This document shows positions 1 through 34,830 of a stretch of DNA of 34,830 nt, piece after piece. Both the position numbers and the translations under genes were made by a program. Under the pieces are notes generated by a model, which was not told where the DNA came from, did no database searches, and worked only from the letters and a program-made list of their open reading frames with translations. The stretch lies in the IMG/VR virus record IMGVR_UViG_3300005663_000135, positions 1 to 34,830 of that record; one strand, written 5' to 3'. Source of the DNA: a virus. The number at the start of each line of letters is the position of its first letter. Positions within the stretch are counted from its first letter, which is position 1.

Positions 1-189
1 TACCCGTGCCCGAGTTGTGGGGAGACTCTGATGGAGGAGGGTTACGGGGAGGAGCACTGGCTGGTGTGCGCTTGCGGTTATGAAGAGGGCATCGAGCCCG
101 ACCCTGGGGATGACCCAGATCGGAAGTATGACGAGGAACGTGGCCGGAGGATGCTTGGAATCGATGTGCCTGACGGGGTGTCGGAATGA
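1..189 (+). CDS. Zinc-ribbon protein, 5' partial
   Basis: An open frame enters from the left edge and ends at TGA 187-189, so only the last 62 codons are visible. It shows a CPSCG knuckle at the edge and a second CACGY knuckle about 20 residues on, a four-cysteine zinc ribbon, followed by an acidic tail rich in Asp/Pro/Glu. The stop overlaps the next start (ATGA). Its codons are GC-rich, unlike the genes that follow. Function unknown. Confidence 0.7.
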   Translation, partial: YPCPSCGETLMEEGYGEEHWLVCACGYEEGIEPDPGDDPDRKYDEERGRRMLGIDVPDGVSE

Positions 190-803
190 GTCATCATTGG
201 GACTACGACCCGAACAAGACCAAGGCTGAACGTCGTGAGCGGGCGGGCGAGAAGAAGAAAAAGCGAATAGAAGATGCTGAAAAAGCTGAGGCCAAGAAGA
301 AGACTGATATGATTAAGTCGGCTTTCCCTGGTGTCCTTGAAACTATTCACAAGGCTGCTGTTGAGCCTTTACAGGTTGAGATTAAGAAGGCTCAGGACGA
401 AATCACTGATCTACGAGATAAGCTTCAGCGTGACGAGATGAGAATTTTCGCTAAGAGCATGACTCCTGGCGATGACGATCCTACTGATGAGCAGGTTGAT
501 GAACTTATTACTATTAAGAAGTCTATGGACGACAAGGGTTGGGATAGCTATATCAAGAGTCAGCGTGGTCTAGTTGTTCAGATTGAAAAGTCACAGCTCT
601 TTGAGCGCCAGAGTAATCCTGCTGCAAGTACTCCTGGTTCTGCCTATGAGCAGTTAGACTCAATTGCTAAGAGCATTATTGAGAAGTCTGAAGACAAAGA
701 TCCAGGTAAGGCTTGGGAACATGCTGTACAAACTAATCCAACTTTGTATGACCAGTATCGTAAGGAGCAGGCTGCGCAGGCTAAAGTTGGCGTAACTGCC
801 TAA
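186..803 (+). CDS. Putative capsid scaffolding protein
   Basis: 205 residues, highly charged and predicted mostly helical. Residues 10-45 are Lys/Glu-rich and residues about 55-85 look like a coiled coil. The C-terminal part (about 155-200) has a helical segment with the pattern AWEHAVQTNPTLYDQYRKEQ, resembling the short C-terminal helix of phage scaffold/protease proteins that binds capsid protein. It lies immediately before the decoration and major capsid genes, the usual place for a scaffold. No protease catalytic motif is evident. The scaffold assignment is inference from composition and position. The start at 186 overlaps the upstream stop. Confidence 0.55.
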   Translation: MSHHWDYDPNKTKAERRERAGEKKKKRIEDAEKAEAKKKTDMIKSAFPGVLETIHKAAVEPLQVEIKKAQDEITDLRDKLQRDEMRIFAKSMTPGDDDPTDEQVDELITIKKSMDDKGWDSYIKSQRGLVVQIEKSQLFERQSNPAASTPGSAYEQLDSIAKSIIEKSEDKDPGKAWEHAVQTNPTLYDQYRKEQAAQAKVGVTA

Positions 804-828
804 TAACAGTAATAGGAGGATATAGATA

Positions 829-1239
829 ATGGCAACAGGAGAAACTAACGCACCAAGCACTACCCTACCGGCGGCTACGGCTTTAGCTGCTGCTGCTGTT
901 GCTGGCGATGGCCAGTTCTGTGCAGTATCAATTGATACTGCAGGACGAGCTAAGTTAGGCGACGGTAGTGCTGGAACGCCGGAAACTCTAATTGGCATTC
1001 TTCAGAACAAGCCGAAAGCTATTGGTCAGGCTGCTAATATCCAGACTCTAGGTGTATCTAAGGGTCGAGCAGATGCGGCTTTCTCTATAGGCGATGACCT
1101 ATCGGCTAAATCAGACGGAAAGCTTGCTACAGCAGTCGCAACTGATATTGCTATCGCTGTAGCACTTGAAGCAGCAACTGCCGAAGACGAAGTTGTATCA
1201 GTTTTTATTCACGCCCCTTATGAAGTAGTAACTCAGTAG
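829..1239 (+). CDS. Head decoration protein, DUF2190-like
   Basis: 136 residues, Ala/Gly/Thr-rich with regular short beta segments. The order of phrases such as FCAVSIDTAGRAKL, IGILQNKP, LGVSKGRADAAF and SIGDDLSAKSDGKLATA is typical of DUF2190-like capsid decoration (cement) proteins, which bind the outside of the shell. The ATG follows GGAGGATATAGATA. Position between scaffold and major capsid gene supports the role. Family recognition is by eye, without a search. Confidence 0.65.
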   Translation: MATGETNAPSTTLPAATALAAAAVAGDGQFCAVSIDTAGRAKLGDGSAGTPETLIGILQNKPKAIGQAANIQTLGVSKGRADAAFSIGDDLSAKSDGKLATAVATDIAIAVALEAATAEDEVVSVFIHAPYEVVTQ

Positions 1240-1278
1240 ACAGTAGTCAAACACCAAGAGTAAGTGAGGTAGGATAAG

Positions 1279-2229
1279 ATGGCAGGATTTCAGCCAGACG
1301 TAGGCGATGTCCACGTTGATGCGCTGCTAACTAATATGTCAATTGGTTATCAGAACAAGCGTTATATCGCCTCTCAGATCTTTCCCATTGTTCCGACTAA
1401 TAAACAGTCGGACATCGTTCCACGTTATGATAAGGACAAGTGGTTCCGAGAGCAGATGAAGCTTCGTGCTCCAGGTGCGCCTGTTGCGACTAGCGGCTTC
1501 ACGGTTGACAATACTATGACGTTCTTCAACAAGAACTTTGCTCTTGGTAAAGAGATTCCTGTCGAAGTTCGCCAGAATACCGATGCTCCATATGATATGG
1601 ACAGAGATGCTACTCGATGGTTGACTGAGATGGTTCAGATTCATTGGGAGAAGCAGTTCGCAGCAGACTTCTTTGCTACAGGTAAGTGGGGAACAGATTT
1701 TGTTGAATCTGCTCAGTGGTCTGATTATGCAGCGTCTGACCCAATTCAAGACCTTCGTACAATGCGTAGTAACGTCTTGGGTAAGTCAGGCCAGCCTGCC
1801 AATACTCTAGTTACTAACAACCTAGTTATGGACAAGCTTCTTGATCACCCTCTGCTTGTAGAGCGTGTCAAGTACACAGGTGGCTCTGTGACCGAGCAGA
1901 TGATCGCTCAGCTTGTTCGTCTTGACAGGGTTCTAGTCGGTGATGCAATTGAGGCGACTTCACTTGAAGGTGCAACAGATGCCTTTGCTGCTATTTGGGG
2001 TAAGCACGCTCTTGTTGTCTACACACCTTCTGCTCCTGGGCTTTTTGTTCCAACAGGCGGATACACGTTCGTTTGGAAGCCACTAGTAGGTGGTGGTGCA
2101 GCGCCCTGGTTCATACGAAGAATTACGGATGATAAGCTTCGTAAGGATACAATCGAAGTTCACACTTACTATGACCAGAAGCAGATTGATGCAGACATGG
2201 GCGAGTTTGCTGCTAGTGTTGTAGCCTAA
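1279..2229 (+). CDS. Major capsid protein
   Basis: 316 residues. The N-terminal part (DALLTNMSIGYQNKRYIASQ, then IFPIVP and a basic tyrosine-rich stretch) and the central segment with DRDATRWLTEMVQIHWEKQF are typical of a widespread phage major coat protein group with HK97-type fold. Residues 165-215 include a LVTNNLVMDKLLDHP helix; residues 270-316 are beta-rich and end in an acidic helix. It would form the icosahedral shell. Flanked by the decoration protein and small virion proteins. No long N-terminal delta domain is present, consistent with a separate scaffold gene upstream. RBS GAGGTAGG precedes the ATG. Confidence 0.85.
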   Translation: MAGFQPDVGDVHVDALLTNMSIGYQNKRYIASQIFPIVPTNKQSDIVPRYDKDKWFREQMKLRAPGAPVATSGFTVDNTMTFFNKNFALGKEIPVEVRQNTDAPYDMDRDATRWLTEMVQIHWEKQFAADFFATGKWGTDFVESAQWSDYAASDPIQDLRTMRSNVLGKSGQPANTLVTNNLVMDKLLDHPLLVERVKYTGGSVTEQMIAQLVRLDRVLVGDAIEATSLEGATDAFAAIWGKHALVVYTPSAPGLFVPTGGYTFVWKPLVGGGAAPWFIRRITDDKLRKDTIEVHTYYDQKQIDADMGEFAASVVA

Positions 2230-2241
2230 AGGAGCCGAAGC

Positions 2242-2574
2242 ATGGCTGACGGATACGGTATCTATCACGAGTTCGACTATGGTGATCGCCATCTAGAACG
2301 CGGCGAATACGTTCAGATCGAGACTGGTATGATGAAGAATGACCAGTCCCTTATCAACATCGGCTATATTAAACTTCACGATGGTAAGGATCTGATTTCT
2401 TGCCTTCGGTGTGGCAAGAAATTTGTGGCTAGTTCGTTTATCCGTTATCACGAAGAGCAGTGCCCTATAGAACCAGGGATTAGCATTCCTGCTGAGCCAG
2501 TTCCAGTAGGTGCAGATGCAGCTACAGAACCATCACTAGCAGAATTGAGAAGTCAAACTCTGGCTAAGAGTTAA
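2242..2574 (+). CDS. Small protein with a C2HC zinc finger in the head cluster
   Basis: 110 residues. Residues about 53-75 contain C-x2-C-x12-H-x4-C, a finger of the C2H2/C2HC kind, unusual inside a capsid gene block. The N-terminal half has aromatic-rich beta segments; the C-terminal part is Pro/Glu/Ala-rich and probably disordered. RBS AAAGGAGC lies 12 nt after the capsid stop, so it is co-translated with the capsid gene. Could be a minor virion protein or a regulator; function unknown. Confidence 0.6.
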   Translation: MADGYGIYHEFDYGDRHLERGEYVQIETGMMKNDQSLINIGYIKLHDGKDLISCLRCGKKFVASSFIRYHEEQCPIEPGISIPAEPVPVGADAATEPSLAELRSQTLAKS

Positions 2575-2595
2575 CCTTTTTAGGGAGAACAAAAC

Positions 2596-3114
2596 ATGGC
2601 TAAAACTCCAGCAGGTAGAACACAAGGAGTCCATCAAGCTGATGGTGGCTTCCAAACTGATGAAGGCGTAATTCCCGTTGTTCAAGAGCGTGTTATATCC
2701 TTTGATGATGATGGCGCAGCAGGTGCCGCTGGTGTCCTTACAATGGTTCCAGTTGCTATTCCTGCTGGTGCCACTATCCTTGATATTCGTGTTCATACTA
2801 TTGATCTCTTTAATGCTGGAACATCTGCAGCTCTAATTGTTGGTGATACAGAAGATCCTAATGGATTCTATGATGCGGTAGACCTGAAAGCTACTGATCT
2901 TGTCGCAGAGGAAGAGCTTAACTTTGCAGATTCTCTAGAGATTGGTGTCTATCTCACCGGACAGAAGAGAGATGCTTACCGAGCTGCGGCTACAAATATT
3001 ACAGCTACAATTACTCTAGTAGGAACTGCAGCTACAACAGGGGAGCTTCGTATCATAGTCATCTATGCAAACCCTGTAGACTTTGTAAAGACATCTACAT
3101 TCGTGGCAGCATAA
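2596..3114 (+). CDS. Putative virion structural protein (beta-rich)
   Basis: 172 residues, rich in Ala, Thr, Val and Ile with alternating hydrophobic residues and few charges, which suggests a beta-sandwich. The centre reads VPVAIPAGATILDIRVHTID then DTEDPNGFYDAVDL, a pattern seen in small phage head-associated or fibre-base proteins of unknown function. It lies in the head operon, behind RBS AGGGAGA. The structural role is inferred from position and composition. Confidence 0.5.
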   Translation: MAKTPAGRTQGVHQADGGFQTDEGVIPVVQERVISFDDDGAAGAAGVLTMVPVAIPAGATILDIRVHTIDLFNAGTSAALIVGDTEDPNGFYDAVDLKATDLVAEEELNFADSLEIGVYLTGQKRDAYRAAATNITATITLVGTAATTGELRIIVIYANPVDFVKTSTFVAA

Positions 3115-3134
3115 ATAGCCTGAGCAACACGGAC

Positions 3135-3193
3135 GCGGCTGAGGCCGCAAGGCAAATGCTAGCGGCTCTCCGGTTTCGGGCAGCCGCTAGTTT
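3135..3193 (+). other. Tandem hairpins in a GC-rich intergenic gap
   Basis: Between 3114 and 3215 two perfect hairpins stand in an AT-rich region. The first is GCGGC-TGAG-GCCGC (3135-3148). The second has a 9-bp stem, CTAGCGGCT (3159-3167) with AGCCGCTAG (3182-3190), and a 14-nt loop. The 3' side continues TTTAGTAAG, too short a U-run for a convincing terminator. It could be an attenuator, a processing site or an RNA-stability element lowering expression of the distal genes relative to capsid. RBS AAGGGAGAG of the next gene follows. Confidence 0.55.
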
Positions 3194-3214
3194 AGTAAGA
3201 GAAGGGAGAGAGAT

Positions 3215-3511
3215 ATGAGTAATTGGATACACACAGGCGGCGGCTGGTATGAGAACGAAGAGACTAAAGAGCGAATTCGTGGCAAGAAGAATTTGCCACT
3301 GGCTGATGATCTACAACCAGAGGATAATGAATCAGATGATAACGAGCCTTTTACGACAGCAGTGGAAGTAGAAGAGGTAGAGACGACTGAGATAGTCTGT
3401 ATGGCTTGCTCTAAAGTAACAGCTCATACACAACGAGCTTCTGACAGTCAAGATTGGGGAATCTATATCTGTAACGAATGTGGTGGCAAGACCAGAGTAA
3501 GCCTGAAATAG
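3215..3511 (+). CDS. Zinc-ribbon protein with acidic linker
   Basis: 98 residues. N-terminal WIHTGGGWYEN motif (residues 4-15), an acidic disordered linker (about 32-58), then a C-terminal zinc ribbon with C-x2-C near residue 62 and C-x2-C near 87. RBS AAGGGAGAG. Function unknown; first of two adjacent zinc-ribbon genes in the head cluster. Confidence 0.6.
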   Translation: MSNWIHTGGGWYENEETKERIRGKKNLPLADDLQPEDNESDDNEPFTTAVEVEEVETTEIVCMACSKVTAHTQRASDSQDWGIYICNECGGKTRVSLK

Positions 3512-3521
3512 ATAACAGATA

Positions 3522-3710
3522 ATGCCCAAGCCTAAGACAGTTAGAAAGTCAAAGAAGCTAGACTCTATAGAACATCATTGTTCTCAGTGTAATAGACCTA
3601 AGCTTCATGAGGTCTTTGAGCACGAAGATGGTGTCTTAATGAGTTGTCCTTGCGGACACGAGTTTGTAGATGTTATTATTAAACCAGAGCTAGAAGAAGG
3701 AATAACATAA
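3522..3710 (+). CDS. Short zinc-ribbon protein
   Basis: 62 residues with a basic N terminus (KPKTVRKSKK), then HHCSQCNRPKLH and CPCGHEF, that is C-x2-C plus C-x-C-x-H ligands in a mini zinc ribbon. Ten bases after the previous stop, with no strong RBS, so probably translationally coupled. Function unknown. Confidence 0.55.
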   Translation: MPKPKTVRKSKKLDSIEHHCSQCNRPKLHEVFEHEDGVLMSCPCGHEFVDVIIKPELEEGIT

Positions 3711-3711
3711 T

Positions 3712-4083
3712 ATGTCCTTTGATAATAAAGATATTACGCTTCTCGCTTCTGCTGCTCGTACAGCAGAAACGGAAAGCGATGAGCAAACTAACACTCGTGG
3801 CAAAGGTCTGCATGTTATCATAGATGTAACAGTTGATCCTGCTACAGCGTCTATTACGCCTAAGATTCAAGGTAAAGATCCTGCTTCAGGCAAGTGGTAT
3901 GATATTCTGGTAGGTATAGCAATTACTGCTACTGGAATGACTGTACTTAAAGTCTATCCAGGCATTGTCGCAGTAGCAAACGCGGCTGCGAGTGATATCC
4001 TGCCTGCTCATTGGCGTTTCCAGATGGCCGTTGCTGACACAGATAGTATGACATATTCAGTAGGCGCGTTGGTGATAAACTAA
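3712..4083 (+). CDS. Putative virion protein (beta-rich, 123 aa)
   Basis: Contains the segment GKGLHVIIDVTVDPATASIT followed by KIQGKDPASGKWYDIL, a pattern common in small conserved phage proteins encoded among head or head-tail genes. It is beta-rich, has no signal peptide and ends in a hydrophobic strand. RBS GAAGGAA. The stop overlaps the next ATG (TAATG). The structural role is inferred from neighbours; biochemical function is unknown. Confidence 0.5.
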   Translation: MSFDNKDITLLASAARTAETESDEQTNTRGKGLHVIIDVTVDPATASITPKIQGKDPASGKWYDILVGIAITATGMTVLKVYPGIVAVANAAASDILPAHWRFQMAVADTDSMTYSVGALVIN

Positions 4084-4418
4084 TGCCAGATCATCCGAAC
4101 ATCCTAGATGGGGAGTTTGTAACTATTGGAACTGGTGCGCCAAGTGTAAGAATGGTGAAACTCACAGGCACGTCCCCTGCTGTAGGAGCTTCAGGGACTA
4201 TAGCTCACGGACTCGCAGATAGAACTAAGATAATTGGGGCACAAGTTTTAGTGACCGCCGACAACGGTAATCCAATACCTCCTCACTTTACAAGCGTAGC
4301 CAATTACGAGTTTGAGTTTTTTATAGACGCCACTAACGTGCAGATTTACTGTATTGCCGCTAACAGTTCAGCAATCGATGGAAACGCGGTTACAATTATA
4401 ATAATCTACGAGGAGTAA
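4083..4418 (+). CDS. Putative virion protein (111 aa)
   Basis: Starts in the TAATG overlap with the preceding gene. Beta-rich, with HGLADRTKIIGAQVLVTAD in the middle and an unusually isoleucine-rich C terminus ending YEE. Likely a small structural or fibre-associated protein; no catalytic motif. The reading frame continues for a further 33 sense codons beyond the TAA (see separate entry). Confidence 0.45.
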   Translation: MPDHPNILDGEFVTIGTGAPSVRMVKLTGTSPAVGASGTIAHGLADRTKIIGAQVLVTADNGNPIPPHFTSVANYEFEFFIDATNVQIYCIAANSSAIDGNAVTIIIIYEE

Positions 4419-4520
4419 AGACAGATCAATGATATAGGAGACACACTGGAAGATAAGCCTGGAGCTGCCATCGAACCAGGCGATAGTGGCATTGGTAACG
4501 GAATAGCAAAGATCAAGTAG
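4419..4520 (+). other. In-frame extension after a TAA stop
   Basis: After TAA 4416-4418 the same frame stays open for 33 codons to TAG 4518-4520, reading ...GDTLEDKPGAAIEPGDSGIG and ending in Lys. The composition is protein-like. There is no ATG, GTG or TTG start with a useful RBS in this frame; a CTG (4447) follows GGAGACACA. It may be a stop-readthrough extension, a CTG-started 24-residue peptide, or the remnant of a longer ancestral C terminus. The data here do not decide. Confidence 0.25.
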
Positions 4521-4535
4521 AATAGAAGAAATAAT

Positions 4536-5075
4536 ATGGCTAACTTTGAAGAAGACAATGGCGACGTTCTAAAAATGGTCACTATGCTAGAACGCCATCT
4601 AGTTAAAGGTGGTACTTTTGATTCTTCGAGTACGCCTAGTATAGAACAGGCTGAAGAAGCATTATCTGAGACAGAAGCTGAAATGTTTGCGTGGCTAGGC
4701 GGAAGTGGATTTTCTATAGATATAGCTGATTATCCTGTAGCAGCTAAAAAGTATCTAGCGTGGTTTGCAGCTCTTGGAATAGCCTACAGAATGGAACTAT
4801 CTCATCCTGGTATCCAGTCAGCTCCGAGAGGTAATAGCCGCTGGATGGTACTTAAAGATCAGTATGAAACACTGCAAGATATTCTTAAAGGAAACACATT
4901 AGACCGTCTTGGTGTAGTTCGTGACAGAGAGACGCTTGGTGTTATTACAGGTGTTAGTCATGATGAAAAAGAGACTCTCTCAACAGATACTGACGCTGTT
5001 CAACCTGCGTTTACAAGAGATGGCTTTAGACATCCTGGCAGAGTCCGTAGTTCACACGTAAGTCAGGAATTGTAA
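4536..5075 (+). CDS. Putative head-tail connector / adaptor protein
   Basis: 179 residues. Helical N-terminal half with an EEALSETEAEMFAWLGG segment and aromatic helices (YLAWFAALGIAYRMEL), typical of small head-completion or DnaT-like connector proteins that sit under the portal. The C-terminal tail is Asp/Thr-rich and probably disordered. It begins the block capsid - connector - gp10-like - tail tube, which fits. No signature motif; the role is from gene order. Confidence 0.5.
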   Translation: MANFEEDNGDVLKMVTMLERHLVKGGTFDSSSTPSIEQAEEALSETEAEMFAWLGGSGFSIDIADYPVAAKKYLAWFAALGIAYRMELSHPGIQSAPRGNSRWMVLKDQYETLQDILKGNTLDRLGVVRDRETLGVITGVSHDEKETLSTDTDAVQPAFTRDGFRHPGRVRSSHVSQEL

Positions 5076-5077
5076 TA

Positions 5078-5545
5078 ATGTCAGTAGGATACAAAGAAAT
5101 ACTAGACGATTTACATGATCTTCTCAATGCTAATGATACTTTCAAAAACAATGTTTCTAGGCATGACTTTTCAGTTATTGCTGACTCAGGCTCAACAGCT
5201 ATCGTCTTGCGAGTTGGCGGCTTTGCTCATCAAGGCTCAGGATTCGGTGGAGAGTATGCTGTTGGGTGGGACTTCTTTATTGATATCTATGAAACCTACA
5301 GTGCTCACATTGAAGAGGATGTAGCGACTCTTGTTAAGGCTCGTGATACAGTAATTGATATCATAGAGAAAAATACATACTTGGGCAAAGGGCCTGGAAA
5401 CACAAGTAAGATAACAGATGCAAAGCTAATAAGAGGAGATAATCTCGGAGTTGTCTTTGACGAAGATAATGAGACACCTACACATTTTACTTTGAGTGTT
5501 CTAGTAGAAGTACAGCAGCAACATTCAGTAACTTTGGCTGAGTAG
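5078..5545 (+). CDS. Putative tail terminator / tail completion protein
   Basis: 155 residues. Starts with a helix (YKEILDDLHDLLNANDTF), then beta strands with a central WDFFIDIY and a closing LSVLVEVQQQ strand. This alternation and the position between connector and gp10-like protein fit the tail-terminator fold that caps the tail tube and docks it to the head. Assignment is by context; no sequence signature was recognised. Confidence 0.5.
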   Translation: MSVGYKEILDDLHDLLNANDTFKNNVSRHDFSVIADSGSTAIVLRVGGFAHQGSGFGGEYAVGWDFFIDIYETYSAHIEEDVATLVKARDTVIDIIEKNTYLGKGPGNTSKITDAKLIRGDNLGVVFDEDNETPTHFTLSVLVEVQQQHSVTLAE

Positions 5546-5549
5546 AATC

Positions 5550-6050
5550 ATGACAGTAGAGTTTATAGTAACAGTTCAAGGGTTTAATGAAGCTCAACAA
5601 CGACTACGTGCTGTTAATCGTCAGCGTATAGTTAGAGGTACTCAGTTCTTTGCCAGAAGACGATTAGAAGAAGGACTAGAACGAGTGAAGGAAGAGGCAC
5701 CTGTTGGTGAAACAAACGTTCTGAGAGATTCTATAGGCATTGATGTCAAGAGTCAGGGAGATGTATTAACAGGTTCTCTTACGGCGTCAGCTAAACATGC
5801 AAAATGGGTGCATGAAGGAACAGGAATATATGGCCCGTCTGGTGATCCTATAATTCCACAACGCTCTAAAGTTTTAGTCTTCTTCTGGAATAGAAAAAAC
5901 AGATGGATGAGGGTAAGGTCTGTTAGAGGACAATCCGCAAATCCATTCCTTAGACGTGGAGCTAAGATTCTTCGTGATAGAGTTGCTTCCACATTACCTA
6001 AAGAAGTAAGACAAGATATAAAGGCCCTTCTTTCAGGAGGAAGCTCATAA
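5550..6050 (+). CDS. HK97 gp10-like head-tail joining protein
   Basis: 166 residues. Shows the features of this family: an N-terminal helix with basic residues, APVGETNVLRDSI, a central HAKWVHEGTGIYGP loop, then IIPQRSKVLVFFW and C-terminal GQSANPFLRRG. HK97 gp10-like proteins complete the neck and are normally found just before the tail tube gene, as here. The stop overlaps the next ATG (TAATGG). No strong RBS; probably coupled to the gene before it. Confidence 0.75.
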   Translation: MTVEFIVTVQGFNEAQQRLRAVNRQRIVRGTQFFARRRLEEGLERVKEEAPVGETNVLRDSIGIDVKSQGDVLTGSLTASAKHAKWVHEGTGIYGPSGDPIIPQRSKVLVFFWNRKNRWMRVRSVRGQSANPFLRRGAKILRDRVASTLPKEVRQDIKALLSGGSS

Positions 6051-6853
6051 TGGCTGCAGTAAGAGTTGTTGGAAAGAATGCCAGAATGTATGTGAATGAT
6101 GTTGCTCTCTATCTCCGTATGTTTGAGATGGAGAACAACATGGAATTAAATACTAAAGACGGTACAGCATATGGAGTAGACTGGCGTGAGTTTACATTTA
6201 TAGACGGCTCTGTAACTATGGGCGTCAATGCTTTTATGGATGAAACAAGGCCAGTTACTGATGCGAATGATCTTGTAACTGATGCAGCTTATGTCAATAC
6301 ATTTCAGGCTGATGGCGGCTCAGTCTTTAAAGCAGATCCTGAAGTCCCTATTATATTTGTTCCAGGTAACTCAGCTGCTGCTGGTGAAAAAGCCTTCTTT
6401 ATGAATAGCATCTTGGGTAGTGTTGCTCTTAGTGCTCCCCGTAACGATATACAAACGCTTAGGGGTAGATTCCAGGGTGCTGATGGCCTTCGAGCAGGAT
6501 TTATTATAGCTCAAATAGAGCAGTCTTTCCCCACAGGAGATACATTTCTTCCAGCTCCGACTGGAGATATAGATGTTGGAGCACCTGTAGCAGCAGTTAC
6601 AGGTGTAGTCGCAGCCTATTGTGTATATAAAAAGACAGCTGGCAGCGTGTTCACAATTGAGGTACAAGATACAGCAACGTCAGGTAGTGCATGGGCTGCT
6701 GCAATTGCGTTTCCTACCTTTACAGCTATCTCAGCAGCCTATAAGGAGGATATAACAGATGCTGGCAAACGATACCACAGGATTAGGGTAAATAATGCTG
6801 GTGGAGCTGAAACTCTTGGTCTTATAGTAGTTTCAGCTAACCTAATTAGATAA
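6050..6853 (+). CDS. Major tail tube protein, long paralog
   Basis: 267 residues. The N-terminal 170 or so form the tube-like domain, with MAAVRVVGKNA at the start and a GVDWREFTFIDG motif near residues 43-54. Residues about 180-267 are an extra beta-rich, Ala/Thr-rich domain, perhaps an Ig-like decoration. The following gene repeats the start and the DWREFT motif without this extra domain, so the pair are tandem paralogs. One may build the tube shaft and the other the tip or a decorated minority; which is which cannot be told here. Confidence 0.65.
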   Translation: MAAVRVVGKNARMYVNDVALYLRMFEMENNMELNTKDGTAYGVDWREFTFIDGSVTMGVNAFMDETRPVTDANDLVTDAAYVNTFQADGGSVFKADPEVPIIFVPGNSAAAGEKAFFMNSILGSVALSAPRNDIQTLRGRFQGADGLRAGFIIAQIEQSFPTGDTFLPAPTGDIDVGAPVAAVTGVVAAYCVYKKTAGSVFTIEVQDTATSGSAWAAAIAFPTFTAISAAYKEDITDAGKRYHRIRVNNAGGAETLGLIVVSANLIR

Positions 6854-6886
6854 TTTTAGTAACAGAGAGAGAAGGAGGTCTAAGAA

Positions 6887-7330
6887 ATGGCTGCAGTAAG
6901 AATTCTTGGTAAGAATGCGGTCTTCAAAATAGAGGCATCAGATGGCGGTGCCGTTGTTGATGTTTCAGCAGACGGTAACGAGATTACTCTGAATCTGGAA
7001 CTGAACAACGAAGACGGTACTGGTTTTGGAGTAGACTGGCGTGAGTTTACGCTGATAGATGGTACGTTTAGTATTGACTATACAGCATTCTATGCCTCTG
7101 CTGCAGGCGAGCTAGTAGAAGTCTTCTTAGGTGGTGCCACTATGACAACACTCTTCGACAAGAGAGACTTCGAGTTCTATCCTAATGGTCTTCCAGTTGG
7201 GGTTACTAAGCCAAAATACTCTGGTAGCGTCTTTCTTGCAGGATTCCCGATTACAGCACCAAGAGGCGGATTAACTACTATTCGTGTACGCCTGAGTGGT
7301 GCTTCACAACTAACAAGAGCCGTATCCTAA
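6887..7330 (+). CDS. Tail tube protein, short paralog
   Basis: 147 residues. Shares with the upstream gene the start MAAVR-x2-GKNA and the motif ELN-x2-DGT-x2-GVDWREFT-x-IDG; at DNA level GGAGTAGACTGGCGTGAGTT recurs in both (near 6175 and 7029). It lacks the C-terminal domain of the longer paralog but has the TAPRGG-x-TTIR-x-RLSGA strand that corresponds to SAPRND-x-QTLRGRFQGA upstream. RBS AAGGAGG. Located directly before the tail chaperone, the normal place of the main tube protein, so it may be the shaft subunit. Confidence 0.65.
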   Translation: MAAVRILGKNAVFKIEASDGGAVVDVSADGNEITLNLELNNEDGTGFGVDWREFTLIDGTFSIDYTAFYASAAGELVEVFLGGATMTTLFDKRDFEFYPNGLPVGVTKPKYSGSVFLAGFPITAPRGGLTTIRVRLSGASQLTRAVS

Positions 7331-7372
7331 ACCATTAGGATACCTCTTAAACTAAGAGGAGGTTTGACAGAC

Positions 7373-7795
7373 ATGAAAGTTAGTGTAGAACATCGTGATG
7401 ATGTTATGGTTGCCACTATTGATGGCGCAGTTTATGAATTATCCCGTGAGATAACAGGTGGACAATTTATGGACTTGCGTAAGAAGTCCATAAAGCCTAT
7501 GTTGGCAGAGGATGGAAGCCAGACGGGATCTGTGAGAGTTGACCCAATAGAGTTTGATCTCTGGAATCTCTTCCATAGATTAGTAAATCCTAAGATGACA
7601 GATAAAGAGATTCTTGCTCTGCCTCGCTCTATTTATCAGTCTTTAACTCTCTTAGCAGGCAGGATGGATACTGATGAAGCTAAGGGAGTGGCTGATTTTT
7701 TACGAGAGAACTCATCAATCTTCCAAGAATTGTCATCGATCTCGGAACTCTCCTCAAACTCCCCTCCGGATACTACAGAAGTTACATCCGAGTAG
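7373..7795 (+). CDS. Tail assembly chaperone, zero-frame product (gpG-like)
   Basis: 140 residues. ATG 7373 is chosen because it lies 10 nt after AGAGGAGG; an upstream in-frame TTG at 7364 is only 1 nt from it. The N-terminal half is beta-rich and the C-terminal half helical (PKMTDKEILALPRSIYQSL), ending in a Ser-rich tail. Tail chaperones lie between tube and tape measure genes and coat the tape measure during tail assembly. The mRNA carries a T TTT TTA slippery heptamer at 7696-7702 in the correct phase, giving a second, longer product. Confidence 0.75.
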   Translation: MKVSVEHRDDVMVATIDGAVYELSREITGGQFMDLRKKSIKPMLAEDGSQTGSVRVDPIEFDLWNLFHRLVNPKMTDKEILALPRSIYQSLTLLAGRMDTDEAKGVADFLRENSSIFQELSSISELSSNSPPDTTEVTSE

Positions 7796-7890
7796 CTTCT
7801 GAACAGGCTGATCAGGCTGCTCTTGATGATGTAAAGGCTATGCCTGACGAGTCTTTTAGTCAGGGTGTAGCTTGGGGAAAGCCACGTTAG
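7373..7890 (+). CDS. Tail assembly chaperone, -1 frameshift product (gpGT-like)
   Basis: Translation to Leu110 (TTA 7700-7702) followed by a -1 slip continues at ACG 7702-7704 for 62 more residues to TAG 7888-7890, giving about 172 residues. The -1 frame is closed by a TGA (7694-7696) overlapping the first base of the heptamer and is then fully open, so the shift must occur here. The extension has a tyrosine-rich GYYRSYIRVA and an acidic helix ending AWGKPR. In lambda-like phages the GT product recruits tube subunits to the tape measure. The tape measure ATG is 10 nt after this stop. Confidence 0.75.
7696..7702 (+). promoter_or_regulatory. -1 ribosomal frameshift site T TTT TTA
   Basis: TTTTTTA in the phase X XXY YYZ relative to ATG 7373: zero-frame codons are TTT (7697-7699) and TTA (7700-7702). 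The -1 frame opens only at this point because of TGA 7694-7696. I do not see a strong downstream stimulatory stem; CGAGA/TCTCG pairing just 3' is weak. Confidence 0.8.
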
Positions 7891-7899
7891 AATACCATT

Positions 7900-10530
7900 A
7901 TGGTTCAAGATAGCGGAGCTGATAGTCTTCAGTTAAATATCGTCATAGAGACGATAGCTAAACTGCAAGCCATAGAACAGACATCTGCAAAGCTGCAGGC
8001 GTTATCACAAGTAACTGGCAGGGCACGAAATGTTCTAGGTCAGTATACAAAAGAAACGATAGCGTCTGCTGAGGCAACAAGGCAAACTCAGGGAGCACTC
8101 AGCGAAATCCTTTCTAAAGGATTTAGTCCCAGGTTTATTGGCAGTGTTCAGGGTGTTAATTCTGCCTTACTGACCGCCGGTAAGACATTTCAAACTTACA
8201 CTAAGCAGGCTCAGGCCGGTAATGCTATTTCTGAAGAGACAGCGAATAAGTTCTCGCAGCTGTCTCAGCGGATGGTAGCTATTGGTGTTACAGGACAGGC
8301 TACAATAGCGACATTTGATGTACTGTCTAATCAATTAGCGAAAATACAGCCTCGGACTGAAGCCGGAAAAGCTGGCGTTAGAGCCCTCGGTAACGAGTTA
8401 GGTATTCTTAGGCTGCAGTTCATTGAGGCTGGTAATGCTGCTGAACAGCGTTTTAATAAGCCGCTATCTCAGTCTCAGAAGGCGGGTCAAGGACTACTTC
8501 TTAGTTTCTCTATATCACAATTAGCAGCAGGTAGACTGTCTCAGGCCATGTTCGGTCTGGGTTTTGCTATTCTGTTCACTGGTACGAAGTTTCTTAATCT
8601 TACTACTGTCTCTGTAGCTCTTGGTGCAGCTCTTACTTCTCTTGTTCTTGATAAAATAATAGCATCTTTTCAGAAAGGTGCTAGTGTTATTGAGCGAGTA
8701 TCAGAACAAGTAACAAGGTTTACTAATGCAATAGCTGAAGCTAAAGGCGAAACTGCTTTATATGCTGAAGAGGTCGTAAGATTAGTTCAGGGAGGTGACA
8801 GTCTCGTTATAGGACTTCAGCCTCAAATTGATAAATTTAGAGAGATAGAACAACTTCTAAAAGATCTTACAGTGGCGAGTCAGCGTTTTCAGAGAGAAGG
8901 GGTAACTCAAAGAACAATAGAAGAAACCCTACAACAAGGAATCTCTCCAAGACTTGCTTTAGTTCCTGAAGCTATTGAGAATACTGCAAGTAGACTCTCG
9001 GAAGCTCGTACTAATCTAGATGCTATCCTTAGTGCAATCAATGATGTTGCTAAAGAAAAGATAGATGAGTTCCAGCAACAGTTTAGAGATCAAGAAGAGT
9101 TGGAACTTGCATTAGCTCCTCTTGAAGAAACTAAAAAGCAGCTAGATGAACAGTTTGATCTTGTATCAGCTAATGCGAAGAGCTTAAATGACTTCTTGAG
9201 TGATATAGTCAGAACTGATCTTGATAATCAAATTACGGCTAGACGTGAAGCACTCCAGGCTGAGCTAGACGCTATTCGTGATGGGCAGCGTGCTCAAACG
9301 CAGGTTCTTCGGGATGCTCTTGGAGAGCAAACCAGGGGTATTCAAGATGCTTTTGATGAAAGAATAAGTCTTATACGGGATCGCTTAGACGATCAGCTAG
9401 ACGCTATTCGTGATAATGCTGCAGCAGAAATAGATGCTAACAAGGAAAAGATAGACATACTAGAAGCTCAAGATCGTAAACTTACTTCTATTCTCAGCGA
9501 TCTTGAGAGTGAACGTGCATCTATACGAGCAGCTATCCTTGGCGCTGAAGCAGAACTCGCTGAGCTTGAAGCTGCTGCAGCTCAACAGGGTGTCTCGGCC
9601 ACTGAAGAGAAAACTATTATTAGAGCGCGTCTCGCAGGATTAGAAGAACAAGAGCGGGCTATTAATAAGACTATGAGTGCTCAAGAAAAGGAGCGAGAAG
9701 GACTTCAGGGTCTGATAAAGTCTCTTGAAGATGTTATTAATGCTATAAAGGATGTTAGAGATAAAGCTATAGATGCAGCCAAGGATGAAACTAAAGAGCG
9801 AGAAAAACAGGCTCGCAGGGCCGCTGATACAGAAATAAGACAAGCTCAGAGAGTAACAGAAAATAAGATAGTTGCTATAAATGATGCCGTGAGAGCGTCA
9901 TCGCGTGCAGCTACAAAGCGTGCTAATGACGATATTAAGGAAGCTAGGCGTTCTGCAGATGCACAGATAGAGGAAATAAACCGAGTTAGAGATACACAAA
10001 TTGATGCTGCACGAGACGCTCGTGAAGCTGAGCTAGACATCTTAGATGTCCTTGAAGAACAACAGCGCGAAAGAATTAACACAGCTCAATTTCTTAGAGA
10101 TTCTATAATTCCACTGCTTCAAACTATGGCGCAGATTGTTATTCCATTTACTGGTGGATCGTTAGATCAACTTCTTGCACAAAGAAAGGCATTCCAGAGA
10201 GCCTTTATACTTTCGATCTTTCCAAATGCTGATAGTGAATTCCTTAGTTCACTCGGATTAGGATTCCAGTTTGGTGGAGTAGTGCCAGGGCCAAGAGGTA
10301 AACCTCAGTTGGCTGTAGTTCACGGCGAAGAGGAAGTTCTAACTCCTGGACAACGGCGACAGAGAGCTCTGCCATCTCCAGATTCTTCAAGGTCTATTAT
10401 ATTCCAGATAGAGAATTTCTATGTTAATAAGCCGTCTGATATAGCTAAACTAGAACGTGCGCTTAGTAAACAAACAGGAAATCAGGTAAGGCTTACATCA
10501 CGATCTCGTAGATTCATCATAGGCAGGTAG
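7900..10530 (+). CDS. Tail tape measure protein
   Basis: 876 residues, one of the longest proteins of the window, located after the chaperone. Residues about 215-255 are hydrophobic (AMFGLGFAILF onward) and probably membrane-active. Residues about 390-725 are almost uninterrupted charged coiled coil, with a 22-residue periodicity around 450-520. The C terminus (about 790-810) has FGGVVPGPRGKPQLAVVHG, a hallmark of siphovirus tape measures. At about 1.5 angstrom per residue the tail would be near 130 nm. There is no good RBS before the ATG, so coupling to the frameshifted chaperone stop at 7890 is likely. Confidence 0.9.
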   Translation: MVQDSGADSLQLNIVIETIAKLQAIEQTSAKLQALSQVTGRARNVLGQYTKETIASAEATRQTQGALSEILSKGFSPRFIGSVQGVNSALLTAGKTFQTYTKQAQAGNAISEETANKFSQLSQRMVAIGVTGQATIATFDVLSNQLAKIQPRTEAGKAGVRALGNELGILRLQFIEAGNAAEQRFNKPLSQSQKAGQGLLLSFSISQLAAGRLSQAMFGLGFAILFTGTKFLNLTTVSVALGAALTSLVLDKIIASFQKGASVIERVSEQVTRFTNAIAEAKGETALYAEEVVRLVQGGDSLVIGLQPQIDKFREIEQLLKDLTVASQRFQREGVTQRTIEETLQQGISPRLALVPEAIENTASRLSEARTNLDAILSAINDVAKEKIDEFQQQFRDQEELELALAPLEETKKQLDEQFDLVSANAKSLNDFLSDIVRTDLDNQITARREALQAELDAIRDGQRAQTQVLRDALGEQTRGIQDAFDERISLIRDRLDDQLDAIRDNAAAEIDANKEKIDILEAQDRKLTSILSDLESERASIRAAILGAEAELAELEAAAAQQGVSATEEKTIIRARLAGLEEQERAINKTMSAQEKEREGLQGLIKSLEDVINAIKDVRDKAIDAAKDETKEREKQARRAADTEIRQAQRVTENKIVAINDAVRASSRAATKRANDDIKEARRSADAQIEEINRVRDTQIDAARDAREAELDILDVLEEQQRERINTAQFLRDSIIPLLQTMAQIVIPFTGGSLDQLLAQRKAFQRAFILSIFPNADSEFLSSLGLGFQFGGVVPGPRGKPQLAVVHGEEEVLTPGQRRQRALPSPDSSRSIIFQIENFYVNKPSDIAKLERALSKQTGNQVRLTSRSRRFIIGR

Positions 10531-10533
10531 GTA

Positions 10534-13281
10534 ATGGCAGACATACTTCAGTTTACAGACGGTGTTACAACGATAGACTTCATAAGTGGCTCTTCGGATT
10601 ATGTACTCTTAGACAAAGGATTAGATATCGCTTTGCCTGAAGTCAATCGTGTCGTTAGTGAGCTATCACCGCTTGTTGAAGGCCAGCGTCTCTCTGAGCG
10701 TCAATATGGTCTTAGAGAGATTACTATTATATTTAAGATAACTGCAGTTGATCATGATGCTCTAGTGTCTGATCTTAGAGCTATTCAGAAGTTGATTGAT
10801 AAAGCTAAGGAGCAATCTAAAGCAGGATTCGGTAACAAGGTTGAGCTTCAATATAAGTTTGAAAACGCTACTGATACCGTTACGTTCGATGTTATGGATG
10901 GCGAATTTAAACCTGGACAGTTTGCATCTGTAGTTGTTAAACGAGAACCATCATTGTTGATGGACTGCGAGCTTACTCTTCTGTGTGAACCATTTGCTCG
11001 CGGCACTCCTGTCATTATGCGTAACTTCTTAGTTAATCCTAGCTTTGATTGGAACCCAGGAGAAGCTGGCAGAGATTTCGGTCTTGAAATAGATCTTAAT
11101 GGTTCTACTCAGAGACTGCATAGAACATCTCCTACAGGATTATTTCCTACTGCTGCAGAAGGTATTATGTCAGCAGGAATTTGGGTTAATCCAGATGTTA
11201 CTCCTACATTATTTGATACTATGATGGTGTGTGGCGATACTACTGAGTCATGGCAGTTAAGATTCGAAGATAATAATTCTGTGGCGCTTAGACAAATTAA
11301 TTCTGTGGGTAGTATTACTACTTTAACCAGTGATGATGACGTGGTTCCTAATGACACATGGAGTTTCGTCTGGTTTTCTGTATTTATGTATCGTGGAGCA
11401 CAATGGATTGTGCTTGGAGTTAATGATTCAGTTGTTGCTGGTAGTAAAAGAACATCAGATTTCACTTTCAAAACTGCAGTAGGGGATTTTGTTGTTGGTG
11501 CCAGTGACGCAGCAGGTGGTAATGACTTTGATGGTAAAGTGGGCGGTATTTTTGTCATAGCAGGCGGAAGACCCATTCTTCCTTATCAAATAATCTATAT
11601 GTATCATTATGGTCTTCAGGGCCTCATAGATGATACTGGAATTATGGATGTAAAATATTGGGGGCTAGAGGCTGCTGACTTTGGTGCTGTTTGGATACAA
11701 GAATCTGGCGCTGGAGACATTTTAGATGTCAGTGGGAATAGTCGTGATTTAACAGTAATAGGATCTCCTACTCGTTCTCCTTTCGTATTTAAGCCTAGTG
11801 GTTGGACTCAGGGCTCTTCATTTGCCAGTTCATCAGATAGTGGTCTTGAGTCAGAGAGTACGCCTAAATACGGCCTTTTTTCGTGTCGTTTTAAGGAAAC
11901 TGGTGGTGGCGATGCTAACATGTATATCGAACAGGACTTAACTATATCTCCTTCTGTTGACGGGATGACTATACTCTTTTGGGCGCGTCAGAATCTCGCT
12001 AGCGGAGCAATAGAAATAGAACGTGAAGTTAACGGTGGTGGAGCTACAACGAAAGAACTTGCAGGACTAACCACAGACTGGCAGCTTTATAAGTGGACTA
12101 CCAGCATTGTTACTATTACAGCGTTTAGACTGAGACTCAAGTGGACTCAGGGTGGATTTGGAAACGTAGATATGGATGGTATACAGGTGCTTCCTGGTTT
12201 ACCGTTTGGATCGCAAGATCCAGGAGGTGATATTCCTGTAGAATTAATAACACGCCCGTTTATAGGATCGCATCAGATTGTAGTTAAACCCAATAGTACA
12301 AAAGTTAACTTTGTCGCCCTTCAGGACTTTCCAGGAGACGTTCCTGCTACATGTAGGGTCAGCTTTAAAAATACAAGTTCAGGTAAGCAGCTCGCTCCTA
12401 TTAGACTTGGAGCAAGATTTGGGGTAGAACCCTGGAAACAACAAATGATCTGGAATGCGTCATCCTTTATTATTGATCCTGATGATGGAGCTTATCCGGC
12501 TGCTGATGAGCAGATTAGAAGTGATGCAGCAGTCACTCTCAAGCGACGGTTTCATGCTGTATTGTCTAGCCTTTTTCCGTTCCCCTCGGATCAGTACGGA
12601 AGCCATCGGTTGTATATTGGAGCTGAAAGCAATCTTGATCTTATCTCAATGTGTCAGTTGCGATTTGGTGGTATAACCGGCTCAACTGTTCCATTGATAA
12701 GTGCTCCCCAAAAAGGAACAGTTACACAAAGTGATGTTTTTCATTTAGTTGACGGAGGTATACTTACATGGCCTCCAGAAACAGCCTTACAAAGATTCCG
12801 TGATGGTGATGTAACTTCTGCATCTAGACTTTCGGGAGACGCTGAATTAACCCCTGGACTAGAAATAGTTAACATAGCAGATGCTGCGATAAGTAATCTA
12901 CTGTATAATATCCTGATTGCATTACCTATTGATCATGGAAGTGCAATACTTCAACCGTCAAACAGTCTTCCAGCATTTGGTCTACAAGAGAACGAGATTT
13001 TAACTATAGATACTATGGATGAAGAAGCTATATCATCCATCTATTTTAGTAGAGAGGTTGTCACACCCGATAGTGCATTTACTAAGACATTGACTGAATT
13101 AGCATCGCCAGACGTTGCGGCAATGGGTCTAGGCTTTAGGATTCAGCCAGAGTCACCTGGAATGATTGCAGCTGTTTTTTCCGAATGGGGTGCAGCCAAC
13201 GACGATCCCTTTGGCAAGTTTGTTGAAACTCACACAGCAGAACTATGGTTAGAATATACTCCAAGATTCTTATATGTCTAA
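10534..13281 (+). CDS. Distal tail protein with LamG- and CBM-like inserts
   Basis: 915 residues. Residues 1-165 look like a Dit/phage tail N-terminal domain (ring at the tail tip). Residues about 210-345 resemble a LamG/concanavalin-like domain, with strands around SWQLRFEDNN, TWSFVWFSVF and FDGKVGGIFVIAGG. Residues about 420-550 resemble a CBM4/9-like beta sandwich (WTQGSS, MYIEQDL, WQLYKWT, FGNVDMDGIQVLPG). Such carbohydrate-binding inserts in Dit proteins help bind the cell surface. RBS AGGTAGGT. The last 8 bases overlap the next gene. Confidence 0.7.
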   Translation: MADILQFTDGVTTIDFISGSSDYVLLDKGLDIALPEVNRVVSELSPLVEGQRLSERQYGLREITIIFKITAVDHDALVSDLRAIQKLIDKAKEQSKAGFGNKVELQYKFENATDTVTFDVMDGEFKPGQFASVVVKREPSLLMDCELTLLCEPFARGTPVIMRNFLVNPSFDWNPGEAGRDFGLEIDLNGSTQRLHRTSPTGLFPTAAEGIMSAGIWVNPDVTPTLFDTMMVCGDTTESWQLRFEDNNSVALRQINSVGSITTLTSDDDVVPNDTWSFVWFSVFMYRGAQWIVLGVNDSVVAGSKRTSDFTFKTAVGDFVVGASDAAGGNDFDGKVGGIFVIAGGRPILPYQIIYMYHYGLQGLIDDTGIMDVKYWGLEAADFGAVWIQESGAGDILDVSGNSRDLTVIGSPTRSPFVFKPSGWTQGSSFASSSDSGLESESTPKYGLFSCRFKETGGGDANMYIEQDLTISPSVDGMTILFWARQNLASGAIEIEREVNGGGATTKELAGLTTDWQLYKWTTSIVTITAFRLRLKWTQGGFGNVDMDGIQVLPGLPFGSQDPGGDIPVELITRPFIGSHQIVVKPNSTKVNFVALQDFPGDVPATCRVSFKNTSSGKQLAPIRLGARFGVEPWKQQMIWNASSFIIDPDDGAYPAADEQIRSDAAVTLKRRFHAVLSSLFPFPSDQYGSHRLYIGAESNLDLISMCQLRFGGITGSTVPLISAPQKGTVTQSDVFHLVDGGILTWPPETALQRFRDGDVTSASRLSGDAELTPGLEIVNIADAAISNLLYNILIALPIDHGSAILQPSNSLPAFGLQENEILTIDTMDEEAISSIYFSREVVTPDSAFTKTLTELASPDVAAMGLGFRIQPESPGMIAAVFSEWGAANDDPFGKFVETHTAELWLEYTPRFLYV

Positions 13282-15589
13282 CATCAATGTTTGTTTAACC
13301 GCCAGAGCTGACAGAAGTGACAAGATCACTAAAGTCTTAGAAGATCTCACTAATAGAATTTCTAAGCTTCGTTTCTCGTCAAGTCTTCCTGGTGGATATA
13401 TGGCATTAACCATGTCTCTAGTTCTTTCCCGTAGTAAGTCTTTAGAATGGTATGAAAGATTTTCATTCTTTGGTATAGAAGTCTTTGAGGCTGATTTACC
13501 TGTTTGGGAAGGTCGAATAGTAGTAGTTAGGCTTACTGACGAAGGTGTAGATGTAGACTGTGAAGGATATTGGAGTAACTTAGCTGATCAGAAGCTTTAC
13601 TCATGGTGGGCTGATAACAATATGGAGACGTGGCTTATTCCTGCTAAAGGTGCTGGAGCTATTTCTAATGAGATTTCTCTATCTGGAGCTGGTAACATTC
13701 AGAAGTTCATTATGTTTAAAGGTAAAGCGCTGTTTAGTATGGGAACTCGCTTTGGTGCTGCATATATTCCTGGTGATAAGGCTGTAGTATATTATCGACT
13801 TCCTAGAGTATCAAATTTGTCAGACGATAGATTGTTTCAACCTATGACTATACACTCTATTCAGTTTACATGGGATGTTGTAACTCCTGATGGACAATTG
13901 CAACCTAAAGTATGGACTGCTGATTATGCTAAGGGAACATGGACAGAACGCTTTGCAGTTCCAACATTTTTAACTAACCAGGGAACTTTCACAGAGAATC
14001 TTGTAGCAGATGGAGTATCTGCTGAAGCAGTAGCTATTGGTGTCGATACTCTATCTATTGGTTTTACTGAGGCTCATGCAGATGATTTTGTCAGATATGT
14101 CTTTAGCAATATAACAATATGGTCAGAGCGTGATGCTACAACAACGAGGAAAACTAAACAGAGAAAGATATTAACTGATCTGATACAAGGGAATAGCGAT
14201 ATCAATGTTGATACTCATGCTAAACAAATCAGTGATAGTCTTACTTTTATAGAAGACTCTGAATTAGAAATACTTCCTGCTGTTTTTGACGGTGAGACAT
14301 TACAAGATATTATTGCTAGACTAACCGGCTTCGGTATAGCAGAATTATATAATCTTGTAGAAAATCCTGGGTGTGAAAAAGCTGGTAGTATAGCAGGATT
14401 TGCTGCGAAGAGCTCAGAGACTGTAGTACAGGATAATACGAAGTCTACTCGTGGAGATAATTCTGTTAAAATTACTACTATTGCCGCAGCTCAATCAGGT
14501 GTTAGAATAGAAAAAGTTGTGCCTGCACGACTTACTGGTATTATTGCTGATAGAGCTTTTACTTTTGCTTTTGATTTTGAGGCAGATGCTGGATCGAAGA
14601 CAATGGAAGCAATAATAAACTGGTATACTTCTGCTGATGCGATTATCTCCTCGGATGCATTTCCTTTTAATAGTTCAGATGCTCTCAATAAATTCACTCG
14701 GTTCTCTTTTGAGGCAATTTCGCCAGTTAATGCAGCTAAAGCTTATTTACAAGTTATACAAGACCTTGATCAGGGAATATGGGATTTTTGGCTGGACAGA
14801 GTACAGCTTACACCAACTCCTCTCTTTGGTAAAGTCGTTTATTTAGATGGTTCTAGCCCTGGAGCTATGTGGTCAGGCATTGCAGAAGAAACTGCGACGC
14901 TTAGATTACATCCAGCTATTGCAGGCATGTTTAGCCGAAGAACATTACATATCAAAAAACGAGATGAGCAGAATGTTAGGTGGCGAATCTCGAAGCAGAA
15001 TATAGGCGGTATTGAGTTAGAACGTTCAATCCAAAACTATTATACTAGAGTGTGGACTAGATTCCGTAATCAGTTTGATGGACTTGTCACCTTCTCGGAT
15101 GTCAAAGAAAACATTGCAGAGCAAGAGATTATTTTTAGTGAAAGAGATACTATTATTGATGCAGGTAGTGTATTGTCTGAGACAGCAGATAAGATCAGAA
15201 ATGCATTCGCAGAAGATTCTCGACTACCTACACAAATGTCTGAAGTAACACTTACGGGGCCAATAGCTAATGCAGTAGGTGTTAATGAACCATTGTGGCG
15301 TGTAAGAGCTGGCGACGTAATCTTCTTCCATGACTTAATACCTCTACCACAAATACGTCCTGATTTAATAAGATCGTTAGATACACTTAGAATCTTTGTA
15401 GCTAAAGAAGTGGAATACGATGCTTTCAATAATCAGCTAAGACTTACTCTGGACTTCCCGCCATCTAAATTAGATACTCTGTTAGCTTCCTTGCTTACAG
15501 GCCCTGCGATATCTTCTGGTGCTGATATTTCAGGAAGTGGAACACCCATTACTGGTAGTGGAGCATTTAGAGGAACATTAGGTCTTTAA
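13274..15589 (+). CDS. Tail hub / tail-tip protein with CBM-like insert
   Basis: 771 residues, starting inside the end of the distal tail gene. The N-terminal region (GGYMALTMSLVLSRSKSLEW, then WEGRIVVVRL) resembles the gp27-like hub or Tal N-terminal domain that closes the tube. Residues about 358-516 are a second CBM4/9-like module, starting LVENPGCEKAG and closing at WDFWLDRVQLTP. The C terminus is Gly/Ser-rich and low in complexity. No peptidase catalytic motif is evident. It likely carries receptor binding together with the preceding protein; no separate tail fibre gene is seen. Confidence 0.7.
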   Translation: MSNINVCLTARADRSDKITKVLEDLTNRISKLRFSSSLPGGYMALTMSLVLSRSKSLEWYERFSFFGIEVFEADLPVWEGRIVVVRLTDEGVDVDCEGYWSNLADQKLYSWWADNNMETWLIPAKGAGAISNEISLSGAGNIQKFIMFKGKALFSMGTRFGAAYIPGDKAVVYYRLPRVSNLSDDRLFQPMTIHSIQFTWDVVTPDGQLQPKVWTADYAKGTWTERFAVPTFLTNQGTFTENLVADGVSAEAVAIGVDTLSIGFTEAHADDFVRYVFSNITIWSERDATTTRKTKQRKILTDLIQGNSDINVDTHAKQISDSLTFIEDSELEILPAVFDGETLQDIIARLTGFGIAELYNLVENPGCEKAGSIAGFAAKSSETVVQDNTKSTRGDNSVKITTIAAAQSGVRIEKVVPARLTGIIADRAFTFAFDFEADAGSKTMEAIINWYTSADAIISSDAFPFNSSDALNKFTRFSFEAISPVNAAKAYLQVIQDLDQGIWDFWLDRVQLTPTPLFGKVVYLDGSSPGAMWSGIAEETATLRLHPAIAGMFSRRTLHIKKRDEQNVRWRISKQNIGGIELERSIQNYYTRVWTRFRNQFDGLVTFSDVKENIAEQEIIFSERDTIIDAGSVLSETADKIRNAFAEDSRLPTQMSEVTLTGPIANAVGVNEPLWRVRAGDVIFFHDLIPLPQIRPDLIRSLDTLRIFVAKEVEYDAFNNQLRLTLDFPPSKLDTLLASLLTGPAISSGADISGSGTPITGSGAFRGTLGL

Positions 15590-15597
15590 ACAGCTAG

Positions 15598-15900
15598 CTA
15601 ACGGCCTTCTATAGCACGTTCTATATCCGATTTAGCGATCAGGCCAGAGCGAGGAATCGTGATACCTTGATCTTCGCAATCTGCGAAGAACTCTTCAACA
15701 AGTGCATATACGGCTTTTGTGTATCCTCTGATGCCTTGCGCTTTAGCCTTTAATGACCATGAGTTTTTATAATGAGGTAGTGCTTTACGAAACCAAGTTT
15801 CTATATCTGCTAACATATCAAGAGCAGCTTGGTCAGGATTATAACTAGCTCTCATCATGTTAATGACGAATCGCTGGTTGCCTCTCTCAATTTCATTCAT
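15598..15900 (-). CDS. Unknown helical protein, only minus-strand gene
   Basis: The reading frame is open from 15966, but ATG 15900 follows AGAGGGAACAGT and gives 100 residues (MNEIERGNQR...). Predicted mostly helical, with aromatic helices (WFRKALPHYKNSW, GYTKAVYALVEEFF) and no obvious DNA-binding or catalytic motif. It is convergent with the tail hub gene (8 bases between stops) and divergent from the ATPase gene, with opposed overlapping promoters between them. Being the only gene against the direction of all others, it may be a regulator or host-interaction protein made at a different time. Function unknown. Confidence 0.65.
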   Translation of the reverse strand: MNEIERGNQRFVINMMRASYNPDQAALDMLADIETWFRKALPHYKNSWSLKAKAQGIRGYTKAVYALVEEFFADCEDQGITIPRSGLIAKSDIERAIEGR

Positions 15901-15937
15901 ACTGTTCCCTCTGCTCCCTGTTTTGTGTCTAAAACAC

Positions 15938-15966
15938 TTGACAATCTCATAGATATATGTTATCAT
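15938..15966 (+). promoter_or_regulatory. sigma70-type promoter for the ATPase operon
   Basis: TTGACA (15938-15943), 17-nt spacer, TATCAT (15961-15966) with an extended TGT before the -10. The spacer end AGATATATGT is shared with the promoters at 27429 and 31216. The start is expected near 15973, about 60 nt before the TTG start of the ATPase gene. It overlaps the minus-strand promoter. Confidence 0.7.
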
Positions 15967-15985
15967 ATTTCTGCTTAGTTGTAAA
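15957..15985 (-). promoter_or_regulatory. Probable promoter for the minus-strand gene
   Basis: On the minus strand TTTACA (15985-15980), 17-nt spacer, TAACAT (15962-15957) preceded by TGA (extended -10). The expected start is near 15950, giving a ~50-nt leader to ATG 15900. The -10 region overlaps the -10 of the plus-strand promoter, so only one could be occupied at a time. Confidence 0.5.
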
Positions 15986-16031
15986 CACCCCCTCTTTGTA
16001 AGCTGTCAAGAGCTAGGAGCTTCCATCCACA

Positions 16032-17024
16032 TTGAAATTTGAACCTCTTACTTCTAGTCAGTTTATGAAACTGACATTTCCTGATAATGATATAATTTCA
16101 TCGGGTATTCTAACAAGGCAGAGTCGTCTCTGTGTAGGTGGACATCCAGGAATAGGAAAATCGGTTATAGTAACACAAATAGGACAAGAGCTGTCAATGG
16201 GTGTTAAAATACTAGGCAAGTTCGACTGTAAAGTCCCTCAGCGTGTTCTGTATATTCAGGAGGAAATAGGCCCACGCAGCTACCAGATAAGACTTGAGAA
16301 AATTATATCCTTCTATAAAAAGTCCGACACGTTTTGGCATCTGAGTTCAACAAGTTTTACTTTTGAAGATAAGGTATTAATCGTTAAACTTAAATCATTT
16401 ATCTTGCAGAATAAGATAGATATTGTTATCTTCGATCCATTGTATAAGATTCATGCTAGACGAGAAAATGATCCTTCTGATATGGCTCAACTGTTTCAAA
16501 CAATGGACAGACTCATTAATGAGTGCGGCGTTGCTGTGATTATAGTCCACCATCTTCGTAAACCTTTTATGACATATAGAGGCGATATCATATCTATGGG
16601 TTCAATGGACTTCAGAGGCGCAATTATAGCATCTTGGGCTGATACGCTAGCTCTTCTTGAAGAAACTGATATCAAAGACAGACTGAAGTTATCATGGGTT
16701 AAAACTCGTAATGCGCCAGAAGAGCTGCGCCCTCTCTATCTTCATTTTGACCGAAACTATCTCAGGATGAGTCCCATTGGCGATGGTAGTCAGCCAGTTA
16801 ATCTTCATGAAGAGATCGTAAACATTCTTCAAGCAAAAGGTGGTGTTTCTGAAAGTAATATTATTAGTCAGTTAAAAGTCATGCATGGGAAGAGGGCTGA
16901 TTCTAAAAGTGTTAGAACGGAGATAAACAACCTTAGTAAGAGTGGCTCTATCGCAATATCTGGTGGGCTGATTACTATTGTTGTATCTACTGTTTATAAC
17001 CCTTGGGATTTAGACGGAGCATAG
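16032..17024 (+). CDS. RecA-fold ATPase, RepA/AAA_25-like helicase
   Basis: 330 residues from a TTG start; TAGGAG lies 12 nt upstream and the next ATG (16065) has no RBS. Walker A GHPGIGKS at residues 37-44, Walker B IVIFD at 131-135, and VIIVHHLRKP at about 169-178, the sensor-like strand of RepA/DnaB-type hexameric ATPases. Residues about 255-320 look like a winged helix (ESNIISQLKVMHGK). This fits the RSF1010 RepA/AAA_25 group of phage replicative helicases or loaders. First gene behind the 15938 promoter, so probably early. No polymerase or primase is in view. Confidence 0.75.
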   Translation: MKFEPLTSSQFMKLTFPDNDIISSGILTRQSRLCVGGHPGIGKSVIVTQIGQELSMGVKILGKFDCKVPQRVLYIQEEIGPRSYQIRLEKIISFYKKSDTFWHLSSTSFTFEDKVLIVKLKSFILQNKIDIVIFDPLYKIHARRENDPSDMAQLFQTMDRLINECGVAVIIVHHLRKPFMTYRGDIISMGSMDFRGAIIASWADTLALLEETDIKDRLKLSWVKTRNAPEELRPLYLHFDRNYLRMSPIGDGSQPVNLHEEIVNILQAKGGVSESNIISQLKVMHGKRADSKSVRTEINNLSKSGSIAISGGLITIVVSTVYNPWDLDGA

Positions 17025-17036
17025 AAGGAGAAGATT

Positions 17037-17264
17037 ATGTCACTTAAGTCTAATGAGGCAATTCCTTTGGCGAGAAAGCTACAGGATTTAGCAAGTGAAA
17101 TTATGCAAGCAGCAAGTTACTTGAGAGCTGGTTCAAGTGTAGTAACATCTCCTACTGAACAACTGCCTCGTAATGCTGCTCTTCAGGCTGGAATACACAT
17201 CAGAGGTATTGGAAAAGAAGCAACCGAATTAGAGAAGTTGTTTGTCAAGGAGGCAAATGACTAA
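17037..17264 (+). CDS. Small helical protein
   Basis: 75 residues, mostly helical (EAIPLARKLQDLASEIMQAA), with a Ser/Thr-rich break. Strong RBS AAGGAGAAGATT, also used before 29380. It ends in GAGGCAAATGAC, which provides an RBS (AAGGAGG) and an ATG (17257) for an 11-codon mini-ORF. Function unknown; co-transcribed with the ATPase. Confidence 0.6.
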   Translation: MSLKSNEAIPLARKLQDLASEIMQAASYLRAGSSVVTSPTEQLPRNAALQAGIHIRGIGKEATELEKLFVKEAND

Positions 17265-17269
17265 ATCAG

Positions 17270-17341
17270 ATGAAGTGCTTAAAATGCTCTGAAGAAGCTG
17301 AATGGATATTCGGCGATATCGGCTATTGTCAAGATCATTAG
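17270..17341 (+). CDS. Micro-ORF with CxxC and C-x2-H
   Basis: 23 codons reading MKCLKCSEEAEWIFGDIGY then C-Q-D-H. C-x2-C plus C-x2-H is the complete ligand set of a mini zinc knuckle, which argues against chance. Its start lies inside an 11-codon ORF (17257) that has a strong RBS, so it could be translated by reinitiation or coupling. Too short for routine gene finders; function unknown. Confidence 0.4.
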   Translation: MKCLKCSEEAEWIFGDIGYCQDH

Positions 17342-17354
17342 GAAGAGTACTGCA

Positions 17355-17450
17355 ATGAAGAGTATTGGAAAGCTGTCGATGAAGGGAGAGTTATATGAAT
17401 CTTTTGCTGCTTATCAATATAGTAATAGTAGGGTGGTAAAAGAATCTTAA
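17355..17450 (+). CDS. Small ORF, 31 codons
   Basis: ATG preceded by GGAAGAGTACTGCA. MKSIGKLSMKGELYESF followed by a Tyr/Ser-rich end. Plausible by spacing and RBS only; no motif. Confidence 0.3.
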   Translation: MKSIGKLSMKGELYESFAAYQYSNSRVVKES

Positions 17451-17461
17451 ATGGAAGATGG

Positions 17462-18067
17462 GTGTTGATACTGTTTATTGTTATGGGATCAATAACAGGA
17501 TCAGTATTAGGATTAAGGTGTAGGGATGACAATAAGACGACTGATAGCGTTAATATTATGGGCAGTCCTGATGACAGGATTCGGTTACGTGACAGGATTC
17601 CAAATTACAGAGTTATTTTAACGAATCAGGAGCAGGAGATAGAAGATGCTTGGCTGGTTACGTTTACGTCTGTGGCGACTCCGACATCCGATGTGGAAGA
17701 CATGGTGTTACAGTCATCACCGAATACGTCCTTGCCCCTGCGATCTGGGAATATCGAAAGTTTTGACAGATTACTCGATTCCGTCTTCGGGATATATAGC
17801 TCCAAGGCTTTTTCGATTGCCGACTGTGAACAAGGATATAAACTCTCAGCAGGAATTGATCCTTACGAACTTAATCGAACGGCCATTGGAAGAGCAGGAG
17901 AAGTAAGTCTATGGCAAATACACCCTGTACACTTTATTGAGAATGGTGGGCCGTATGATAAAACTAAATTACAGTCAGATATTGAGTATGCAGCACGATC
18001 AGCGTGGGAATTGTCTGGATTTGGGGCTAACTGGATTAGCCCCTGGCGATACTGCGGTTGGCAGTGA
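17462..18067 (+). CDS. Lysozyme-fold transglycosylase-like protein
   Basis: Up to 201 residues from GTG 17462. Residues 1-18 (VLILFIVMGSITGSVLGL, then Arg-Cys) look like a signal anchor or lipoprotein-like segment. The C-terminal ~100 residues are a transglycosylase-like domain: ADCEQG with the likely catalytic Glu, DPYELNRTAIGRAGE, LWQIHPVHF, AARSAWELS and WRYC. The target would be the glycan of peptidoglycan. The start is uncertain: ATG 17702 (after GGAAG) would give a 121-residue protein without the anchor, and other small ORFs with decent RBSs lie in alternate frames here. It could act in lysis or in DNA entry. Confidence 0.65.
   Translation: MLILFIVMGSITGSVLGLRCRDDNKTTDSVNIMGSPDDRIRLRDRIPNYRVILTNQEQEIEDAWLVTFTSVATPTSDVEDMVLQSSPNTSLPLRSGNIESFDRLLDSVFGIYSSKAFSIADCEQGYKLSAGIDPYELNRTAIGRAGEVSLWQIHPVHFIENGGPYDKTKLQSDIEYAARSAWELSGFGANWISPWRYCGWQ
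17526..17621 (+). CDS. Nested mini membrane protein (alternate frame)
   Basis: 31 codons inside the N-terminal region of the transglycosylase frame but in another frame. MTIRRLIALILWAVLMTGFG is a basic start followed by a textbook transmembrane helix, ending ITELF. AAGGTGTAGGG precedes the ATG. It could be a real small membrane protein, with the transglycosylase then starting downstream, or a chance overlap. Confidence 0.35.
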   Translation: MTIRRLIALILWAVLMTGFGYVTGFQITELF

Positions 18068-18096
18068 AACTAAAGGCCAGAAAACGAAGATATGAG

Positions 18097-18201
18097 TGAT
18101 AAACAATGTTAGCGCGAGAGGCTAGGAACGAAACCGATCTTGGTTTCATTCGGGATACCAACCATACACGGCTACCCTTGAAACCATTGATAAACAATGT
18201 T
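18097..18201 (+). promoter_or_regulatory. Repeat pair and stem upstream of the Xre regulator
   Basis: TGATAAACAATGTT occurs at 18097-18110 and 18188-18201, 91 bp apart. The core AACA-A-TGTT is a small palindrome (AAACAATGTTT in copy 2), as expected for an operator half-site pair. Between them GAAACC-GATCTT-GGTTTC (18130-18147) forms a 6-bp stem. The second copy is 39 nt before the regulator ATG, so autoregulation is plausible. No clear -35/-10 was found in this gap. Confidence 0.45.
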
Positions 18202-18239
18202 TGCGAGCGTGGTTTTGGCCGTGTTCGTCTGGAGAAACC

Positions 18240-18512
18240 ATGAAATCACAACATGCGACAAATGGGACTCCAACTTTCTGCAAAATGACTAATAGACTAC
18301 GAGAATTAAGACTTGCTAAGAAGATGACGCAAGCTACTCTTGCAGAAGAGTTAGACATGCCTAGAGGATCGTATTCTTTGTTAGAGTCAGGTGTAACTCT
18401 ACCTACTGTAGTAGTATTAAAGACTCTTACCAACGCTTTCAACTGTAAAGATATTGAGATATATTCTGGCGTATATTTAGATATTATCAGAATAGAATCT
18501 TCTGATGATTAA
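18240..18512 (+). CDS. Xre-family HTH transcriptional regulator
   Basis: 90 residues from ATG 18240 (GGAG 5 nt upstream); an in-frame ATG at 18285 starts the domain itself. The HTH is MTQATLAEELDMPRGSYSLLE, that is the Q-x3-A...S-x3-E pattern of Cro/cI-like helix-turn-helix proteins. The C-terminal tail is short and acidic, without a dimerisation or protease domain, so it is Cro-like in size. Its target may be the repeats at 18097-18201. There is no integrase or cI partner in the window. Confidence 0.75.
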   Translation: MKSQHATNGTPTFCKMTNRLRELRLAKKMTQATLAEELDMPRGSYSLLESGVTLPTVVVLKTLTNAFNCKDIEIYSGVYLDIIRIESSDD

Positions 18513-18624
18513 GGAATGTCGCCACTGTCTACAGCCTATAGAGCCTATCTTAGTTGAGATGCATAAACCGCCACGAGTAGTTACTGTTAGAGACTATTGC
18601 CAGATGTGTAAGAGGAGAGGGTAG
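18505..18624 (+). CDS. Short zinc-binding protein
   Basis: 39 residues starting in the end of the HTH gene. MIKECRHC...YCQMCKRRG: two C-x2-C pairs about 27 residues apart, the layout of a mini zinc ribbon. No strong RBS; coupling to the HTH stop is likely. Its last codons (AAGAGGAGAGGG) supply the RBS of the next ORF. Confidence 0.5.
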   Translation: MIKECRHCLQPIEPILVEMHKPPRVVTVRDYCQMCKRRG

Positions 18625-18876
18625 TAATGAATACAGAGATTATGATTGAAGGTATAGAGTTTCAGCAGTATATCTATGCTCATCCAGCAATGATTAAATA
18701 CCTCATTCAGATAAACTGGGAGATACTTCAAAAGGAAATGCGAGCATAGTAATGAATACAGAGATTACATTCTCTGGTATTCCATTAAGAACTAAGTTTC
18801 GAATCATGTGGAATATTTTGCGTGGACAAACTCTGGTTATTAATTGGGGTGGAGAGAGTAATGAATACAGAGATTA
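18623..18876 (+). repeat. 20-bp direct repeat at three successive start codons
   Basis: AGTAATGAATACAGAGATTA occurs at 18623-18642, 18748-18767 and 18857-18876, each time placing ATG at base 5 and encoding MNTEI. A partial copy (ATGAATACAGAGAT) is at 21010-21023 within the ORF after the reductase. Spacing is 125 and 109 bp. The flanking coding sequences differ. Confidence 0.85.
18627..18749 (+). CDS. Small ORF of the MNTEI start family, copy 1
   Basis: 40 residues: MNTEIMIEGIEFQQYIYAHP and then a helix ending ILQKEMRA. Strong RBS GGAGAGGG. Its first codons and the four bases before the ATG are identical to two following starts (20-bp repeat AGTAATGAATACAGAGATTA). Function unknown. Confidence 0.5.
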   Translation: MNTEIMIEGIEFQQYIYAHPAMIKYLIQINWEILQKEMRA

Positions 18877-18877
18877 A
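18752..18877 (+). CDS. Small ORF of the MNTEI start family, copy 2
   Basis: 41 residues: MNTEITFSGIPLRTKFRIMW, then ILRGQTLVINWGGESNEYRD. It starts 2 nt after the previous stop and its end overlaps the reductase start. It carries the second copy of the 20-bp start repeat. Upstream AAGGAAATGCGAG is a moderate RBS. Function unknown. Confidence 0.4.
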   Translation: MNTEITFSGIPLRTKFRIMWNILRGQTLVINWGGESNEYRD

Positions 18878-20924
18878 ACAGACAGAAGTCTCTAAAGAAC
18901 TATTCGGACGTAGATATCAGTGGAAAGAAGAAACATATTCAGATATGCTTGCTCGTGTAGCAGGACATATAGCTCTCGCTGAAAAGCCAAAGTATCGTAG
19001 CAAGTTCACAGATGGTATTTATAATCTTATGGCCTCCGGCGACTTCATGTTTAATAGCCCCACTCTTTTTAATGCTGGAACAGGTCAAGGACTACTAAGC
19101 GCCTGCTTCGTGCTTATCGTAGAAGATAGCTTAGTCTCTATAATGGAATGTAACAGACTCGCAGGACTTATAATGAAATTCGGCGGCGGTGTAGGATATG
19201 GCCTAAGTCGAGTAAGAGCTGAAGGTGAACCAATTAAGTCTGTACAGGGCCGAGCGTGTGGCCCTATCGCTCTACTTCCATTTTATAACGAAACTGCTAA
19301 GTTAGTTACCCAAGGCGGAAGACGCTCTGGTGCCCAGATGGGTATATTATCTATAGATCATCCTAACATTAAAGAGTTTATTCACTTTAAAGATGAGCAC
19401 CCTGACGAGCTACATACCTTTAACATATCAGTAGCTATCACTGATGAATTTATGAAACGCTATAAAGCTGGTGATCCTGAAGCTAGAGCTAGAATGCGTG
19501 AGATTGCTGAGTCTTCTCATAAGACAGGTGATCCTGGTGTCTTCTTTATAGATAATGCTAATAAAGATAACCCTACGCCCTGGCTTGGTCGTCTTGAAGC
19601 TACCAATCCATGTGGAGAGGTTCCTCTATATCATGGGGAAGCTTGTAACCTTGGCAGTATAAATCTAGGGCATTATGTTAAAGCTGGCGGCATTGATTAT
19701 TTAGATATGGAGTGGGCTAAACTTAAAGCAGATATTACACTTGCTGTCAAAGCTCTTGATAATGTGATAGATGTTAACGATTTTCCAGATCCTATTATAT
19801 CGAAAGCAGTAGCCCTCACTCGTAAAATAGGTCTTGGCGTGATGGGCTACGCTGACGCTTTAGCTATTATGGGTATAGAGTATGATTCACAAAGAGCTGT
19901 TGATTGGGGATCAAAAATCAGTCTGTTTATTCAAGATGTTGCTGATAAGGCTAGCTATGATTTAGCAATAGAAAAAGGTATCGCGCCAGCCTTTAAAAAC
20001 TCTCCAGATAAGAATATTCCTATGCGGAGAAATACTACCCGTACCTGTATTGCGCCTACTGGTTCTATATCACAGCTAGTAGGATGTTCGTCAGGTATTG
20101 AACCTTTTTATGAACTGGAATATACTCGTACTATGTATGATAAGGGAATACCTGTTGAGCTTCATGTCAGAGAGCCTGTTCTAGACCTTCTGCAAGAACA
20201 TGGTTTAAATCTACCTAAAACAGCACATGAGGTTTCTCCTAAGTGGCACATTGCACATCAAGCCGCGTGGCAATCTAATGTCAATCTAGCCGTAAGCAAG
20301 ACTATCAACCTACCAGAGACAGCCACGGTCAAGGAAATCGAAGCTAGTTTTGTGCATATGTGGGAATTAGGTTGCAAAGGTGGAACATGCTATCGAGATA
20401 AAAGTCGAGATGTCCAGGTTCTTAGTAAGAATAGACAAGTTGTAAAGGGTCAAGTAGCAAATAACAGGAGGTTACGCCTACCGGACGAGAGAAAGGCGAT
20501 AATCCATAAATTCAGAGTGGGAGAACAAGAAGGATATATTGCTGCTGGAATGTATGATGATGGCACACTAGGAGAAGTGTTTATTAAGATGGCGAAGGAA
20601 GGTTCTACTTTACAGGGCTTGTCTGATGCACTAGGCATTTCAACATCACTGCTCTTACAAAATCAGGTTCCTATTGGCAGTATAGCTCCCAAGTATATAG
20701 GAAGTCGGTTTGAACCCGCTGGTATGACTGACAATCCAGATATACCTATCACTACATCTTTAATTGACTATATCTTTAGATGGTTGTATATGAAGTTTGG
20801 AAACGGTGATAAGATGCAGATAGTAGCAGGTTTATTCTGCCCAGATTGCAATAGTGAATTGATATATCAAGAAGGCTGTCTGAAGTGCAGAAATAAGGCT
20901 TGTGGCTATGAAAAGTGTGGCTAG
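18861..20924 (+). CDS. nrdJ: Class II (B12-dependent) ribonucleotide reductase
   Basis: 687 residues from ATG 18861 (RBS GGAGAG). It reduces ribonucleotides to deoxyribonucleotides using adenosylcobalamin. Visible: FNSPTLFNAG (about 64-73), SACFV with the first redox cysteine (C82), the GGGVGYG loop (108-114), GGRRSGAQMG, NPCGE (249-253) with the thiyl-radical cysteine C251 and catalytic Asn/Glu, ACNLGSIN with C262, APTGSIS, and GGTCYRD. The C terminus has a TSCPD-like region and a four-cysteine zinc ribbon (CPDC...CLKC). No NrdB-like subunit or activase is nearby, consistent with class II. No intein or intron interrupts it. Confidence 0.92.
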   Translation: MNTEIKQTEVSKELFGRRYQWKEETYSDMLARVAGHIALAEKPKYRSKFTDGIYNLMASGDFMFNSPTLFNAGTGQGLLSACFVLIVEDSLVSIMECNRLAGLIMKFGGGVGYGLSRVRAEGEPIKSVQGRACGPIALLPFYNETAKLVTQGGRRSGAQMGILSIDHPNIKEFIHFKDEHPDELHTFNISVAITDEFMKRYKAGDPEARARMREIAESSHKTGDPGVFFIDNANKDNPTPWLGRLEATNPCGEVPLYHGEACNLGSINLGHYVKAGGIDYLDMEWAKLKADITLAVKALDNVIDVNDFPDPIISKAVALTRKIGLGVMGYADALAIMGIEYDSQRAVDWGSKISLFIQDVADKASYDLAIEKGIAPAFKNSPDKNIPMRRNTTRTCIAPTGSISQLVGCSSGIEPFYELEYTRTMYDKGIPVELHVREPVLDLLQEHGLNLPKTAHEVSPKWHIAHQAAWQSNVNLAVSKTINLPETATVKEIEASFVHMWELGCKGGTCYRDKSRDVQVLSKNRQVVKGQVANNRRLRLPDERKAIIHKFRVGEQEGYIAAGMYDDGTLGEVFIKMAKEGSTLQGLSDALGISTSLLLQNQVPIGSIAPKYIGSRFEPAGMTDNPDIPITTSLIDYIFRWLYMKFGNGDKMQIVAGLFCPDCNSELIYQEGCLKCRNKACGYEKCG

Positions 20925-21084
20925 TGAGAGTGATAAAGATAAAACCCTGTCTCTGTTAAGAGCCTATCTGCTGAATATGCAAACGCAGATATTAACCTTT
21001 AGTGATAAAATGAATACAGAGATCAATGGATTAGTATTCGAGATAGACAAAGTAATACCAAGAAAGGCGGAACAGGAGCAATAG
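20902..21084 (+). CDS. Small helical protein after the reductase
   Basis: 60 residues from GTG 20902 (MAMKSVASESDKDK...); GTG 20917 is an alternative. It overlaps the end of the reductase gene. A helix KTLSLLRAYLLNMQTQILTF is followed by KMNTEINGLVFEID, the fourth occurrence of the MNTEI string in this region, here in-frame and internal. It could assist the reductase; function unknown. Confidence 0.45.
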   Translation: MAMKSVASESDKDKTLSLLRAYLLNMQTQILTFSDKMNTEINGLVFEIDKVIPRKAEQEQ

Positions 21085-21092
21085 ATTAACAC

Positions 21093-21210
21093 CTCTATAC
21101 GGAGCAGGCTTACTGTGATTGGCCGCTGTGATGTTCATTGCTGCACCCCCGCTAATATGAATATAATAGGTAAGGTTACAGGGAAAAAGGAGAGCCTGCT
21201 CCGTATAGAG
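21093..21210 (+). repeat. 18-bp perfect inverted repeat enclosing 82 nt
   Basis: CTCTATACGGAGCAGGCT (21093-21110) is exactly the reverse complement of 21193-21210. The interior (21111-21192) includes GTG 21115 followed by an open frame that runs through the second arm into the zinc-finger gene. As RNA it would close a 118-nt hairpin directly after the reductase operon. There is no U-tract after it, so it is not a standard terminator. The second arm ends 12 nt before the AAGGAGG of the next gene. Confidence 0.8.
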
Positions 21211-21237
21211 CTGTTAAGTAAAAAGGAGGAAGAAGAT

Positions 21238-21471
21238 ATGTCCAGAATGGTGGATCGCGTAATGGGAGTTCGATGTAAAGGATGCGGTAAGCGTAAGCCT
21301 CTTAGCCAATTTGTCGGTTGTGCTAAATGTGGTGAAGCTTATTGCAGCGTTTGTACTGCTGGAGGGCCAAACTCTAGAATTTGTTCTCCTTGTGAGGACA
21401 AGATACATAATCCTACCATTTCTATCACTCACGGAGAGGCCGAAGGTGGTCGGCGGCAGGAGGCTAATTAA
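21238..21471 (+). CDS. Eight-cysteine zinc-finger protein
   Basis: 77 residues from ATG 21238 (AAGGAGG 8 nt upstream). The same frame is open from GTG 21115 through the inverted repeat, but without a comparable RBS. Cysteines come in four C-x2-C pairs: CKGC, CAKC, CSVC and CSPC, a RING/FYVE-like two-zinc layout. The C-terminal tail is polar. The stop overlaps the endolysin ATG (TAATG). Function unknown; may mediate protein or nucleic-acid contacts. Confidence 0.65.
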   Translation: MSRMVDRVMGVRCKGCGKRKPLSQFVGCAKCGEAYCSVCTAGGPNSRICSPCEDKIHNPTISITHGEAEGGRRQEAN

Positions 21472-22682
21472 TGGCTGAGACGTGGCTGAAGTCCTGCATA
21501 AAGGTTCCGTATCCTAATCCTTTAAGTCGTCTTGATCAGTATGGCTCTGGTGTTCCTAACGGCAGCAATCCATACGGTAACTCTATGCAGTTCATCGTTA
21601 ATCACGTCGTTGCTGGAATGTTCTCTAGTGGCAATCAGCCTCATAATGTAATGTCATCCAGGGGTAACTCTTGGCCTATTACTCTCTTTAGAAGTGGTAG
21701 AGCTGAACAGCACTTTCCATTAGAAGCGATGTGTTGGCACGCTGGAGCGAAGGCTAACTATAGAGGTATCGGCATCGAATGGGAAGGTGACACTAATCAT
21801 TCAGGCCCTACTGCTGCACAAAAAGCTAAAGGCATTGAAGTAGAGTCTGAGATTGCTCGATTCCGAGGTTGGGCTAGCGTCAAGAAAGGTGTGACTGGAT
21901 TCGAGCACAATTACTTCATGAACACTGGCTGCCCTGGCTTTCCTATACCTTGGTCTGCACTTGAAACAGGAACTAAAGTCCAAACATCTCCTGGTATCTG
22001 GCCTGATGTTAAACCAGTTAGTGCAGAAGTAACTCTATACAAAGATACTAACCTTGTACAGCTACCAAGTATGATCTTTGTCAAGAAATTAGTGAAGGGA
22101 ACTAAACTGCTTGTCAGTGGCCTTTGGAAAGATTCTCACTATCTGACAAAATATTCTTTCGATAAGAGAATTTCTAATGGCTTTGCTAAGAGTGCAACTA
22201 TTCCGCCTGCTCCACCACCACCGCTTCCTCCACCGTCATTTTGGGATGACGTAAAGCAAATTAGTCAGTCTGTGACTCTATATAAGGACACTAACCTTGT
22301 TGCACTACCTGGAGCAATTACAGTTATAAAGAAGCTAGTTAAAGGTACAAAGCTGGCTGTTAAGGGAGTATGGAACAACACATATTATCTTACTGTATAC
22401 TCATTCGATAAGAAGATTCAAAACGGATTCGCTGTCTCTGCTACAATTCCTCCTCCCTTACCGGAGCCTATACCAGAGCCTGATTGTTCTGCACAAGAAG
22501 CAGAGATAGTTCTATTAGAACAGAGGATAGTTGAGTTAGATAAGGCAAATACTGATCTTACCCTGACACTTAAAGAGGCAGAGCGTGATACTGCAGCTCA
22601 AATTATGGAGGTTAATAGGCTTGAACTTGAAGCCGTAGAGGTTAAAAAAGCAATAAAATTCCTAATTGACTACTCTAGTTAG
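21471..22682 (+). CDS. Endolysin: N-acetylmuramoyl-L-alanine amidase with wall-binding repeats
   Basis: 403 residues. Residues 1-165 are an amidase_2/PGRP domain that cuts the bond between MurNAc and the stem peptide; expected zinc ligands are H45 (FIVNHVV), H146 (FEHNYF) and C154 (NTGCPG), with the H146/C154 spacing as in T7 lysozyme. Two repeats follow (about 177-250 and 263-335), each with VTLYKDTNLV, KLVKGTKL and YSFDK, probably cell-wall binding. Proline-rich linkers separate them. Residues about 345-395 are coiled coil, unusual for an endolysin and suggesting oligomerisation. The holin follows. Confidence 0.88.
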   Translation: MAETWLKSCIKVPYPNPLSRLDQYGSGVPNGSNPYGNSMQFIVNHVVAGMFSSGNQPHNVMSSRGNSWPITLFRSGRAEQHFPLEAMCWHAGAKANYRGIGIEWEGDTNHSGPTAAQKAKGIEVESEIARFRGWASVKKGVTGFEHNYFMNTGCPGFPIPWSALETGTKVQTSPGIWPDVKPVSAEVTLYKDTNLVQLPSMIFVKKLVKGTKLLVSGLWKDSHYLTKYSFDKRISNGFAKSATIPPAPPPPLPPPSFWDDVKQISQSVTLYKDTNLVALPGAITVIKKLVKGTKLAVKGVWNNTYYLTVYSFDKKIQNGFAVSATIPPPLPEPIPEPDCSAQEAEIVLLEQRIVELDKANTDLTLTLKEAERDTAAQIMEVNRLELEAVEVKKAIKFLIDYSS

Positions 22683-22696
22683 TACAGGAGGTTATT

Positions 22697-22963
22697 ATGG
22701 CTCCAGAATTTGACGAAAAAACGTTCTACGAAGGTACTCCTAAGCGTTTGTCTCTTACGGGTTCTACAGGAACTAATATCTTGCAGGACGGAGGTATACG
22801 TGCTGCTTTTCTAGCTATACCCTCTGGTATTCTATTCTTTCTCCAAATAGAATACGAGATTCTGTCTACAAATGGATATGCTGCCTTAGTAAGTCTTATG
22901 GTTCCAGCAGGTGTCCTAACCTGGGCTTTCTTTGATAAATTTGTAAGGTTTAATAATTCATAA
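22697..22963 (+). CDS. Holin-like membrane protein
   Basis: 88 residues: polar N terminus, then two hydrophobic helices (AAFLAIPSGILFFLQI and ALVSLMVPAGVLTWAFF) joined by a short loop, and a short charged tail. RBS ACAGGAGG. Two membrane spans, small size and position right after the endolysin support a holin. Confidence 0.7.
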   Translation: MAPEFDEKTFYEGTPKRLSLTGSTGTNILQDGGIRAAFLAIPSGILFFLQIEYEILSTNGYAALVSLMVPAGVLTWAFFDKFVRFNNS

Positions 22964-22995
22964 TGGGCAGCGCAGCCCATGCCATAATTCATGGC
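22963..22995 (+). other. Start-codon hairpin and second hairpin
   Basis: ATGGGC (22963-22968) and GCCCAT (22975-22980) form a perfect 6-bp stem that contains the start codon of the HTH gene; directly after it GCCAT-AATTC-ATGGC (22981-22995) forms another. As mRNA this would hide the ATG, so translation probably depends on ribosomes arriving from the holin gene (TAATG). Confidence 0.5.
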
Positions 22996-23265
22996 GAAGA
23001 CCTAAGAATCACCATAGTATCTTGTGGTCATAATTTAGGATGTGGCTGCGCGGGTATATCTGACTGCTGCTTTACTTGTCCTCTAATAATTTGCCGATTT
23101 GATAAAAAGGGTGGAGTAAGAGAAATACGGAATACGTCTCGGAATCAGGAGATAGTCAGAATGAGGAGACTAGGGAAAACAGTAAATGAAATAAGTAGCC
23201 ACTTTGAATTAAGTAAAACCGCGATATCAAGGATTCTGAGAAAGAATAATGGGCGACTGGACTAA
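22963..23265 (+). CDS. Cysteine-rich helix-turn-helix protein
   Basis: 100 residues. The N-terminal half has clustered cysteines (CGHNLGCGC, then CCFTC and IIC), likely a metal-binding module. The C-terminal part, RMRRLGKTVNEISSHFELSK followed by TAISRILRKN, is a helix-turn-helix of the HTH_23/Hin-resolvase kind. No recombinase catalytic domain. Start in TAATG overlap with the holin gene; the end overlaps the methyltransferase by 17 bases. Possibly a late or lysis-region regulator. Confidence 0.6.
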   Translation: MGSAAHAIIHGEDLRITIVSCGHNLGCGCAGISDCCFTCPLIICRFDKKGGVREIRNTSRNQEIVRMRRLGKTVNEISSHFELSKTAISRILRKNNGRLD

Positions 23266-24352
23266 TTCAGATGGTAGAGTTAGACTTCTGCATGGTGACT
23301 GTATGCAGCGTATGGAAGAACTACCGTCTAATTCTATTGATGCTATAGTAACTGATCCGCCATATGGTCTTGGCTTCATGAGCAAAGAATGGGACGATAT
23401 ATCTAAGATTAAACTGTTTCATCACAAGTGGGCTGTTCCTGCTCTGCGAGTCCTGAAACCTGGAGGTCATATACTGTCCTGTGGTGGTACAAGAACTTAT
23501 CACAGAATGGTTGTAGCTCTTGAAGATGTAGGGTTTGAGATACGTGACTGTATTCTCTGGCTCTACGGCTCTGGCTTTCCCAAGAGTCAGGATATAGCTA
23601 AAGCCATAGACAAGAAGCTTGGAGTTAAATCTGAAGTAATAGGTACTCAAACTCTTCCAGACCATAGAGGAGATAATTTTAAACAGGGTAAGAGAGACTA
23701 TACACCTATAGAACACGAGATTACTAAAGCTACTAGCGATGAGGCTAAGAAGTGGGAGGGTTGGGGAACAGCTCTTAAGCCAGCAGTAGAGCCTGTCTGT
23801 CTAGCACGAAAACCCTTGAAAGAGAAGACTGTAGCCAGTAATGTAATGCATCATGGTACAGGTGGGTTAAACATAGATGCTAGTAGAATAGGTGAAGAAG
23901 ATAATGGTCGTTATCCTTCTAATGTTATCCTAGACGAAGAAGCTGCTGCGCTGCTAGATAATCAAGCCGATCCTACACAATCCAGACGTGATGTATTAAC
24001 CAGTAAGCCTGGACAGATATATGGAGGCGGTGATGGTTTACCAAGCTTCACTGGTCTTTACGGCTTTGATGATTCTGGTGGCCCTTCCAGATTCTTCTAT
24101 ACGGCTAAGGCGTCTAAAGCTGAACGTAAAGGTTCTAATCATCCCACGATAAAACCGCTAGACTTAATGAAGTATCTAGTAAGATTAATAACGCCTCCAG
24201 GTGGCACAGTCCTTGATCCCTTTGCAGGTTCTGGAACGACCCTTGAAGCAGCATACCAATTAGGATTTAATGCTATAGGCATAGAAATGGATATAGAGAA
24301 TCTGACAACGATTATACGCAGACACGAGCAGATGGCAATGAGGTTAGAATAA
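23249..24352 (+). CDS. Beta-class DNA methyltransferase (N6-adenine or N4-cytosine)
   Basis: 367 residues. Catalytic motif IV TDPPYG at residues 35-40, then VLKPGG, a long middle region as target-recognition domain (about 120-300), and the AdoMet motif DPFAGSGTT at 323-331 near the C terminus. This order is the beta class. It transfers methyl from S-adenosylmethionine to DNA, probably protecting phage DNA from restriction. No restriction enzyme is adjacent. The target sequence cannot be read from the protein. Confidence 0.88.
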   Translation: MGDWTNSDGRVRLLHGDCMQRMEELPSNSIDAIVTDPPYGLGFMSKEWDDISKIKLFHHKWAVPALRVLKPGGHILSCGGTRTYHRMVVALEDVGFEIRDCILWLYGSGFPKSQDIAKAIDKKLGVKSEVIGTQTLPDHRGDNFKQGKRDYTPIEHEITKATSDEAKKWEGWGTALKPAVEPVCLARKPLKEKTVASNVMHHGTGGLNIDASRIGEEDNGRYPSNVILDEEAAALLDNQADPTQSRRDVLTSKPGQIYGGGDGLPSFTGLYGFDDSGGPSRFFYTAKASKAERKGSNHPTIKPLDLMKYLVRLITPPGGTVLDPFAGSGTTLEAAYQLGFNAIGIEMDIENLTTIIRRHEQMAMRLE

Positions 24353-24543
24353 TGCCCATAGACGAAATTGCGGCATTTAAAGAGTGGAAGCAGGACAAAG
24401 GAAATATAACGCTGCAAGAAGCCGTAGACTCTTTTGAAGATGGACAAACCGTAGATGCCTATACAGCTGCTGCAGTTTTGGTGCTGACACAGTTAATCGG
24501 TCAACTCCCTCCAGATACACAATTGCGAGAGATAACAGTATAG
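24352..24543 (+). CDS. Small acidic protein
   Basis: 63 residues starting in the TAATG overlap after the methyltransferase. Two helices (EIAAFKEWKQDKGN, VDAYTAAAVLVLTQLIGQL). No motif; function unknown. The tight overlap suggests co-expression with the methyltransferase. Confidence 0.55.
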   Translation: MPIDEIAAFKEWKQDKGNITLQEAVDSFEDGQTVDAYTAAAVLVLTQLIGQLPPDTQLREITV

Positions 24544-24562
24544 GAGTAAGAAAGGAAAAGCT

Positions 24563-24736
24563 ATGTTAGAAACTATGGGGTCAGTAAGAAAAATTGCGTT
24601 GGCTGCTTTAGTTATTGAATTACATGACGACGGAACATACACTATTATAAAGAACAGATTCTCTTCTGATACTCGTATAAATCAGACAGTTCTTGTTAGT
24701 GAAGAAGGAATAGTTAAGAAGCAAAAGAGAGGATAG
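24563..24736 (+). CDS. Small protein, 57 aa
   Basis: ATG after GAAAGGAAAAGCT. MLETMGSVRKIALAALVIEL then a beta hairpin region (DDGTYTIIKNRF) and a basic end KKQKRG. Two bases before the next start. Function unknown; missed by a 60-residue cut-off. Confidence 0.5.
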   Translation: MLETMGSVRKIALAALVIELHDDGTYTIIKNRFSSDTRINQTVLVSEEGIVKKQKRG

Positions 24737-24738
24737 AT

Positions 24739-24981
24739 ATGGCTGACTTATATCTGAGTTTAAATCATAACCAGTACAAGAAGCTTGAAGAGCAATTAAG
24801 GAACTTCAAGAATATAGAGACTACTCATACTACAGTAGATCAACGCTTCTACCATAAGGCTTTCAGATTAGATATGGGTGATCTTGTCTTAGAAATTCAA
24901 GGGCCAAGAGTAATGGCTCCACCGATAGCTGAAGGTGTAATAGAACCCATGAATCCAGACGACTCAATTCCAAAAAGATAA
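24739..24981 (+). CDS. Conserved-looking small protein, 80 aa
   Basis: MADLYLSLNHNQYKKLEEQL, mixed alpha/beta, ending in a Pro-rich acidic tail. RBS AGAGGATAG. Stop overlaps the MazG-like start (TAATG). Function unknown. Confidence 0.55.
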   Translation: MADLYLSLNHNQYKKLEEQLRNFKNIETTHTTVDQRFYHKAFRLDMGDLVLEIQGPRVMAPPIAEGVIEPMNPDDSIPKR

Positions 24982-25319
24982 TGGACAGCGATCAAGTAAT
25001 GCTCCATGCTCAGTACTCAGGTAAGGAGCTTCTGGCTAATAAACCTCAAGACCAAAATATACCTCTTACTTCTGCCATTTTGTCTTATGAAGTTGGAGAC
25101 TTTATAAGATGCTCTCTAAATCAACATTGGGGCGGAGTTAGAGGATATCATGGAGAAACAAAAATTGCACTAGCAGATACGATTACTATGTGTCGTCTCT
25201 TAGCAGCTATCTTAAACATAGACGTTTGGGATGCTCTGAGAGTAGGAGAGGAGCGATATATGGAAGCCATGTCTATTAAAGAGACTCGTAAAGATGGTGT
25301 AACAGGACGACCAGAATGA
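24981..25319 (+). CDS. MazG-like nucleotide pyrophosphohydrolase
   Basis: 112 residues, all-alpha. ILSYEVGDFIRCSLNQ and ALADTITMCRLLAAIL give the paired E-x2-D and A-x-AD metal-binding helices of the all-alpha NTP pyrophosphatase (MazG-like) superfamily, followed by a W-containing helix LNIDVWDALRVGEERY. Such enzymes hydrolyse dNTPs or modified nucleotides to monophosphates, or tune (p)ppGpp in phage infection. Starts in TAATG, ends in ATGA with the next small membrane gene. Confidence 0.6.
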   Translation: MDSDQVMLHAQYSGKELLANKPQDQNIPLTSAILSYEVGDFIRCSLNQHWGGVRGYHGETKIALADTITMCRLLAAILNIDVWDALRVGEERYMEAMSIKETRKDGVTGRPE

Positions 25320-25456
25320 GTCTATTGGAAGTGTTAATACTTATAGCTATATTCTTGTGCGCTATACCTGTTTCTCTTGCAATAACAGCCATTCTTTTAT
25401 CTCCTATAGTATTAATTATGGTACTTATAAATAAGGTTATGCACAGAAGTAATTAG
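25316..25456 (+). CDS. Small two-span membrane protein
   Basis: 46 residues: MSLLEVLILIAIFLCAIPVS then ITAILLSPIVLIMVLI and a basic tail KVMHRSN. ATGA overlap with the MazG-like gene gives a definite start. Two hydrophobic helices. Could be an antiholin, superinfection-exclusion or other membrane effector; function unknown. Confidence 0.6.
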   Translation: MSLLEVLILIAIFLCAIPVSLAITAILLSPIVLIMVLINKVMHRSN

Positions 25457-25460
25457 AGTT

Positions 25461-25528
25461 CTCTGGTGCGCGGGGTGGCCGCGTAGGGGTCGTCGGTGTC
25501 AGGGTAATACCTGCCCCACGCTCCAGAG
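25461..25528 (+). ncRNA. GC-rich structured island A
   Basis: A 68-nt GC-rich block in AT-rich surroundings. Closing stem: CTCTGG (25461-25466) with CCAGAG (25523-25528), then GCG/CGC (25468-25470 with 25519-25521) and GGGG/CCCC (25472-25475 with 25514-25517), separated by single mismatches. Inside, CAGG-GTAATA-CCTG (25500-25513) stacks next to it. No ORF. It precedes the RBS of the 25555 gene. It is complementary to island B at 26988-27003. Whether it acts as a separate RNA, a leader or is a mobile remnant is unknown. Confidence 0.45.
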
Positions 25529-25554
25529 CGCTTTAGTAAGAAAGGAGACCAAGC

Positions 25555-25755
25555 ATGGCAAAAGAACAGTGCTGTTTTATAGGTGAAGCTGGAGATGAAC
25601 GCCCTAGCTGCCAGTTAGACGCTGAGTGGAGAATTGATGGTGAGGGGTTTGAACATGAGACTTTCTCATGTACAGATCACGTAGGTAGCTTGCTAGGAGA
25701 TTCGTCTGTGTATGTAATAACTCGTATAGAATCAGATGAGAATAATCATGGATAG
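25555..25755 (+). CDS. Small Cys/His protein
   Basis: 66 residues with CCF, then C-x-L-D-A-E-W and SCTDHV: four Cys/His positions that could bind zinc, in a pattern common in small phage proteins. Strong RBS AAAGGAGA. Its stop overlaps the next start (ATGGATAG). Function unknown. Confidence 0.55.
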   Translation: MAKEQCCFIGEAGDERPSCQLDAEWRIDGEGFEHETFSCTDHVGSLLGDSSVYVITRIESDENNHG

Positions 25756-26074
25756 TCACCACACAGAAGCGGAAATACAAGCTGCTTTTCAAAGAGCTCC
25801 AGGGATTCTCAAAGAACTAACAGAGCTAGGAGCCGACTTGCCTTATTTCGTTCTTTTCGAAGATGCTAGTGGAGAACTGGTTCTCGGTAGTGGCACAGTA
25901 CTAAAAAAGGTAGTTGATCGAGCTAAAGAGCTTGTCCACTCTGAACGATTTAAGCCTTGTCTGCCTTGTCTGGATAATGCTCTTGATGATAAAAAAACCC
26001 CTCACTTTCATAAGATAGCCATTCAATTCTGTTGTGGGCTAGTCAATCATAGCTATACAAAAGAAGGAGGATAA
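25748..26074 (+). CDS. Unknown protein, 108 aa
   Basis: Start ATG 25748 (MDSHHTEAEIQAAFQRAPG) chosen over ATG 25736, which lies deeper inside the previous gene; neither has a strong RBS. Helical start, a strand-rich middle (YFVLFEDASGELVLGSGT), then a Cys/His-rich part (CLPCLDN, HFH, FCC) that might bind metal. Function unknown. Confidence 0.55.
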   Translation: MDSHHTEAEIQAAFQRAPGILKELTELGADLPYFVLFEDASGELVLGSGTVLKKVVDRAKELVHSERFKPCLPCLDNALDDKKTPHFHKIAIQFCCGLVNHSYTKEGG

Positions 26075-26077
26075 ACC

Positions 26078-26410
26078 ATGCTCCAATCATATGAGACAGC
26101 CCATTTTGAAGATAAGAATACTGGTTTACCTTTAGGCGGCTTCGCAAAAGCCATAGGTATAGATATACAATTTCAGTCTGGGCCTCTTCAGGTAGATGGT
26201 ACTCGTAAAGAACCAGAAGGTGCCTTCGTTGAGACTCTTATTGCTATAGTAGTAGATAGACTCCAGTATTACCAGAATGTAGCTAACAAGAGATTCAGGT
26301 GCAGAGAAAATAGTCTTGCTATTACACATTTACAGGAAGCACTGCACTGGCTGGATCATAGAACTAAAGACAGAGAAGACAGGGGCGTAGAAGGCACACA
26401 TAAACCATGA
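26078..26410 (+). CDS. Possible Acb2/Tad1-type protein (cyclic-nucleotide sponge candidate)
   Basis: 110 residues. The order IDIQFQSGPLQVDG, LIAIVVDRLQYYQ, FRCRENSLAITHLQEALHWL and RTKDREDRGVEGTHKP matches, as far as I remember, a widespread phage family related to the Acb2/Tad1 hairpin domain. Tad1 and Acb2 bind signalling nucleotides (gcADPR, cyclic di- and trinucleotides) and so block Thoeris or CBASS immunity. I am surer of the family pattern than of the function. Strong RBS AAGGAGG. Located among small accessory genes, where anti-defence genes are often found. Stop overlaps the next start (ATGA). Confidence 0.45.
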   Translation: MLQSYETAHFEDKNTGLPLGGFAKAIGIDIQFQSGPLQVDGTRKEPEGAFVETLIAIVVDRLQYYQNVANKRFRCRENSLAITHLQEALHWLDHRTKDREDRGVEGTHKP

Positions 26411-26493
26411 TGAATAAAGCATTAAATATACTCTGGTTCGTTGTTGTAGGAACATACTGTGTATGGTATACTGTACAGTGGGTTATGGGATAG
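26407..26493 (+). CDS. Mini membrane protein, 28 aa
   Basis: Starts in the ATGA overlap with the previous gene. MMNKALNILWFVVVGTYCVW then YTVQWVMG: a single hydrophobic helix with two Trp near the ends. Too short for gene finders. Function unknown. Confidence 0.45.
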   Translation: MMNKALNILWFVVVGTYCVWYTVQWVMG

Positions 26494-26501
26494 GTATAAT
26501 A

Positions 26502-26582
26502 TTGAAGAAACTATTCTTCTTTGTCATATTTGTATATGCAGCACTATGGATTGTCGGTCAACTTCAAGAACTAATACTGTGA
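26502..26582 (+). CDS. Mini membrane protein, 26 aa (TTG start)
   Basis: TTG start after GGATAGGTATAATA. Reads KKLFFFVIFVYAALWIVGQL then QELIL: a Lys-Lys start and one transmembrane helix. Its end overlaps the next GTG (CTGTGA). It forms a tandem of hydrophobic peptides with the preceding ORF. The start codon is weak. Confidence 0.4.
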   Translation: MKKLFFFVIFVYAALWIVGQLQELIL

Positions 26583-26806
26583 CATCAAAAACACTTCTTA
26601 AAAATAAACAAAACTGTCCTAATATCAAAGAGCATACACCTTACCCTGATGGATATATACAGTGGCACTCATGGGCACACGAAGCTAACAAGACCCATCG
26701 ACAGATTCGCTGCAGTGGTTGTAACAGATTTACTATATGGATTCCACGCAAAGGACACAAAAACACTGAATTAAAGTCTATTAGTAAAGGTTGCCTAACA
26801 TGTTAA
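26579..26806 (+). CDS. Zinc-binding protein of phage accessory type
   Basis: 75 residues from GTG 26579, chosen because it overlaps the preceding stop; the frame is open further upstream but that part reads like noise over the mini membrane ORFs. Core CPNIKEHTPYPDGYIQWHSW, HEANKTHRQIRCSGCN, IWIPRK: Cys and His positions suggest a zinc-binding fold. The end overlaps the next ATG. Function unknown. Confidence 0.55.
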   Translation: MTSKTLLKNKQNCPNIKEHTPYPDGYIQWHSWAHEANKTHRQIRCSGCNRFTIWIPRKGHKNTELKSISKGCLTC

Positions 26807-26961
26807 AATACGAAGTTACTGAGGATAAACTATATCCTGGTGATTGGCGAGCAGAGGCCACAGACTATGAGAGTGAGGGAGAATGTTACGTCGTAATCTT
26901 TGCTGGCCCACAGGCTGAAAAGCGAGCTAGAGAATACGCTGAGTTTAAAAACAGTCAGTGA
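26800..26961 (+). CDS. Small protein, 53 aa
   Basis: Starts inside the previous gene's end (ACATGTTAA). MLKYEVTEDKLYPGDWRAEA, then CYVVIFAGPQAEKRAREYAE: a beta-alpha arrangement typical of small phage proteins. RBS AAAGG is weak. Function unknown. Confidence 0.5.
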   Translation: MLKYEVTEDKLYPGDWRAEATDYESEGECYVVIFAGPQAEKRAREYAEFKNSQ

Positions 26962-26966
26962 CTTCT

Positions 26967-27072
26967 ATGTGGGGGAGGGCTATCCTCGGCACCGATGACC
27001 CCTGGCTGCTTCGGGAGGGGCAGTGGAGATAGATTTTCGGGTTCTGGAGAGGGGCCGCGTAGCGGCCCGAAG
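26967..27072 (+). ncRNA. GC-rich structured island B
   Basis: A second GC-rich block before the DUF4406 gene. It contains GGGCCGC-GTA-GCGGCCC (27052-27068, perfect 7-bp stem) and a longer-range CTTCGGG (27009-27015) with CCCGAAG (27066-27072). Bases 26988-27003 are complementary to 25485-25500 in island A (16 of 16 with two G-U). A 21-codon ORF (26967-27032, MWGRAILGTDDPWLLREGQW plus Arg) lies in it, without RBS. Not followed by a U-tract. Confidence 0.4.
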
Positions 27073-27088
27073 ACAGTGAGGTATTTTT

Positions 27089-27439
27089 ATGAGGGTGTAT
27101 ATCGCTGGCCCATATACTAAAGGTGATGCTGCTCTACATATACGCCGCATGATTATGGTTGCAGAGCGTATAGTAGAAGCAGGCCATACGCCTTTTATTC
27201 CTCTTCTTTATCATCTTTGGCATTTAATGTCTCCTCATGAATATGGTTACTGGATGACTTTAGATCATGCATGGATTGAAGCTTGTGATGTTCTTCTCTG
27301 GCTTGATGGAGAGTCTACTGGAACACAAGAAGATGTAGGCATAGCTGAGCATCTAGGCGTAGCTGTTTATTCAGAGGAAGAGTTTTTTACTTGGATTGCA
27401 GGACGTAAGACAGGAGATTCTAAGACACTTGACAAGTAA
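27089..27439 (+). CDS. DUF4406 / nucleoside 2-deoxyribosyltransferase-like protein
   Basis: 116 residues. MRVYIAGPYTKGD, GHTPFIPLLYHLWHL, WMTLDHAWIEACDVLLWL and GESTGTQED-x-GIAE match the DUF4406 group, whose fold is that of nucleoside 2-deoxyribosyltransferases. These act on (deoxy)nucleosides or their phosphates, so it may take part in salvage or base modification. RBS GTGAGG. Possible partners are the reductase and the MazG-like protein. Confidence 0.7.
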   Translation: MRVYIAGPYTKGDAALHIRRMIMVAERIVEAGHTPFIPLLYHLWHLMSPHEYGYWMTLDHAWIEACDVLLWLDGESTGTQEDVGIAEHLGVAVYSEEEFFTWIAGRKTGDSKTLDK

Positions 27440-27457
27440 CCAGATATATGTTATGCT
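27429..27457 (+). promoter_or_regulatory. sigma70-type promoter predicting a leaderless mRNA
   Basis: TTGACA (27429-27434), 17-nt spacer ending AGATATATGT, TATGCT (27452-27457). It overlaps the end of the DUF4406 gene. The next ATG is at 27464, 7 nt after the -10, exactly where transcription should begin, and no Shine-Dalgarno sequence is present. Confidence 0.7.
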
Positions 27458-27463
27458 TTTCTT

Positions 27464-27709
27464 ATGAGTGTAGAACTTGATCCTAGTTGTGAGCACAGAA
27501 AACTGCAGTGCTCAGTAACATATTCATCTGACCGTCAAGAGGATAAAGCTATAGTCTCTTGTAAGCGTTGTGGCTTTAGTGTAGAAATAACAGATAAAAT
27601 GCTCACAGATGACACAATTAAGTATGAATTCAATCTTGCTGTGGCTAACTTACGGAAGGGCCGACAGATTTTCACTGGTAGTCTGGGCGGCAACGGACAC
27701 GTCTCTTAG
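27464..27709 (+). CDS. Zinc-ribbon protein, probably leaderless
   Basis: 81 residues. CEHRKLQC near the start and CKRCGFSVEI in the middle give the Cys/His set of a small zinc ribbon; the C-terminal half is helical (YEFNLAVANLRKGRQIF). The ATG has no RBS and sits at the predicted start of transcription. Function unknown. Confidence 0.6.
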   Translation: MSVELDPSCEHRKLQCSVTYSSDRQEDKAIVSCKRCGFSVEITDKMLTDDTIKYEFNLAVANLRKGRQIFTGSLGGNGHVS

Positions 27710-27928
27710 TAGTAGAAAAACGGGGGCAGATCTCATAACATGTCAATGAAAAATCAAGGTGGGAAAACACCCTATAGGATTTTTTCTCTTAGGTTCCAAG
27801 GTAGAAAAGCCTTAATACGATTTTCCCCGCCGTGGTCTATGCTAAGTATGAGTCATGTTCCTACTACCCTACGGGTATATAAGTTCCCCGTGGCTATAAG
27901 TTCAGACTAAATTACAGTAGGAAGCATT
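27710..27928 (+). other. 219-bp intergenic region with repeats
   Basis: No convincing gene. A 56-codon ORF (27740-27910) exists but has no RBS and an odd composition. Visible elements: GGTG-GGAAAA-CACC followed shortly by a T-run (27778-27785), a possible weak terminator of the 27464 transcript; TATAAGTTC twice (about 27878-27886 and 27895-27903); and ACCC-TAC-GGGT just before them. The region may carry the regulatory sequences for the 27929 operon, but I found no good -35/-10 pair. Confidence 0.35.
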
Positions 27929-28399
27929 ATGCCACGAAGACGTGTTAATTGGAATATGGGGAAGATGTATGGCCGTGGATGGCAGAGAGGCATAGCTGAG
28001 ACTGAGGCGGATTATAAAGAGTGGTATCATTTAGACGGAATTACTTATCCTGAATTATATAAGCTTCTTATAGATAAAGGAAGAGTAGCTCTACGAAATA
28101 ATAAGTATCCAATGGTGATGCTGATTTTATCTTTAGTTAAAGAGGAAGAGTTCTATTATATTCTTCCTATAAGCCAGAAATTTATGTGGTCAAGGATTGA
28201 TGGATTGTCTAGCGGTAAACATGTACGAATTGTGTGGCAAGGATTTCAAGCTCAGATCTTACTTAGAAAGCTTCTCCGATATATGCCAGATGGCGATATG
28301 AAACAGAAGACTCTTAAGGCTCTTAGATGGGTTCCTAAAGGAGGGAAAAGTGTAGTAGATGAACCGTTAGATAAACCAGAGGATGTTTCGATTTGGTAG
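27929..28399 (+). CDS. Unknown protein preceding the recombination genes
   Basis: 156 residues, basic N terminus (MPRRRVNWNMGKMYGRGW), then helices (YPELYKLLIDKGRVALRNN) and a basic C-terminal region. RBS AGTAGGAAGC. No recognised domain. It is the first gene of the block leading to the SSB-like, nuclease and ATPase genes, so a DNA-related role is possible. Confidence 0.55.
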   Translation: MPRRRVNWNMGKMYGRGWQRGIAETEADYKEWYHLDGITYPELYKLLIDKGRVALRNNKYPMVMLILSLVKEEEFYYILPISQKFMWSRIDGLSSGKHVRIVWQGFQAQILLRKLLRYMPDGDMKQKTLKALRWVPKGGKSVVDEPLDKPEDVSIW

Positions 28400-28421
28400 T
28401 GATGGCAAGAAGGAGAAGATG

Positions 28422-29216
28422 ATGCCACCTGATCAGCAAGATGCTTGGGAAACGGAAACGCTAACACCCGTTAACGATGCAGAAGTTACTATCGTTGATG
28501 CTTACTTTGAAGAGGGGAAGTTTGGCACACAGTTAGTTTGGGTAATGCGAGTAGATGTGCCACATGATCCAATTAATATCCCGTTTGAAACTTTCAAGGG
28601 ATGGTTCAGTTGTGGCAAGGATTGGGTTATTCAGGATGCTGGTGCCAGTATAACTAAACCTACGTCTGATCCAAGTAAGCCTGCTAAGATTCATGCTTCT
28701 AGTAACTATGGTAAAATCATGGATCGTGTGTTGAAGATTGGTGTAGACATGCGTGGACGTGGCCTTCCAACAGAGGCTAGGGTATGGAAGGACTTACGAT
28801 TCCACATGCAGAGAGAAGTAGTAAAGTATACAGATCTGCCAACTGCAGAGGGTGGAACAATGGATAGAGAGGCTTCTATCCTGTTACCTGTTACTCATCT
28901 TCCTGCTTTAGGTGGAGCAGTTCCTGTACCAATTGTTGCACCAGTTGAAGCGGCTGCGCCCGCATCTGCGCCTACAGCTCCAGTGTCAACGCCATTACCT
29001 GTTGATGGATCAATAGAGTCTCATCTGATCTCTGTTATCCTTGGTAAGAGTTCTGTCATCGAGGGTAAGCAGGCTGCAATGCGTGATCCTAGGATTGCAG
29101 CAGATGATGCTATCAGTTCTCGGATTCTAGAGAATCAACTTATTGAGTCTTACTTCGAGGGTGATTCTCCAGTTCTTGTTATAGCTGATGGGAAAATCGC
29201 AAAGGCCAGTGGTTAG
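28422..29216 (+). CDS. Putative single-stranded DNA-binding protein
   Basis: 264 residues from ATG 28422 (AGGAG 6 nt upstream; ATG 28419 and 28383 are alternatives). The N-terminal ~140 residues are beta-rich (AEVTIVDAYFEEGKFGTQLV, WVMRVDVP, FETFKGWFSCGKDWV), compatible with an OB fold. A Pro/Ala-rich linker (about 165-200) separates a C-terminal helical domain. Genes of this kind precede Cas4-like nuclease and Sak4 ATPase genes in many phages and encode SSBs. No acidic C-terminal tip typical of bacterial SSB. The role is inferred from fold impression and neighbours. Confidence 0.5.
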   Translation: MPPDQQDAWETETLTPVNDAEVTIVDAYFEEGKFGTQLVWVMRVDVPHDPINIPFETFKGWFSCGKDWVIQDAGASITKPTSDPSKPAKIHASSNYGKIMDRVLKIGVDMRGRGLPTEARVWKDLRFHMQREVVKYTDLPTAEGGTMDREASILLPVTHLPALGGAVPVPIVAPVEAAAPASAPTAPVSTPLPVDGSIESHLISVILGKSSVIEGKQAAMRDPRIAADDAISSRILENQLIESYFEGDSPVLVIADGKIAKASG

Positions 29217-29235
29217 CAATTAGATTTATGCTGAA

Positions 29236-29322
29236 AGAACGTTCTGTTGTAGCAGGAAGGTGAAGGCGATTGAGGTCGTCCTTCTGGCGGCAATTGTTTT
29301 CTAGTGACTATCCGATAGCTAG
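29236..29322 (+). other. Structured intergenic segment
   Basis: In the 163-bp gap after the SSB-like gene: palindrome AGAACGTTCT (29236-29245); hairpin GAAGG-CGA with TCG-T-CCTTC (29262-29284, one bulged T); hairpin CTAG-TGA-CTAT-CCG-ATAG-CTAG (29301-29322, bulged TGA). No ORF. Could be a regulatory leader of the 29380 gene or a processing element. Confidence 0.4.
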
Positions 29323-29379
29323 GATATTAGCTGCTATAGTTTAAATCGCGGTAAAAACCAAGCATAAAAGGAGAAGATT

Positions 29380-29730
29380 ATGCCATTCAAGATTAGTGGT
29401 GTCGAGTTAGTTAGACGACTTAGAACAAAAGTGCCAGAATATAAAACTATGGCAGAGCATTGTACTCAACATGCTAAAGAGATTAGAAAAAAAGTTGACG
29501 AGATTTCTGGTATATCTGGACATGGTAAGATGCAGATTATGCCTGATCCTGATGAGATCTGGCGAACTCGCGCAGAATCGTGTAAAGCTAGAGCATCTGA
29601 TCTTATGTGGCTTAGTGATTCTATAACTGAAGATCAGGTACATGAGGTTACTGCTGAAGAAATGTTTAGTTTGGGTATTATAGGCGTGTTGAGTCTCGGT
29701 TTCGAGTCAGAGGACAATAACGAGGATTAG
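29380..29730 (+). CDS. Unknown helical protein, 116 aa
   Basis: MPFKISGVELVRRLRTKVPE and further charged helices, ending in an acidic tail (FESEDNNED). Strong RBS AAAGGAGAAGATT, the same string as before 17037. No recognised motif. Confidence 0.55.
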   Translation: MPFKISGVELVRRLRTKVPEYKTMAEHCTQHAKEIRKKVDEISGISGHGKMQIMPDPDEIWRTRAESCKARASDLMWLSDSITEDQVHEVTAEEMFSLGIIGVLSLGFESEDNNED

Positions 29731-29734
29731 CAAT

Positions 29735-29983
29735 ATGTTAAAGTTAAAGGATGAAGGGGTTGTTCTTGAAGAAGATTGGGGTTGGCCTGTTAGCATTGTT
29801 GAGATGGTTGAGAACGAAGAATCTCTTTTCTGGATGGTCTGGTGTGCTGCCAAAAATGGTGATCGTTCTTGCGAATGTCAATCTACTCCTCCTGTAGGAA
29901 CAGGAGCAACAAAAGAGTCTGCTCTTGAATCGTGGCGGTTTATTCATTTTGAGAGGCGTTATCAGGGACGGAGGCGACAATGA
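29735..29983 (+). CDS. Unknown small protein, 82 aa
   Basis: Aromatic, mixed alpha/beta (EEDWGWPVSIVEMVE, LFWMVWCAAKNG) with a C-terminal helix ALESWRFIHFERRYQ typical of small conserved phage proteins. Overlaps the next gene by ATGA. Weak RBS. Function unknown. Confidence 0.5.
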   Translation: MLKLKDEGVVLEEDWGWPVSIVEMVENEESLFWMVWCAAKNGDRSCECQSTPPVGTGATKESALESWRFIHFERRYQGRRRQ

Positions 29984-30231
29984 GCGCGATGCAAATTGAC
30001 ATACTGGATGCGTTTCCTCGCTCATTCTGTTTAGTTCGGAAAGAGGATAAAACAGGTGTCTCTGGTACGGGCATCGTAGCTGGTGGCGTCCTGTTTCCAG
30101 ACGGCGTTGTTGCCCTTCGCTGGTATGGTGATTGGCCTACAAGTGTAGTGTTTCACGATAGGGGTATTGAGGCAGTTGAAAAGATACATGGTCACGACGG
30201 AGCTACCGAGATAGTTTGGCTACCCATATAA
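29980..30231 (+). CDS. Conserved-looking phage protein, 83 aa
   Basis: Contains RKEDKTGVSGTGIVAGGVLF and ALRWYGDWPTSVVFHDRGIE, then a short helix and a final strand. This pattern recurs in small uncharacterised actinophage-type proteins as I recall them; no function is known. RBS GGAGGCGACA. Lies directly before the nuclease gene. Confidence 0.5.
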   Translation: MSAMQIDILDAFPRSFCLVRKEDKTGVSGTGIVAGGVLFPDGVVALRWYGDWPTSVVFHDRGIEAVEKIHGHDGATEIVWLPI

Positions 30232-30240
30232 GGTATCGTA

Positions 30241-31203
30241 ATGGTTTTAGAAGAAACTAAAGAAAGAACAGTTCATCATAACCCACCTCCCTTTTTCGGA
30301 TATTGGACTTCTTCACAATTAGGTTGCGAGCGACGTTGCTTTCTGATTGCGCGAGGTATCGAAGGTGACTTTGTTGAGATGGCTGTTACAGATGAGGGTC
30401 GGCTACACGAAGATGATGTAATAGCCAAGCTGCAAGTTAAAGGTATTATTGTCTATGACAGACAGGTAGAATTAAGACATCCTACTCTTCCTTTGAGGGG
30501 TCATCCAGATGGAAGGGTTATCGTATCTCCTGAATTAGCTGCAGCAATCTTGTCAGCTGACACGTATCTTCTTGATGTGAAGAGTATGGACAGAGCCTTT
30601 TATCTGAAGGCTATAAAAGATTTTAAGGGTAACTTTCCGCATTTGTATAGGCAGCTACAGGGATATTCATTAATGTCTGACGATCATGAATCTATCTATG
30701 TACCTATTAAGAATAGAGCAACAGGTGAGATTCATGAATTAGTTCTTGCACCCGATGAAGAAGAGTGGATCAAAATAGAAACCATGATAACTCTTCTCAG
30801 TAATGCTAACAGTGACCCGAACTTTGATTATAAATATCTGCATTGTCCTTCTGCTGAATCTATATCTGGAAAGTATTGCTCTTATCGCAATGTAGGCATG
30901 TGTGAGCATCAGACTAATATTCCTGATGTTACTGATGCTGAGGTTGTTCAAGCTTTGTCTTCTTACGAAGAAGGCAAAACTCTTAATAAGCAGGGTGAAG
31001 AGCGTAAAGATAGTGCTAAAAAGACCATGATAGCATATCTTAAAAATAATGGTGTAACAAGTATGAAGATTGGGAATAAAATTGTTATGGTAACTAAGGA
31101 AGGTAGGCGCTCTTGTGATCTTGATAAATTGAAGGAGTTAGCTCCTGATATATATAAGCTAGTGGCAGAAGAGACACCTTATGAGAAATTTCAAACTAGA
31201 TGA
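30241..31203 (+). CDS. Cas4/RecB-like PD-(D/E)XK exonuclease with probable Fe-S cluster
   Basis: 320 residues. Nuclease motifs: GHPDGR (D90), LDVKS (D112 and K114, the D/E-x-K part) and QLQGY (138-142). Cysteines C29 or C33 (CERRC) and C202, C213, C221 (CPSAESISGKYCSYRNVGMC) match the one-plus-three arrangement of 4Fe-4S ligands in Cas4 and AddB-type nucleases. Residues about 235-320 are helical and charged. With the neighbouring SSB-like protein and Sak4 ATPase it forms a phage recombination module in which it would resect DNA ends. Confidence 0.8.
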   Translation: MVLEETKERTVHHNPPPFFGYWTSSQLGCERRCFLIARGIEGDFVEMAVTDEGRLHEDDVIAKLQVKGIIVYDRQVELRHPTLPLRGHPDGRVIVSPELAAAILSADTYLLDVKSMDRAFYLKAIKDFKGNFPHLYRQLQGYSLMSDDHESIYVPIKNRATGEIHELVLAPDEEEWIKIETMITLLSNANSDPNFDYKYLHCPSAESISGKYCSYRNVGMCEHQTNIPDVTDAEVVQALSSYEEGKTLNKQGEERKDSAKKTMIAYLKNNGVTSMKIGNKIVMVTKEGRRSCDLDKLKELAPDIYKLVAEETPYEKFQTR

Positions 31204-31215
31204 TGTCTGCTTTGC

Positions 31216-31244
31216 TTGACAATATTGCAGATGTATGTTATAAA
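31216..31244 (+). promoter_or_regulatory. sigma70-type promoter before the Sak4-like gene
   Basis: TTGACA (31216-31221), 17-nt spacer ending AGATGTATGT, TATAAA (31239-31244), the same layout as the promoters at 15938 and 27429. Expected start near 31251, giving a 20-nt leader that includes AAAGGAG before GTG 31271. Confidence 0.7.
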
Positions 31245-31270
31245 GGAGATAGAGGTAAAGGAGAAAGTGA

Positions 31271-32104
31271 GTGACTAGAGAAAGAATAATGTTAGGGGGA
31301 GAGTCAAAGTCTGGCAAGACTTTCTCCTGGCTTACTATTGCACGTAGTAATCCTAACTCTCAGTTCTTTGTTGCAGAACCAGATGATGGTGTAACTAAAG
31401 TTCTGGAACTGGAGTATCCTGATGTAGCAAAGCAGGGAAATGTTCACGGTGCTCATAAAGGCCCAGACGGATTATGGTTGCCACCTGAGTTTATCTCTAA
31501 TAACTGGCAAGATGTACGCCATTTTGTTGCTGGCTTGAAGAGTCTTCGTGAAGCAGGAGAACTTAGTCCTGACGATTGGATTATTATAGAGGGTATGGAC
31601 ATTATTACTCGTATAATCCGGTCTGAGTATATTGCAGATACTAATAAAGTGGATTCTAAAACGAAGGCGATAATGGCAGATCCCTGGGAAGCTATTAAGA
31701 CGAAACGTGCTAGAGGCGCTCCTGTTCTAGAGCCATCTGATCATGATGCGATTAATTATGAATACGAAGGGCAGATGACCACTCTGGTCTATATTATGCC
31801 CTGTAATATTCTTGCTACAGCTGGTATTGAGAAGATTCACTTCGACTCTAAATTTATGGATGAAGACATGAAACAGTTTTATGCATCTATGGGTACTGGC
31901 TTTAAGCTAGAAGGTCATAAGCGTAATCCTCGTATGTTTGATACGATAGTTTATCTGTATGTGGGTTCTGAGTATCAGATGGAAGTTCTTGGAGACAGAG
32001 GTATAGGCAAACAGGCTCGCCGAAAGAATACAGATTTCTGGTTGGAGCTAGAGCGATCTAGAACAGCTATACTCGCAACAAAGAATAATAAAGGTGAGAA
32101 ATAA
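31271..32104 (+). CDS. Sak4-like RecA-family recombination ATPase
   Basis: 277 residues from GTG 31271 (AAAGGAG upstream; an in-frame ATG at 31289 lacks an RBS and would cut into the Walker A strand). Walker A GESKSGKT at 10-17 and Walker B WIIIEGMD at about 103-110. Size and simple RecA core match phage Sak4 proteins, which promote single-strand annealing together with an SSB. Cysteine-poor and without DnaB features. It has its own promoter and is coupled by TAATG to the next small gene. Confidence 0.75.
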   Translation: MTRERIMLGGESKSGKTFSWLTIARSNPNSQFFVAEPDDGVTKVLELEYPDVAKQGNVHGAHKGPDGLWLPPEFISNNWQDVRHFVAGLKSLREAGELSPDDWIIIEGMDIITRIIRSEYIADTNKVDSKTKAIMADPWEAIKTKRARGAPVLEPSDHDAINYEYEGQMTTLVYIMPCNILATAGIEKIHFDSKFMDEDMKQFYASMGTGFKLEGHKRNPRMFDTIVYLYVGSEYQMEVLGDRGIGKQARRKNTDFWLELERSRTAILATKNNKGEK

Positions 32105-32361
32105 TGACTGTATTCTCTAGGGCGTGGATGTTGCTCGAAGATCGTATAGACAGTAAAACTTCATGGGGTAAGAACGAAATAAGGAATGAAATGTTTTTGA
32201 GTCTGCGTGATGCTGCTTTAGAAGAAGACAAGAAGGAAGATACAAGTGATGGCTTTGATGATCTTCTTAAGCAATGCTTAGTTTGCGGAGCGCGGGGTGT
32301 TAATATGCTAATCTATCGTTGTACAGGTATAGATAGTGATGGCTTTCACAAAATTCAGTAA
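32104..32361 (+). CDS. Small protein with C-terminal Cys motif
   Basis: 85 residues starting in TAATG after the Sak4 gene. N-terminal helices (AWMLLEDRIDSKTSWGK), acidic linker, then CLVCGARG and a later Cys (YRCTG), an incomplete zinc-ribbon-like set. Function unknown; probably co-translated with Sak4. Confidence 0.5.
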   Translation: MTVFSRAWMLLEDRIDSKTSWGKNEIRNEMFLSLRDAALEEDKKEDTSDGFDDLLKQCLVCGARGVNMLIYRCTGIDSDGFHKIQ

Positions 32362-32370
32362 GGTATAAAG

Positions 32371-32615
32371 GAGGTATATTATAGCTTGCTCAGAACGGTA
32401 AATCAGGATGCTTCTGTGAACTTAGAAGTAGGACATTCGCCGTCTTCTGTGCGCCTGAGCAGTCCAACTTGATTCGTCACAAGATTGGGCTTTTCTGTTG
32501 AAGTTCATTCATTCAACAATATTTCAACAGAGAGTAATGGAGATTTCAGGATAAAGAGTCTGTCCTGACAGTAAAGGATGAATAGCTGAATTCTGAGCAA
32601 GCTATAATATGTCTT
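32371..32615 (+). ncRNA. Structured noncoding element with 20-25 bp closing stem
   Basis: ATATTATAGCTTGCTCAGAA (32376-32395) is perfectly complementary to 32591-32610; allowing G-U the stem grows to about 25 bp (32371-32395 with 32591-32615). Inside are CCAACTTG/CAAG-A-TTGG (32464-32488, one bulged A), TCTGTTGAA/TTCAACAGA (32494-32531) and TCAGGA/TCCTGA (32546-32568). CTGAGCA at 32455-32461 repeats the start of the 3' arm and can also pair with the 5' arm, offering two exclusive folds. There is no convincing ORF. The 5' arm begins at an AAAGGAGG that would be partly buried. It lies just before an HTH/zinc protein gene: a leader switch or an independent RNA. Confidence 0.6.
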
Positions 32616-32651
32616 CTTGAGATTAGATGTGGTAGTTAGGAGGTACAGCAT

Positions 32652-33032
32652 GTGGTTACTGCAAAGGAGAAAATACTAGACTTACCGCGACCGCTCACTG
32701 ATAATCTATCTGATATTGGTGACGACTTAGGCGTTAGTAGACAGTATGTTCATCAGGTTGTAACTGAAGAAAAGATACCTTATGTAGTCAGAGGTATAAA
32801 AGAAGAAAAGATTTGCTTAAATTCTGAATGTACTAATTTAACCTCTTATCCAGACAGAGACGCCTTTTGTGACTTATGCAGTCCAAACTCATATGAACTG
32901 AGACGTAAAGGAGAATGGGTAAAGTGTACTCTTTGCAAGAAGCAAACTTATCGTTGCCAGTCAGAATTAACAAGAACTAAAAAGATTTTCTGTAGCACAG
33001 AATGTTACAACAAATTTAGACAGATTAAATAA
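32652..33032 (+). CDS. HTH and zinc-finger protein
   Basis: 126 residues from GTG 32652 (AGGAGG 8 nt upstream). Residues about 14-45 read as a helix-turn-helix (SDIGDDLGVSRQYVHQVV). Then CLNSEC and CDLC, and CTLC with CSTEC: two four-cysteine zinc-binding sets. Probably a DNA-binding regulator, or the recognition part of an HNH-type protein that lacks its nuclease. The structured element at 32371-32615 occupies its upstream region. Confidence 0.6.
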   Translation: MVTAKEKILDLPRPLTDNLSDIGDDLGVSRQYVHQVVTEEKIPYVVRGIKEEKICLNSECTNLTSYPDRDAFCDLCSPNSYELRRKGEWVKCTLCKKQTYRCQSELTRTKKIFCSTECYNKFRQIK

Positions 33033-33036
33033 TATT

Positions 33037-33726
33037 ATGGTCACTGTGATGTATCATCCGACTGAACCCTATGAAATTAAAAACGACTTCGGTGACATAG
33101 GTATGTCTAATCCTAATCTTCCTACTGACTATGGTTGGTTTGTTAGTGGCCGTAAAACGTTAGTTGAACGCAAACATATACCACAGGACTTACTAGCTTC
33201 CATGAATGATGGGCGGTTGGCTAGAGTAACTCAGCTACTTATTCAGAACATAGAAAATGGTGGACGTAGTTATTTTCTCTTTGAAGGATTTATGCGCTGT
33301 AATAGCAGTGGTTTTATTCTTAATCCAGATAGACCTAGTGGGTGGGAGATAGATAAAGTCTCTGGTATAATTTCTTCTATCCAAGCATCAGGTATAGAAT
33401 TACTTCTGAGTCCTAGCATTAAAGAAACAGCTTTAGTGCTTATTAGTCAGATGCGATGGGAGATGAAGGGAGAGCACAAAAGTACTCGTACTCGGCCTGG
33501 GCCTGCAGGTGATGGATGGGGAAAGCCTAGTTACTCACCGTATATGCTTTGGGCTTATCAGGGCTTTCCAGGTATAGGTGCAGAGATAGCTGAAATCTTG
33601 TATAACGCTGCGCCTACGTTTGAGGATCTGTTAGGTATGTCTATTAAAGACTTTAGTGAGCTAAAGCGATTTGGCAGGAAACGCAGTGAAGGTCTGTATA
33701 AGTTTCTGCATGAGGGTGTATTATAA
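33037..33726 (+). CDS. ERCC4-type (XPF/Mus81-like) nuclease with HhH
   Basis: 229 residues. DYGWFVSGRKTLVERKHIPQ then D: the ERKxxxD signature with E44, R45, K46 and D51, preceded by an acidic residue (D31), followed by MNDGRLARVTQLL, as in ERCC4 nuclease domains. Residues about 172-229 form helix-hairpin-helix motifs (FPGIGAEIAEIL, LKRFGRKRSEGLYKFL). Such enzymes cut branched or flap DNA, so it could resolve recombination or replication intermediates made by the Sak4 module. Compact compared with archaeal and eukaryotic XPF, and without a helicase domain. Confidence 0.75.
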   Translation: MVTVMYHPTEPYEIKNDFGDIGMSNPNLPTDYGWFVSGRKTLVERKHIPQDLLASMNDGRLARVTQLLIQNIENGGRSYFLFEGFMRCNSSGFILNPDRPSGWEIDKVSGIISSIQASGIELLLSPSIKETALVLISQMRWEMKGEHKSTRTRPGPAGDGWGKPSYSPYMLWAYQGFPGIGAEIAEILYNAAPTFEDLLGMSIKDFSELKRFGRKRSEGLYKFLHEGVL

Positions 33727-33908
33727 TGGCTTGGGCAATTCATCTACGAGATAAGAATACATCTGGCTTATCTGTGTCAGTAGCATGTACGATTCCTGGT
33801 TCTGGGATTCCTCGTCGTGTCCCATTCGGACATACGACAACTGATATTTCTAAAGTAAATTGTCAGCATTGCCTGAGAGCTAGCTTAGATGATAACTCAG
33901 AAGCCTAA
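33726..33908 (+). CDS. Small protein with CxxC
   Basis: 60 residues starting in the TAATGG overlap with the nuclease stop. WAIHLRDKNTSGLSVSVAC and VNCQHCLRAS: three cysteines in the layout of small zinc-binding phage proteins. The next ATG (33889) is inside its end. Function unknown. Confidence 0.5.
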   Translation: MAWAIHLRDKNTSGLSVSVACTIPGSGIPRRVPFGHTTTDISKVNCQHCLRASLDDNSEA

Positions 33909-34110
33909 AGTTAGTATCAGAATAAAGATAACAGGTATACGAGAAAAAGCTAAGTGGGGACACTCTCATAAGCAGGACATCGGTAAAGAAGGTGTCATCA
34001 TAGATTGGGTGGATAAGAAGGATTCGAGAGTCTGGATACCACAGATAATTCTCTATGATGGTAAAGGAACAGTTGTTTACGGAGATAAGGTATGGTGGAA
34101 AAGAGTGTAA
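33889..34110 (+). CDS. Small basic beta-rich protein, 73 aa
   Basis: MITQKPKVSIRIKITGIREK, then GVIIDWVDKKDSRVWIPQII and VYGDKVWWKRV: short strands with many Lys/Arg and Trp, suggesting an SH3-like barrel and perhaps nucleic-acid binding. It overlaps both neighbours. No clear function. Confidence 0.5.
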   Translation: MITQKPKVSIRIKITGIREKAKWGHSHKQDIGKEGVIIDWVDKKDSRVWIPQIILYDGKGTVVYGDKVWWKRV

Positions 34111-34229
34111 ATGTTTTGAGTGCTTATGTGATAGCGCTGCAGTATCGGTTGGGGCCATACGGCTTGGCGCTTATTGGCATTCGCACAAAGGAGGAGCTGA
34201 GGCAGTGGCTAAAGATGAAGCGCCTGTAA
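34092..34229 (+). CDS. Small protein, 45 aa
   Basis: ATG 34092 follows GGAGATAAGGT and overlaps the previous gene by 19 bases. MVEKSVNVLSAYVIALQYRL, GPYGLALIGIRTKEELRQWL, KMKRL: a compact helical protein. Preferred here over a longer frame (34055) that only reads through the previous gene. Function unknown. Confidence 0.5.
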   Translation: MVEKSVNVLSAYVIALQYRLGPYGLALIGIRTKEELRQWLKMKRL

Positions 34230-34315
34230 CCTTTAACCTCCAAGCGGCCAGGGCGCGGTGCGAGGCGGCGAAAGGAATACGGATGAGTGGGCTGAGTGTC
34301 GAAGGAGGCGAATGA
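34205..34315 (+). CDS. Mini-ORF, 36 aa, at the composition boundary
   Basis: GTG 34205 after AAAGGAGGAGCTGAGGCA. VAKDEAPVTFNLQAARARCE then AAKGIRMSGLSVEGGE. Codons become GC-rich within it. Its end (GAAGGAGGCGAATGA) supplies the RBS and the overlap start of the next gene. It contains the RCEAA pattern that recurs at 34728. Confidence 0.4.
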   Translation: MAKDEAPVTFNLQAARARCEAAKGIRMSGLSVEGGE

Positions 34316-34566
34316 TGGCGCTTAAACCTGGTGGCGGACAGGTCACCATCTGCGAGCAAATCGTGGAGGATTTGCCCAGCGGCCTGACGCTGTTATTTGA
34401 GAAGATGCCGTCAGGCCTCACGAAACTGTCTATCTTCGGTGATCTACCCTACGGTAATAGGGAGATCATCTTTAACGAAGATGGGGCGGAAGCGGGCGGC
34501 GGGACGTGTTTACGGGGAGACTGTCACCCCTCTTGGCTGAGAGAAGTGGAGGCGAATAATGGGTGA
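34315..34566 (+). CDS. Unknown small protein in GC-rich segment
   Basis: 83 residues from ATG 34315, or one more from ATG 34312; both follow GAAGGAGGCGA. MALKPGGGQVTICEQIVEDL, then strand-rich sequence with LPYGNREIIFNEDG and C-x4-C (CLRGDC). Possibly a small metal-binding protein; function unknown. The next start overlaps its end. Confidence 0.5.
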   Translation: MALKPGGGQVTICEQIVEDLPSGLTLLFEKMPSGLTKLSIFGDLPYGNREIIFNEDGAEAGGGTCLRGDCHPSWLREVEANNG

Positions 34567-34735
34567 CAAGACTGTAACCGTAACTATTCCCCGTGTCGCG
34601 GCGGAGCAGATGGTGGCGGCATTGCGCTGTGAGAGCGTGAAGCTGAAGACAAGCCCGAACTGCCTTGCGGTGCCTCGCTATCCGTGCTCATCATGTGCCG
34701 CACTCGCCGCTCTCAAAGAGGCTCTCCGTGCTTGA
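34559..34735 (+). CDS. Small Cys-containing protein, 58 aa
   Basis: ATG 34559 after GGAGGCGAATA, overlapping the previous stop. MGDKTVTVTIPRVAAEQMVA, then C and CSSC with a final helix AALAALKEALRA. GC-rich codons, like 1-189. Possibly a zinc-binding mini protein. Confidence 0.45.
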   Translation: MGDKTVTVTIPRVAAEQMVAALRCESVKLKTSPNCLAVPRYPCSSCAALAALKEALRA

Positions 34736-34778
34736 CCTACCCGCGATAAAGAGGCTGTGCGAGGCGGCGACGGAATGA
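34728..34778 (+). CDS. Micro-ORF, 16 codons
   Basis: GTG start overlapping the previous stop: VLDLPAIKRLCEAATE, stop overlapping the next ATG (ATGA). The LCEAATE end resembles RCEAAKG at 34205. It may be a coupling peptide or chance. Confidence 0.25.
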   Translation: MLDLPAIKRLCEAATE

Positions 34779-34830
34779 GTGGGGCTGCCCTTCGAGACCG
34801 ACAGGGGCGTTTCCACCGACACGGTGAATG
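34775..34830 (+). CDS. 3'-truncated ORF at the right edge
   Basis: ATG in an ATGA overlap; reads MSGAALRDRQGRFHRHGE and leaves the window open. Too little to identify. Confidence 0.3.
   Translation, partial: MSGAALRDRQGRFHRHGE

Follow-up and report, generated by a model that had tools for sequence, protein, structure and literature searches.

Does the inverted repeat that lies behind the Sak4 operon and ahead of an HTH/zinc protein gene of this virus mark a leader switch controlling the downstream genes, or does it enclose a free-standing phage RNA? In the window, by which we mean the whole 34.8-kb virus record analyzed, a structured RNA element of ~250 nt was located at 32368-32618 on the + strand, between the two genes named in the earlier note. 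The closing inverted repeat described there is present, but the span of 32371-32615 given for it falls 3 nt short on each side: 32368-32395 pairs with 32591-32618 to form a helix (P1) with arms of 28 nt each and G-U pairs in its outer part. The element occupies the gap from the end of an 85-aa ORF (32361), which separates it from Sak4, to the start of the HTH/zinc gene (32652). The genes on either side are as follows.

32104..32361, + strand: 85-aa ORF between Sak4 and the element, ending 6 nt ahead of P1
32652..33032, + strand: HTH/zinc gene, encoding an N-terminal HTH and zinc-ribbon/MYM-like cysteines, with a GTG start behind AGGAGG
33037..33726, + strand: ERCC4 (XPF/Mus81-like) nuclease with HHH domain; Pfam HHH_5 above the cut-off, ERCC4 just under it

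Upstream of the element lie genes for a RecE-like exonuclease (30241-31203, 320 aa) and a Sak4-like product (31271, named by PHROGs). In an AlphaFold model of the HTH/zinc protein the helix pattern is seen, with a mean pLDDT of 67 that is too weak for a fold search. A 9-codon ATG frame (MWLLQRRKY, 32650-32679) overlaps the GTG start of this gene, and L004, one of the contigs described below, has an equivalent.

The element folds with a minimum free energy of −95.2 kcal/mol, compared with −64.5 ± 4.9 kcal/mol for shuffled sequences (z = −6.2; 0 of 200 shuffles as good). In an alignment with three homologs, the non-Watson–Crick cells comprise 30 G-U versus 4 A-C, which places the RNA on the + strand. 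Stop codons are found in every + frame across the element, which is thus noncoding. The AAAGGAGG at the base of the 5′ arm, to which the earlier note had drawn attention, is indeed there, but it is used by no ORF and is absent from the homolog in L013. A coding frame from a TTG at 32386 behind this motif was considered and dropped, as it is absent in the homologs and stops occur in all frames. A TATAAT within the 3′ arm of P1 was likewise rejected as a promoter, since the homologs do not keep it. No promoter or terminator belonging to the element was recognized, and no terminator was found between the element and the HTH/zinc gene. The window contains no detectable tRNA or tmRNA.

Homologs and gene neighborhood

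Protein and pattern searches of IMG/VR yielded homologs in three distinct contigs, with positions taken from a covariance model (L004:2875-3143, L011:8168-8403 and L013:11559-11846). Across the four phages the element measures 235-290 nt; the homologs have folding z-scores of −7.2, −7.2 and −7.5 and closing helices of 28-31 nt. The covariance model, which contains 64 nested pairs and is usable for searching metagenome assemblies, identifies one copy in each of the four contigs, plus the expected weak antisense echo.

In all four phages, the element is followed by the same HTH/zinc gene and then by the gene for the ERCC4-HHH nuclease, which is thus conserved throughout. Each homolog fits between its preceding ORF, which ends no more than 3 nt from the element in L011 and L013, and the HTH/zinc gene, whose start codon lies ~15-35 nt beyond the element in all four phages. 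In L011, ~2.4 kb of other genes stand between Sak4 and the RNA, and the RNA therefore tracks the HTH/zinc–ERCC4 pair, not Sak4.

Several features of these neighborhoods were recorded in passing. The small ORF ahead of the RNA in L004 (2602-2873) is split over two frames relative to the 85-aa ORF of the window, by a frameshift or a sequencing error. The RecE-like exonuclease of the same contig (57-1682, 541-aa ORF) carries an apparent intein, recognized from the translation by its CVSLGT...AEGFASHNS flanks, and the 320-aa copy in the window has none. Two HNH-like ORFs (3572-3925 and 4657-5145, within L004:3572-5317) lie on either side of the ERCC4 gene, and the second of them is followed by an extra copy of the C-terminal HHH part of ERCC4 (G001:31221-31391), an arrangement that resembles the outcome of homing-endonuclease insertion. 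At the right end of the window (34130-34830) the ORFs are short, overlapping and GC-rich, whereas the early genes are AT-rich, and similar GC-rich small ORFs are present in L011 (6148-7683), between Sak4 and the RNA.

Scans of viral contigs for the conserved core returned true homologs only in L004/L007, L013 and L011/L014. Chance coding matches (L005, L006, L008, L012 and L015-L019) were discarded once they had been read and folded; among those run against the covariance model, a set without L019 (which duplicates the stretch in L015/L017), none obtained a score. A corresponding scan of genome contigs gave four matches, 0 of 4 with the structure. With the element and the Sak4, ERCC4 and HTH/zinc proteins as queries, blastn and tblastn gave no match among the phages of INPHARED or the plasmids of PLSDB, nor did the covariance model match any of six phages with a major head protein 34-38% identical to that of the window phage, a set with no positive control among the six.

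Architecture and covariation of the RNA

Inside P1, the hairpins noted earlier are present and are here counted as P2/P2a, P3, P4, P5, P6 and P7, with P3 enclosing P4 and P5. The UCAGG/CCUGA pseudoknot and the P5–P7 contact are additions to the earlier map. In the list below, two-sided refers to pairs in which both partners change.

32368..32395, + strand: P1 closing helix, 5′ strand, pairs with 32591-32618; 16 of 28 pairs two-sided, 97% of cells paired
32396..32399, + strand: P2 5′ strand CGGU, pairs with 32439-32442; paired in all four phages
32403..32407, + strand: predicted pseudoknot strand UCAGG in the P2 loop, partner of CCUGA (32454-32458)
32408..32436, + strand: P2a hairpin, from individual folds; differs in length and sequence among the phages, with the longest form in L013
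32439..32442, + strand: P2 3′ strand GCCG, pairs with 32396-32399
32443..32447, + strand: P3 5′ strand UCUUC, pairs with 32539-32543; paired in all four phages, one-sided changes only
32448..32460, + strand: conserved junction core UGUGCGCCUGAGC, which includes a pseudoknot strand; its block is columns 110-138 of alignment A6
32454..32458, + strand: predicted pseudoknot strand CCUGA, just 3′ of the first P3 strand, partner of UCAGG; its CUGA portion also belongs to the alternative partner proposed in the earlier note
32461..32491, + strand: P4 hairpin (arms 32461-32467/32485-32491); 2 of 7 pairs two-sided, all cells paired
32492..32533, + strand: P5 hairpin (arms 32492-32503/32522-32533); 5 of 12 pairs two-sided, all cells paired
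32504..32510, + strand: L5 strand UUCAUUC of the putative P5–P7 contact; 5 of 7 pairs two-sided, 81.5% of cells paired
32533..32538, + strand: conserved AGUAAU leading into P3; 32533 is the last P5 base and the rest is unpaired; A6 columns 209-220
32539..32543, + strand: P3 3′ strand GGAGA, pairs with 32443-32447
32546..32568, + strand: P6 hairpin (arms 32546-32549/32565-32568, longer in each individual sequence); 3 of 4 pairs two-sided
32569..32588, + strand: P7 hairpin CAGU/GCUG, bearing the L7 loop; 1 of 4 pairs two-sided, all cells paired
32576..32582, + strand: L7 strand GGAUGAA of the putative P5–P7 contact, partner of L5 UUCAUUC
32591..32618, + strand: P1 closing helix, 3′ strand, pairs with 32368-32395

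The alignment consists of four sequences (window, L004, L011 and L013) from a single phage lineage. A scan of this alignment for all possible helices, run unprompted, ranked P1, P5, the loop–loop pairing and P6 at the top, and in the same scan the base of the P2a stem co-varies. Canonical pairing fills 97.4% of the pair cells of the combined structure. Two-sided changes occur in 33 of its 76 pairs, compared with 11.6 ± 2.4 in shuffles that ignore relatedness (0 of 500 as high). When the 3′ partners are slid by 1-3 columns, 36-49% of cells remain paired and 1-5 pairs remain two-sided; as the choice of helices drew in part on these sequences, this slide control and the two-sided counts are safer numbers than the shuffle comparison. 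P1, P4, P5 and P6 are demonstrated by covariation, and the pseudoknot and the loop–loop contact have partial covariation support. Because the four sequences come from one lineage and the structure is partly alignment-chosen, P2, P3, P7 and the pseudoknot are each backed by few changes; P2 in particular is weakly tested, its variation being limited to U-A/U-G alternation. Both refuting conditions named in the earlier note were examined. Homologs with the flanking genes were found and compensatory changes in them are abundant, and the search of Rfam gave no credible match; together, these two results strongly support a conserved structured RNA, and that the element itself is real we regard as close to certain.

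The pseudoknot would bring UCAGG in the P2 loop onto CCUGA in the junction core. The five pairs are possible in all four phages, with a U-A to C-G exchange in L011 and no other change; the evidence for its formation is moderate, because the remaining pairs never vary. Beyond it, the loops of P5 and P7 probably contact each other. The complementary segments differ among the phages (UUCAUUC/GGAUGAA in the window, UUCAUCU/AGAUGGA in L004, UUACUAA/UUAGUAA in L013 and CUGUA/UACAG in L011), and loop-shuffle tests give p values of 0.011, 0.166, 0.036 and 0.005 for the window, L004, L013 and L011, respectively (combined p = 2.2e-4). This pairing is the best of ten loop pairs, with p ~0.002 after correction for ten. 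A contact of L7 with L4, which was also tried, is compatible with the sequences of the window and L004 but impossible in L011; its combined p is 0.004, compared with 2.2e-4 for L5–L7. The L5–L7 pairing could occur within one molecule or between molecules.

Conservation is unevenly distributed over this fold. Between pairs of phages, identity in the junction blocks is 14-17 of 17 (columns 28-44), 23-28 of 29 (columns 110-138), 10-11 of 12 (columns 209-220) and 10-12 of 13 (columns 272-284). The junction core is thus 77-100% identical, compared with 48-79% for the DNA of the neighboring genes (ERCC4 58-74%, HTH 48-79% and Sak4 60-79%). The P5 loop, by comparison, matches at 3-9 of 24 positions and the outer strands of P1 at 9-15 of 21 (43-71%); despite this divergence, P1 holds 26-28 pairs in every member. 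A helix kept in length and not in sequence is the pattern expected for double-stranded RNA processing or for an isolating helix. Helices kept as helices, together with a core kept as sequence, form the pattern of an RNA that binds or catalyzes something through its core.

Known families and possible roles

The element is a conserved, structured, noncoding + strand RNA that occupies one fixed locus in one phage lineage and lies outside Rfam. No Rfam 15 family reaches its gathering score in the window; at E values up to 10 the window element has no match, and the homologs have only far-below-threshold chance matches to unrelated models. The Rfam models for ROOL, GOLLD, phi29 pRNA and group I/II introns do not match the element, and the part of the published literature on large phage RNAs that was covered describes ROOL, GOLLD and OLE and not this element. 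It is probably a new phage RNA family. ROOL and GOLLD are elaborately folded orphan RNAs of phages and prophages, with unknown function, lengths of ~660 to >800 nt and a frequent location near tRNA islands (PMC12286853). The present element resembles them in being phage-encoded and elaborately folded, with a pseudoknot and probable kissing loops that have covariation support; unlike them, it is 235-290 nt long, lies in a window that lacks tRNA genes and matches no Rfam family. A further mark of ROOL and GOLLD is a homo-oligomeric RNA cage assembled by intermolecular contacts, and the L5–L7 pairing of the element could be either intramolecular or intermolecular.

Other structured RNAs share single features with it. 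The 174-nt phi29 pRNA, confined to phi29-like podoviruses, has a long closing helix and, in addition, loop–loop pairing. Our element shares the former and probably the latter, but it stands among recombination genes, in a phage with an RDJL-like major head protein, and has no Rfam match. In rRNA precursors, a long near-perfect helix around a structured RNA is cut by RNase III, a likeness limited to the geometry of P1. The omega RNA of IscB/TnpB (HEARO) and retron ncRNA, whose ends pair, are structured RNAs directly upstream of a protein gene, as is the element. In the four contigs, however, no reverse transcriptase (RVT_1) was found, with a signal in control genomes, and no TnpB zinc ribbon was above the cut-off, with one sub-threshold match in G001 far from the element.

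We somewhat favor the reading that the element is a free-standing structured phage RNA of ~250 nt. The RNA would be transcribed within the early recombination operon, as the common strand and the packing of the ORFs suggest, and would fold in the polycistronic transcript, where the ~28-bp P1 would isolate a compact domain held by the pseudoknot and the probable P5–P7 contact. A double-stranded RNA-specific ribonuclease such as RNase III would probably cut P1, so that a stable RNA is set free and the HTH/zinc–ERCC4 message retains a short leader. The enzyme would have to be that of the host, because the four contigs yielded no phage gene for RNase III in a search that gave a signal in control genomes. 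Both the excision and the stability of the RNA are guesses. The near-invariant core (GAACGGUAAAUCAGG, UGUGCGCCUGAGCAGUC and AGUAAUGGAG) would bind a specific partner, either a protein or a host machine, for which the HTH/zinc protein encoded next to it is the leading candidate. More tentatively, the element may represent a new RNA class whose pseudoknotted core acts in trans in a ribonucleoprotein, possibly with the HTH/zinc protein, in recombination, replication or the takeover of a host machine.

The constant place of the element before the HTH/zinc gene also fits the main rival reading, a cis-regulatory 5′ leader of the HTH/zinc–ERCC4 genes, acting for example through autoregulation by the HTH/zinc protein, a plausible nucleic-acid binder, or through ligand binding. 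Such a leader is nevertheless rather unlikely. The 28-bp P1 would make a poor switch, and the fold is coupled to no expression platform of the kind used by riboswitches and attenuators: there is no terminator, and no pairing of the element with the ribosome binding site of the HTH/zinc gene is conserved, the latter region being locally folded or open in a manner that differs by phage. Phage gene order is conserved anyway, so the constant position is weak evidence for a leader. The free-standing RNA is the favored of the two possibilities raised by the earlier note.

A processive antitermination RNA, acting in cis on RNA polymerase for read-through of the early operon, appears improbable. HK022 put and EAR are structured antitermination RNAs inside long same-strand operons, and a compact pseudoknotted RNA in the middle of such an operon, with no terminator or promoter of its own, is in keeping with this role. 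However, put and EAR are smaller and have no long closing helix, and the element has no Rfam match.

The co-transcriptional switch proposed in the earlier note, in which the 5′ arm pairs early over 7 bp or late over 20 bp, is very improbable. The repeated CTGAGCA at 32455-32461 is real in the window and could pair with the TGCTCAG of the 5′ arm, but the 7 bp are available in the window only and shrink to 5 bp (CUCAG/CUGAG) in the three homologs, with the column pair 25/131 unpaired in three of the four phages. Although the 5 bp are possible in all four and include one two-sided change, in L011 (columns 27/129), 115 of 500 shuffles match this result. Column 129 has column 40 as its pseudoknot partner, and column 27 pairs with column 283 in P1; as these pairs account for all changes equally well, the switch is not needed, and the pseudoknot is the better explanation of the repeat. 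A 28-bp closing helix would moreover be a poor switching arm, and neither a terminator nor a conserved pairing that sequesters the ribosome binding site precedes the downstream gene.

An element that acts as DNA, whether a MITE, an origin hairpin or an inverted-repeat recombination site, is barely credible even though the repeat adjoins recombination genes: each contig has a single copy in the same location, self-complementarity is conserved and the repeat sequence is not, and the excess of G-U over A-C cells reflects selection on one strand as RNA.

To our knowledge, few large structured phage RNAs have clear evolutionary support. In the element, a frozen core stands out sharply from helices that are free to drift in sequence; the RNA is short enough for cryo-EM or SHAPE work, and one obvious candidate protein partner, the HTH/zinc protein, makes binding by the RNA directly testable.

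As for the phage itself, terminase (phrog_2) was not found in the four contigs, and the major head protein of the window phage resembles those of Roseobacter RDJL phages. The window also encodes a ribonucleotide reductase large subunit with a TSCPD domain (18822-20924), which its nearest phage matches (Roseobacter, Moorella and Loktanella phages) assign to the B12-dependent type.
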